46,775 nucleotides of DNA. Source: Gracilibacillus oryzae. Lineage in GTDB: Bacteria; Bacillota; Bacilli; Bacillales; Amphibacillaceae. The translations under genes and the position numbers were made by a program. The notes below the pieces were generated by a model that saw only the letters and a program-made list of their open reading frames with translations, was not told where the DNA came from and did not search any database. This document shows positions 1-46,775 of this stretch, in pieces. The stretch lies in NCBI RefSeq assembly GCF_009498735.1, contig NZ_ML762441.1, positions 27,885 through 74,659 of the forward strand, given 5' to 3'. How positions within the stretch are numbered: the first letter of the stretch is position 1; every line of letters begins with the position of its first letter.

Positions 1-2013
1 TTGCACACACGCATTGCTGTACAGCATTCTACATTAAATAAAGCAACATTTACTGAGGAACAACAAGGCAAATTACTGATTACAACAGTAGGGAAACTGA
101 TCTTTAATAACATGTTACCTGAATCATTCCCATATATGAATGAACCAACTCAAAAGAACTTAGAAGAAGTAACACCAGATAAATACTTTGTTGAAAAAGG
201 TGTGAATATCAAAGAAGAAATCACTAGTCGTGAACTTATTCCGCCATTCAAGAAAGGTATTCTTGGAGATATCATTGCAGAAGTATTCAAGAAGTTTAAA
301 ATCAGCGAAACTTCCAAAATGCTTGACCGTATGAAAGATCTAGGATTCGCTTATTCAACGAAAGCCGGTATTACAGTAGGTGTAGCTGACATCGTGGTTC
401 TTGCTGAGAAGGAAGAAATCCTGACTGCATCACAGGCGAAAGTTGATAAGGTTCTGCAACAATTCCGCCGTGGTTTAATTACGGATGAAGAACGTTATGA
501 TCGAGTTATTTCTATCTGGTCACAAGCGAAAGATGATATCCAAGAACGACTCATGAAAACATTAAATCCGCGAAACCCAATCTTTATGATGAGTGATTCC
601 GGTGCCCGTGGTAATGCTTCCAACTTTACTCAGTTAGCGGGTATGCGTGGTCTAATGGCCAACCCGGCTGGTAGAATTATTGAGTTACCGATCAAATCAA
701 GTTTCCGTGAAGGTTTAACAGTACTAGAGTACTTTATTTCCACACACGGTGCGCGTAAAGGTCTTGCCGATACGGCACTTAAGACTGCTGACTCTGGTTA
801 CTTAACGAGACGTCTGGTTGATGTTGCACAAGATGTTATCATCCGTGAAGAAGACTGTGGTACAGACCGTGGATTGACAGTTTCATCTATAACAGAAGGT
901 ACTGAATTAATCGAACCATTAATTGACCGATTAATCGGAAGAACAGCATTCCAAAATGTCTACCATCCGGAGACGAAGCAATTAATGGTCGAGAAAAATG
1001 AAGTTATTACAGAAGATATTGCCAAAGAGATTGAAGAAGCGGGTATTGAAGAAGTTACCATCAGAACAGTATTTACATGTAACACAAAACATGGAGCATG
1101 TAAAAAATGTTATGGCCGTAACTTGGCAACTGGTGAAGAGGTTGAAGTTGGTGAAGCTGTCGGTATTATTGCAGCACAATCAATCGGTGAGCCAGGTACA
1201 CAGTTGACAATGCGTACATTCCACACTGGTGGGGTAGCAGGTAGCGATATCACACAAGGTTTACCGCGTATTCAAGAGATCTTCGAAGCGAGAAATCCAA
1301 AAGGTCAGGCAGTTATCTCTGAAATCTTCGGTATTGTTAAAGATATTACGGAAGTAAAAGACAAACAGGAAATTGTCATTCAAGGTGCTATTGAAACAAA
1401 AGCCTACACTGCGCCATACGGTTCCCGTCTGAAAGTTGCGATCGGGGATGACGTAGAAGCTGGTCAGCCTTTAACAGAAGGTTCAATCGATCCGAAAGAA
1501 CTGTTGAAAATTAAAGGTATTGATGGAGTGCAGTCTTACTTGCTGAAGGAAGTACAAAAAGTATACCGTATGCAAGGGGTAGAAATTGGTGACAAGCACG
1601 TTGAGGTAATGGTTCGTCAAATGTTACGTAAAGTTCGTGTAGCAGACGCTGGAGATACAGAAGTATTACCAGGTTCATTACTTGAAATTCACCAATTCAG
1701 GGAATCAAACAAGCAAGCACTATATACAGGTGGTCAGCCTGCTGTTGGTCGCCCGGTATTATTAGGTATTACAAAAGCGTCACTGGAAACAGATTCATTC
1801 TTATCTGCCGCATCATTCCAGGAAACAACAAGAGTTCTGACAGATGCTGCGATCAAAGGTAAGCGAGATGAGTTACTGGGACTTAAGGAAAATGTTATTA
1901 TTGGTAAGCTTGTTCCAGCTGGTACTGGTATGCAGCGTTATCGCCGTATTAAAGAGAAAATGGCTGAAGAAGCAATTGCCAAAGAAACAATAACTGACGA
2001 AGTAACACCATAA
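1..2013 (+). CDS. rpoC: RNA polymerase beta' subunit, C-terminal 670 residues (5' end outside window)
   Basis: This is the C-terminal part of the largest RNA polymerase subunit, which carries much of the catalytic cleft. The reading frame is open from the first base, so the window edge cuts the gene; the full protein is normally about 1200 residues. Visible landmarks are the [17 protein letters not shown] bridge-helix region (about residues 201-217), the trigger-loop segment [19 protein letters not shown] (about 389-407), and a zinc-binding cluster formed by the Cys of EEDCGT plus [11 protein letters not shown]. The frame ends in the acidic tail TDEVTP before TAA. The first codon here (TTG) is internal sequence, not a start. 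The gene lies upstream of rplGB and the str operon, as in Bacillus. Confidence 0.98.
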
Positions 2014-2031
2014 GATAATTAAAATAATATT

Positions 2032-2062
2032 GGATAAGTGCTCAATCTTTGGGCACTTATCC
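2032..2062 (+). terminator. Hairpin after rpoC, weak terminator or processing site
   Basis: GGATAAGTGC (2032-2041) pairs exactly with GCACTTATCC (2053-2062). The stem extends by a G-U and a C-G pair to about 12 bp around a 7-base loop. No T-run follows, so this looks like a pause, a partial terminator or a processing hairpin rather than an efficient intrinsic terminator. Confidence 0.5.
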
Positions 2063-2147
2063 ATATAGTTAAAATTCACTTGATATTCAACAAGGTGATC
2101 ATACGGAAGAACTTGAATGAAAAAATGTTGATTTTTCAAAATAAAAG

Positions 2148-2176
2148 TTGACATTGAATTTATAGGATGATAGTAT
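2148..2176 (+). promoter_or_regulatory. SigA-type promoter for rplGB and the str operon
   Basis: TTGACA (2148-2153) is separated by 17 bp from TAGTAT (2171-2176). It lies 46 bases before the rplGB start codon, so it can drive rplGB and, by read-through of the following hairpin, rpsL onward. Confidence 0.75.
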
Positions 2177-2222
2177 ATTTAAGGTGCTTCCGTTATCCTT
2201 GTGACTTTGGAGGATATAATCG

Positions 2223-2474
2223 ATGTCTTATGAAAAAGTGGCACAGGTAAATATCGAGAAGATTATCGGAACAAAACAAGTTTTAAAAGCCATTAAGAAT
2301 GGTGAAGCAACAGAAGTGATTATTGCAAGTGATGCAGATACTCAACTCATGGGAAAAGTATCGCAAGCTGCAAAGAATCACAATATCCCTATCTCATATG
2401 TTGATTCTATGAAAAAACTAGGAAAGACATGTGGTATTGACGTAGGGGCTGCAACGGTAGCAATCAAACAGTAA
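2223..2474 (+). CDS. rplGB: L7Ae-family K-turn RNA-binding protein (YbxF type)
   Basis: This small 83-residue member of the L7Ae/L30e/S12e/Gadd45 fold family matches B. subtilis YbxF (RplGB) in length and position, between rpoC and rpsL. Proteins of this group bind kink-turns in RNA and associate with ribosomes. Recognisable parts are the N-terminal IGTKQVLKAIKNGEA helix with its RNA-contacting surface and the EVIIASDADTQLM strand-loop; the C-terminus is GAATVAIKQ. The ATG at 2223 follows GGAGG at 2209-2213. The gene has its own near-consensus promoter and is followed by a terminator-like hairpin before rpsL. Confidence 0.9.
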   Translation: MSYEKVAQVNIEKIIGTKQVLKAIKNGEATEVIIASDADTQLMGKVSQAAKNHNIPISYVDSMKKLGKTCGIDVGAATVAIKQ

Positions 2475-2516
2475 AGTTTTGGCAAACATCAGAAGTTTGT
2501 GAAAACTTTGTTTTTT
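2473..2516 (+). terminator. Terminator/attenuator between rplGB and rpsL
   Basis: AAAGTTTT (2473-2480) pairs with AAAACTTT (2502-2509). An inner CAAAC/GTTTG stem (2483-2487 / 2495-2499) is separated by a 2-nt internal mismatch. Six Ts follow one base later (2511-2516). The stem starts inside the rplGB stop codon. It would end part of the rplGB transcripts; no clear new promoter is seen before rpsL, so read-through is presumably required. Confidence 0.65.
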
Positions 2517-2579
2517 GCTTTAATATGAACCACCTGGATGTGTGGTATTACATTTCATTTTTGAGAGGAGGAAATATTC

Positions 2580-2993
2580 ATGCCAACTATTAATCAGTTA
2601 GTACGTAAAGGTCGTGTTTCTAAAACAAAGAAATCAGATTCACCAGCACTTAACAAAGGTTATAACAGCCGTAAAAAAGTTGCTACTGATCAGTCTTCAC
2701 CACAGAAACGTGGAGTTTGTACTCGTGTAGGTACACTTACTCCAAAGAAACCGAACTCTGCATTACGTAAATATGCCCGTGTTCGTTTATCTAACCAGAT
2801 CGAGGTAACTGCGTACATTCCTGGTATTGGTCATAACTTACAAGAGCACAGCGTTGTATTAATCCGCGGTGGACGTGTAAAAGACTTACCAGGGGTTCGT
2901 TATCACATTGTTCGTGGTGCACTTGATACATCAGGTGTAGAAGGACGTATGCAAGGCCGTTCAAAATACGGTGCAAAAAGACCTAAAAAATAA
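2580..2993 (+). CDS. rpsL: 30S ribosomal protein S12
   Basis: S12 sits in the decoding region of the 30S subunit and contributes to translational accuracy. The 137-residue protein has the usual Bacillus length. The streptomycin-linked loop [11 protein letters not shown] is at residues 54-64, with the wild-type-like Lys at 56-57. The second drug-linked loop [13 protein letters not shown] is also intact, so no known resistance substitution is apparent by eye. A strong GAGAGGAGG precedes the ATG. It is the first gene of the str operon, followed after 35 bases by rpsG. Confidence 0.98.
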
Positions 2994-3028
2994 TTGAATT
3001 GATAAAATGAAGGGAAGGAGGGAAAGAT

Positions 3029-3499
3029 ATGCCACGTAAAGGACCAGTAGCAAAACGTGATGTCTTACCAGATCCGTTATATAATTCTAAACTTGTAACA
3101 CGTTTGATTAACCAAATTATGGTTGATGGAAAAAGAGGGAAAGCTCAAAAAATTCTTTATAGCGCGTTTGAATTAGTTCAACAACGCAGTGGACAAAATG
3201 CGATGGAAGTATTTGAACAAGCAATGAAGAATGTAATGCCTGTACTTGAAGTACGTGCTCGCCGTGTAGGGGGTTCAAACTACCAAGTGCCTGTCGAAGT
3301 TCGCCCTGAACGCCGTCAAGCGTTAGGTCTTCGTTATGTTGTGAATTATTCTCGCTTACGCGGAGAAAAAACAATGGAAGAACGTTTAGCGAATGAAATC
3401 TTAGATGCTTCTAACAACACAGGAGCAGCTGTTAAGAAACGCGAAGATATGCATAAAATGGCAGAAGCTAACAAAGCATTTGCTCATTATCGTTGGTAA
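3029..3499 (+). CDS. rpsG: 30S ribosomal protein S7
   Basis: S7 is a primary 16S rRNA binder that nucleates the 30S head and lines the exit site. The sequence starts [16 protein letters not shown], and its 156 residues match the family length. The conserved [21 protein letters not shown] segment and the C-terminal NKAFAHYRW are present. AAGGAGG lies directly upstream of the ATG. In E. coli S7 represses its own operon, but no matching site is obvious here. Confidence 0.98.
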
Positions 3500-3518
3500 A
3501 ATAGTCTATGCCTTGTTC

Positions 3519-3551
3519 AGCCCCAAAAAAGTGTGTAACTCTGGAGGGGCT
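3519..3551 (+). other. Possible leader hairpin between rpsG and fusA
   Basis: The 118-base rpsG-fusA gap is longer and more GC-rich than its neighbours. AGCCCC (3519-3524) can pair with GGGGCT (3546-3551) around a 21-base loop, with weaker outer pairing. No T-run follows, and no promoter is convincing. It may be a regulatory or processing element; the evidence is slight. Confidence 0.3.
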
Positions 3552-3617
3552 AAGCAGGTGCTGCAGGCAGCCAGCAAATAAACCAAACTATACTTAATAT
3601 AGGAAGGAGAAAGAATC

Positions 3618-5696
3618 ATGCCTAGAGAGTTCTCCTTGGAGAAAACACGTAATATCGGTATCATGGCCCACATTGATGCTGGTAAAACAACTGCAACAGA
3701 GCGTATTTTATTCTATACTGGTCGTATCCACAAGATTGGGGAAACACACGAAGGTGCTTCTCAAATGGACTGGATGGAACAAGAGCAGGAACGTGGAATC
3801 ACGATTACATCTGCTGCAACAACTGCACAATGGAAAGGTCACCGTATTAATATCATTGATACACCAGGACACGTAGACTTCACAGTAGAGGTTGAGCGTT
3901 CATTGCGTGTACTTGATGGTGCGGTAACTGTACTTGATGCACAATCAGGTGTTGAGCCACAAACAGAAACAGTATGGCGCCAGGCAACAACATATGGTGT
4001 ACCTAGAATCGTGTTCGTTAACAAAATGGACAAAACAGGTGCTGACTTCCTATACTCTGTAGGTACTCTAGGGGATCGCCTGGGAGCAAATGCGCACCCA
4101 GTACAACTTCCTATCGGTGCTGAAGACGAGTTTGAAGGAATCATTGACCTTATCAACATGGAAGCATACTTTTACTTAGATGATCTAGGAACTCGTGCTG
4201 AAGCGAAACCAATCCCTGATGAATACAAAGAACAGGCAGAGGAATATCGTACAGCATTAATTGAAGCTGTAGCAGAATTAGATGAAGAGATGATGGAACG
4301 TTATCTAGAGGGAGAAGAATTTTCTAACGAAGAACTTAAAGCAGCTGTACGTAATGCTACATTAAGTGTAGAATTCTATCCTGTATTCTGTGGTTCAGCC
4401 TTCAAAAACAAAGGTGTTCAGTTATTGATTGATGGTGTAGTAGATTACTTACCAGCTCCAACTGATATCCCGCCAATCCAAGGTATTGTTCCACAAACTG
4501 AAGAAGAGGTTGTTCGTAAGGCAGATGACAACGAACCATTCTCTGCGCTTGCATTTAAAGTTGCAACAGACCCGTTTGTTGGTAAACTTACATTCTTCCG
4601 TGTATATTCCGGGACATTAAAATCAGGTTCTTATGTTAAGAACTCTACAAAAGATAAACGTGAACGTGTAGGACGTATCCTGCAGATGCACGCAAACTCT
4701 CGTGAAGAGATTGATGAAGTATTTGCTGGAGATATCGCTGGCGCTGTTGGTTTGAAAGATACTAGTACTGGAGACACTTTATGTGACGAAAAGAGCTTAG
4801 TTATCTTAGAATCAATGGAATTCCCAGAACCAGTTATCTCTGTAGCGATTGAGCCTAAATCAAAAGCTGATCAGGATAAAATGGGTATTGCATTAGGTAA
4901 GCTAGCTGAAGAGGATCCTACTTTCAGAACTGAAACAAACCAGGAGACTGGTCAAACAATCATCTCTGGTATGGGTGAACTTCACCTTGATATCATTGTG
5001 GATCGTATGAAACGTGAGTTTAAAGTAGAAGCAAACGTTGGTGCACCACAAGTATCTTACCGTGAAACATTCCGTGCTTCAGCGGAAGTGGAAGGTAAAT
5101 TCGTTCGTCAATCTGGTGGTCGTGGTCAATATGGTCACGTTTGGATTAAATTTGAGCCAAACGAAGAAGGCGCTGGATTTGAGTTTGTTAACAAGATTGT
5201 TGGTGGGGTTGTACCGCGTGAATACATTCCATCTGTTGAGGCTGGTATTAAAGACTCGATGGAAAATGGTGTATTAGCAGGTTATCCACTTATCGATGTG
5301 AAAGCTTCATTATATGATGGAAGCTACCATGATGTTGACTCGAACGAGACTGCGTTTAGAGTAGCTGCTTCTATGGCACTTAAAGCTGCGAAAAACAAAT
5401 GTAACCCAGTACTATTGGAACCTATGATGAAAGTAGAAGTAGTAATTCCAGAAGAATACATGGGTGATATCATGGGTGATGTAACTTCTAGACGTGGACG
5501 TGTAGAAGGTATGGAAGCTCGTGGTAACGCACAGGTTGTTAAAGCCTTTGTTCCACTTGCAGAAATGTTCGGATATGCAACAGCACTTCGTTCAAACACG
5601 CAAGGTCGTGGAACATACACTATGCACTTCGATCACTATGAAGAAGTACCGAAGAGTGTTGGTGAAGAAATTATCAAGAAAAATGCAGGGGAATAA
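3618..5696 (+). CDS. fusA: Translation elongation factor G
   Basis: EF-G is the GTPase that drives translocation and, with RRF, ribosome recycling. The protein has 692 residues, the usual Bacillus length. The G1 motif AHIDAGKTT is at residues 17-25, G3 DTPGHVDF at 81-88 and G4 NKMD at 135-138. Domain II follows the G domain, and the domain IV segment [12 protein letters not shown] and C-terminal [12 protein letters not shown] are conserved. The start ATG follows AGGAAGGAGAAAG. It is cotranscribed with rpsL and rpsG. Nothing is missing or frameshifted. Confidence 0.98.
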
Positions 5697-5706
5697 TTGA
5701 TTTTTC

Positions 5707-5734
5707 TTGCAATCTAAAGTATAACTTGTATTAT
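5707..5734 (+). promoter_or_regulatory. Candidate internal promoter for tuf
   Basis: TTGCAA (5707-5712), a 16-bp spacer and TATTAT (5729-5734) fit a SigA promoter. This would give tuf extra transcription beyond the str operon. The match is good but not unique in this AT-rich gap. Confidence 0.4.
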
Positions 5735-5740
5735 AGGCTT

Positions 5741-5764
5741 AGAAAAGATTTTCGGATCTTTTCT
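5741..5764 (+). other. UUCG-capped hairpin in the fusA-tuf leader
   Basis: AGAAAAGAT (5741-5749) pairs perfectly with ATCTTTTCT (5756-5764). A further U-G pair closes a UUCG tetraloop. No T-run follows, so it is more likely an mRNA stability or processing element than a terminator. Confidence 0.5.
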
Positions 5765-5823
5765 AGCTGAGATACATTTAAATATAATAATACATTTCAT
5801 TTAATTTAAAGGAGGAAATACAC

Positions 5824-7014
5824 ATGGCTAAGGAAAAATTTGACCGTTCCAAAGACCACGTTAATATTGGTACTATTGGACACGTTGACCATGGTAAAAC
5901 TACATTAACTGCTGCAATTACTAATGTACTTTTCAACAAATTTGGTAGAGGGGAAGCTCGTGCATACGATCAAATCGATGGAGCTCCTGAAGAAAGAGAA
6001 CGTGGTATCACTATCTCAACTGCACACGTTGAGTATGAAACAGATACTCGTCACTATGCACACGTTGACTGCCCTGGACACGCTGACTATGTTAAAAACA
6101 TGATCACTGGTGCTGCACAAATGGATGGTGCGATCCTTGTAGTATCTGCTGCTGATGGTCCAATGCCACAAACTCGTGAGCACATCTTACTTTCTCGTCA
6201 AGTAGGTGTTCCTGCGATCGTTGTATTCTTAAACAAATGTGATATGGTAGATGACGAAGAGCTTCTTGAATTAGTAGAAATGGAAGTGCGTGATCTATTA
6301 TCTGAATATGATTTCCCTGGTGACGATGTACCAGTAATCAAAGGTTCTGCACTTAAAGCTCTTGAAGGTGAAGAGCAATATGTAAATGCAATCCTTGAAC
6401 TTATGGATGCTGTTGATGAGTATATCCCTCGTCCAGACCGTGATACTGAAAAACCATTCATGATGCCAGTTGAGGATGTATTCTCAATCACTGGTCGTGG
6501 TACTGTTGCAACAGGACGTGTTGAGCGTGGTGTTGTAAAAGTTGGTGACGAAATCGAAATCATCGGTCTTGCTGAAGAAGCTGCTAAAACAACTGTAACA
6601 GGTGTTGAAATGTTCCGTAAGCTTCTTGACTATGCTGAAGCTGGTGACAACATTGGTGCACTTCTTCGTGGGGTTTCTCGTGAAGAAATCAACCGTGGTC
6701 AAGTATTAGCTAAGCCAGGTACAATTACTCCTCACACTAACTTCAAAGCTGAGGTTTATGTACTATCTAAAGAAGAAGGTGGACGTCACACTCCATTCTT
6801 CACAAACTACCGCCCACAGTTCTACTTCCGTACTACGGATGTAACTGGTGTTGTTCAACTTCCAGAAGGTGTTGAAATGGTAATGCCTGGAGACAACGTT
6901 GAAATGACTGTTGAACTTATCTCTCCAATCGCGATTGAAGAAGGTACTAAATTCTCAATCCGTGAAGGTGGACGTACAGTAGGCGCTGGCGTTGTTGCTA
7001 CAATCACTAAATAA
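5824..7014 (+). CDS. tuf: Translation elongation factor Tu
   Basis: EF-Tu delivers aminoacyl-tRNA to the ribosome as a GTP complex. The protein has 396 residues. It carries G1 GHVDHGKTT (19-27), G2 with RGITIS (60-65), G3 DCPGHADY (82-89) and G4 NKCD (137-140). The catalytic His follows the DCPG motif. The C-terminal beta-barrels end [10 protein letters not shown]. The ATG follows a full AAAGGAGG. A strong terminator directly after the gene closes the str operon. Confidence 0.98.
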
Positions 7015-7027
7015 TTAGTTTTATAAA

Positions 7028-7059
7028 AAAAGGCAGATAGTCTCTACTATCTGCCTTTT
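7028..7059 (+). terminator. Intrinsic terminator of the str operon
   Basis: A perfect 14-bp stem (7028-7041 with 7046-7059) is capped by CTCT. The 5' arm starts with As and the 3' arm ends in TTTT, so it may act in both directions. Confidence 0.92.
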
Positions 7060-7077
7060 AATTTTAAATATGCCACT

Positions 7078-7106
7078 TTGACAACTGTTGGCATAGGCAG
7101 TTATTT
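7078..7106 (+). promoter_or_regulatory. Candidate promoter for the hydrolase gene
   Basis: TTGACA (7078-7083) is followed after 17 bp by TTATTT (7101-7106). The -35 is perfect and the -10 is weak. It lies just after the tuf terminator and 66 bases before the next start codon. Confidence 0.45.
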
Positions 7107-7172
7107 AGTGTCATAATCTTTTGGCTTCATCACTATTTTGCTACGGACATTATCAGGGAAGAAGGACAGACA

Positions 7173-7907
7173 ATGGGAAAGAAAATAATCAAATATTTAT
7201 TTCTTAGTATAGCGGTGCTACTGGTTGTCGGAATAGCAGGTTTTTATATTTGGTCCCAACAAACCTATCAGGCATCAGAAAATCTAGAAAAATTAGTTGA
7301 TAATAATCCAAAAGAAGAAGATTGGCTGCTGTTTGAGCCGAACGTCGAAACTGAAACAGGGATTATCATTTATCCTGGTGCAAAGGTTGAACCTGAAGCA
7401 TATAGTTATCTGGCACAGGAGTTGAGCAAACAAGGTTATTTAGTTGGTATTCCAGAAGTCATGCTTAATTTTGCAATTCTGGACAGCAACAAGGCAGATG
7501 AATTAATTAAGGAGAGAACAGATATAAGCCGGTGGTATATTGGAGGGCATTCTTTAGGTGGAGTTTCGGCGTCCAGTTATGCTATAGAGCAAATTGATAA
7601 TATTGATGGACTTTTCTTTTTAGCTTCCTACCCAACTGCAAATAGTGATCTCTCTGCAACAGAATTGCCGATCCTTTCGATATATGCAGAAAATGATGGG
7701 TTAAGTACAGTAAATGAGATAAAAAAGAATGAAGTCTACTTATCAAGTAATGCAACATTGTATAAGATAGATGGGGGAAACCATGCACAGTTTGGTTTAT
7801 ACGGAAAACAAAAAGGTGATAATGATGCCACTATCTCCCCGAAACAACAGCAAGATGAAATTATCAAAGTACTCAATGATTGGCTGGATAAACAGTCAAG
7901 TTATTAA
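7173..7907 (+). CDS. Membrane-anchored alpha/beta hydrolase
   Basis: This 244-residue protein has one N-terminal membrane segment (about residues 7-27), so the enzyme domain probably lies outside the membrane. The fold is alpha/beta hydrolase: the nucleophile elbow GGHSLGG places Ser at 127, an Asp follows in YAENDG (175) and a His in GGNHAQFG (204), giving a complete triad in the right order. The substrate is not predictable. It stands alone, with its own candidate promoter, between the tuf terminator and the S10 promoter. B. subtilis has a hydrolase (ybaC) at the same junction, but that protein is larger and lacks this anchor as I recall it, so orthology is uncertain. The ATG at 7173 has only a modest GAAGGA ribosome site. 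Confidence 0.8.
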   Translation: MGKKIIKYLFLSIAVLLVVGIAGFYIWSQQTYQASENLEKLVDNNPKEEDWLLFEPNVETETGIIIYPGAKVEPEAYSYLAQELSKQGYLVGIPEVMLNFAILDSNKADELIKERTDISRWYIGGHSLGGVSASSYAIEQIDNIDGLFFLASYPTANSDLSATELPILSIYAENDGLSTVNEIKKNEVYLSSNATLYKIDGGNHAQFGLYGKQKGDNDATISPKQQQDEIIKVLNDWLDKQSSY

Positions 7908-7998
7908 CATTGAAAACAGTTCTGACAGCAGCTATATTGCCTTCCTTATACAAGATTTTATAAAAACAAAAAAAATTCATAGAATATCTTATTTTACC

Positions 7999-8027
7999 TT
8001 GCAATTTATTGCCTAATTATATATAAT
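7999..8027 (+). promoter_or_regulatory. Main promoter of the S10-spc-alpha cluster
   Basis: TTGCAA (7999-8004), a 17-bp spacer and a perfect TATAAT (8022-8027). It is placed about 135 bases before rpsJ and directly ahead of a structured leader. Confidence 0.8.
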
Positions 8028-8034
8028 AAACAAT

Positions 8035-8470
<436 letters not shown>

Positions 8471-8499
8471 TATATATAACATTCTAGGAGGTGTTACGG

Positions 8500-9129
8500 A
8501 TGACGAAAGGAATCTTAGGTCGCAAAATCGGCATGACTCAGCTTTTCTCAGAAGAGGGCGAATTAATCCCTGTAACAGTAATCGAAGCTGAACCAAACGT
8601 TGTGCTGCAAAAGCGTACACAAGAAAATGACGGATATGAAGCAATCCAGATTGGTTTTGCTGATCAGAAGAAAAACCGCACAAACAAACCTGAACAAGGG
8701 CATGCTGAAAAAGCAAGCACTACCCCTAAGCGCTTCATTCGTGAAGTCCGTGGCGTTAATCTTGATGAGTATGATTTAGGTCAAGAAATTAGCGTAGAGG
8801 TATTTCAAGCAGGAGATGTAATTGATGTAACAGGAACTTCTAAAGGGAAAGGTTTCCAGGGTGCTATCAAGCGCCATAACCAATCACGCGGACCAATGAG
8901 TCACGGTTCTCGTTACCATAGACGACCTGGTACAATGGGTCCAATTGATCCTATGCATGTTTTCAAAGGTAAAAAATTACCAGGGCAAATGGGTGGAGAG
9001 CAAATCACTATCCAAAACCTTGAAATTGTAAAAGTTGACGCGGAACGCAATCTTCTTTTAATCAAAGGAAATGTTCCAGGTGCAAAAAAATCATTCGTTA
9101 AAATTACGAGTGCATTAAAGGCTAACTAA
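8500..9129 (+). CDS. rplC: 50S ribosomal protein L3
   Basis: L3 binds near the 3' end of 23S rRNA and starts 50S assembly. The frame is open upstream to a GTG at 8491, but that GTG lies inside the AGGAGGTG ribosome site (8486-8493). The ATG at 8500 is the start, giving 209 residues, as in B. subtilis. The sequence has [13 protein letters not shown] at the N-terminus and the central extension [17 protein letters not shown] that reaches the peptidyl-transferase centre, plus LPGQMGGE. Confidence 0.97.
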
Positions 9130-9154
9130 TTATTAACTGAAGGGAGGATATGTC

Positions 9155-9778
9155 ATGCCTAAAGTAGCACTATTTAATCAAAGTGGATCACAAGTAGGTG
9201 ATGTGGAAATCAGCGATGCAGTGTTTGGAATTGAACCAAACGAACATGTACTACATGATGCTGTATTAATGCAACGCGCATCACTTCGTCAAGGAACACA
9301 TGCTGTAAAGAATCGCTCGGAAGTACGTGGTGGTGGACGTAAACCATGGCGTCAAAAAGGAACTGGACGCGCGCGTCAAGGTTCAATCAGATCACCACAA
9401 TGGGTAGGCGGTGGAACAGTTTTCGGTCCTACTCCAAGAAGCTACAGCTATAAACTACCTAAGAAAGTTCGTAGATTAGCGCTTAAATCTGCTCTTTCTT
9501 CAAAGGTTAAAGAAGATAGCTTAGTTGTTTTAGAAGGTATCGCATTTGATGCGCCTAAAACGAAAGAAGTAGTAGCAATTCTTTCTTCATTAAATGCAGA
9601 CACAAAAGCATTGATCGTTACTGCGGATACGGATGCTGTATTAGTGAAATCAGCAAACAACCTACAAAATGTAAAAGTTTTATCTGTAAGTGAAGTTAAT
9701 GTATTAGACTTGCTTACGCATGACAAGCTGGTTATTACAAAAGAAGCAGCTGAAAAAGCAGGGGAGGTGCTTGCATAA
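9155..9778 (+). CDS. rplD: 50S ribosomal protein L4
   Basis: L4 lines the peptide exit tunnel; in E. coli it also represses the S10 operon. The protein has 207 residues. The tunnel loop [18 protein letters not shown] (about residues 65-82) is intact. Its last bases TAA share one base with the ATG of rplW (TAATG), so the two are translationally coupled. Confidence 0.98.
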
Positions 9779-10068
9779 TGAAGGATCCTCGTGATATTAT
9801 TAAGCGCCCTATCATTACTGAAAACACTGCAGATTTAATGGCTGACAAAAAGTATACTTTTGAAGTGACAAAAGAAGCTAACAAATCTCAGATCAAAGAT
9901 GCTATTGAAGAAATTTTCGGTGTTAAAGTAGTTAATGTAAATACTTTAAGCCGTAAAGGTAAATTCAAGCGTATGGGACGTTACGGTGGATATCGTCCAA
10001 ACCGTAAAAGAGCTATTGTACAATTATCAGAAGACAGCAAAGAACTAGATTTCTTTGAATCATTATAA
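9778..10068 (+). CDS. rplW: 50S ribosomal protein L23
   Basis: L23 sits at the tunnel exit and is the docking site for trigger factor and SRP. The 96-residue protein begins [15 protein letters not shown] and contains [16 protein letters not shown], the rRNA-binding loop. The ATG overlaps the rplD stop by one base, with GGGGAGG (9761-9767) inside rplD. Confidence 0.98.
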
Positions 10069-10093
10069 TCTTATTTAAAAAGGAGGGAAAAAG

Positions 10094-10924
10094 ATGGCGA
10101 TTAAAAAATACAAACCAACCACTAACGGTCGTAGAGGTATGACAGTATCTGATTTCTCTGAGATCACAACAGATCAACCGGAAAAATCGTTACTAGCACC
10201 TTTAAGCAAAAGAGGTGGACGTAACAATCAGGGTAAATTAACTGTTCGTCATCAAGGCGGTGGACACAAGCGTAAATATCGTATCATCGATTTCAAACGC
10301 GACAAAGATGGAATACCAGGAAACGTTGCTACAATCGAGTACGATCCAAACCGCTCTGCAAACATTGCATTAATCCATTATGCTGATGGAGAAAAACGTT
10401 ATATTCTTGCACCAAAAGGATTACAAGTTGGGCAACAAGTATTCTCAGGAGCAGATGCTGATATTAAAGCAGGTAACGCATTACCACTTATCAACATTCC
10501 TGTAGGTACTGTTATCCATAACATCGAGCTTAAACCAGGTCGTGGTGGCCAATTGGCAAGATCAGCTGGTGCTCAAGCGCAAATCCTTGGTCGTGAAGAT
10601 AAATATGTACTTGTTCGTTTATCATCAGGAGAAGTTCGTTTAGTTCTTGCAACTTGCCGTGCTACAGTAGGTCAAGTAGGAAACTTAGAACACGAACTAA
10701 TCAATATTGGTAAAGCAGGACGTTCTCGCTGGTTAGGCAAGCGCCCTACTGTTCGTGGTTCTGTAATGAACCCTAACGATCACCCGCACGGTGGTGGTGA
10801 AGGACGCGCACCAATCGGTCGTAAATCACCAATGTCACCATGGGGTAAACCAACACTTGGTTACAAAACGCGTAAACGCAACAAACCATCAGATAAATTT
10901 ATTGTACGTAAACGTAAAAAATAA
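10094..10924 (+). CDS. rplB: 50S ribosomal protein L2
   Basis: L2 is a large, highly conserved 23S rRNA-binding protein needed for subunit joining and peptidyl-transfer activity. The protein has 276 residues. The [22 protein letters not shown]-like N-terminal block and the C-terminal [18 protein letters not shown] segment with its conserved His (about residues 224-241) are present. An AAAAAGGAGGG ribosome site precedes the ATG. Confidence 0.98.
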
Positions 10925-10981
10925 CGGGGTTGAACGACGGGAGATAACACCCGTCCGCCAATCGCGAAGGGAGGCTTATCC

Positions 10982-11260
10982 ATGGGTCGTAGCTTAAAAA
11001 AAGGACCTTTCGCAGATGACCATTTGATGAAAAAAATCGACGCTTTGAACGAAGGAGATAAGAAATCAGTTGTGAAAACTTGGTCTCGTCGTTCTACAAT
11101 CTTTCCAAACTTTGTCGGTCATACGATTGCGGTATATGATGGTCGTAAACATGTGCCAGTATATGTAACAGAAGATATGGTTGGACACAAATTAGGCGAA
11201 TTCGCTCCAACACGCACGTATAAAGGGCATGCTGGGGACGACAAGAAAACAAAACGTTAA
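10982..11260 (+). CDS. rpsS: 30S ribosomal protein S19
   Basis: S19 is in the 30S head and pairs with S13. The 92-residue protein opens [16 protein letters not shown] and contains [22 protein letters not shown], both hallmark segments. The ATG follows GGGAGGC. The 57-base gap after rplB is GC-rich with CCGTCC/GGGAGA character but has no clear stem. Confidence 0.98.
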
Positions 11261-11279
11261 TTGAGAGGAGGTACTCCTA

Positions 11280-11621
11280 ATGCAAGCTAAAGCTGTTGCG
11301 AAATCAGTTCGTATTGCTCCTCGTAAAGTCCGCTTAGTCGTTGATTTAGTTCGCGGTAAGAATGTCGGAGAAGCAATTGCGATTTTAAAACACACACAAC
11401 GCGGTGCATCACCAGTTGTAGAAAAATTAATCAACTCTGCTGTTGCGAATGCAGAGCATAATTATGAAATGAACCCAGATAATTTAGTGATTTCTGAAGC
11501 ATTTGTGAACGAAGGGGTTACATTGAAACGTTTCCGCCCGCGCGCACAAGGTCGTGCAACACAAATCAATAAACGCACGAGCCATATTACAGTGGTTCTA
11601 TCTGAGAAAAAGGAGGGATAA
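11280..11621 (+). CDS. rplV: 50S ribosomal protein L22
   Basis: L22 spans the 50S subunit with a beta-hairpin reaching into the exit tunnel, the macrolide-linked region. The 113-residue protein begins [18 protein letters not shown]. The hairpin region around [20 protein letters not shown] is intact. GAGAGGAGG lies upstream. Confidence 0.98.
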
Positions 11622-11624
11622 TCT

Positions 11625-12266
11625 GTGGGTCAAAAAGTAAATCCAACGGGTCTTCGTGTCGGAGTTATCCGTGATTGGGAATCTAAATGGTATGCTGGTA
11701 AAGATTATGCGGACCTTTTACATGAAGATATTAAAATCCGTGAATATATCGAAGGACGTTTGAAAGACGGAGCTGTATCTAAAGTTGAGATTGAAAGAGC
11801 GGCAAACCGTGTAAACATCTCTATCTCTACAGCTAAACCTGGTATGGTAATTGGTAAAGGTGGTTCTGAAGTAGAAGCACTTCGTAAAGCACTAAATGAC
11901 TTAACAGGTAAAAGAGTACACATCAACATCGTTGAAGTGAAAAAAGCTGATTTAGACGCGAAATTAGTTGCAGAAAACATCGCTCGTCAATTAGAAAACC
12001 GTGTTTCATTCCGTCGTGCACAAAAGCAGACAATTCAACGTGCAATGCGTGCTGGAGCTAAGGGTATTAAAACTCAGGTTTCTGGTCGTCTTGGCGGTGC
12101 TGATATGGCAAGAGCTGAACACTACAGTGAAGGAACTGTTCCACTTCATACTTTACGCGCTGATATCGATTATGGTACAGCAGAAGCAGACACCACTTAC
12201 GGTAAACTAGGTGTTAAAGTATGGATCTATCGTGGTGAAGTCCTTCCAACAAAAAACAATAAGTAA
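11625..12266 (+). CDS. rpsC: 30S ribosomal protein S3
   Basis: S3 lies at the mRNA entry site of the 30S subunit. The start is GTG at 11625 behind AAGGAGG, three bases after the rplV stop, and begins [13 protein letters not shown]. The type II KH domain carries the GxxG loop in [15 protein letters not shown] (about residues 73-87). The protein has 213 residues, a few shorter than B. subtilis S3; the difference is at the variable C-terminus. Confidence 0.98.
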
Positions 12267-12285
12267 GGAAGGGGGAAGACGCATT

Positions 12286-12720
12286 ATGTTAATGCCTAAA
12301 CGTGTAAAACATCGTAAACAACATCGTGGTAATATGAAAGGTAAAGCGAAAGGCGGTACTACTGTTGCATTTGGTGAGTTCGGTCTTCAAGCAACAGAAG
12401 CCTCTTGGATTACTAGTCGTCAAATCGAATCTGCTCGTATAGCGATGACTCGTTATATGAAGCGTGGTGGTAAAGTCTGGATTAAAATTTTCCCTGATAA
12501 GCCATATACGAAGAAACCTCTAGAGGTACGTATGGGTTCTGGTAAAGGTGCTCCTGAAGGATGGGTAGCAGTAGTAAAACCAGGTAAGATAATGTTTGAG
12601 ATTGCAGGTGTATCTGAAGAGGTGGCTCGTGAAGCACTTCGTCTTGCTGCTCACAAATTACCTGTTAAAACGAAATTCGTAAAACGAGAAGAAATTGGTG
12701 GTGAAATCAATGAAGGCTAA
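12286..12720 (+). CDS. rplP: 50S ribosomal protein L16
   Basis: L16 sits near the A site and organises the 50S central region. The frame extends upstream into rpsC, but the start is the ATG at 12286 ([11 protein letters not shown]) behind GGAAGGGGG. This gives 144 residues, the family length. [23 protein letters not shown] is diagnostic. The 3' end overlaps rpmC by 11 bases. Confidence 0.97.
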
Positions 12721-12913
12721 TGAAATTAGAGAACTAACCACTGCCGAAATTGAACAAAAGATTAAGTCTTTAAAAGAAGAGCTTTTCAATTTGCGTTTCC
12801 AACTTGCAACAGGTCAATTGGAAAACACTGCACGTCTTCGTGAAGTGCGCAAATCAATTGCACGTATGAAAACTGTTGTTCGCGAAAGAGAGCTAAGCGT
12901 AAATAACGGATAA
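12710..12913 (+). CDS. rpmC: 50S ribosomal protein L29
   Basis: L29 is a small helical protein at the tunnel exit next to L23. The start is ATG at 12710 ([16 protein letters not shown]), giving 67 residues. A longer frame to a GTG at 12695 is less likely because it would use codons inside the GGTGGTGA ribosome site. The start lies within the end of rplP (11-base overlap), so translation is probably coupled. Confidence 0.96.
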
Positions 12914-12927
12914 ATAAAGGAGGTTAG

Positions 12928-13609
<682 letters not shown>

Positions 13610-13650
13610 GGCACGTAACGGAAAATACCGTGTAAGGAGGTGCGAATAGC

Positions 13651-13962
13651 ATGCATGTAAAAAAAGGTGATAAAGTTCAAGTTCTTTCTGGTAAAGATAA
13701 AGGAAAGCAAGGGGTAATCCTGGCTGCATTCCCTAAGAAGGATCGTGTACTTGTAGAAGGTGTAAATATCGTTAAGAAACACGCAAAACCGTCTCAAGAC
13801 AATCCACAAGGTGGTATTATTAATCAAGAGGCATCGATTCATGTTTCTAATGTATTGCCAGTTGATCCTAAATCTGGCGAACCAACTCGTGTGGGATATG
13901 AAGTTCGTGATGGAAATAAAGTACGAATCGCTAAAAAATCTGGTGAAGCTTTAGATAAATAG
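13651..13962 (+). CDS. rplX: 50S ribosomal protein L24
   Basis: L24 is an assembly initiator at the 5' part of 23S rRNA. The KOW motif occupies the N-terminus ([18 protein letters not shown], about residues 4-21). The protein has 103 residues, the usual length. GTAAGGAGG precedes the ATG. Confidence 0.98.
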
Positions 13963-13989
13963 GATTAGCGATGAAAGGAGGTTTACGTG

Positions 13990-14529
13990 ATGAACGCATT
14001 AAAAACAAAGTACAATAAAGAAATTGTTTCTTCATTAGTAGAGAAATTTAATTATAAATCCGTAATGGAAGTACCTAAAGTTGAGAAAATCGTGATTAAC
14101 ATGGGTGTTGGTGATGCTGTGCAAAACTCTAAAGCACTAGACGCTGCAGTAGAAGAATTAGCACAAATCTCTGGACAACAGCCTGTAATTACAAAAGCGA
14201 AAAAATCAATCGCAGGTTTCCGTTTGCGTGAAGGAATGCCAATTGGTGCGAAGGTAACTCTTCGTGGTGAGCGTATGTACGATTTCCTTCAAAAATTAAT
14301 TGATGTATCTTTACCACGTGTTCGTGACTTCCGTGGTATCTCTAAAAAGGCATTCGATGGTCGTGGAAATTACACTTTAGGTGTTAAGGAACAATTAATC
14401 TTCCCTGAGATTAACTATGACAAAGTAAGTAAAGTTAGAGGGATGGATATTGTTATTGTTACAACAGCGAATTCCGACGAAGAAGCTGCTGAACTCTTAA
14501 CTCAACTTGGCATGCCTTTCCAAAAATAA
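13990..14529 (+). CDS. rplE: 50S ribosomal protein L5
   Basis: L5 binds 5S rRNA with L18 and contacts the P-site tRNA. A GTG three bases upstream (13987) is in frame but only 5 bases from AAAGGAGG (13974-13981). The ATG at 13990 has the better 8-base spacing and gives 179 residues, matching B. subtilis. Conserved [15 protein letters not shown] and [18 protein letters not shown] are seen. Confidence 0.96.
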
Positions 14530-14547
14530 GCGAGAAAGCTAAGATAA

Positions 14548-14745
<198 letters not shown>

Positions 14746-14775
14746 ATCCCCGAATAGGGAAGGAGGTAATGAGAA

Positions 14776-15174
14776 ATGGTTATGACAGATCCAATTGCAG
14801 ATATGCTAACTCGTATTCGTAACGCTAACATGGTGCGCCATGAGAAATTAGAATTTCCAGCGTCGAATCTTAAAAAGGAAATTGCAGATATTTTAAAACG
14901 TGAAGGTTTTATCCGTGATTACGAATATGTTGAAGATAACAAACAAGGAATCTTACGTGTATTCTTAAAATACGGTACAAATGAAGAACGTGTAATTACT
15001 GGTCTTAAGAGAATCAGTAAACCAGGACTTCGTGTTTATGCAAAAGCTGATGAGTTACCTAAAGTATTAAATGGTTTAGGTATTGCAATCGTATCTACTT
15101 CTAAAGGTCTTCTTTCAGATAAAGAAGCACGTACGCAAGCAATCGGCGGAGAAGTACTTGCATATATTTGGTAA
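14776..15174 (+). CDS. rpsH: 30S ribosomal protein S8
   Basis: S8 binds the central domain of 16S rRNA; in E. coli it also represses the spc operon. The 132-residue protein starts [18 protein letters not shown] from the ATG at 14776, the same start as B. subtilis. The conserved C-terminal [27 protein letters not shown] is complete in the sequence. Confidence 0.98.
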
Positions 15175-15204
15175 TATATTTTCAGATGACAGGAGGTGTA
15201 AAGC

Positions 15205-15741
15205 ATGTCTCGTATAGGTTTAAAACATTTAGAAATTCCACAAGGTGTGGAAATTAAAATTGATGGTGGTCATGTAACAGTTAAAGGCCCTAAAGGTGAA
15301 TTGAGCCGACAATTTAGCGAAGATATGACTATCAAAATTGAAGATAACATTTTAACTGTAGCGCGTCCAAGCGAAAGCAAAAAGCACAAAGCTTTACATG
15401 GTACTACTCGCAGCTTAATCGGAAACATGGTGGAAGGAGTCCACAAAGGTTACGAAAGAGCACTTGAAATTCAAGGGGTAGGTTACCGTGCGCAAAAGCA
15501 AGGTCAAAAGCTTGTTGTGAATGCAGGATACTCTCACCCAGTTGAAATCGAACAAGAGGACGGAATCGAAATCGAAGTACCGGCAAATACAAAAGTAATT
15601 GTAAAAGGTATCGATAAAGAAAGAGTTGGAGCTGTAGCTGCTAACATTCGCGCCATCCGCCCGCCTGAGCCGTACAAAGGTAAAGGTATCCGTTATGAAG
15701 GCGAATATGTACGTCGTAAAGAAGGTAAAACTGCTAAGTAA
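15205..15741 (+). CDS. rplF: 50S ribosomal protein L6
   Basis: L6 has two similar domains and lies near the factor-binding site. The 178-residue protein has the conserved C-terminal [20 protein letters not shown], which contacts 23S rRNA near the sarcin-ricin loop. GACAGGAGG precedes the ATG. Confidence 0.98.
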
Positions 15742-15773
15742 GGTTAGGTAGGGAACAGAAAGGAGTGACCTAG

Positions 15774-16136
15774 ATGATCACAAAGCCTGATAAAAATAAT
15801 GTTCGTAAAAAAAGACATTTCCGTATCCGTAAAAATTTATTCGGTACTGCTGAGCGTCCACGTTTAAATGTATTTCGTTCAAACAAACACATCTATGCTC
15901 AAATTATTGATGATGTAAACAATGTAACAATTGCTAGTGCATCAACAGTTGACAAAGATTTTAACTTAGAAGGTACTGGTAACGTGGAAGCTGCGAAACA
16001 AGTTGGAGAACTTGTAGCAAACCGTGCGAAAGAAAAAGGAATTACAAATGTAGTATTTGATCGTGGTGGATATTTATATCATGGTCGTGTTAAATCATTA
16101 GCAGATGCTGCTCGCGAAGCAGGTCTTGAATTTTAA
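15774..16136 (+). CDS. rplR: 50S ribosomal protein L18
   Basis: L18 carries 5S rRNA into the 50S subunit together with L5. The 120-residue protein has [19 protein letters not shown] and the C-terminal [20 protein letters not shown] block. AGAAAGGAG precedes the ATG. Confidence 0.98.
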
Positions 16137-16153
16137 TAAAAAAGGAGGGACAT

Positions 16154-16660
16154 ATGTTGCGTACTAACATCGACCCAAATAAATTAGATTTAGAAGAACG
16201 CGTTGTAACGATAAACCGTGTAGCTAAAGTAGTAAAAGGTGGACGTCGTTTTCGCTTTGCTGCACTTGTAGTAGTTGGAGACAAAAATGGTCATGTAGGC
16301 TTTGGTACTGGTAAAGCACAAGAGGTACCAGATGCGATTAAAAAGGCTATTGACGATGCTAAGAAAAACTTAATCAATGTACCGATCAGTGGTACTACTA
16401 TTCCACACCAGATCCATGGTCAATTCGGTGCTGGTAATATTCTTTTAAAACCAGCTGCTGAAGGTAGTGGGGTTATCGCTGGTGGACCAGTGCGTGCGGT
16501 ATTAGAGCTTGCTGGTGTAGGTGATATTTCATCTAAATCATTAGGTTCAAATACGCCAATCAACATGGTTCGTGCAACTATCAATGGACTTAGCGAATTA
16601 AAACGTGCTGAAGAAGTAGCGAAACTTCGTGGTAAGTCTGTAGAAGAATTGTTAGGATAG
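16154..16660 (+). CDS. rpsE: 30S ribosomal protein S5
   Basis: S5 contributes to decoding accuracy and mRNA unwinding at the entry channel. The 168-residue protein has the double-stranded RNA-binding-like N-domain ([21 protein letters not shown]) with the spectinomycin-linked loop unchanged. The C-domain follows, with [20 protein letters not shown]. An AAAAAGGAGGG site precedes the ATG. Confidence 0.98.
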
Positions 16661-16673
16661 GGAGGGAAAAGAT

Positions 16674-16856
16674 ATGTCTAATCAGATAGAAATTACCCTC
16701 AAACGCAGTGTAATCGGTAGATCAGAAGTACAAAAAGCTACTGTTCAAACACTAGGTCTTAAAAAGATTCATCAATCAGTAGTCCGTGAAGATACTCCTG
16801 TCGTGCGAGGCATGATCAACAAGGTATCACATTTAGTAGAAGTTAAAGAAGTTTAA
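16674..16856 (+). CDS. rpmD: 50S ribosomal protein L30
   Basis: L30 is a small 50S protein; this copy has 60 residues. The [23 protein letters not shown] opening, with the rRNA-contacting helix, is typical. It begins 14 bases after rpsE behind GGGAGGG. Confidence 0.97.
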
Positions 16857-16886
16857 TTAAATTCACTGTAAAGAGGAGGTGCTCGC

Positions 16887-17324
16887 ATGAAACTTCATGA
16901 ATTAAAACCATCACAAGCGAAAAAGAAGAGAAATCGTGTAGGTCGTGGTATGTCTTCTGGTAATGGTAAGACTTCTGGACGTGGACACAAAGGTCAAAAA
17001 GCTCGTTCCGGTGGTGGCGTACGCCCAGGTTTTGAAGGTGGTCAAATGCCTTTATTCCAACGTTTACCTAAACGAGGATTCACAAACATCAACCGTAAAG
17101 AATATGCGATTGTGAACTTAGAAACACTAAATAATTTTGATGAAGGTACTGAAGTAACACCTGAACTTTTACTTGAAACAGGTACGATCAGCAAGGTAAA
17201 AGCTGGAGTTAAGATTCTTGGTAACGGCAAGGTTGAGAAGAAACTAACAGTAAAAGCTCATAAGTTCTCTGCTTCTGCACAAGAAGCAATCACTGCCGTG
17301 GGCGGTAAAACTGAGGTGATCTAA
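16887..17324 (+). CDS. rplO: 50S ribosomal protein L15
   Basis: L15 is a late assembly protein with a long basic N-terminal tail. The 145-residue protein has the Gly/Arg-rich [19 protein letters not shown] stretch (about residues 19-37), followed by the globular domain. Its TAA overlaps the ATG of secY by one base, so synthesis of the translocon channel is coupled to L15. Confidence 0.98.
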
Positions 17325-18619
17325 TGTTTCGTACAATCTCCAATTTTGTGCGTGTGGCTGATATCAGACAAAAAATTATATTCACACTTCTAATGTTAGT
17401 TGTATTTCGAATTGGGACTTTTATTCCTGTACCTTTTACAGATCGAAGTGCAATTAACTTTATGAATGAACAGAATGTTTTTGGATTACTGAATACCTTT
17501 GGTGGTGGAGCATTACAAAACTTCTCCATCTTCGCAATGGGGATTATGCCTTACATTACTGCATCCATTATCATGCAATTATTGCAGATGGATGTAGTAC
17601 AGAAATTTTCCGAATGGAAAAAGCAAGGTGAGATGGGCCGTAAAAAGTTAGCACAAGTTACGCGTTATGCGACAATTGTGCTTGCTTTTATCCAAGGATG
17701 TGCTATGGCAATCGGTTTTAATGCAATGTCCGGAGGTATGTTAATTAGTGATCCAGGAGTTGGCAAGGTTCTGGTAATTGCTATTATATTAACTGGTGGT
17801 ACAGCATTTTTGATGTGGTTAGGGGAGCAAATTACAGCACATGGTGTCGGTAATGGAATCTCTATCCTTATTTTTGCGGGTATCGCAGCAGCAATTCCGA
17901 ATGGTGTGAATCAAATTTACGCACAGTACTTTGGTTCAGGTGCTGATGATCAATTATTTATTAATATCATTATTGTACTGCTAATTGTTTTACTGATTAT
18001 TGCTGTTACAGTAGGAGTAATCTTCATTCAGCAAGCACTTCGTAAAATCCCAGTACAATATGCAAAGCGTCTAGTAAACCGTTCACCAGTTGGCGGGCAT
18101 TCAACGCATTTGCCTCTTAAGGTTAATGCTGCAGGAGTTATTCCGGTTATCTTCGCAGTATCATTTATTCTTGCACCTAGAAGTATCGCTGGATTCTTTG
18201 AGGATAATCAGGTTGCAACAACTATTTCCAATATCTTTGATTACACGCAGCCTGTTGGTATGATTATCTATGTTGCCTTAATTATTGCCTTTACGTATTT
18301 CTATACGTTTGTTCAAGTAAATCCTGAACAAATGGCAGATAATTTGAAGAAGCAAGGTGGTTATATACCAGGTATACGTCCAGGTCAAAATACGGAAACT
18401 TATTTAACTCGTGTAATGTACCGTTTAACTTTTGTTGGAGCACTGTTCCTAGCAGCAGTATCCGTATTACCTATCGCGATTGGTAGTGTAGCTGGCTTGC
18501 CTGATGCAGTCCAAATTGGCGGTACTAGCTTGCTAATTGTAGTCGGTGTAGCTTTACAAACGATGAAACAATTAGAAGGACAATTAGTGAAACGTAATTA
18601 CAAAGGCTTTATTAAGTAA
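17324..18619 (+). CDS. secY: Preprotein translocase channel subunit SecY
   Basis: SecY forms the protein-conducting channel with SecE and SecG. The 431-residue protein shows ten hydrophobic membrane segments. The plug region after TM1 (GLLNTFGGGALQNFSIFAMGIMPYITASI) and the cytosolic C-terminal loop QGGYIPGIRPG that binds SecA and ribosomes are both present. The start codon overlaps the rplO stop. The long cytosolic loop carries RSPVGGHSTHLPLKVN. Confidence 0.98.
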   Translation: MFRTISNFVRVADIRQKIIFTLLMLVVFRIGTFIPVPFTDRSAINFMNEQNVFGLLNTFGGGALQNFSIFAMGIMPYITASIIMQLLQMDVVQKFSEWKKQGEMGRKKLAQVTRYATIVLAFIQGCAMAIGFNAMSGGMLISDPGVGKVLVIAIILTGGTAFLMWLGEQITAHGVGNGISILIFAGIAAAIPNGVNQIYAQYFGSGADDQLFINIIIVLLIVLLIIAVTVGVIFIQQALRKIPVQYAKRLVNRSPVGGHSTHLPLKVNAAGVIPVIFAVSFILAPRSIAGFFEDNQVATTISNIFDYTQPVGMIIYVALIIAFTYFYTFVQVNPEQMADNLKKQGGYIPGIRPGQNTETYLTRVMYRLTFVGALFLAAVSVLPIAIGSVAGLPDAVQIGGTSLLIVVGVALQTMKQLEGQLVKRNYKGFIK

Positions 18620-18640
18620 GGATTGTAGCGGAATAGATAG

Positions 18641-19309
<669 letters not shown>

Positions 19310-19326
19310 TTTTTTATTGATATTGT

Positions 19327-19335
19327 TGGTATAAT
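19327..19335 (+). promoter_or_regulatory. Extended -10 promoter before the KOW-infA-rpmJ-rpsM-rpsK group
   Basis: TG-G-TATAAT (19327-19335) is a perfect extended -10 element. No good -35 lies at the right distance, as is common for extended -10 promoters. It would give separate transcription of the alpha part of the cluster. Confidence 0.5.
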
Positions 19336-19395
19336 GATAAGGTACACGAATCGTAAGCAGGCTAAACTTAAAACCTAAAGTGTTGGTGATGTTAG

Positions 19396-19731
19396 TTGAG
19401 CGAATCCGAGAGGTATCCGGAATTAGGTCAAGTTGTTCAAATCCTACAAGGACGAGAAGCAGGTCAGTTTGCAATTGTTATAAAAAAGCTAGACAGTCGT
19501 TTTGTGTTATTGGCAGATGGAGATAAGCGTAAATATGATCGGCCTAAGAAGAAAAATGTCCAACATATTGCGCCTGCAAATTTTACATCTCCTGAAGTAC
19601 AAAAGAGCCTTCTCGAAACAGGGCGCGTAACCAATGGAAAATTGCGTTATGCTATTAATAAGTTTGTCACTGAATTCCTGACAGATTTGAAGAAGGGAGA
19701 TCAACTCGATGGCGAAAGACGATGCAATTGA
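19396..19731 (+). CDS. KOW-domain RNA-binding protein
   Basis: This 111-residue protein opens with a KOW/SH3-like fold (residues about 8-45: [23 protein letters not shown]), like the eukaryotic L14e-type domain, and continues with a basic linker ([11 protein letters not shown]) and a helical tail. Firmicutes commonly carry such a gene just before infA. It is presumed to bind ribosomal or other RNA, but its exact role is unknown to me. The start is TTG at 19396 behind GGTGA. The 3' end overlaps infA by 23 bases, unusually long for this cluster; the infA ribosome site AAGGGAG lies inside it. Confidence 0.8.
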
Positions 19732-19927
19732 AGTCGAAGGTACTGTAATTGATACATTACCAAATGCAATGTTTAAAGTAGAATTAGAGAATGGTCATAC
19801 CGTTCTTGCTCATGTCTCTGGTAAAATCAGAATGCACTTTATCCGCATTCTTCCAGGTGATAAAGTAACGGTTGAACTTTCTCCATATGATTTAACAAGA
19901 GGTCGTATTACGTACCGCTATAAATAA
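19709..19927 (+). CDS. infA: Translation initiation factor IF-1
   Basis: IF-1 is an OB-fold protein that occupies the A site during initiation. The 72-residue sequence is complete, from [20 protein letters not shown] to GRITYRYK, and matches the family residue for residue in its core ([17 protein letters not shown]). It starts within the upstream KOW gene. Confidence 0.98.
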
Positions 19928-20071
<144 letters not shown>

Positions 20072-20095
20072 TATTGAAGGAGGTGCACGCATAAT

Positions 20096-20461
20096 ATGGC
20101 ACGTATTGCTGGTGTAGATGTTCCGCGTGATAAGCGTGTAGTAATTGCATTAACTTATATATACGGAATCGGAAAAACAACTGCTCAAAAAGTGTTAGAA
20201 GAAACTGGTGTAGATCAGAACACTCGTGTTCGTGACTTAACAGAAGAAGAATTAGGTCAAATCCGCCAAAAAGTCGACAGTTATACAGTGGAAGGTGATC
20301 TTCGCCGTGAAGTATCGCTTAACATTAAACGTCTAATTGAAATTGGTTCTTATCGTGGTGTACGTCATCGCCGTGGGTTACCTGTTCGTGGTCAAAAAAC
20401 GAAAAACAACTCACGTACACGTAAAGGCCCAAGAAAAACTATGGCTAACAAAAAGAAATAA
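20096..20461 (+). CDS. rpsM: 30S ribosomal protein S13
   Basis: S13 bridges the subunits and contacts the P-site tRNA through its basic tail. The 121-residue protein has the helix-two-turn-helix region [15 protein letters not shown] and the [25 protein letters not shown] segment. It ends in [15 protein letters not shown] lies upstream. Confidence 0.98.
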
Positions 20462-20483
20462 AATAAAGGAGGTATGCTAATTT

Positions 20484-20873
20484 ATGGCTCGTAAAACTAA
20501 TACACGTAAGCGTCGTGTGAAAAAGAATATCGACACAGGTGTTGCTCATATTCGTTCTACTTTTAACAACACAATAGTAACAATCACTGATGTGCAAGGT
20601 AATGCGGTTAGCTGGAGCAGCGCTGGTGCACTTGGTTTTAAAGGTTCACGTAAATCAACACCATTTGCTGCACAAATGGCTGCAGAAGCTGCTGCTAAAG
20701 CTGCGCAAGACCATGGTATGAAGTCATTAGAGGTTACAGTGAAAGGACCTGGTGCTGGACGTGAAGCAGCAATCCGTTCACTTCAAGCAGCAGGTTTAGA
20801 AGTAACTGCCATTGTTGATGTAACACCAGTTCCTCACAATGGTTGTCGCCCGCCAAAACGTCGTCGAGTATAA
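20484..20873 (+). CDS. rpsK: 30S ribosomal protein S11
   Basis: S11 lies on the 30S platform near the mRNA exit. The 129-residue protein has [19 protein letters not shown] and the C-terminal [18 protein letters not shown] with the conserved NG pair. AAAGGAGG precedes the ATG. A long 188-base gap separates it from rpoA. Confidence 0.98.
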
Positions 20874-21008
20874 TATTTGTTAATCTGTCTATAATGGTTT
20901 ATGATAGCTGAATAGAATGAGAATCTTTCAATTGACACCATTGCAGTCGACAGACGCTAAAAAACAATTGCAGAGTGCAGAAACGGGAACTGCCTACCTG
21001 GGGAATGT

Positions 21009-21030
21009 CGGTTAGACTATTGTCTAACCG
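21009..21030 (+). promoter_or_regulatory. Hairpin in the rpsK-rpoA leader
   Basis: CGGTTAGAC (21009-21017) pairs perfectly with GTCTAACCG (21022-21030) around a TATT loop. It sits in a 188-base gap that is more GC-rich than its surroundings, 31 bases before the rpoA start. No T-run follows. It could be a regulatory site for rpoA or an RNA-processing site. In E. coli this gap instead holds rpsD, whose product S4 regulates the alpha operon; here rpsD is absent from the gap. Confidence 0.5.
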
Positions 21031-21061
21031 GGGTTTCGACGTTTTGAAGGAGGGTTTATGA

Positions 21062-22006
21062 ATGATCGAAATTGAAAAACCAAGAATAGAAACAGTAGAA
21101 ATCAGCGATGATGCTACTTACGGAAAGTTCGTTGTAGAACCACTAGAACGTGGATATGGTACTACACTCGGTAACTCCTTGCGTCGTATCCTATTATCTT
21201 CACTTCCTGGCGCTGCGGTAACATCTGTGCAAATAGATGGAGCACTTCATGAGTTTTCAACGGTAGATGGCGTTGTAGAAGATGTCACTAGTATTATCTT
21301 GAATCTTAAGAGGCTTGCCCTTAAGATTTACTCTGATGAAGAAAAGACGCTAGAAGTAGATGTACAGGGAGAAGGAAAAGTTACGGCTGCGGATATCATT
21401 TTTGATAGTGATGTCGAAATTTTAAATCCGGATCTTCATATTGCTACATTAGGTGATAATGGTCATCTGAAGATGCGTATTTCAGCAAAAGGCGGCAGAG
21501 GTTATCGCCCAGCTGACTCTAATAATCATGACGATCGCCCAATTGGTGTGATTCCAGTTGACTCTATCTTCACACCTGTTCAAAAAGTGACTTATCAAGT
21601 GGAGAATACAAGAATCGGGCAGGATTCTAACTTTGATAAACTTACTTTTGATGTAACGACAGATGGAAGTATCCGTCCTGAAGAAGCAGTTTCTTTGGGT
21701 GCGAAGATATTTATGGAACATATCAATATTTTTGTCGGATTAACAGATGAAGCAAAAAATGCTGAAATTATGATCGAGAAGGAAGAAGACCAGAAAGAGA
21801 AAGTACTTGAGATGACAATTGAAGAGCTTGATTTATCTGTCCGCTCTTATAATTGTTTGAAACGTGCAGGTATTAATACTGTTCAGGAACTTGCTCATAA
21901 ATCTGAAGAAGATATGATGAAGGTTCGTAACCTTGGTCGTAAATCTTTAGAAGAAGTGAAGCACAAATTAGAAGATCTAGGTCTTGGTTTAAGAAACGAA
22001 GACTAA
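21062..22006 (+). CDS. rpoA: RNA polymerase alpha subunit
   Basis: Alpha dimerises to nucleate RNA polymerase and contacts activators and UP elements. The 314-residue protein has the N-terminal assembly domain ([23 protein letters not shown], about residues 33-55) and a linker. The C-terminal DNA-binding domain includes [22 protein letters not shown] and [15 protein letters not shown]. The start ATG is at 21062 (MIEIEKP) behind GAAGGAGGG. Confidence 0.98.
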
Positions 22007-22048
22007 TGGAGACATCTTGAAGAACTTTAACGAAGGAGGGGAATTTCC

Positions 22049-22402
22049 ATGGCTAGAAAGTTAGGACGTACAACAGATCAACGTAAAGCTTTACTACGTG
22101 GTTTAGCTACTGATCTTATCATTCACGAACGTTTAGAAACAACAGAAGCAAAAGCGAAAGAATTGCGTTCAGTTGTTGATAAAATGATCACTTTAGGCAA
22201 ACGTGGAGACATCCATGCTCGCCGACAAGCTGCGGCATTCTTATACAAAGCAGAAGCAAATGAAAATGAAGATGCTGTTCAAAAGCTATTAAATGACATT
22301 GCTACTCGTTATGAAGAGCGTCAAGGTGGATACACAAGAGTGTTGAAATTAGGACCTCGTCGTGGTGATGGGGCTGAAATGGCGATCAGTGAGCTTGTTT
22401 AA
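22049..22402 (+). CDS. rplQ: 50S ribosomal protein L17
   Basis: L17 lies near the tunnel exit in bacteria. The 117-residue protein starts [24 protein letters not shown] and ends [14 protein letters not shown], with the insertion length of Bacillus L17. It is the last gene of the S10-spc-alpha cluster and is followed by tandem terminators. Confidence 0.98.
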
Positions 22403-22420
22403 TTAAATGAGTGAAGCAGG

Positions 22421-22470
22421 AAGGGGGCAGGGGCCAATCTCAATATGAGGTGCATCCAAGCCCTTTTTTT
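22421..22470 (+). terminator. Terminator of the ribosomal protein cluster
   Basis: AAGGGGGC (22421-22428) can pair with GCCCTTTT (22460-22467), with two G-U pairs. An inner CTCA/TGAG mini-stem is also present. A run of seven Ts ends at 22470. Confidence 0.7.
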
Positions 22471-22512
22471 GTTGTGTTACAATCTTTATAGACACACACT
22501 CAGATGGAAGAT

Positions 22513-22536
22513 AGCCAAGTTTTCTTGGCTTTTTTT
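22513..22536 (+). terminator. Second tandem terminator after rplQ
   Basis: AGCCAAG (22513-22519) and CTTGGCT (22524-22530) form a perfect 7-bp stem with a TTTT loop, followed by six to seven Ts. An extended -10-like TG-T-TACAAT (22475-22483) lies between the two terminators. A transcript from it to here would be only about 45 bases, so the second hairpin is probably a backup. Confidence 0.8.
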
Positions 22537-22697
22537 ATTGCTTCCTGTTTCTATGATATGTAATTCAAAAGTATTACTTCTAATAAAATCATTGGTTTTT
22601 TTGATACTTTTCTCTCATTTATCGGAAATTTTGAAACATTCTCATTTCCAGACCGGTATATTTCTATATAATATGGAATAGATGAGGAGTGACAAAT

Positions 22698-24116
22698 GTG
22701 AAAAAAGTTATTATATTTTTATTCTTAATTTTGTTAATGGCTTGCTCTAATGATGTAGTTGGAGATTCAGCAGGCGAAAAGCAGGAAACAGAAGACAAAG
22801 CAGTTGAAGAAAGCAGTGAAGAAACTCAATCGAAATCAGGGATAACCGACGAGATTGTTGAGATATCTTTAGCAACTGACTTTGAGACTATTCAACAATT
22901 ACCAGCTGGTGTCCTTACAAAAGACATTCCCTATGAAAAAGACACTGCCCAAATATTATTTGGTTTAGACGAACTGGATGAATCTTATCAAAAGGAATTA
23001 AAAAATGCTGTTGCTCCAATTGCCGATGAAACCGATGATCCAGAGACAATTGCAAAGTCTTTGATTTATTATGCAGGCAGTCCCAGTCTTGCTAAAATAG
23101 CAACAGATCTGGAGAACTTTGAACCGAGTTTCAAAGAACCCCTGCTGCCGCGCCCTGAAAAGGTGCAAAACGGTGGCAAAATAGAAGGGGAAAGCCATGC
23201 TTACATATTATTGGATGCAAGTTCAAGTATGCTGTTGGAATCAGAAGGAACGCAAAGAATGCATATTGCTCGTCAGGCTGTCTCAAGTTTTGCTCAGACA
23301 ATAGGAGAATCCAGCCAAGTTTCATTGGTAGCTTTCGGCCATAAAGGTGATGATAGTGATCAAGGGAAAGCAACATCCTGCTCAGGAATCGAAGAGGTTT
23401 ATTCACTCGCTGACTATGATGATGAAGCGTTCACTCAGTCAGTTAATACTATCGAAGCAAAGGGCTGGACACCATTGGCAGCAGCAATTGAAAAAGTAAG
23501 TGAATTAAGCAGTAACATAGAAGGTCATATCACTATATATATTGTCAGTGATGGTGTGGAAACGTGTGACGGTGATCCGGTTAAAGCTGCAGAGACATTT
23601 GCAGGCAATGCAGACAATAAAACAGTGAATATTATTGGTTTCCAAGTGGATCAGGAGGCAGAGGCGCAACTGACCAAGGTTGCTGATGCAGGCAAAGGGG
23701 AATACTATGCTGCCAATAATGAAGAAGATCTGCTGTCAACAATAGAGTATGAATGGTTACCATCGACACTTGACTTGGTTTGGGCACCGGTAAATAAGAC
23801 ACCAGACGGTTTTGACATTACCTATGAAAGACAGGAAGTTGATGAGCTTAGTTATGGCTTGAGGGATTCGATGAAACGAGAAAATCACCGGTTTGAAACA
23901 GTACTTGATCTCTTGCTGGAAGACGAAATGATTACAGAATCAGTCAAACAGCAAATTGAAGAAATTCTTAGTAAGCGAGAAGAAGAGATAAAAGCCTGGA
24001 ATGAAGACCTTCGAGAAACCAAAAGAGATGCAGTAGTTAATAAAGCAGATGAGATAAAAGCAAAGGTAGACGCATGGGTGAAAGAGATGGAGGCAATAAA
24101 AGAATCAGTTCAATAA
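22698..24116 (+). CDS. von Willebrand factor A domain lipoprotein
   Basis: This 472-residue protein is a predicted surface lipoprotein. A hydrophobic signal is followed by the lipobox LMAC with Cys at about 16 and an acidic Glu/Ser-rich linker. The VWA domain (about residues 165-355) has a full metal-ion-dependent adhesion site: DASSS at 173-177, Thr at 258 (GWTPLAAA) and Asp at 285 (VSDGVETCDGD). The C-terminal 100 residues are highly charged and helical, probably coiled coil. The function is not known; binding to a surface or envelope partner is an inference. The GTG at 22698 is 8 bases after AGGAG, so it is preferred over an in-frame GTG at 22689 that overlaps that site. B. subtilis has no such gene between rplQ and ecfA1. 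Confidence 0.85.
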   Translation: MKKVIIFLFLILLMACSNDVVGDSAGEKQETEDKAVEESSEETQSKSGITDEIVEISLATDFETIQQLPAGVLTKDIPYEKDTAQILFGLDELDESYQKELKNAVAPIADETDDPETIAKSLIYYAGSPSLAKIATDLENFEPSFKEPLLPRPEKVQNGGKIEGESHAYILLDASSSMLLESEGTQRMHIARQAVSSFAQTIGESSQVSLVAFGHKGDDSDQGKATSCSGIEEVYSLADYDDEAFTQSVNTIEAKGWTPLAAAIEKVSELSSNIEGHITIYIVSDGVETCDGDPVKAAETFAGNADNKTVNIIGFQVDQEAEAQLTKVADAGKGEYYAANNEEDLLSTIEYEWLPSTLDLVWAPVNKTPDGFDITYERQEVDELSYGLRDSMKRENHRFETVLDLLLEDEMITESVKQQIEEILSKREEEIKAWNEDLRETKRDAVVNKADEIKAKVDAWVKEMEAIKESVQ

Positions 24117-24124
24117 TCAATCTG

Positions 24125-24157
24125 CTTCACACTTCATGTAGTGTGAAGTATTTTTTT
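24125..24157 (+). terminator. Terminator after the VWA lipoprotein
   Basis: CTTCACACT (24125-24133) pairs with AGTGTGAAG (24140-24148). After TA come seven Ts. Confidence 0.9.
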
Positions 24158-24318
24158 GTGAAAGGGTAAGTTGATTGAAGGCATGGATTGTGGACATAAC
24201 TCTTTTTAATATCTTCTTCTATTGGAGTTATACTTTTATATCATCCCCTAATTTTTTTAAAAACTCCCAAACTGGAGTAAAGTAATTCCACTATCTTTTA
24301 TGATAAAATAAAGGGGTG

Positions 24319-24332
24319 ATTTCCCGGGAAAT
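24319..24332. promoter_or_regulatory. Perfect 14-bp palindrome before ecfA1
   Basis: ATTTCCCGGGAAAT reads the same on both strands and lies 22 bases before the ecfA1 start. It follows a possible -10 (TATGAT at 24299-24304) that lacks a clear -35. It could be an operator controlling the energy-coupling module, but its regulator is unknown. The rest of 24158-24353 shows no other gene. Confidence 0.4.
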
Positions 24333-24353
24333 AATGACTGAGGAGTACAAGAA

Positions 24354-25187
24354 ATGACAAAAATAGAGTTTCGAGATGTATATTTTCGATATAATGAAGA
24401 CGAAAACTGGGTGCTGAGAAATATCAATCTTTCTATTAATGCTGATGAATCAATAGCGATAATTGGACATAATGGTTCGGGAAAGTCCACGATTGCCAAA
24501 TTAATCAATGGTCTCCTTATTCCACAAGCAGGGGATATTCTTATAGATGGTGAAAAGATAACAGAACGAAATCTATGGGAAGTACGAAGAAAGGTAGGAA
24601 TGGTGTTTCAAAATCCAGAGAATCAGTTTGTCGGTACAACTGTAATGGATGATGTAGCATTCGGCCTGGAGAATCGAGGAATTCCCAGAGACGAGATGGT
24701 TCACAGGATTGACGAAAGCTTGAGAGAAGTTGGCATGCAGGACTTCTTCCTTCATGAAGCCCACCATCTATCAGGGGGGCAGAAACAAAGAGTAGCGATT
24801 GCGTCTGTCATGGCTGTTCAACCTGAGGTTTTAATATTGGATGAAGCAACATCCATGTTAGATCCTTTAGGAAGAAGGGAAATCATCCAAACAATACAAC
24901 ATGTAAGGCAGCAACACGGATTCACAATACTGACGATCACCCATGATTTGGATGAAATCAGTTCTTCGGATAGATTATTGGTGCTTCAAAACGGTAAATT
25001 AGTGATTGATACAAAGCCAAGAGATTGGTTTGCACAAACGGAAGATTGGGAAAGCTTAGGTTTAATTGCGCCATTCACGACAAAACTTGCCAATATATTA
25101 AAAGATCATGGGTACAGATTCCCCTCACATCCACTAAATCATGAGGAGTTAATAGAAGCGATATGGACATACAATTTGAAAGAGTAA
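24354..25187 (+). CDS. ecfA1: ECF transporter ATPase EcfA1
   Basis: This is the first ATPase of the energy-coupling factor module, which powers vitamin and metal uptake with interchangeable S components. The protein has 277 residues. It carries Walker [10 protein letters not shown] (38-46), Q-loop [10 protein letters not shown], signature LSGGQKQR (139-146), Walker B LILDEA with the catalytic Glu at 164, and switch His in ITHDLDE. It overlaps ecfA2 by 25 bases. No S component gene is nearby, as is usual for the shared group II module. Confidence 0.95.
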
Positions 25188-26032
25188 GCTATATATATCA
25201 GCCTAATACACCATTTTCCCATCAAGCTTTACATGAGATTGATTTAACGATTGATTCAGGAGAATTTATCGCCATAGTCGGACATACTGGATCAGGGAAA
25301 TCAACTTTATTACAGCATCTCAATGGACTGCTAATCCCAACAATGGGAACAGTAAAAATAGGTGAGTATGTGTTAAATAAAGATAACAAAAAGCAGGACC
25401 TTAAAGCATTAAGGCGAAATGTCGGGATTGTGTTCCAATATCCGGAACATCAGTTGTTTGAAGAAACAGTGGAAAAAGATATTGCCTTTGGACCAAAAAA
25501 CTTTGGTATTCCAGAAGAGGAGATAAGTCAGCGAATTACTGGTGCGATTCAGGAAGTTGGTTTACAGGAAGCCATTTTAGCAAAATCCCCCTTTGAATTA
25601 AGTGGCGGACAGATGAGAAGGGTTGCGATTGCCGGTGTTTTAGCAACAATGCCGCAAGTCCTTGTTCTGGATGAACCTACTGCCGGACTGGACCCATATG
25701 GTCAGAAAGAAATGATGGAGTTATTTTTTCGCCTGCACAAGGAGAGAAACCTGACGACGATCTTAGTCACACACAAAATGGAAGATGCTTTTACATATGC
25801 TGATCGAATGATTGTTTTAGAGAAGGGGAAGAAATACTTGGTGGGGCCGCCTGCTGAGGTATTCCGGGATCGTTCGCTGCTTAACAATGTCCAGCTTGAG
25901 CTGCCGGAAGTTTTATTGTTTTTAGAAAAGATCAAATCAAGTTTTCCTTTTTCCATTGATTATAATGGGCAATCAGTTGAGGAATTAGCGATAGAGCTTG
26001 GCCAGCGATTAAAGGAGTTAAAGAGAGAATGA
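25163..26032 (+). CDS. ecfA2: ECF transporter ATPase EcfA2
   Basis: This second ATPase of the energy-coupling module pairs with EcfA1. The protein has 289 residues. It carries Walker [11 protein letters not shown]-loop [10 protein letters not shown], signature LSGGQMRR, Walker [13 protein letters not shown] and His switch VTHKMED. The ATG at 25163 lies inside ecfA1 and gives [14 protein letters not shown], which aligns with the family. The stop overlaps the ecfT start (ATGA). Confidence 0.95.
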
Positions 26033-26826
26033 AGTCATGGTTAGTTATTGGCCAATATGTTCCAGGTAACTCTATTTTACATCGTCTCGATCCACGGACA
26101 AAATTGTTGTTGATCTTTAGTTATGTCATTATTGTCTTCTTTGCGAATAATCCAGCTAGTTATGCTGTTTTAACATTTTTTGCAATCGGCGCGATCTTTT
26201 TATCGAAATTATCCATTTCCTATATTTTAAAAGGTATTACACCAATCTGGTTTTTTATTATATTTTCATTTCTCATCCATTTGTTTTTCACAAGAGATGG
26301 TGAGGTGTTATGGCAGTTCCAGCAGATTACCATATACTATGGCGGTTTGATTCAAGGTTTGACTATTTCTTTACGTTTCTTATTGTTAATAATGGTCACC
26401 TCACTGCTTACGTTAACTACTTCTCCGATGGAAATAACGGATGCACTGGAAAATCTGTTAGCACCATTGCAAAAATGGAAGGTTCCTGTCCATGAGCTGG
26501 CCTTGATGCTCTCCATTTCGTTAAGGTTTATCCCAACATTGATGGATGAACTCGATAAAATATCGAAAGCACAGGCATCCAGAGGTGTTGATTTAAAAAC
26601 AGGCTCACTTAAAAGCAGGATTTATGCTGTTGTGCCGCTGCTTGTTCCACTATTTATCAGTGCGTTTCGAAGGGCTGAAGATTTAGCAATGGCGATGGAA
26701 GCCCGTGGCTATCGCGGTGGAGAAGGGCGGACAAAGTTAAGGCAATTAAAATACACCATGCTGGATTATCAGGCGGCAATCATATATCTAGTGATAATAA
26801 TCATATTCTTCTATTTGCGGAATTAA
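26029..26826 (+). CDS. ecfT: ECF transporter transmembrane scaffold protein EcfT
   Basis: EcfT is the membrane scaffold linking the two ATPases with an S component. The protein has 265 residues and four to five hydrophobic segments plus the amphipathic coupling helices. The two short motifs that plug into the ATPases are visible: ASRG at about 183-186 (usually ARG) and EARG at about 224-227. Translation is coupled to ecfA2 by a 4-base overlap. Confidence 0.95.
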
Positions 26827-26845
26827 TGAAAAGGAAGTGAAGGCA

Positions 26846-27616
26846 ATGCGAATGAAAGCAATCATAAGTTATGATGGCACGCAATTCTCCGGTTATCAAG
26901 TCCAGCCGAATAAGCGAACAGTACAAGCTGCAATAGAGAGTGTGCTGCAGAAAATGCATAAAGGAGAATTAGTACGCGTGACAGCATCAGGCCGGACGGA
27001 TCAAGGAGTACATGCGGTTGGACAAGTCCTTCATTTTGATACACCTTTAGAGATTCCGAGTGATGGATGGAAAAGGGCTTTAAACACGATGCTGCCTGCA
27101 GATATTGAAGTGAGATATGTAGAACAAGTTTCCGATCAGTTTCACGCCCGTTTTGATGTAGACGGAAAAGAATATCGTTATTTTCTTTCAAATGAGCCTG
27201 AACGTGATCTTTTTAAGCGCCATTATCAGCATCATGTACGTGAGCGGCTGGATACAGATGCAATGGAGAAGGCATGTCAACTGCTGATAGGGACACACGA
27301 TTTCACTTCTTTTTGTGCTGCCAATAGTAATGTCAAAGGGGATAAGATCCGCACCATACACCATGCTAGTTTAATAAAAGATGGAGCTCAGATTGCTTTT
27401 CAAGTCAGAGGGAACGGTTTTCTTTATAACATGGTACGGATCATTGTTGGGACATTAATCGAAATTGGGACAGGGAAAAGAGCGGCAGAAGATATAGTGA
27501 CAATTATTGATGCAAAGGATCGCGGCAATGCAGGGCACACAGCACCGGCACAAGGGCTGTATCTTTGGAAAGTAGATTATAAAACGAATGTTGACAAATT
27601 ACCAAATCACCCTTGA
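26846..27616 (+). CDS. truA: tRNA pseudouridine(38-40) synthase TruA
   Basis: TruA isomerises uridines 38-40 in the tRNA anticodon stem. The catalytic Asp is D52 in ASGRTDQGVHAVGQV, and DFTSFCAA and GNGFLYNMVRIIVGTL are conserved. The ATG at 26846 (MRMKAIISYDG, 256 residues) has AAGGAAG 8 bases upstream, so a GTG at 26837 is less likely. It is probably cotranscribed with the ecf genes, 19 bases downstream of ecfT. Its stop codon overlaps the -35 box of the next gene. Confidence 0.96.
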   Translation: MRMKAIISYDGTQFSGYQVQPNKRTVQAAIESVLQKMHKGELVRVTASGRTDQGVHAVGQVLHFDTPLEIPSDGWKRALNTMLPADIEVRYVEQVSDQFHARFDVDGKEYRYFLSNEPERDLFKRHYQHHVRERLDTDAMEKACQLLIGTHDFTSFCAANSNVKGDKIRTIHHASLIKDGAQIAFQVRGNGFLYNMVRIIVGTLIEIGTGKRAAEDIVTIIDAKDRGNAGHTAPAQGLYLWKVDYKTNVDKLPNHP

Positions 27617-27643
27617 CCTTGACGTTGCGTAAAGGTATATGAT
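27613..27643 (+). promoter_or_regulatory. MerR-type promoter and operator with 19-bp spacer
   Basis: TTGACC (27613-27618) and TATGAT (27638-27643) are separated by 19 bp, the overlong spacer typical of promoters that MerR proteins activate by DNA distortion. Within the spacer lies the dyad ACCTT (27616-27620) / AAGGT (27632-27636). This implies autoregulation of the downstream gene. The -35 overlaps the truA stop codon. Confidence 0.85.
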
Positions 27644-27667
27644 GAGTACAGTCAAGGAGGAAATGCG

Positions 27668-28429
27668 ATGGAATACACAGTAAGCCAACTGGCAAAGTTA
27701 TCTGGTGTGAGCGGCCGCACATTAAGATATTATGACCAGATCGGATTATTAAAGCCTGCATATGTTAATGATTCTGGTTACCGGATTTATGGAGAAAAAG
27801 AGACAGATTTGCTGCAGCAGATCCTCTTTTTCCGTGAATTAGAGATTAGTCTGGAAGATATCAATAAGATTATCAACCAGCCGGACTTTGATCAAACTGA
27901 GGCTCTGAGAAACCATTATGATGAGTTACAGAAAAAGCGTGATCGCCTTGACAGTATCATCAGTACAGTTGCAAAAACACTTGCAGCTAGAGAGGGTGGA
28001 ATGGAAATGTCGAATAAAGATAAGTTTGATGCATTTAAAGAGAAATTAATAGAAGAAAACGAACAAAAATATGGGGAAGAGATCCGGGAGAAATACGGTG
28101 ATAAAACGATCAATGAGAGTAACGCCAAATTGAGAGGGATGTCGGAAGAAGACTTTGAGGTTATGAATAAATTAGAAGGTGAGATCATCACTCTGCTGGA
28201 GAAGTCATATAAGACTGGAGACCCGGCATCGGATTTAGCACAAGAGCTTGCTCATAAGCATAAGGAATGGTTAATGTATTCATGGCCATCATATTCCGAA
28301 GAAGCACATGCTGGATTAGTGGATATGTTTGTTGCGGATGAGAGGTATACTGCTTATTATGATAAGCATGTAAAAGGCGGGACAGCTTTTTTGCGTGATG
28401 CTGTCCTGAATTATCTTGATAAGAAGTAA
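27668..28429 (+). CDS. MerR-family transcriptional regulator with TipAS-type effector domain
   Basis: This 253-residue regulator has an N-terminal MerR winged helix (MEYTVSQLAKLSGVSGRTLRYYDQIGLL-type start, residues 1-70) and a dimerising coiled coil (about 75-115). The C-terminal domain of about 120 residues resembles TipAS, which binds bulky antibiotic-like ligands in TipAL, Mta and relatives (YSWPSYSEEAHAGLVDMFVADERYTAYYD). In TipAL/Mta families ligand binding activates multidrug transporters or the regulator itself. No transporter gene is adjacent, so only the autoregulated promoter is evident. AAGGAGG lies 7 bases before the ATG. Confidence 0.9.
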   Translation: MEYTVSQLAKLSGVSGRTLRYYDQIGLLKPAYVNDSGYRIYGEKETDLLQQILFFRELEISLEDINKIINQPDFDQTEALRNHYDELQKKRDRLDSIISTVAKTLAAREGGMEMSNKDKFDAFKEKLIEENEQKYGEEIREKYGDKTINESNAKLRGMSEEDFEVMNKLEGEIITLLEKSYKTGDPASDLAQELAHKHKEWLMYSWPSYSEEAHAGLVDMFVADERYTAYYDKHVKGGTAFLRDAVLNYLDKK

Positions 28430-28435
28430 ATGGTG

Positions 28436-28478
28436 ACAGAGCGGCTCAAAATATTTCCATTGAGCACTCTGTTTTTTT
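28436..28478 (+). terminator. Terminator after the MerR regulator
   Basis: ACAGAG (28436-28441) pairs with CTCTGT (28467-28472), and inside it GCTCAA (28444-28449) pairs with TTGAGC (28460-28465). A T-run continues to 28478. Confidence 0.9.
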
Positions 28479-28488
28479 GCTTATAGCC

Positions 28489-28517
28489 TTGACATTTAGG
28501 CTAAATTGTTATAATAT
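28489..28517 (+). promoter_or_regulatory. Promoter of rplM-rpsI
   Basis: TTGACA (28489-28494) is followed after 17 bp by TAATAT (28512-28517). A perfect TATAAT overlaps it at 28510-28515 but with only a 15-bp spacer. Either way this is a strong promoter. Confidence 0.8.
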
Positions 28518-28539
28518 GATCTATGGCATTTTATTTCTA

Positions 28540-28635
28540 AACCACGAATAGCCCCGGAAAGTTACTCGTGTTAGAATATAAATCGGATTAGATAAGCGTT
28601 ATCGCTTAATAAAAATTAGACAATGGAATTACAGA
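28540..28635 (+). promoter_or_regulatory. L13-type leader RNA
   Basis: The leader between promoter and rplM can fold into CACGA (28543-28547) with TCGTG (28566-28570), then TAAGCG (28593-28598) with CGCTTA (28603-28608) around TTAT. A leader RNA family upstream of rplM is known in Bacillus (Rfam L13_leader). Placement and stems agree, but I could not run the covariance model. It is thought to sense free L13. Confidence 0.6.
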
Positions 28636-28654
28636 TACAGGAGGTAAACCAATC

Positions 28655-29092
28655 ATGCGTACAACTTTCATGGCAAATGAAGCAAATATCGAACGTAAAT
28701 GGCTTGTTGTAGACGCTGAAGGTCAAACGTTAGGTCGTTTAGCTAGTGAAGTAGCATCAATCCTTCGCGGTAAGCACAAACCAACATATACACCGCATGC
28801 AGATACTGGTGATTATGTAATCATCATCAATGCAAGCAAGATCCATTTAACAGGTAAAAAATTAAGTGACAAGCTATACCGTCGTCACTCTAACCACCCA
28901 GGTGGATTAAAAGAACGTACTGCAGGCGAAATGCGTGAAAAATATCCTGAGCAAATGTTAGAACTAACAATCAAAGGGATGTTACCTAAAGGAAGCCTTG
29001 GCCGTAAAATGGGTAAAAAATTACACGTATACAGAGGCGCAGAGCACAAACATGAAGCACAAAAACCAGAAGTTTACGAACTTCGCGGATAA
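28655..29092 (+). CDS. rplM: 50S ribosomal protein L13
   Basis: L13 is an early 50S assembly protein. The 145-residue sequence begins [21 protein letters not shown], equal in length and layout to B. subtilis L13, and has [21 protein letters not shown] and [28 protein letters not shown] lies before the ATG. It is cotranscribed with rpsI. Confidence 0.98.
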
Positions 29093-29111
29093 TTAAAAGG
29101 AGGTCTATATA

Positions 29112-29504
29112 GTGGCACAAGTACAATACTACGGTACCGGACGCCGTAAAAGTTCAACTGCTCGTGTACGTTTAGTACCAGGTACTGGACGTATCGTTGT
29201 AAATAACCGTGATGCGGAAGATTACTTCCCATACGAAACACTTCGTACAATCATTAAGCAACCTTTAGCTGCAACTGAAACTGAAGGCAGCTATGATGTA
29301 TTAGTAAACGTTGATGGTGGAGGTTTCACTGGTCAAGCTGGTGCAATCCGTCATGGTGTTTCTCGTGCATTATTAGAAGCTGATCCAGAATACCGTTCAA
29401 CTTTAAAACGTGCTGGATTCTTAACTCGTGACGCTCGTATGAAAGAACGTAAGAAATACGGTCTTAAAGGCGCTCGTCGTGCACCACAGTTCTCAAAACG
29501 TTAA
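29112..29504 (+). CDS. rpsI: 30S ribosomal protein S9
   Basis: S9 reaches into the P site with its C-terminal tail ending SKR, seen here as APQFSKR. The 130-residue protein starts at a GTG (29112) behind [26 protein letters not shown] is diagnostic. A terminator follows directly. Confidence 0.98.
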
Positions 29505-29518
29505 TATTTCAACATATA

Positions 29519-29553
29519 AAGCACCTTTTCCAATTTGGATTAGGTGCTTTTTT
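29519..29553 (+). terminator. Terminator of rplM-rpsI
   Basis: AAGCACCT (29519-29526) pairs with AGGTGCTT (29542-29549), with partial inner TCC/GGA pairing. Ts follow to 29553. Confidence 0.88.
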
Positions 29554-29680
29554 CATGCGGAAAATTAGTTTATGACTCCATTTTTTCTTCCAGATAGATA
29601 TTCAAATATATAACTTTCAAGTAAACATAATAAATACTAATAGGTGGCTAACAGTTATTTGTGATTTTTTATTTTTAAAA

Positions 29681-29708
29681 TGAACGATTTCCCCCAGTTA
29701 GTCGTATT
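29681..29708 (+). promoter_or_regulatory. ECF-type (SigY-like) promoter of sigY
   Basis: TGAACG (29681-29686), a 16-bp spacer and CGTATT (29703-29708) fit an extracytoplasmic-function sigma promoter. It ends 33 bases before the sigY start and implies autoregulation. The same two hexamers with the same spacing recur before yxlE. The rest of 29554-29741 is AT-rich and holds no other visible feature. Confidence 0.8.
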
Positions 29709-29741
29709 ACATATAAATCATTATTGTATGGAGTAGATCTC

Positions 29742-30278
29742 ATGGATGAAAAGGAATTAATTCGAAAGGCGAAAAAAGGAGATACATTGGCGCTTTCGAA
29801 ACTGCTGCAACAGAATTATTCGTTCCTCGTAAAGTATTTAATGAAAGTTACCCTTCATCCACAAATCGCTGAGGATTTAACACAAGAGACGATGATGAAG
29901 TGTATTGAAAAAATCCAGCTGTATAATGGTGAATCCAAGTTTTCCTCATGGCTCATTACGATTGCAACGAACCTTTTTATCGATCAACAGCGCAGAAAGA
30001 AGCGGGAGAAAAACTGGCTGAAGCAGGAACAAGCCCTCCGAAAAATGAAATGGAATACAGCCAATAGGAACGAAGAATGGACGGATGTCATTGATGTACT
30101 TGCTCGAATTAATGAAGAAATACGTATGCCAATCGTGTTAAAGCATTATTACGGATATTCATATAAGGAAATTGGAAAAATGATGGGTATTGCAGAAGGG
30201 ACAGTAAAATCCCGAGTTTCAAATGGTCTAAAAAGTGTACGAAAGGAGTTGGGTGAAATTGAAGAAGCAGGATCCTGA
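29742..30278 (+). CDS. sigY: ECF-family RNA polymerase sigma factor SigY
   Basis: This protein directs RNA polymerase to a small regulon. It has 178 residues, the length of B. subtilis SigY. Region 2 covers about residues 11-80 (EDLTQETMMKCIEKIQLYNG, SSWLITIATNLFIDQQRR). Region 4 covers about 115-170, with the helix-turn-helix YSYKEIGKMMGIAEGTVKSRV. The ATG at 29742 has GGAG 8 bases upstream; an in-frame TTG at 29724 would add six unlikely residues. Assignment to SigY rests on sequence plus the downstream genes (anti-sigma, YxlD, YxlE, YxlF, YxlG order). The TGAACG promoter ahead of it suggests that it transcribes its own gene. Confidence 0.88.
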   Translation: MDEKELIRKAKKGDTLALSKLLQQNYSFLVKYLMKVTLHPQIAEDLTQETMMKCIEKIQLYNGESKFSSWLITIATNLFIDQQRRKKREKNWLKQEQALRKMKWNTANRNEEWTDVIDVLARINEEIRMPIVLKHYYGYSYKEIGKMMGIAEGTVKSRVSNGLKSVRKELGEIEEAGS

Positions 30279-30603
30279 AAAAAGTAATTCTATGTTGGAT
30301 GATGAAGATGAAGTAACGGTTAAGCAATTAATAGATGGTTTAGAAAAACTGGAACAAATAAATCCAGTATCTGCTCCAAACTTACAATGGTTCCAGCAGC
30401 ATGTTGAATTAGAGAAAAAGAGAATACGAAAAAAACAATGGAAAGACCTCCTTGCGTTTATCTCTTTTGCCGTATTTATGCTTTCGGTTGTGATTGCTGT
30501 CGTTTATCGTCAGCCAATTCTATTTCTTTATTTTCAGCTTGTGGGGATTATCTTATTGCCATTAGCTCTTAATAACACTAGAAAGAAGGTCAGTAATGAA
30601 TGA
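30253..30603 (+). CDS. yxlC: Probable anti-SigY membrane protein YxlC
   Basis: This 116-residue protein has an acidic, soluble N-terminal half (LDDEDEVTVKQLIDGLEKLEQ) and two membrane segments (about residues 60-80 and 85-105). In B. subtilis, YxlC with YxlD restrains SigY. It overlaps the 3' end of sigY by 26 bases. The start is taken as GTG at 30253, just after AAAGGAG (30242-30248); a TTG at 30259 has better spacing and would be two residues shorter. The stop overlaps the yxlD start (ATGA). Confidence 0.75.
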   Translation: MKLKKQDPEKSNSMLDDEDEVTVKQLIDGLEKLEQINPVSAPNLQWFQQHVELEKKRIRKKQWKDLLAFISFAVFMLSVVIAVVYRQPILFLYFQLVGIILLPLALNNTRKKVSNE

Positions 30604-30824
30604 ACTCAACTGAACTAAGCAGCATACCGCTTTTGTTATGGATCGTGATTGCATTCATTCTGATTTGCCAGGGTTCATGGTTGTTTTGGGATGCTCGGAA
30701 GAGGGGACACAATGCTTGGCTATGGGGATTTTTAGGCCTTATTCAATTTCCTACGTATCTTATTATCTATCTTATTTTTATAAGAAAAATATTAAAAAGA
30801 AAAATCTCAGGAGCAGATTCCTGA
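30600..30824 (+). CDS. yxlD: Probable anti-SigY partner YxlD
   Basis: This 74-residue membrane protein has two hydrophobic segments (about residues 9-28 and 40-62) flanking WLFWDARKRGHNAWLWGFLGL, the typical YxlD-type loop. It is thought to act with YxlC to hold SigY inactive. It is translationally coupled to yxlC. Its last codons form the 5' arm and loop of an intrinsic terminator, so the transcript should largely end at the gene's stop. Confidence 0.75.
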   Translation: MNSTELSSIPLLLWIVIAFILICQGSWLFWDARKRGHNAWLWGFLGLIQFPTYLIIYLIFIRKILKRKISGADS

Positions 30825-30834
30825 GATTTTTTTT
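30801..30834 (+). terminator. Terminator embedded in the 3' end of yxlD
   Basis: A perfect 12-bp stem (30801-30812 with 30819-30830) caps a 6-base loop and is followed by more Ts to 30834. The yxlD stop TGA (30822-30824) is inside the 3' arm. It separates sigY-yxlC-yxlD from yxlE-yxlF-yxlG. Confidence 0.9.
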
Positions 30835-30859
30835 GCAGTAAAGAAAGTATAAACGGAAA

Positions 30860-30979
30860 TGTCTAGCTCCAAGCGCCTGCCCCTCGAGATCTTAAGCGAT
30901 CCTGCTATGTGGCAAAGATCGCCACGTCGCAGTTTCGCTTAAGCTTGTCGGGGCAGAACGGGCGCTTTGCGCTTTTCTA
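30860..30979. repeat. Palindromic intergenic repeat of Bacillaceae type
   Basis: This GC-rich element of about 120 bp folds into one long imperfect hairpin. AAGCGCC-TGCCCC (30871-30883) pairs with GGGGCA (30950-30955) and GGCGCTT (30961-30967). CTTAAGCGA (30891-30899) pairs with TCGCTTAAG (30935-30943). The tip is GTGGC (30909-30913) / GCCAC (30921-30925). It resembles, from memory, a widespread intergenic repeat beginning GTCTAGCTCC in Bacillus and relatives. It is the only copy in the window. No coding content. Confidence 0.75.
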
Positions 30980-30986
30980 ACGTAAG

Positions 30987-31014
30987 TGAACGATTAGACA
31001 AACGTAATCGTATT
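30987..31014 (+). promoter_or_regulatory. Second ECF-type (SigY-like) promoter, before yxlE
   Basis: TGAACG (30987-30992), a 16-bp spacer and CGTATT (31009-31014). Both hexamers and the spacer length are identical to the sigY promoter at 29681-29708. The shared bases extend to TGAACGATT and CGTATTA. It lies 31 bases before the yxlE start. Confidence 0.75.
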
Positions 31015-31045
31015 AAGAGTAAATAAACAATTAGGAGGGGAAAAA

Positions 31046-31249
31046 ATGAATGTATCGTTAAATGAAATCCCTTGGGGAGCGATTGCGCCAATTATTGTCT
31101 TACAGTTAATTCTTATGATAACCGCATTAGTCTCTTGTATTAGAGAAGAAAAAACGAACGGCCCCAAATGGATGTGGATTCTTGTTATTCTCTTTATCAG
31201 TTTACTAGGACCGGTGATTTACTTTGTTGTTGGGAGGAGAAATGATTAA
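31046..31249 (+). CDS. yxlE: Small membrane protein YxlE (PLD nuclease N-terminal-like)
   Basis: This 67-residue protein has two membrane segments (about residues 9-33 and 42-63) joined by IREEKTNGPKWMW. The pattern WxWxxxILFISLLGPVIYFVVGRR is that of the PLDc_N domain, common in small Firmicute membrane proteins. Its role in the SigY operon is not established. AGGAGGGG precedes the ATG, and the stop overlaps the yxlF start by one base (TAATG). Confidence 0.78.
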   Translation: MNVSLNEIPWGAIAPIIVLQLILMITALVSCIREEKTNGPKWMWILVILFISLLGPVIYFVVGRRND

Positions 31250-32154
31250 TGGAATTATTAAAGGCATGCGATTTAGCAAAAAGCTTTGGAAATACCCATG
31301 CTGTGAAAGGAATCAATTTTCATATTGAAGAAGGCAGGTGTGTTTCATTACTTGGACCAAATGGGGCAGGAAAAACAACGACATTAAAAATGTTATCTGG
31401 GTTGTTGGAACCGACTTCAGGCAGTATTGATTTTAAAGGGGAAAAAGCAAAGGATTTAAGGGAGTTTATCGGATATTTACCTCAGTACCCTGCTTTCTAT
31501 AATTGGATGAGCGGAAAGGAGTTTCTTGTTTTTGCGGGACAATTGGCAAAGCTCAATCGTAAAGAAGCAGAAATAAGAAGTGAAGAATTACTGGAACGAG
31601 TGGGTCTGACGAATGCGAAGAAAAGAAAGATAGCGGGTTATTCTGGTGGAATGAGACAGCGCCTCGGATTGGCACAGGCACTGATTCATCGCCCGAAATT
31701 ACTAATGTTAGATGAACCTGTTTCAGCACTCGATCCACTTGGCAGACGGGAAGTGCTGGACATGATGAGAGAGATTAAAGAGGAAACAACGATTCTCTTC
31801 TCCACTCATGTCCTTCACGATGCAGAAGAAATAAGTGATGACATTCTTATTATAAATGCCGGGGAAATTGCGGTATCAGGCAGCCTGGGAAGTGTAATGG
31901 AAAAGTATCGACAACCTATTCTACACATTGAATTCGAATCACAGGCTGCCGATTGGCTTAAGAGTATAACAAGTTATAGCGTTGTATCGGAAGTAGACAT
32001 TCAAGGTAATAAAGTCAGCATCGTATTAAACGATATGGTAAATGGGAAGCAAACAATATTACAAGATATCGTCGATAGAAAACTTCCGATTCTTAAGTTC
32101 GAGACTTCTCAAACAACATTGGAAGATTTATTTATGAAGGTGGTGAAGGCATGA
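31249..32154 (+). CDS. yxlF: ABC transporter ATP-binding protein YxlF
   Basis: This 301-residue ATPase has Walker A GPNGAGKTT (36-44), Q-loop YLPQYPAFYNWMSG, signature YSGGMRQRLG, Walker B LLMLDEPVSALD and switch FSTHVLHD. The subfamily is the export-type ATPase used with two-component ABC transporters. It pairs with the adjacent YxlG permease. Substrate unknown; a SigY-controlled exporter linked to toxic peptide or envelope stress has been suggested for B. subtilis. It overlaps yxlG by 4 bases. Confidence 0.88.
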   Translation: MELLKACDLAKSFGNTHAVKGINFHIEEGRCVSLLGPNGAGKTTTLKMLSGLLEPTSGSIDFKGEKAKDLREFIGYLPQYPAFYNWMSGKEFLVFAGQLAKLNRKEAEIRSEELLERVGLTNAKKRKIAGYSGGMRQRLGLAQALIHRPKLLMLDEPVSALDPLGRREVLDMMREIKEETTILFSTHVLHDAEEISDDILIINAGEIAVSGSLGSVMEKYRQPILHIEFESQAADWLKSITSYSVVSEVDIQGNKVSIVLNDMVNGKQTILQDIVDRKLPILKFETSQTTLEDLFMKVVKA

Positions 32155-32930
32155 CACAATGGACTGTTCTTTATCGAAAAGAAATGACAGAAATGGTGCG
32201 GAATTATAAAATTTTATGGGTTCCAATTGTCTTTATTCTGCTAGGCGTCATGCAGCCGGTTAGCTCGTATTATATGCCGGAAATTCTGGACACTTTTGGC
32301 GGGCTACCAGAAGGGACAATCCTTGAAATGCCTACTCCAACTGGGGAAGATGTATTAATGCAGGTTCTTTCTAATTATGGGATGCTCGGTGTACTTATCC
32401 TTGTTTTGAGTGCAATGGGTGTCGTATCCGCAGAAAGACAGAGTGGAGTAGCAGGGATGGTGATGATTAAACCAGTGCCATATTCCTCGTATATATTATC
32501 GAAATGGGCTGGGTTACTGACAATTACACTTATTACATTGTTTATTGGATATGCAGCTTCCTGGTATTATACCAGTTTACTTATTGAAACAGTCGATTTT
32601 GAGCGCATTTTTCAAAGTGTATTGATCTATAGCATATGGTTAGTTTTTGTTGTTACATTGACGCTCTTTTTTAGTACGATAATGAAAGGAAATGGCGGTG
32701 TTGCTTTTGTTACCATTTTTGTGGTCTTTGGCCTTTCGGCGGTTACATCCATTCTGGGGGAGAATATGAAATGGAGTCCGGCTGCAATGACGGAGCACAC
32801 AGGACAGGTCTTGTTGTCAGGAGAACCAGGTTCTGGTTTCTTGCTAGGTTTTATTACAACTATTGCTATTATCATTGTCGTTCTCATCGCATCCATACAA
32901 ATCTTTAAGCAAAAAGAGCTATTGGAATAA
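32151..32930 (+). CDS. yxlG: ABC transporter permease YxlG
   Basis: This 259-residue membrane protein has about six hydrophobic segments and the ABC-2 type permease layout, with an N-terminal RKEMTEMVRNYKILWVP. It is coupled to yxlF by an ATGA overlap and completes the exporter. Downstream (32934-32950) only a weak AAGG/CCTT hairpin with Ts is seen, so termination there is unclear. Confidence 0.85.
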   Translation: MTQWTVLYRKEMTEMVRNYKILWVPIVFILLGVMQPVSSYYMPEILDTFGGLPEGTILEMPTPTGEDVLMQVLSNYGMLGVLILVLSAMGVVSAERQSGVAGMVMIKPVPYSSYILSKWAGLLTITLITLFIGYAASWYYTSLLIETVDFERIFQSVLIYSIWLVFVVTLTLFFSTIMKGNGGVAFVTIFVVFGLSAVTSILGENMKWSPAAMTEHTGQVLLSGEPGSGFLLGFITTIAIIIVVLIASIQIFKQKELLE

Positions 32931-33057
32931 AGAAGGTATCCTGCCTTTTGTATTCTCTTTTGTAAATTTTTCCAGGAGGACCTTAAAGGCATGATATGAA
33001 TAGTCGTAGAAAGAATCCTTTAATATAATTGAAGTAAAGAGAATATGGAGGATAATA

Positions 33058-33708
33058 ATGGATAAAGACAAAGTATTGCAAGAGACAGAAAAAATGGTGA
33101 AAACAGCACTGATAGATGAGAAATCTGGTCATGACTGGTTACATATTAAGCGAGTGAAGGGAACGGCAATAGAAATTGCACAAAAGGAAGGGGCAGATGT
33201 CTTTGTTGTGACGCTTGCTGCATTATTGCATGATTTAGCTGATGAAAAGATTGTAGAGAGCGAAGAAAAGGCTTTATCTGAGATTAGAGACTTTCTTCTT
33301 GAATTAGGTGTAGATGGAGAAGACATCGAACATATTCTAACTATTATTACCACAATGTCCTTTAAGGGAGGAAATAATCGGCCAGTTGAGAGTCTCGAAG
33401 CCCAAGTTGTCCAGGATGCTGACAGGCTGGATGCTATCGGAGCAATAGGTATTGCGCGCTGTTTTACTTATTCAGGCAAAGTTGGTCAACCAATCTATAA
33501 TCCTGATTTGGGAGTTAGAGACCAAATGACTATCGAGGAATATAGAAATAATAAGTCCAGTGCCATTAATCACTTTTACGAGAAGCTGTTGAAACTAAAG
33601 GATCTGATGAACACGGAAACAGCCAAAGAGTTAGCAGCCTCCCGCCATGATTTTATGGAAAAGTTTTTGGAGCAATTTTATCAGGAAACCAGGGAGCAAA
33701 GACCTTAG
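33058..33708 (+). CDS. HD-domain phosphohydrolase (YpgQ/YedJ-like)
   Basis: This 216-residue protein belongs to the HD superfamily of metal-dependent phosphohydrolases. Visible metal-binding parts are the N-terminal His of [10 protein letters not shown] (25), the HD pair in LLHDLADE (58-59) and the late Asp in [13 protein letters not shown] (120-125). Homologues such as B. subtilis YpgQ hydrolyse nucleoside triphosphates to monophosphates and pyrophosphate. Whether this one does so is inference. GGAGG lies before the ATG. A possible TATAAT (33024-33029) is upstream but has no good -35. It runs convergently against the ZIP gene, 21 bases between the stops. Confidence 0.8.
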
Positions 33709-33729
33709 ATCAATGGTGGAAATCACCTT

Positions 33730-34458
33730 TTAACGAAACCATTCTGTCAAAAGAATCATGGTGATAAAGCCAAAAATAAAGGCAATGGTAGCCATCCGCT
33801 CATTTCCGTCACCATGACTTTCTGGAATTAACTCCTTATAGACAACAAAAAGCATCGAACCTGCTGCAAATGCTAAGCCAAAAGGTACAATATTCTCAAA
33901 AGCACTCCCAAAGAAGATGCCGATAAAGCCTGAGCACATCTCAATCAATCCGGTTAAACTGGAAAGAACAACGGCTTTTAATGGCTTTACATTTTGTGTT
34001 ACTAAAAATAATGCTACTAAAAATCCATCAGGTATATTCTGCAGTCCAATCGCAAAGGCAACAAGGGAGCCGATGCCTTCCTCATTATTATAATTACTAA
34101 TGCCAACAGATAACCCTTCAGGTAAGTTATGGATGGACATGGCAATCAGAAACAAAAATACGATTCTGGGATTGGCTGATGACTGATTAGCAGAATGGTC
34201 TAAATCGGTATGCGGGAGCAGGCTTTCGATAAGTGTAAGCACAAAGGTACCTATTAGCATTCCGATTACCAAAACAGTAAGATTGGACAGTTTAATAGCA
34301 GACGGTATCAGCCCATAGGCAGATGCCGCAACCATAATTCCCGCTGTATATGCTAATAACGTATCTTTCCCTTTATGTGAAACATCCTTTATTAAAAAGG
34401 CTGGCAATGCACCAAGGCTTGTACAAAGTGATGAAATAATAATATGGGTTATAGACAT
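33730..34458 (-). CDS. ZIP-family metal transporter
   Basis: This 242-residue polytopic protein of the ZIP family takes up divalent metals such as zinc, iron or manganese. Signature motifs SIHNLPEGLSVG (about residues 108-119, metal-binding H and E) and QNIPDGFLVAL (140-150, with D in place of the more common E) are in the two adjacent membrane helices. A His/Asp-rich loop (LPHTDLDHSANQ, about 81-92) lies between helices three and four. GGAGG precedes the ATG. No Zur or Fur box was recognised upstream. Confidence 0.88.
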   Translation of the reverse strand: MSITHIIISSLCTSLGALPAFLIKDVSHKGKDTLLAYTAGIMVAASAYGLIPSAIKLSNLTVLVIGMLIGTFVLTLIESLLPHTDLDHSANQSSANPRIVFLFLIAMSIHNLPEGLSVGISNYNNEEGIGSLVAFAIGLQNIPDGFLVALFLVTQNVKPLKAVVLSSLTGLIEMCSGFIGIFFGSAFENIVPFGLAFAAGSMLFVVYKELIPESHGDGNERMATIAFIFGFITMILLTEWFR

Positions 34459-34608
34459 ATAAATCCTCCGATAATAATTGGAATGAATGCATTAAGGAAC
34501 TAATCCCTAGAGTATATGTATTAACAGATTGCAAAAAATATGATGATGTTAAAATACATCTAATCATTAACGAGCAGAATAACATTTTTCAACTCTAGAT
34601 ATAGGAAT

Positions 34609-34634
34609 GTTTACCATTATTCCATTCGTGGTAG
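34609..34634 (+). promoter_or_regulatory. Candidate SigB (general stress) promoter
   Basis: GTTTAC (34609-34614), a 14-bp spacer and TGGTAG (34629-34634) approximate the SigB consensus GTTT(AA)-N12-15-GGGTAT. The four GTTT and central GGTA bases match. The PfpI-family homologue in B. subtilis (general stress protein 18) is SigB dependent, which agrees. The rest of 34459-34689 has no gene and one short AT-rich stretch. Confidence 0.45.
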
Positions 34635-34689
34635 AAGTAGAAATGTAAGATATAACACAAAACTATTATTAGAGGAGTGTTGTTTAAAG

Positions 34690-35202
34690 ATGGCTAGGAT
34701 AGCAACAGTAATTACCGACGATTTTGAAGACGTAGAATATACGGATCCGGCGAAAGCATTTAAAGATGCTGGACATGAAGTTGTGACAATTGAGAAAGAG
34801 CAGGGCAAAACAGTGAAAGGTAAACAAGGAGATGCTAATGTAACAATTGATAAGGCAATCGATGATGTATCACCAAATGACTTTGATGCATTATTTATTC
34901 CAGGTGGTTTCTCTCCAGATCAATTAAGAGCAGATGACCGTTTTGTAAAATTCGCCAAACACTTTATGGATGAGAAAAAGCCTGTATTCGCAATCTGTCA
35001 CGGTCCACAGCTGTTAATTACAGCAAAAACTTTAGAAGGCCGCGATGTAACAGGATTCAAATCAATTCAGGTTGATTTAGAGTATGCTGGCGGAAAAGTG
35101 CAAGACAAAGAAGTGGTTGTCTGCCAAAACCAGCTGGTTACAAGCAGACAGCCAGATGATATCCCTGCGTTTATTGAAGAATCAAAAAAACTATTGAAAT
35201 AA
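34690..35202 (+). CDS. DJ-1/PfpI-family general stress protein
   Basis: This 170-residue protein of the PfpI/YhbO/GSP18 group of the DJ-1 superfamily has its nucleophilic cysteine at C103 in FAICHGPQLLI, the supporting acid at E13 (DFEDVEY) and the FIPGGFSPD oxyanion loop (69-77). Members act as glyoxalase or deglycase-like or protective proteins under stress; protease activity is doubtful. The ATG at 34690 follows AGAGGAG with a long 12-base spacing. It has its own candidate promoter and a terminator. Confidence 0.88.
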   Translation: MARIATVITDDFEDVEYTDPAKAFKDAGHEVVTIEKEQGKTVKGKQGDANVTIDKAIDDVSPNDFDALFIPGGFSPDQLRADDRFVKFAKHFMDEKKPVFAICHGPQLLITAKTLEGRDVTGFKSIQVDLEYAGGKVQDKEVVVCQNQLVTSRQPDDIPAFIEESKKLLK

Positions 35203-35254
35203 GATCATGAACCTGTCGAGCAGGCAAGCGAAGATTGAATATGTAAGTAGAAAG

Positions 35255-35289
35255 TGGCCTTTTCCCGATAACCGGGGAAAGGCCATTTA
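35255..35289 (+). terminator. Terminator after the PfpI-family gene
   Basis: TGGCC-TTTT-CCC (35255-35266) pairs with GGG-GAAA-GGCCA ending at 35285, one G-U pair included. The sequence then reads TTTAATTTT. Confidence 0.8.
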
Positions 35290-35431
35290 ATTTTCCGGAT
35301 GCCAAAACAAAATTCGTCAAAATTTATCTAATGGTAACTGTTTTCCGTGTAAAAACCTCCAAAATCCCCACAAACAATTATCCCAAAATGGAATAAAACG
35401 TTTTTGTATATAAATTATAAGATCGGTTTGT

Positions 35432-35445
35432 TGTTAACGCTTACA
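35432..35445. promoter_or_regulatory. Catabolite response element (cre) before pectate lyase
   Basis: TGTTAACGCTTACA matches the cre consensus TGWNANCGNTNWCA at every defined position on both strands. It overlaps a possible -35 TTGTTA (35431-35436) whose -10 would be TATTTT (35454-35459, 17-bp spacer), and lies 127 bases before the start codon. Repression by CcpA is the likely effect. The palindromic pair GCTTAC (35439-35444) / GTAAGC (35466-35471) follows. The remainder of 35290-35571 is AT-rich and shows no gene. Confidence 0.8.
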
Positions 35446-35571
35446 ATATTGGTTATTTTGAAATGGTAAGCAAATTATTTATTTGAAAGGAGGAACGAAA
35501 TCCACTTTGTAAATGGTCCCAGTCTGGAAAGAGAAGGATGCACGAGAACTTAATAAAAATGGAGGGATAGA

Positions 35572-38500
35572 ATGAAGCGTTGTGCTTACATTGTGATTTG
35601 TCTGATTGTCTGTTTTTCAATTTTCCCAGCCTATAGCCCGGTGTCAGAGGCAACGGAAGAAAAAGAGCTACTGGCATTCCCTGGTGCGGAAGGTTTCGGT
35701 CAATACTCTAAAGGTGGCCGAGGAGGTGAGGTATATCATGTCACCAGCTATGAATTGACTGGCCCTGGTACCTTCCATGATGCACTTACAACAGCAGGAG
35801 ATACCCCTCGGACGATTGTGTTTGACATATCTGGTGAAATTACCATCCCTCAAATTATTGTGCGGAACAAAGCAAATATTACAATAGCCGGACAAACTGC
35901 ACCTGGAGATGGTGTGACAATAAAGGGCAATAATGTCCGTTTTGTTGATAGTCATGATATTATTATTCGCTATATGCGTTTTCGCCTTGGAAAAAATGAC
36001 TTCCAGGATGACGCCTTGTATTTTGAAGATTCTCAAAACATCATCATCGATCACTCTTCTTTTTCATGGGGAACAGACGAAAACTTATCGATTCTAAGTA
36101 AGGAATATGAAAACCCGAAATCGAAAAATATTACAGTTCAATGGTCGATTATTTCAGAAGGGCTTTTGACACATTCAATGGGCGGGCTTATTGAGATGAA
36201 TCCAATCACTATGCATCATAATCTGTATGCCCATAATAATGATCGCAACCCGAAAACAAAAGGTCAAATCGATTTTGTTAATAATGTTGTCTATAACTGG
36301 GGCGGCTATCCTTATGTAGCAGGTGGAGAATCTGGTACGAAAGGATATGGCAATGTTGTCGGTAATTACTTTATTGCCGGAATAAATTCAGCAAATCCGG
36401 AGTATGCAGTCGTACGTGGTAATGAAAACTACAGCTTATATCTTCAGAACAACCGGATTGACAGCAACAAGAATGGTATCCTGGATGGAAGAGACACTGG
36501 GACAGATATGATGGAGAAGGAGAGACCAAGTGTTATTGTCAATGAGCGTTTTGCCTATCCTCTGACGAATGTCGAAGAACCAGAACAAGCCTATGAACAT
36601 GTTCTGGGGTATGCTGGAGCTTCTCTAGTCAGGGACACTGCAGACCAGAGGGTAGTATATGATGTGAGAAATCAGACGGGTGCCATTATTGGAGAAGAGG
36701 GCGATGTTGGCGGTTATCCAGTGTTAGAAAAAGGAACTGCTCCCGCAGATACGGACAGAGACGGTATGCCTGACGAATGGGAGTTAGCCAATGGGCTTAA
36801 TCCGAACAACCCTGAAGACAGAAACGGCGATAACAATAACAATAGTTACACAAACTTGGAAGAGTATCTAAATGAGTTAGCGGCACCAGCTTTCCCGGAA
36901 AATTATCCGATGGAGCCTCCTGTATGGAATGAGGATCCTTTTGTGCCGCCTGTGGTGCAGCCTGAACCAAAACCAGAGCAAAACCCTGAACCTGCACTCT
37001 TACTGGATGGAGAGATAATAAAAAATGTTGTTATAAATGATAACAGCGGCAATGGTGCAGAAAATGCGAGTAAATGGTCGGTTGAACAAGATATGAAAGA
37101 GGGTGATCTTGTAGCCGGAGACAGAAGTGCCTATCGTTTTACCTCTATCCCAAGTGAATTGCAAGGTGTGGAGTGGATACGGTCAGCTGTTAATTCAAGA
37201 AGTGCTACAAGTGAGGATTTGGTATCCTTCTATCTAACAGCAGATGCCTATGTTTATGTTGCTCATGACTCACGAATTAGTTCAAAGCCGGAATGGTTAT
37301 CGTCTTATGAAAACACTGGTCAAACTATTCAGGATGATCAGCCAGTGACATTTGAACTTTACCGAAAGCATTACCCGGCAGGAACACAAGTTGTGATGGG
37401 ACCGAATAACAATAGTAAGAGAATGAACTATTTTGTATTAATACAGCCTGCCGATGATAATCATGAGGCACCTAGTGAGCGTCCTTCTGATTTGGCAGCT
37501 GAGGAATCTGCAACGAAAGTTTCGCTGAATTGGTCTGCTGTAGATGGAGCTTCAGGTTATCTGATTTACCGCTCTTCCTCGAAAGATTCGAACCTTAGAG
37601 CTATTGCAAGCTCGGATACGAATTCATTTACAGACAATGGGGTGGAATTGGGAGTACATTATCACTATCGGATTTCCGCAATAAATTCGGGTGGAGAATC
37701 AGCTTTATCTGATTCAGCAGAACTTTTTGTCTATGATCAAAATGAACCTGCACCTGTTGCGCCGAATAATGTGGCAATCACTGAAACAAAAAGCATTACC
37801 GTTGGACTGGAATGGGAGCCTGTAGAAGAAGCGATTAGTTATAGTGTATACAGATCTGCAGAGCCAGATGGAGAATTTACTAAAGTAGCGAGTACAACGT
37901 CAGCTGTTTATACGGATAAACCTGTAGAACCTTCCACTACCTACTATTATAAAGTAGCAACAACTGGTATCGGTGGGGAATCTGAAATGTCTGGTACTGT
38001 CAGTACGACAACAAAAGAAGCAATTAGTTTGCCTGGAATACCAAATGGCCTGACATCAGGAGAAGTTAGCACCACTTCTTTAGAATTAAAATGGGAAGCG
38101 GTAGTAGATGCGGAGAGCTATGATATATATCGAAAGGCAAACAGTGAAGCTAATTACAGTAAGGTAGCAAGTATAAATAAGACATTCTATAAGGATACAG
38201 GTGTCAGTGCCGGCCAAACAGGCTACAGCTATAAAGTGGTTGCAGGGAACGAGATGGGAGAATCAGGTTTTTCAGAAGAATTATATGTGGAAATGCCATT
38301 ACCTGATGCGCCATCTGAGTTAAAGGTCACTTTAGTTGGAGAGGACTTTGTTGGATTAACTTGGACATCGAACGGCGGGGCTGATCAATATAACATTTAC
38401 CGAAAAGCAGGTGAAGAGGTTGAACATGTTGGTTATGCGAAGGTGGACACTTTCTATGACCGGACAGCGGAGCCTGGAGTTAATTATACGTATTATGTTA

Positions 38501-38820
38501 AGGCAGCATATGCCGATAGAGAATCAGAGTCATCAAACTCGGTAGAAGCAAAACCAGGATACTTGACGGTTTTAACTCATTACATGCAGCAATTCGAACA
38601 ATCCGGAGACTTGGTTGGGCCTGCTGTAGCTCAACTAAACAATTCGCTAAAGCAAGTGGATCATCATCTGAAGAAGGATTCAACTAAACAAGCGAGCAAA
38701 TTTCTATCTAAATATACAGATCAACTGGATAGGCAGAATCAAAAAGGAAATATCTCACCATTAGCAAAATCCTTATTACTTCATTATGCTGATGCGTTCC
38801 TGGAGGATTTGAACAGATAA
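35572..38820 (+). CDS. Secreted multidomain pectate lyase with four FN3 repeats and FIMAH domain
   Basis: This 1082-residue secreted enzyme has a signal peptide at about residues 1-27 (cut after SEA). The pectate-lyase beta-helix (about 33-385) opens FPGAEGFGQYSKGGRGG and carries the DDALYF and IIDHSSFSWGTDENL metal/catalytic stretch (146-172). It should cleave pectin or polygalacturonate by beta-elimination; polysaccharide lyase family 1-like assignment is by eye. An Asp-rich calcium-type segment (DTDRDGMPDEWELANGLNP, 393-411) and a Pro/Glu linker follow. Next is a beta-sandwich unit (about 480-627) of the kind seen in other pectinolytic lyases. Four fibronectin III domains lie at about 637-720, 729-815, 823-908 and 911-993. 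The last 85 residues match the FIMAH domain (FEQSGDLVGPAVAQLNNSLKQ). No sortase motif or membrane anchor is seen. A perfect cre lies upstream; a bidirectional terminator lies downstream. Confidence 0.9.
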   Translation: MKRCAYIVICLIVCFSIFPAYSPVSEATEEKELLAFPGAEGFGQYSKGGRGGEVYHVTSYELTGPGTFHDALTTAGDTPRTIVFDISGEITIPQIIVRNKANITIAGQTAPGDGVTIKGNNVRFVDSHDIIIRYMRFRLGKNDFQDDALYFEDSQNIIIDHSSFSWGTDENLSILSKEYENPKSKNITVQWSIISEGLLTHSMGGLIEMNPITMHHNLYAHNNDRNPKTKGQIDFVNNVVYNWGGYPYVAGGESGTKGYGNVVGNYFIAGINSANPEYAVVRGNENYSLYLQNNRIDSNKNGILDGRDTGTDMMEKERPSVIVNERFAYPLTNVEEPEQAYEHVLGYAGASLVRDTADQRVVYDVRNQTGAIIGEEGDVGGYPVLEKGTAPADTDRDGMPDEWELANGLNPNNPEDRNGDNNNNSYTNLEEYLNELAAPAFPENYPMEPPVWNEDPFVPPVVQPEPKPEQNPEPALLLDGEIIKNVVINDNSGNGAENASKWSVEQDMKEGDLVAGDRSAYRFTSIPSELQGVEWIRSAVNSRSATSEDLVSFYLTADAYVYVAHDSRISSKPEWLSSYENTGQTIQDDQPVTFELYRKHYPAGTQVVMGPNNNSKRMNYFVLIQPADDNHEAPSERPSDLAAEESATKVSLNWSAVDGASGYLIYRSSSKDSNLRAIASSDTNSFTDNGVELGVHYHYRISAINSGGESALSDSAELFVYDQNEPAPVAPNNVAITETKSITVGLEWEPVEEAISYSVYRSAEPDGEFTKVASTTSAVYTDKPVEPSTTYYYKVATTGIGGESEMSGTVSTTTKEAISLPGIPNGLTSGEVSTTSLELKWEAVVDAESYDIYRKANSEANYSKVASINKTFYKDTGVSAGQTGYSYKVVAGNEMGESGFSEELYVEMPLPDAPSELKVTLVGEDFVGLTWTSNGGADQYNIYRKAGEEVEHVGYAKVDTFYDRTAEPGVNYTYYVKAAYADRESESSNSVEAKPGYLTVLTHYMQQFEQSGDLVGPAVAQLNNSLKQVDHHLKKDSTKQASKFLSKYTDQLDRQNQKGNISPLAKSLLLHYADAFLEDLNR

Positions 38821-38846
38821 TTCGATTATGGGAGTATGAGGTTAAA

Positions 38847-38878
38847 AATCCCTGTTCTGTTAATAGAGGACAGGGATT
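38847..38878. terminator. Bidirectional terminator between pectate lyase and HxlR genes
   Basis: AATCCCTGT (38847-38855) pairs perfectly with ACAGGGATT (38870-38878). Runs of As and Ts flank the stem, so it can serve both convergent genes. Confidence 0.8.
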
Positions 38879-38887
38879 ATCTTTTCG

Positions 38888-39232
38888 CTATTCCGCTCTT
38901 TTTTCTTTTTTGACTTTCCTTAACGTATGTTTTGTTCCCCAATCATGCATTGCTTCTAAAATCGGCTGCAGACTTCTCCCATACTCTGTGATCGAATATT
39001 CCACTTTTGGCGGCACTTCTGGAAAAATCACTCTTTCTACAATATCTTCTGCTTCTAATTCTCTTAATTGCTTTGTTAACATTTTTTGTGTGATCCCGGG
39101 TATACTTCTCCTAAGCTCATTAAAACGCTGAGTACCGTGATTTAATAAATGTAGCAATATAATTGGCTTCCATTTGCCGACAAGAATACTTAAGGCATCT
39201 TCTACACGACAGGCATTAGGCTCATATTTCAT
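38888..39232 (-). CDS. HxlR-family transcriptional regulator
   Basis: This 114-residue winged-helix regulator of the HxlR family has the conserved single Cys near the N-terminus (EPNACRVEDALSILVGKWKPIILLHLL), as in YodB/HypR-type redox or electrophile sensors. FNELRRSIPGITQKMLTKQLRELE is the recognition helix and YSITEYGRSL the wing. The start is the ATG at 39232, because AGGAGG (39241-39246) lies 7 bases upstream. Longer in-frame starts at 39238 and 39256 overlap or precede that site. It is divergent from the flavin monooxygenase gene, which it may repress. Confidence 0.88.
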   Translation of the reverse strand: MKYEPNACRVEDALSILVGKWKPIILLHLLNHGTQRFNELRRSIPGITQKMLTKQLRELEAEDIVERVIFPEVPPKVEYSITEYGRSLQPILEAMHDWGTKHTLRKVKKEKRAE

Positions 39233-39248
39233 TTTCATACCTCCTGAC

Positions 39249-39266
39249 AGTATCATTTAGGATACT
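39249..39266. promoter_or_regulatory. Probable HxlR operator
   Basis: AGTATC (39249-39254) and GATACT (39261-39266) form a perfect 6-bp inverted repeat with a 6-bp centre. It lies immediately upstream of the hxlR-type ribosome site in the divergent intergenic region. Position and symmetry suit a dimeric winged-helix repressor. Confidence 0.55.
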
Positions 39267-39371
39267 ATATATCTTTAAAGTGCGTACTTACATCTTTTGC
39301 TTATAGCATCCATAATAACATATGTAAAGAGTCATAATAACAAGTTTTCCTTAAAAGAAAGGTTGTGCAAA

Positions 39372-40442
39372 ATGGAACAATTTCGGATTAATCCAAGCAA
39401 AGGATTAGAATTTGGTATATATACATTAGGCGATCATTTGCCGAACCCAGCAACTGGTGAAAGAATTTCGGCAAAGCAGCGGCTTGATGAAATCATTGAA
39501 TTAGCCAAGCTTGCTGATGAAGCGGGAATTGATTTTTTTAGTGTCGGTGAAAGTCACCAGGAGTATTTTACAACACAGGCACACTCTGTTGTCTTATCAG
39601 CTATTGCGCAGGCTACAGAGAAGATTAAGATTGCAAGCTCCTCTACTATTATCAGTACATTAGATCCTGTCAGGGTTTATGAGGATTTTGCTACAATTGA
39701 CTTGATCTCAGGCGGGCGTGCAGAGATTATTGCTGGCAGAGCTTCACGTGTCGGAAATTTTGAACTATTAGGCTATGACCTCCATGATTATGAGGAGTTG
39801 TATGAAGAAAAGTTCGATTTGCTGCTCAAGATTAATAAAGAAGAAGTGGTTAACTGGAGTGGTAAATATCGTGCGCCATTAAGAGATGCAAAAGTATTGC
39901 CGCGACCATTAAACGGTTCGATGCCAATCTGGCGGGCAGTTGGAGGACATCCCACAAGTGCGGTCAAAGCGGGATATGCTGGTGTTCCGATATTCCTTGC
40001 ATCACTTGGCGGTCCTGTCTCCATCTTTAAACGAACAATTGATGCATATCGAGATGCATTAACACAGGCAGGGCATGACCCAGCCAGGTTCCCTGTGGCG
40101 ACTGCTGGATTTTTCTATTTAGCAGAAACGACACAGCAAGCACAGCGGGATACGTATCCATCTGTCAATGAAGGAATGCAGCTTACCAATGGGCGTGGTT
40201 TTCCAAAACAGCATTTCGCACAGGGTGCAAGCCCGCGTGATGTGATGAATATCGGCAGTCCACAAGAGGTAATTGAGAAAATCCTCTATCAGCATGAAAT
40301 GTATGGTCATCAGCGCTATATTGCACAAATGGACTTTGGTGGCATCCCTTTTGAAAAGTTAAGAAAAAACATTGAGTTAATCGGCAAAGAAGTATTGCCT
40401 GCAATAAGAAAATATACAGCGAAGCAGGAGGGTCAGCAATGA
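39372..40442 (+). CDS. LLM-class flavin-dependent monooxygenase
   Basis: This 356-residue member of the luciferase-like monooxygenase family has a TIM barrel that uses reduced FMN. Recognisable parts are LEFGIYTLGDHLPNP at the N-terminus, IDFFSVGESHQEYF, TEKIKIASSSTIISTLDPVRVYED and GGRAEIIAGRAS. The substrate is unknown. The start is the ATG at 39372 behind GAAAGG; a TTG at 39297 would add 25 residues across the intergenic region. It overlaps the flavin reductase gene by 4 bases, so the two probably form a two-component oxygenase, with the divergent HxlR protein as regulator. Confidence 0.88.
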   Translation: MEQFRINPSKGLEFGIYTLGDHLPNPATGERISAKQRLDEIIELAKLADEAGIDFFSVGESHQEYFTTQAHSVVLSAIAQATEKIKIASSSTIISTLDPVRVYEDFATIDLISGGRAEIIAGRASRVGNFELLGYDLHDYEELYEEKFDLLLKINKEEVVNWSGKYRAPLRDAKVLPRPLNGSMPIWRAVGGHPTSAVKAGYAGVPIFLASLGGPVSIFKRTIDAYRDALTQAGHDPARFPVATAGFFYLAETTQQAQRDTYPSVNEGMQLTNGRGFPKQHFAQGASPRDVMNIGSPQEVIEKILYQHEMYGHQRYIAQMDFGGIPFEKLRKNIELIGKEVLPAIRKYTAKQEGQQ

Positions 40443-41005
40443 AAGTAGTCTTTCTTTCAGGTTCCATTGTTGGTTCCAAAACAAAAACTGCCATAAGCTA
40501 TGCGATGAATAAATTGGCAGAAGCCTATCCGGATACAGAAGCAGAGCTGTTAGACTTGGCAGAATATGAAATCCAATTTAGTGATGGCCGAAACTACTTA
40601 GATTACAGTGGAGATACAAAGTATGTAACAGAAACATTGATGAATGCAGATGCTATTGTAATTGGAACACCAATATTTCAGGCCTCGATACCAGGTACCC
40701 TGAAAAATATATTTGATCTATTACCAGTTAACGCATTTCGAGATAAAGTTGTCAGCATGATAATTACGGCTGGTTCTGCAAAGCATTATTTAATTGCGGA
40801 ACAGCAATTGAAACCAATCCTTGCCTATATGAAGGCGCAAATTGTTCAGACATATGTCTTTATTGAAGAAATAGATTTTCATCGTAAAGAAATCGTTAAT
40901 GATGATGTCATTTTTCGGGTTAATCGCCTGGTAGAAGATACAATGGTATTAGCTGAAACTTATCAAAAAATTAGAGAAGCGCAAGAAGCAAGCTACGATT
41001 TTTAA
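40439..41005 (+). CDS. NAD(P)H-dependent FMN reductase
   Basis: This 188-residue flavodoxin-fold reductase has the FMN-binding loop SGSIVGSKTKTA (about residues 7-18), followed by GTPIFQASIPGTLKNIFDLLP, typical of the SsuE/NADPH-dependent FMN reductase family. It would supply reduced FMN to the coupled monooxygenase. Start and upstream stop overlap as ATGA. No terminator is clear before cwlD. Confidence 0.87.
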   Translation: MKVVFLSGSIVGSKTKTAISYAMNKLAEAYPDTEAELLDLAEYEIQFSDGRNYLDYSGDTKYVTETLMNADAIVIGTPIFQASIPGTLKNIFDLLPVNAFRDKVVSMIITAGSAKHYLIAEQQLKPILAYMKAQIVQTYVFIEEIDFHRKEIVNDDVIFRVNRLVEDTMVLAETYQKIREAQEASYDF

Positions 41006-41014
41006 ATAAGTTAG

Positions 41015-41043
41015 GCATAACCGTTTTGCTTGTCCCATATAGT
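41015..41043 (+). promoter_or_regulatory. Candidate SigE (mother-cell) promoter for cwlD
   Basis: GCATAAC (41015-41021), a 14-bp spacer and CATATAGT (41036-41043) fit the SigE pattern KMATATT-N14-CATACANT, missing two -35 bases and one -10 base. It ends 33 bases before the cwlD ATG. In B. subtilis cwlD is transcribed under sporulation sigma factors. Confidence 0.5.
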
Positions 41044-41076
41044 TTAATTAAGAATGGCAGTATGGGGGGAAGCGGT

Positions 41077-41793
41077 ATGCCGCGTGCAGTGAAGATTTTT
41101 CTCTGGTTAACAGGACTTTTGGTTTTAATTATATTAATTCAATATCCAATGCAGAATGCAATGGATTCATGGCGGACATGGTCTCTGCCACTTGCAGGGA
41201 AGACAATTGTGCTTGATCCGGGCCATGGGGGAGCAGATGGCGGTGCGGTCGGCTCTGATAAAACACAAGAAAAAGAAATCGCGTTAAATGTTACGAATAT
41301 ACTTAGAGACTACCTTCAGCAAGCTGGTGCTACCGTTTATCTGACGCGTGAAGGGGATTATGACTTAGCGGCAGAAGACACAAAAGGATTGTCGCGTAGA
41401 AAATCAGAAGATATTCAGCAACGAGTAGAGTTTATCAATGAAAAGGAAGCGGACTTTTTTCTAAGTATTCATTTAAATGCATTATCTGACGGCAGGTGGA
41501 AAGGTGCCCAGACCTTTTTTCATCCAGGCAGATCGGAAAATGAACAGCTGGCAAAATTTATTCAGGCAGAAATCATCCGCAATCTGGAAAATACCAAAAG
41601 GGTAGCTTTGCCAATCCATCAAATCTTTATTCTTAAATATGCGGAAGCACCTGGAGCACTTGTAGAAATCGGTTTTTTGTCTAATAATGAAGAATTAAGG
41701 TTATTAACATCGGATGAGTATCAACGTAAAATGGCTGCAAGTATTTATGAAGGGGTATTACGATTTGTGACCGAAGGGGAGATAGAGGATTAA
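41077..41793 (+). CDS. cwlD: N-acetylmuramoyl-L-alanine amidase CwlD (spore cortex)
   Basis: CwlD makes the muramic-delta-lactam of the spore cortex peptidoglycan, a mark recognised by germination lytic enzymes. The protein has 238 residues. An N-terminal membrane anchor (about residues 7-24) precedes the Amidase_3 domain, with Zn ligands H50 (LDPGHGGADGGAVG), E65 or E67 and H132 (SIHLNA), and the catalytic Glu at about 197 (VEIGF). The ATG at 41077 lies just after GGGGGGAAG; longer in-frame starts upstream fall inside the promoter region. A SigE-type promoter is seen upstream and a terminator downstream. Confidence 0.94.
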   Translation: MPRAVKIFLWLTGLLVLIILIQYPMQNAMDSWRTWSLPLAGKTIVLDPGHGGADGGAVGSDKTQEKEIALNVTNILRDYLQQAGATVYLTREGDYDLAAEDTKGLSRRKSEDIQQRVEFINEKEADFFLSIHLNALSDGRWKGAQTFFHPGRSENEQLAKFIQAEIIRNLENTKRVALPIHQIFILKYAEAPGALVEIGFLSNNEELRLLTSDEYQRKMAASIYEGVLRFVTEGEIED

Positions 41794-41808
41794 ATAGTGT
41801 ATGGTTTT

Positions 41809-41833
41809 AGCGGGTTCCATTGCCCGCTTTTTT
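41809..41833 (+). terminator. Terminator after cwlD
   Basis: AGCGGG (41809-41814) pairs with CCCGCT (41823-41828) around an 8-base loop, and is followed by a T-run to 41833. Confidence 0.87.
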
Positions 41834-41878
41834 ACATATAAGAAATGTATGGATTGGCCAGTCAGGAGGATGGAAGCA

Positions 41879-42613
41879 ATGAAACTTACGACAATTGGAT
41901 TTTGGGGGGCATATCCCAGTAAGAATGAAGCTACTTCGTGTTATTTGCTGGAAGAGAAGGGTAAAAAGATAGTGATTGATTGTGGAAGCGGTGCTTTAGC
42001 GAAATTACAAAACCATATAGAATTAACCGACTTGGATGCAGTTATTATTAGTCATATCCATCCAGACCATATTGCAGATTTATATTGTTTGGAATATGCC
42101 ATGTTAATTCAACAGCAATTAGGGAATCGGCAGAAGCCGTTAGATGTTTTTATATATACAGAAAATGTAAGTCATCTTCCTTTCTCCTATCCAGATATTT
42201 TTCAAGTAAAACAAATTAAGGAAGATAGTCAACTGCAAATTGGAACGCTTAGCTTCTCTTTTCATAACAACCTGCATGAGATTCCGTGCTGTGCGGTAAA
42301 AATAACAGATCAAGCCGGGAAGTCTTTTGTCTATTCCGGGGATACAGGCTATACAGAAAGTTTCGTTCAGTTTGCTCGTAATGTCGATACATTATTAATC
42401 GAATGCAGTTTCTTTCTAGAGCAAAAAGGGCTTGTAAAAGGGCACTTATCAACAGTGGAAGTTGCGGAGATTGCAGAGAGGGCTGATGTAAAACATGTGA
42501 TACTCACGCATTTTCCTCACTATGGCAGCATCGAACAGTTAGTAAAAGAAGTACAAGCACTTAGCAGTAAATCTGTTGATTATGCCAAGGAAACCTTGTC
42601 TATTACTATATAG
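41879..42613 (+). CDS. Metallo-beta-lactamase fold hydrolase (YhfI-like)
   Basis: This 244-residue hydrolase of the metallo-beta-lactamase superfamily has the metal motif HIHPDH at 59-64, then NLHEIPC, YSGDTGYT and the late THFPHYG. Layout and length match B. subtilis YhfI, related to RNase Z and beta-lactamase-like phosphodiesterases; its substrate is unknown. The ATG at 41879 has AGGAGG 8 bases upstream; longer frames would run back through the cwlD terminator and are rejected. It is placed between cwlD and salA, which is not its B. subtilis location as I recall it. Confidence 0.88.
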   Translation: MKLTTIGFWGAYPSKNEATSCYLLEEKGKKIVIDCGSGALAKLQNHIELTDLDAVIISHIHPDHIADLYCLEYAMLIQQQLGNRQKPLDVFIYTENVSHLPFSYPDIFQVKQIKEDSQLQIGTLSFSFHNNLHEIPCCAVKITDQAGKSFVYSGDTGYTESFVQFARNVDTLLIECSFFLEQKGLVKGHLSTVEVAEIAERADVKHVILTHFPHYGSIEQLVKEVQALSSKSVDYAKETLSITI

Positions 42614-42758
42614 TGATTGTTTAGCAACTTATGTTTTACGTTGTAAGTCAGTACGTTTAGTATTCAGAGAATTTATCACAGAAGCTAATCATCCTGACAA
42701 GTTACACAAATGAGCTGTGGAGGATTTAATTCCCCCAACTGATCAAAGTCTCACTTTA

Positions 42759-42767
42759 TGTTATACT
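42759..42767 (+). promoter_or_regulatory. Extended -10 promoter for salA
   Basis: TG-T-TATACT (42759-42767) is an extended -10. A weak -35 (CTGATC at 42739-42744, three of six matches) lies 17 bp upstream. The rest of the 194-base gap (42614-42807) has no gene and only short imperfect repeats. Confidence 0.5.
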
Positions 42768-42807
42768 AGCACTTAAGAAGATAAGATTAAAATTGAGGTG
42801 ACCTATT

Positions 42808-43854
42808 TTGCTTACGGAACAAAATGTTATCGAACTCTTACACAAAATGAAGGATCCGTTTTTGCATAAAACATTTAAAGAAACGGGAGGCATTGAAGAG
42901 GTATCGATTAAGTCAGATAAAAATCATGTCAGCGTGAAATTAGCAATTGCTAAAACGAATACAGGAGAGCAAATGCAACTGCAGCAGGAACTGGTAGGGA
43001 CTTTGAAGCAATTGGGAGCGGCTACTGTTGGTCTTAGATTCTCTCAATTACCTGATGAAGTGATAGCTAAATTCCAGCCAACAAAAGAGGAAGACCCTTC
43101 TTTGTTAAGTGAAAGCTCAAAGACAAAGTTCCTGGCAATTGCCAGTGGTAAAGGCGGTGTCGGTAAATCGACTGTGACTGTTAATACAGCAGTAGCACTT
43201 GCCAGGCTGGGAAATAAAGTTGGGATAATCGATGCCGATATATATGGCTTCAGTGTACCTGATATGATGGGTGTTGAGGAAAGACCGAAACTGAAAGGCA
43301 ATAAAATTGTCCCTGTTGAGCGTTTTGGTGTAAAGATCATTTCAATGGGATTCTTTGTTGAAGATAATTCACCGGTTATCTGGCGCGGTCCTCGACTTGG
43401 GAAGATGCTGGCTAGTTTCTTTAAAGAAGTGGAGTGGGGAGAACTGGACTATCTATTATTAGACTTGCCTCCTGGGACAGGGGATGTAGCATTAGATGTC
43501 CATAATATGATTCCAAGCTCGAAAGAAATTATCGTAACTACACCACATCCTACTGCTGCATTTGTTGCAGCTCGTGCAGGTCAAATGGCAATCAATACAG
43601 ATCATGAAATCTTAGGTGTTATTGAAAACATGTCTTACTTCGAGAGCAAAGTAACAGGTGAGAAGGAATATGTTTTCGGTAAAGGTGGCGGAGATAAACT
43701 TGCGGAAGTATTGAATACAAAGGTTATCGGCCGTTTATCTTTACAACAGCCATATGAGGAAGAAGGCGTCTTTGCACCTTCTGTTTATCAGGAAGATCAT
43801 CCAAATGGACAAGAGTATTTAGAAGTGGCGAAACAAATTATCGAGAAATTATAA
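42808..43854 (+). CDS. salA: Mrp/ApbC-family P-loop ATPase SalA
   Basis: This 348-residue protein has an N-terminal MIP18-type domain (about residues 4-90) and a C-terminal Mrp/NBP35-like ATPase with the deviant Walker A GKGGVGKST (114-122) and LLDLPPGTGD. The family members are iron-sulfur cluster carriers. The B. subtilis homologue SalA regulates scoC and exoprotease synthesis. The Cys pair often seen in Mrp proteins is absent from the ENMSYFESK region, as in B. subtilis SalA. The start is a TTG behind GAGGTG. Neighbours gerD and kbaA agree with the assignment. Confidence 0.92.
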   Translation: MLTEQNVIELLHKMKDPFLHKTFKETGGIEEVSIKSDKNHVSVKLAIAKTNTGEQMQLQQELVGTLKQLGAATVGLRFSQLPDEVIAKFQPTKEEDPSLLSESSKTKFLAIASGKGGVGKSTVTVNTAVALARLGNKVGIIDADIYGFSVPDMMGVEERPKLKGNKIVPVERFGVKIISMGFFVEDNSPVIWRGPRLGKMLASFFKEVEWGELDYLLLDLPPGTGDVALDVHNMIPSSKEIIVTTPHPTAAFVAARAGQMAINTDHEILGVIENMSYFESKVTGEKEYVFGKGGGDKLAEVLNTKVIGRLSLQQPYEEEGVFAPSVYQEDHPNGQEYLEVAKQIIEKL

Positions 43855-43862
43855 GATATAAC

Positions 43863-43894
43863 AAAAAAGTCTAGCGGAAAAGCTAGACTTTTTT
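43863..43894. terminator. Bidirectional terminator between salA and gerD
   Basis: A perfect 13-bp stem (43863-43875 with 43882-43894) with a 6-base loop begins in six As and ends in six Ts. It suits both the + strand salA and the - strand gerD. Confidence 0.92.
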
Positions 43895-43912
43895 GCTGTA
43901 TGAAATGAAGAA

Positions 43913-44572
43913 TTAGCTGCTTTGTTGTTCCTGGCTACCTTCTCCGGATTGCCCGCCTTCACCGCCACCCTGGCCGCTCTGACCGCCTTCCTGAGATTCG
44001 CCGCCCCCATTGTCAGCAGGTTTCATTTCTTTGGCTGCATTCATTAACAATTCCGCAATTTTTGCCTGAAACATTGGAGAACTAAATGTTTCTTCCATTA
44101 ATTTTTCTAAGTGGGAACGGAATTGCTGCCCTGTTAAAACCTGTAATGTTATCTTTTCCATATCAGGGTTGCTGAATACTTCCATGAGTTTCGTCTGGTA
44201 TTCCGGGTCGCTCATCAGTTTTTTCATTACGTCTTCTTGTTTTTCCTGGAGAGCTAATGCGAATGATTCGACAAATTTAGGATCCTGGAACATTTTAGAC
44301 CAGAACTCTTTTCCTTGGTCAGACGATAGTGCACCTTCAACAGAATCCTTTACTACTTTTGCATCAATTACGTAGGTCTGTTGCATATCATCACTTGCAA
44401 GTACCTCTGTAATGGCCTTTTTTCCTTCATCTGTTTTTAAAATATCTGCAACCATCTTTTTTGTACCTTCATAATTGCCTTCTTCTTTCCCTTCTGTGTT
44501 ACCACCACCGCCGCATGCTGTTACGAAAAGCATGATTATAATTAAATATATATAGACTTTATTAGCATTCAT
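43913..44572 (-). CDS. gerD: Spore germination lipoprotein GerD
   Basis: GerD is the scaffold that clusters nutrient germinant receptors into the spore germinosome. The 219-residue protein has a signal with lipobox VTAC (Cys 20), then the conserved core TKKMVADILKTDEGKKAITEVL and DPEYQTKLMEVFSNPDMEK. The C-terminus is unusually long and rich in Gly, Gln and Ser (about 185-219: GGGESQEGGQSGQGGG...), longer than the B. subtilis tail. The start is the ATG at 44572 behind AGAGG; longer frames run into the ribosome site. A SigG-type promoter lies upstream. Confidence 0.93.
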   Translation of the reverse strand: MNANKVYIYLIIIMLFVTACGGGGNTEGKEEGNYEGTKKMVADILKTDEGKKAITEVLASDDMQQTYVIDAKVVKDSVEGALSSDQGKEFWSKMFQDPKFVESFALALQEKQEDVMKKLMSDPEYQTKLMEVFSNPDMEKITLQVLTGQQFRSHLEKLMEETFSSPMFQAKIAELLMNAAKEMKPADNGGGESQEGGQSGQGGGEGGQSGEGSQEQQSS

Positions 44573-44612
44573 ACATACCTCTACCTTTCTGTATGTCAAA
44601 TCTGTGTACTAA

Positions 44613-44641
44613 TAATATGGAACTTATCAAAATTTCTATGT
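44613..44641 (-). promoter_or_regulatory. Candidate SigG (forespore) promoter for gerD
   Basis: On the - strand ACATA (44641-44637), 17 bp, then CATATTA (44619-44613) matches SigG GMATR-N17/18-CATNHTA in four of five and seven of seven positions. gerD is SigG dependent in B. subtilis, which agrees. Confidence 0.55.
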
Positions 44642-44715
44642 ATGAACAGCGCAAAAAAAAATGGTTCATGGTAAAATGTTTGGAGGAATGGAAATAGAGG
44701 TAGGAGGATTTTGTC

Positions 44716-45306
44716 TTGAAAAGCCGTAATGTTGTTCGCTTGTTTTTTTCTACATTGCTAATAGGGGGTTTTTCTACTCTTATTACAAGTTTTTTTGTGA
44801 AAACGGAAGCTTATATCAAATTTATGAATCCGTTTGATTGGTTTGAAGTATTTGGACTGGTGATATTTTTCCTTGCACTGGGATTTGTGTTCAGTTTAAT
44901 TAGTCAAATGGGTTACTTTGCATACCTGACAGTTAATCAATTTGCTTTAGGATTGTTTCGAAGTATTTGGCCATTATTGCAGGTTGTACTCATTGTCTTT
45001 GCTCTTTTTGATTTAGTTTATTTCCGTTATCGTTCTGTAGAAGATGGATCTCTCGGTATTTTTATCATAACTGCAATTGCTTTACTTGTTTATGGATTGG
45101 TTATTGCTGCAATTAAAGCTAAGGAAACAAACAGGAAAGCATTTATTCCGGCCTTGTTTTTTATGATAGTGGTAACATCAATAGAATGGGTGCCTGGACT
45201 AAGAACAAGTGGTGGAGACTATGCCTGGTTAATGATCGTACCACTTATTATTTGTAATACTTACCAGCTGTTAATTTTACACCGGTTGACGAAAGACAAA
45301 AAATAG
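44716..45306 (+). CDS. kbaA: KinB signalling pathway activator KbaA
   Basis: KbaA is an integral membrane protein that activates the KinB branch of the sporulation phosphorelay. The 196-residue sequence has about six hydrophobic segments and the family pattern FDWFEVFGLVIFFLALGFVFSLISQMGYFAYLT. It starts at TTG (44716) behind TAGGAGGA. It is divergent from gerD and convergent with pdaB, as in B. subtilis. Its stop codon lies within the 5' arm of the terminator. Confidence 0.92.
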   Translation: MKSRNVVRLFFSTLLIGGFSTLITSFFVKTEAYIKFMNPFDWFEVFGLVIFFLALGFVFSLISQMGYFAYLTVNQFALGLFRSIWPLLQVVLIVFALFDLVYFRYRSVEDGSLGIFIITAIALLVYGLVIAAIKAKETNRKAFIPALFFMIVVTSIEWVPGLRTSGGDYAWLMIVPLIICNTYQLLILHRLTKDKK

Positions 45307-45333
45307 ACCTCTCCTTCAGGAGGTCTATTTTTT
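45298..45333. terminator. Bidirectional terminator shared by kbaA and pdaB
   Basis: A perfect 14-bp stem (45298-45311 with 45320-45333) begins with six As and ends with six Ts. The kbaA stop TAG (45304-45306) is in one arm and the pdaB stop (45325-45327, - strand) is in the other. Confidence 0.92.
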
Positions 45334-46098
45334 GGCAGGCTCTAATTCCTTTTGTGTACCTTCAGCATGTGTAATTAACTCTGAAATAGTCAGAAGGCTT
45401 AATTTTTGCTGTTTTAGTTGAGGGATAACGGTTGCTAATGCCTTATCCGTTTGTTTTACCGAATCGGAAGCATGCAGCAAGATAATGGAGCCAAACTTCA
45501 CTTCTGATAATATGTGTTCAGTAATAACAGCTGTTCCAGGATTTTTCCAATCATTTGGGTTAATGCTCCAATGAATCATTTTTAAGCCTTGATTTTCTAT
45601 TATTTGAAGCATTTCTTTGTTCAAAAAGCCATTTGGCGTTCGAAATAAGTATGTTTCCTCATAACCGAGCTTTTTAAAGGTTTCTTTTGCTTTGGCAATA
45701 TCTGATCTGATCTTTTCGATATCTTGTTCTTCGTATGGCGCATAACGGTAACCAAGCATCCCAATTTCGTGCTTTGATTCTTTTATCATGTCTAGTAAGT
45801 CCGGATGCCGCTCTGCCCATTCACCACTCACAAAAAAGGTAGCAATGGCATCAGATTTTTTTAATTGGTTGAGGATAGGTTCAACTTGTTCAGAGCCATG
45901 GCTAATATTAAAGGTTAATGCAATGGATGGATGATCCTTGTTACCGGTGTTCAATGCTTTAGGCTCCTCTTGGTCAGAGAAAACAGTAAAAGAATAATTA
46001 GTACCAAGAAATATGAAAATGGCTGCAAATAATGCTATCGGGATGATAATAAATAGTTTCTTTTGTTTTTTTATATCTACTATATAAAGTCGTCGCAT
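45325..46098 (-). CDS. pdaB: Polysaccharide deacetylase PdaB (spore)
   Basis: PdaB is a spore-specific NodB-fold protein needed for cortex stability in B. subtilis. The 257-residue protein has an N-terminal anchor (about residues 14-32) and the deacetylase domain (ATFFVSGEWAERHP, HEIGMLGYRYAPYEEQD, TPNGFLNKEML, IILLHASDS). The first metal and catalytic motif, TFDIS in the B. subtilis protein, reads TFNIS here (Asn for the first Asp), and an altered SHG follows. The enzyme may have lost or changed metal binding. GGGAGGAAG precedes the ATG. A SigE-like promoter lies upstream. Confidence 0.92.
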   Translation of the reverse strand: MRRLYIVDIKKQKKLFIIIPIALFAAIFIFLGTNYSFTVFSDQEEPKALNTGNKDHPSIALTFNISHGSEQVEPILNQLKKSDAIATFFVSGEWAERHPDLLDMIKESKHEIGMLGYRYAPYEEQDIEKIRSDIAKAKETFKKLGYEETYLFRTPNGFLNKEMLQIIENQGLKMIHWSINPNDWKNPGTAVITEHILSEVKFGSIILLHASDSVKQTDKALATVIPQLKQQKLSLLTISELITHAEGTQKELEPAKK

Positions 46099-46127
46099 TT
46101 GCTTCCTCCCTTTATTAGGCTTGTTTC

Positions 46128-46156
46128 ATTCTATGAAGAAGGATTTCTAATTATGA
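46128..46156 (-). promoter_or_regulatory. Candidate SigE promoter for pdaB
   Basis: On the - strand TCATAAT (46156-46150), 14 bp, then CATAGAAT (46135-46128) fits KMATATT-N14-CATACANT with one mismatch in each element. It would give a short leader ahead of the pdaB ribosome site. Confidence 0.5.
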
Positions 46157-46244
46157 TGTCTAATTATGTTTAATTTTGATAAAAACAAGGAATAAAGGAA
46201 ATAGTAATAGAGGACGAGGTCGTTAAAGGTAGGGAGTGATAGTA

Positions 46245-46466
46245 ATGCTGGGATTATTAATCAGCGACAAAGAACAAAATGAATTAGAGCATGTAATTAA
46301 AAGAGAGTTAGAAGAACTGTTATTAGATCTAGAGGATAATCGTATTGATCAATTAGTGAAGCAAGCAATGCGTGAAAGATATAAGGTTCTATTTCGATTA
46401 TTTGCAAGAGTGGCAGCAGAAGATGAAATAAAAAGATACATCCCCAAACAAGTTAAGATTGAATAG
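46245..46466 (+). CDS. Small conserved-looking helical protein of unknown function
   Basis: This 73-residue, highly charged protein is predicted to be largely helical (DKEQNELEHVIKRELEELLLDLEDNRIDQLVKQAMRERYK). It has no signal peptide, membrane segment or known motif. The sequence composition and a good GGGAG site (46232-46236) 8 bases before the ATG support a real gene; an in-frame GTG at 46236 overlaps that site and is rejected. It is divergent from pdaB and followed by a strong terminator. I do not recognise its function. Confidence 0.7.
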   Translation: MLGLLISDKEQNELEHVIKRELEELLLDLEDNRIDQLVKQAMRERYKVLFRLFARVAAEDEIKRYIPKQVKIE

Positions 46467-46475
46467 TTTCCCAAG

Positions 46476-46520
46476 AAACTGTGCTTAATGAATAATATTA
46501 GGCATAGTTTTATTTTTTTT
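46476..46520 (+). terminator. Terminator after the small gene
   Basis: The stem 46476-46490 pairs with 46496-46510 (15 bp with G-U pairs; AAACTGTGC with GCATAGTTT outermost). TA and eight Ts follow. It insulates the rRNA operon from upstream transcription. Confidence 0.88.
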
Positions 46521-46530
46521 AAAAAAACTC

Positions 46531-46559
46531 TTGCCTGACTCTGAAATATATGATATATT
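46531..46559 (+). promoter_or_regulatory. rRNA operon promoter P1
   Basis: TTGCCT (46531-46536), 17 bp, TATATT (46554-46559). A hairpin CGTCA/TGACG (46569-46583) starts within a few bases of the predicted transcript start. Confidence 0.75.
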
Positions 46560-46639
46560 ATTTTTTGTCGTCACGAGATGACGGAAAAATGCTTTGAAAA
46601 TCTTAGTGAAATAAGTGTTAAAAGTTCTAAAAAAAATGA

Positions 46640-46668
46640 TTGACAACTTTTCAAAAGCATGATATATT
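46640..46668 (+). promoter_or_regulatory. rRNA operon promoter P2
   Basis: TTGACA (46640-46645), 17 bp, TATATT (46663-46668). A hairpin GTCG/CGAC (46676-46690) starts next to the predicted +1. P2 repeats the -10 surroundings of P1, with the -10 boxes 109 bases apart. Confidence 0.85.
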
Positions 46669-46701
46669 ATATTTCGTCGCAAAAAACGACAAACAAATAA
46701 T

Positions 46702-46775
46702 TGATCATTGAAAACTGAACAAAACAACCAGTATGAAAGAATATTTAAGAAACAAGCTAGCTTTTAGAAGCGAGC
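46702..46775 (+). other. rRNA operon leader with boxA-like antitermination site (16S beyond the window)
   Basis: After P2 comes CATTGAAAACTGAAC (46706-46720), the usual Bacillaceae rRNA leader segment that includes boxA, followed by AACAAAACAA. The window ends before the 16S 5' end, so no rRNA body is annotated. The order pdaB then rrn agrees with B. subtilis. Confidence 0.7.

Follow-up and report, generated by a model that had tools for sequence, protein, structure and literature searches.

The sigY cassette of Gracilibacillus oryzae raises the question of whether an ECF sigma factor, its presumed antagonists and the exporter encoded behind them are wired as one transcription unit or as two. 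Little is understood about SigY, an ECF sigma factor of the Bacillaceae. The window, which is the whole 46,775-nucleotide stretch of DNA that was analysed, carries the cassette on its + strand. The first gene, sigY (29742–30278), encodes an ECF sigma factor that contains sigma-70 regions 2 and 4 and scores 249.8 bits against the NCBIfam SigY equivalog model (cut-off 194). It is followed by a gene in the yxlC position (30259–30603), encoding a DUF5345 membrane protein (PF17280, 68.9 bits) that we take to be the anti-sigma factor restraining SigY, and by a gene in the yxlD position (30600–30824), which encodes a small membrane protein that was assigned by position and by tblastn to other sigY loci and for which a Pfam search gave nothing over cut-off. 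Further downstream are the yxlE position (31046–31249; PLDc_N small membrane protein, PF13396, 53.1 bits), the yxlF position (31249–32154; ABC transporter ATPase, PF00005, 118.7 bits) and the yxlG position (32151–32930; ABC-2 permease, PF12679, 39.9 bits). The yxl gene names were taken over from B. subtilis. Ribosomal-protein genes lie directly upstream of the cassette, and an Rfam scan of window positions 29500–33100 returned no family at gathering score.

Two SigY promoters are predicted within the cassette. P1 (29681–29708, + strand), the predicted promoter of sigY, consists of a −35 box TGAACG at 29681–29686 and a −10 box CGTATT at 29703–29708, while P2 (30987–31014, + strand), the predicted promoter of yxlE-yxlF-yxlG, has the same boxes at 30987–30992 and 31009–31014. 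An earlier, sequence-only reading of this DNA had described twin TGAACG-N16-CGTATT promoters before sigY and yxlE, and both lie where that reading placed them. The pattern TGAACGN{14,18}CGTATT matches the window twice, at P1 and P2, each with a 16-bp spacer, while shuffled windows gave a mean of 0.04 matches and 0 of 100 shuffles contained two. P1 and P2 also share the flanking bases that had been pointed out, ATT after the first box and A after the second; the same bases are common in the promoters of relatives. Between the promoters lies the predicted terminator T1 (30800–30834, + strand), which overlaps the end of yxlD. Its hairpin (30800–30831) spans the stop codon of yxlD, with a T run behind it, and its folding energy of −20.1 kcal/mol (z −6.4) bears out the terminator that the same reading had placed after yxlD. 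A simple terminator scan gave the T1 hairpin on the minus strand only, apparently because the stem took in the T run. By two criteria, an equivalog score above the curated cut-off and a SigY-type promoter ahead of the gene, the window gene is SigY; as T1 and P2 both sit between yxlD and yxlE, the cassette falls outside the single-transcript B. subtilis type.

The assignment of these promoters to SigY had been drawn from gene order. The sigY loci compared here came from three sources: 61 genomes, 80 named loci and an order-level set of 397 genomes. The order-level search gave matches in 140 of the 397 genomes, with sigY over cut-off in 131, and 28 new loci and 39 stretches, not all of the matches, were taken from it. 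After 10 loci with identical sigY DNA were dropped from 157, there were 147 distinct loci, window included. The form TGAACN-N15/16-CGTNNNA precedes sigY in 142 of the 147, and there was no P1 match in five (L015, L137, L148, L175 and L182). In the 142 promoters the sixth −35 base is G in 114, and the most frequent −10 forms are CGTATTA and CGTCTTA, 38 each. The SigY assignment gains support from the equivalog score and from this distribution, and comparison with the SigY promoters of other loci places both window promoters within the form. The TGAACG/CGT motif thus appears to be tied to sigY well beyond the gene order of one genome, which is short of proof of recognition. The P1 −10 box falls into CGTA and CGTC forms, the former (as CGTATT) in all of the loci described below as the split clade and the latter in most Bacillus-like loci, a choice that might go with SigY residues.

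A yxlE gene is found near sigY in 61 of the 147 loci, and P2 precedes it in 17 of these, window included, and in none of the other 44. Together with Sporosarcina luteola (L045), which has P2 and lacks yxlE, these 17 constitute the 18 loci of the split clade. The SigY proteins of the other 16 P2 loci are 81–95% identical to that of the window, compared with 41–63% for the 44 sigY-yxlE loci lacking P2. In a promoter matrix built from 124 P1 sites outside the clade (5% point of the training sites, 18.3 bits), the 17 P2 sites score 20.4–27.4 bits, the window's P1 and P2 scoring 25.7 and 27.4 bits, while internal sites of the 44 non-clade sigY-yxlE loci reach 12.0 bits at best, with 5.9 for the next. 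The terminator rule likewise finds T1 in 17 of the 18 clade loci but in none of the 44; the exception within the clade, L039, has the hairpin with a weak T run. With neither T1 nor P2 present, one long transcript is likely in those 44 loci. P1 and P2 are each present in 18 of 18 clade loci. The −35 box of P2 is TGAACG in 17 and TGAACA in L039, and the spacer is 16 bp in all 18 at P2 and in 16 of 18 at P1. Alignment of the 16-bp sites shows invariant columns at 12 of 12 box positions versus 10 of 66 surrounding positions for P1, and 10 of 12 versus 6 of 66 for P2; the loci are related, so that these counts are not independent, with kinship bearing on boxes and flanks alike, and L040, which has a short upstream stretch, was left out of one P1 alignment. 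T1 stays a hairpin despite base changes in both arms across the clade.

In 86 of the 147 loci (for example L008, L013 and L017) the search found no yxlE near sigY. In some of these, other small genes follow sigY-yxlC-yxlD, one of them YbjQ-like by eye, and SigY may serve other outputs there.

Beyond the cassette, sites of this form are few. In the 4.63 Mb genome that contains the window, TGAACN{16,18}CGTATT occurs at 7 sites, versus 8 for the reversed control, and the only ones that start with TGAACG are the two in the window; the many unrelated sites of this form that the sequence-only reading had named as counting against it were therefore not encountered. With TGAACGN{15,16}CGTNNTA there are 4 sites including P1 and P2, and 4 for the reversed control. 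The other two, one between ORFs (L118) and one inside a 427-aa ORF (L121), were judged to be chance matches, and a third SigY target in this genome was rejected. The genome (G000) is rich in ECF-like sigma genes: counting fragments, 23 match the SigW model. A scan with TGAACGN{15,16}CGTMTTA of 14 of the 15 clade genomes, that of L047 being left out, yielded 31 sites, 25 of them in the operon itself and 6 elsewhere, versus 12 for the reversed control. One of the 6 is a second S. luteola copy, and no further common SigY target was found in the 14 genomes at this stringency. We also considered whether P2 is a recent copy of P1. Spacer likeness is 0.47 within genomes (n = 16) and 0.46 between genomes (n = 272), and this origin was rejected. 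Within-genome likeness stands out in L149 (0.75) and L143 (0.62).

The gap between yxlD and yxlE is long in the window, and most of it is a genome-wide repeat. The related operon L011 (genome G021; same family, other genus) is 92% and 91% identical to the window in two pieces. It shares the terminator and the two promoters but lacks a stretch of about 140 bp found in the window (30834–30973), where most of a strongly folding, dispersed repeat is located. This repeat is ~125–131 bp long with a fold of −62.9 kcal/mol, and a query with 30855–30985 gave 15 matches in the window's own genome counting itself, 14 of them at 96% identity or more. We take the ~140-base stretch to be an insertion between T1 and P2 that touches neither and is dispensable for the two-unit arrangement. 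In 12 of the 15 clade loci with yxlE in which the gap was measured it is 75–87 bp, with T1 and P2 present; the longer gaps are those of the window, L044 and L049. Given the short-gap loci and L011, we rejected the idea that the long gap caused the split. By eye, the L049 gap contains a stretch similar to the window repeat, and in L044 (7084–7550) T1 and P2 are separated by another insertion, of ~450 bp, in which short units recur. The T1–P2 gap seems to tolerate insertions.

The split arrangement is confined to this one clade, which is scattered across genera; neither this nor the nature of the gap was part of the sequence-only reading. Clade records are named Robertmurraya, Virgibacillus, Sediminibacillus, Oceanobacillus, Cytobacillus kochii, Metabacillus, Sporosarcina and Alkalicoccobacillus, among others, and within the window's genus sigY is over cut-off in 1 of 17 genomes, the window's own. 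In a SigY tree, which was a quick one with many weak forks, the P2 loci require one change (branch support 93, with L045 inside), and so T1 and P2 would have been acquired jointly in a single event, or else lost jointly in the other loci. Among 14 clade loci whose flanking genes were compared, close neighbours (47–99% identical) are common only to the window, L046 and L051; by eye these are ribosomal proteins L13 and S9 and the genes ahead of them. The remaining flank matches are 23–36% identical and were read as paralogues. Because a single change on the tree is combined with scattered genera and mostly differing contexts, a single origin followed by horizontal movement of the cassette between lineages is most likely.

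The S. luteola locus differs in what lies behind P2. Here (L045:7101–8244) the gene behind P2 encodes an alpha/beta hydrolase (PF00561, 35.8 bits) instead of the exporter, and the best YxlG matches in the genome are 33% identical, versus 89% in Robertmurraya korlensis. A second T1–P2 is located elsewhere in the genome (L122:3161), and the sequence after it resembles, by eye, the start of a decayed yxlE. Either P2 outlived its usual target in this species or it was kept for a new one. It is possible, though doubtful, that T1 and P2 act as a portable switch, with sigY-yxlC-yxlD fixed and the genes behind P2 exchangeable, in which case S. luteola would represent a natural swap.

Readable directly from the DNA are two predicted promoters of the same form with a putative terminator between them, an arrangement kept in relatives and belonging to one branch of the SigY tree. 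We consider it probable, at roughly 80%, that the SigY operon is split here into two co-regulated transcription units. RNA polymerase carrying SigY would start at SigY's own promoter, P1, and produce a sigY-yxlC-yxlD mRNA, with T1 stopping most transcripts; it would also start at P2 in the cell and produce a yxlE-yxlF-yxlG mRNA. The sigma factor and its presumed antagonists would then be encoded on one mRNA, and YxlE and the exporter on the other, while the same sigma factor would switch on both units jointly. The amount of exporter would be uncoupled from readthrough out of P1 or out of the upstream ribosomal-protein genes. The two-unit regulon of the sequence-only reading therefore stands as two predicted transcription units that are kept in relatives, without its corollary that the transporter could be induced apart from the sigma and anti-sigma genes. 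As P1 and P2 have like scores and should both answer the same SigY, joint induction is expected, and separate induction would require another sigma factor that prefers P2. We infer that the split more likely sets the dose of the exporter.

Such a second reader could be another ECF sigma factor, chiefly SigW, which would make the exporter inducible without SigY. A −10 box of CGTA is SigW-like, and the genome contains a SigW (one match above the model cut-off, 307.4 versus 243.1 bits) along with further matches to the SigW model. A passage of PMC3498285 also describes B. subtilis SigY-regulated genes as behaving much like SigW-regulated ones. However, the SigW −35 consensus given in a passage of PMC6713349 is TGAAAC, whereas P2 has TGAACG throughout the clade save in L039, and P1 has the same boxes, so that reading by SigW would not single out P2. 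We thus regard this explanation as unlikely. Even less probable is that P2 is minor and that most of the exporter mRNA still comes from P1 through readthrough of T1, as it would if the operon were single. The absence of both T1 and P2 from the other 44 sigY-yxlE loci, where one long transcript is likely, is in line with exporter expression from P1, but the T1 hairpin has been kept through changes in both of its arms, the P2 boxes are conserved and S. luteola retains P2 though the exporter is gone. That P2 is a chance match has a negligible probability. Looser forms of the motif are at background level in the genome, which speaks for chance, but none of the 100 shuffles contained two sites and every clade locus has a P2.

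If the two-unit arrangement holds, the split clade sets up a natural comparison between one sigma factor, its presumed antagonists and its exporter in a single unit and the same set in two units, and this makes membership of genes in the signalling unit or the output directly testable. The 18 P1 and 18 P2 sites should also help define the SigY recognition sequence.

Tojo et al. reportedly described the B. subtilis sigY operon in 2003, and a 2003 paper is said to have dealt with SigY target promoters. The window cassette resembles that operon (sigY-yxlCDEFG) in its SigY equivalog and gene order, and its promoters share the TGAACG-type −35 and CGT-type −10 boxes of the B. subtilis consensus. It differs in that B. 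subtilis sigY is described as a single operon, whereas T1 and P2 cut the window cassette in two; in addition, both window −10 boxes are CGTATT, while many other sigY loci have CGTC. Passages of the literature name ybgB as the only other SigY target reported in B. subtilis (PMC3648570), list YxlF/YxlG as an exporter of unknown function (PMC11466899) and describe loss of the SPbeta prophage in SigY deletion mutants (PMC8270828). No account of a split sigY operon was found in titles and abstract openings, mostly of papers outside subscription. ECF sigma factors in general, according to part of PMC8103513, have AAC in the −35 and CGT in the −10 box, positive autoregulation and a co-transcribed anti-sigma factor. 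The window system is similar to these typical systems in both boxes, in its presumably autoregulated promoter and in the adjoining presumed anti-sigma gene, and differs in that a terminator and a second promoter of this type precede its exporter genes. The B. subtilis sigB operon, in a passage of PMC1808063, contains an internal promoter for its own sigma factor and forms two transcription units, as is predicted for the sigY operon of the window. In sigB, however, it is the sigma genes that lie behind the internal promoter, and the outer promoter belongs to SigA, whereas in the window both promoters are predicted to be SigY's and the exporter genes follow the internal one. Internal promoters for an operon's own sigma factor are therefore already known from sigB, and it is the division of the sigY operon by T1 and P2 that appears to be new.
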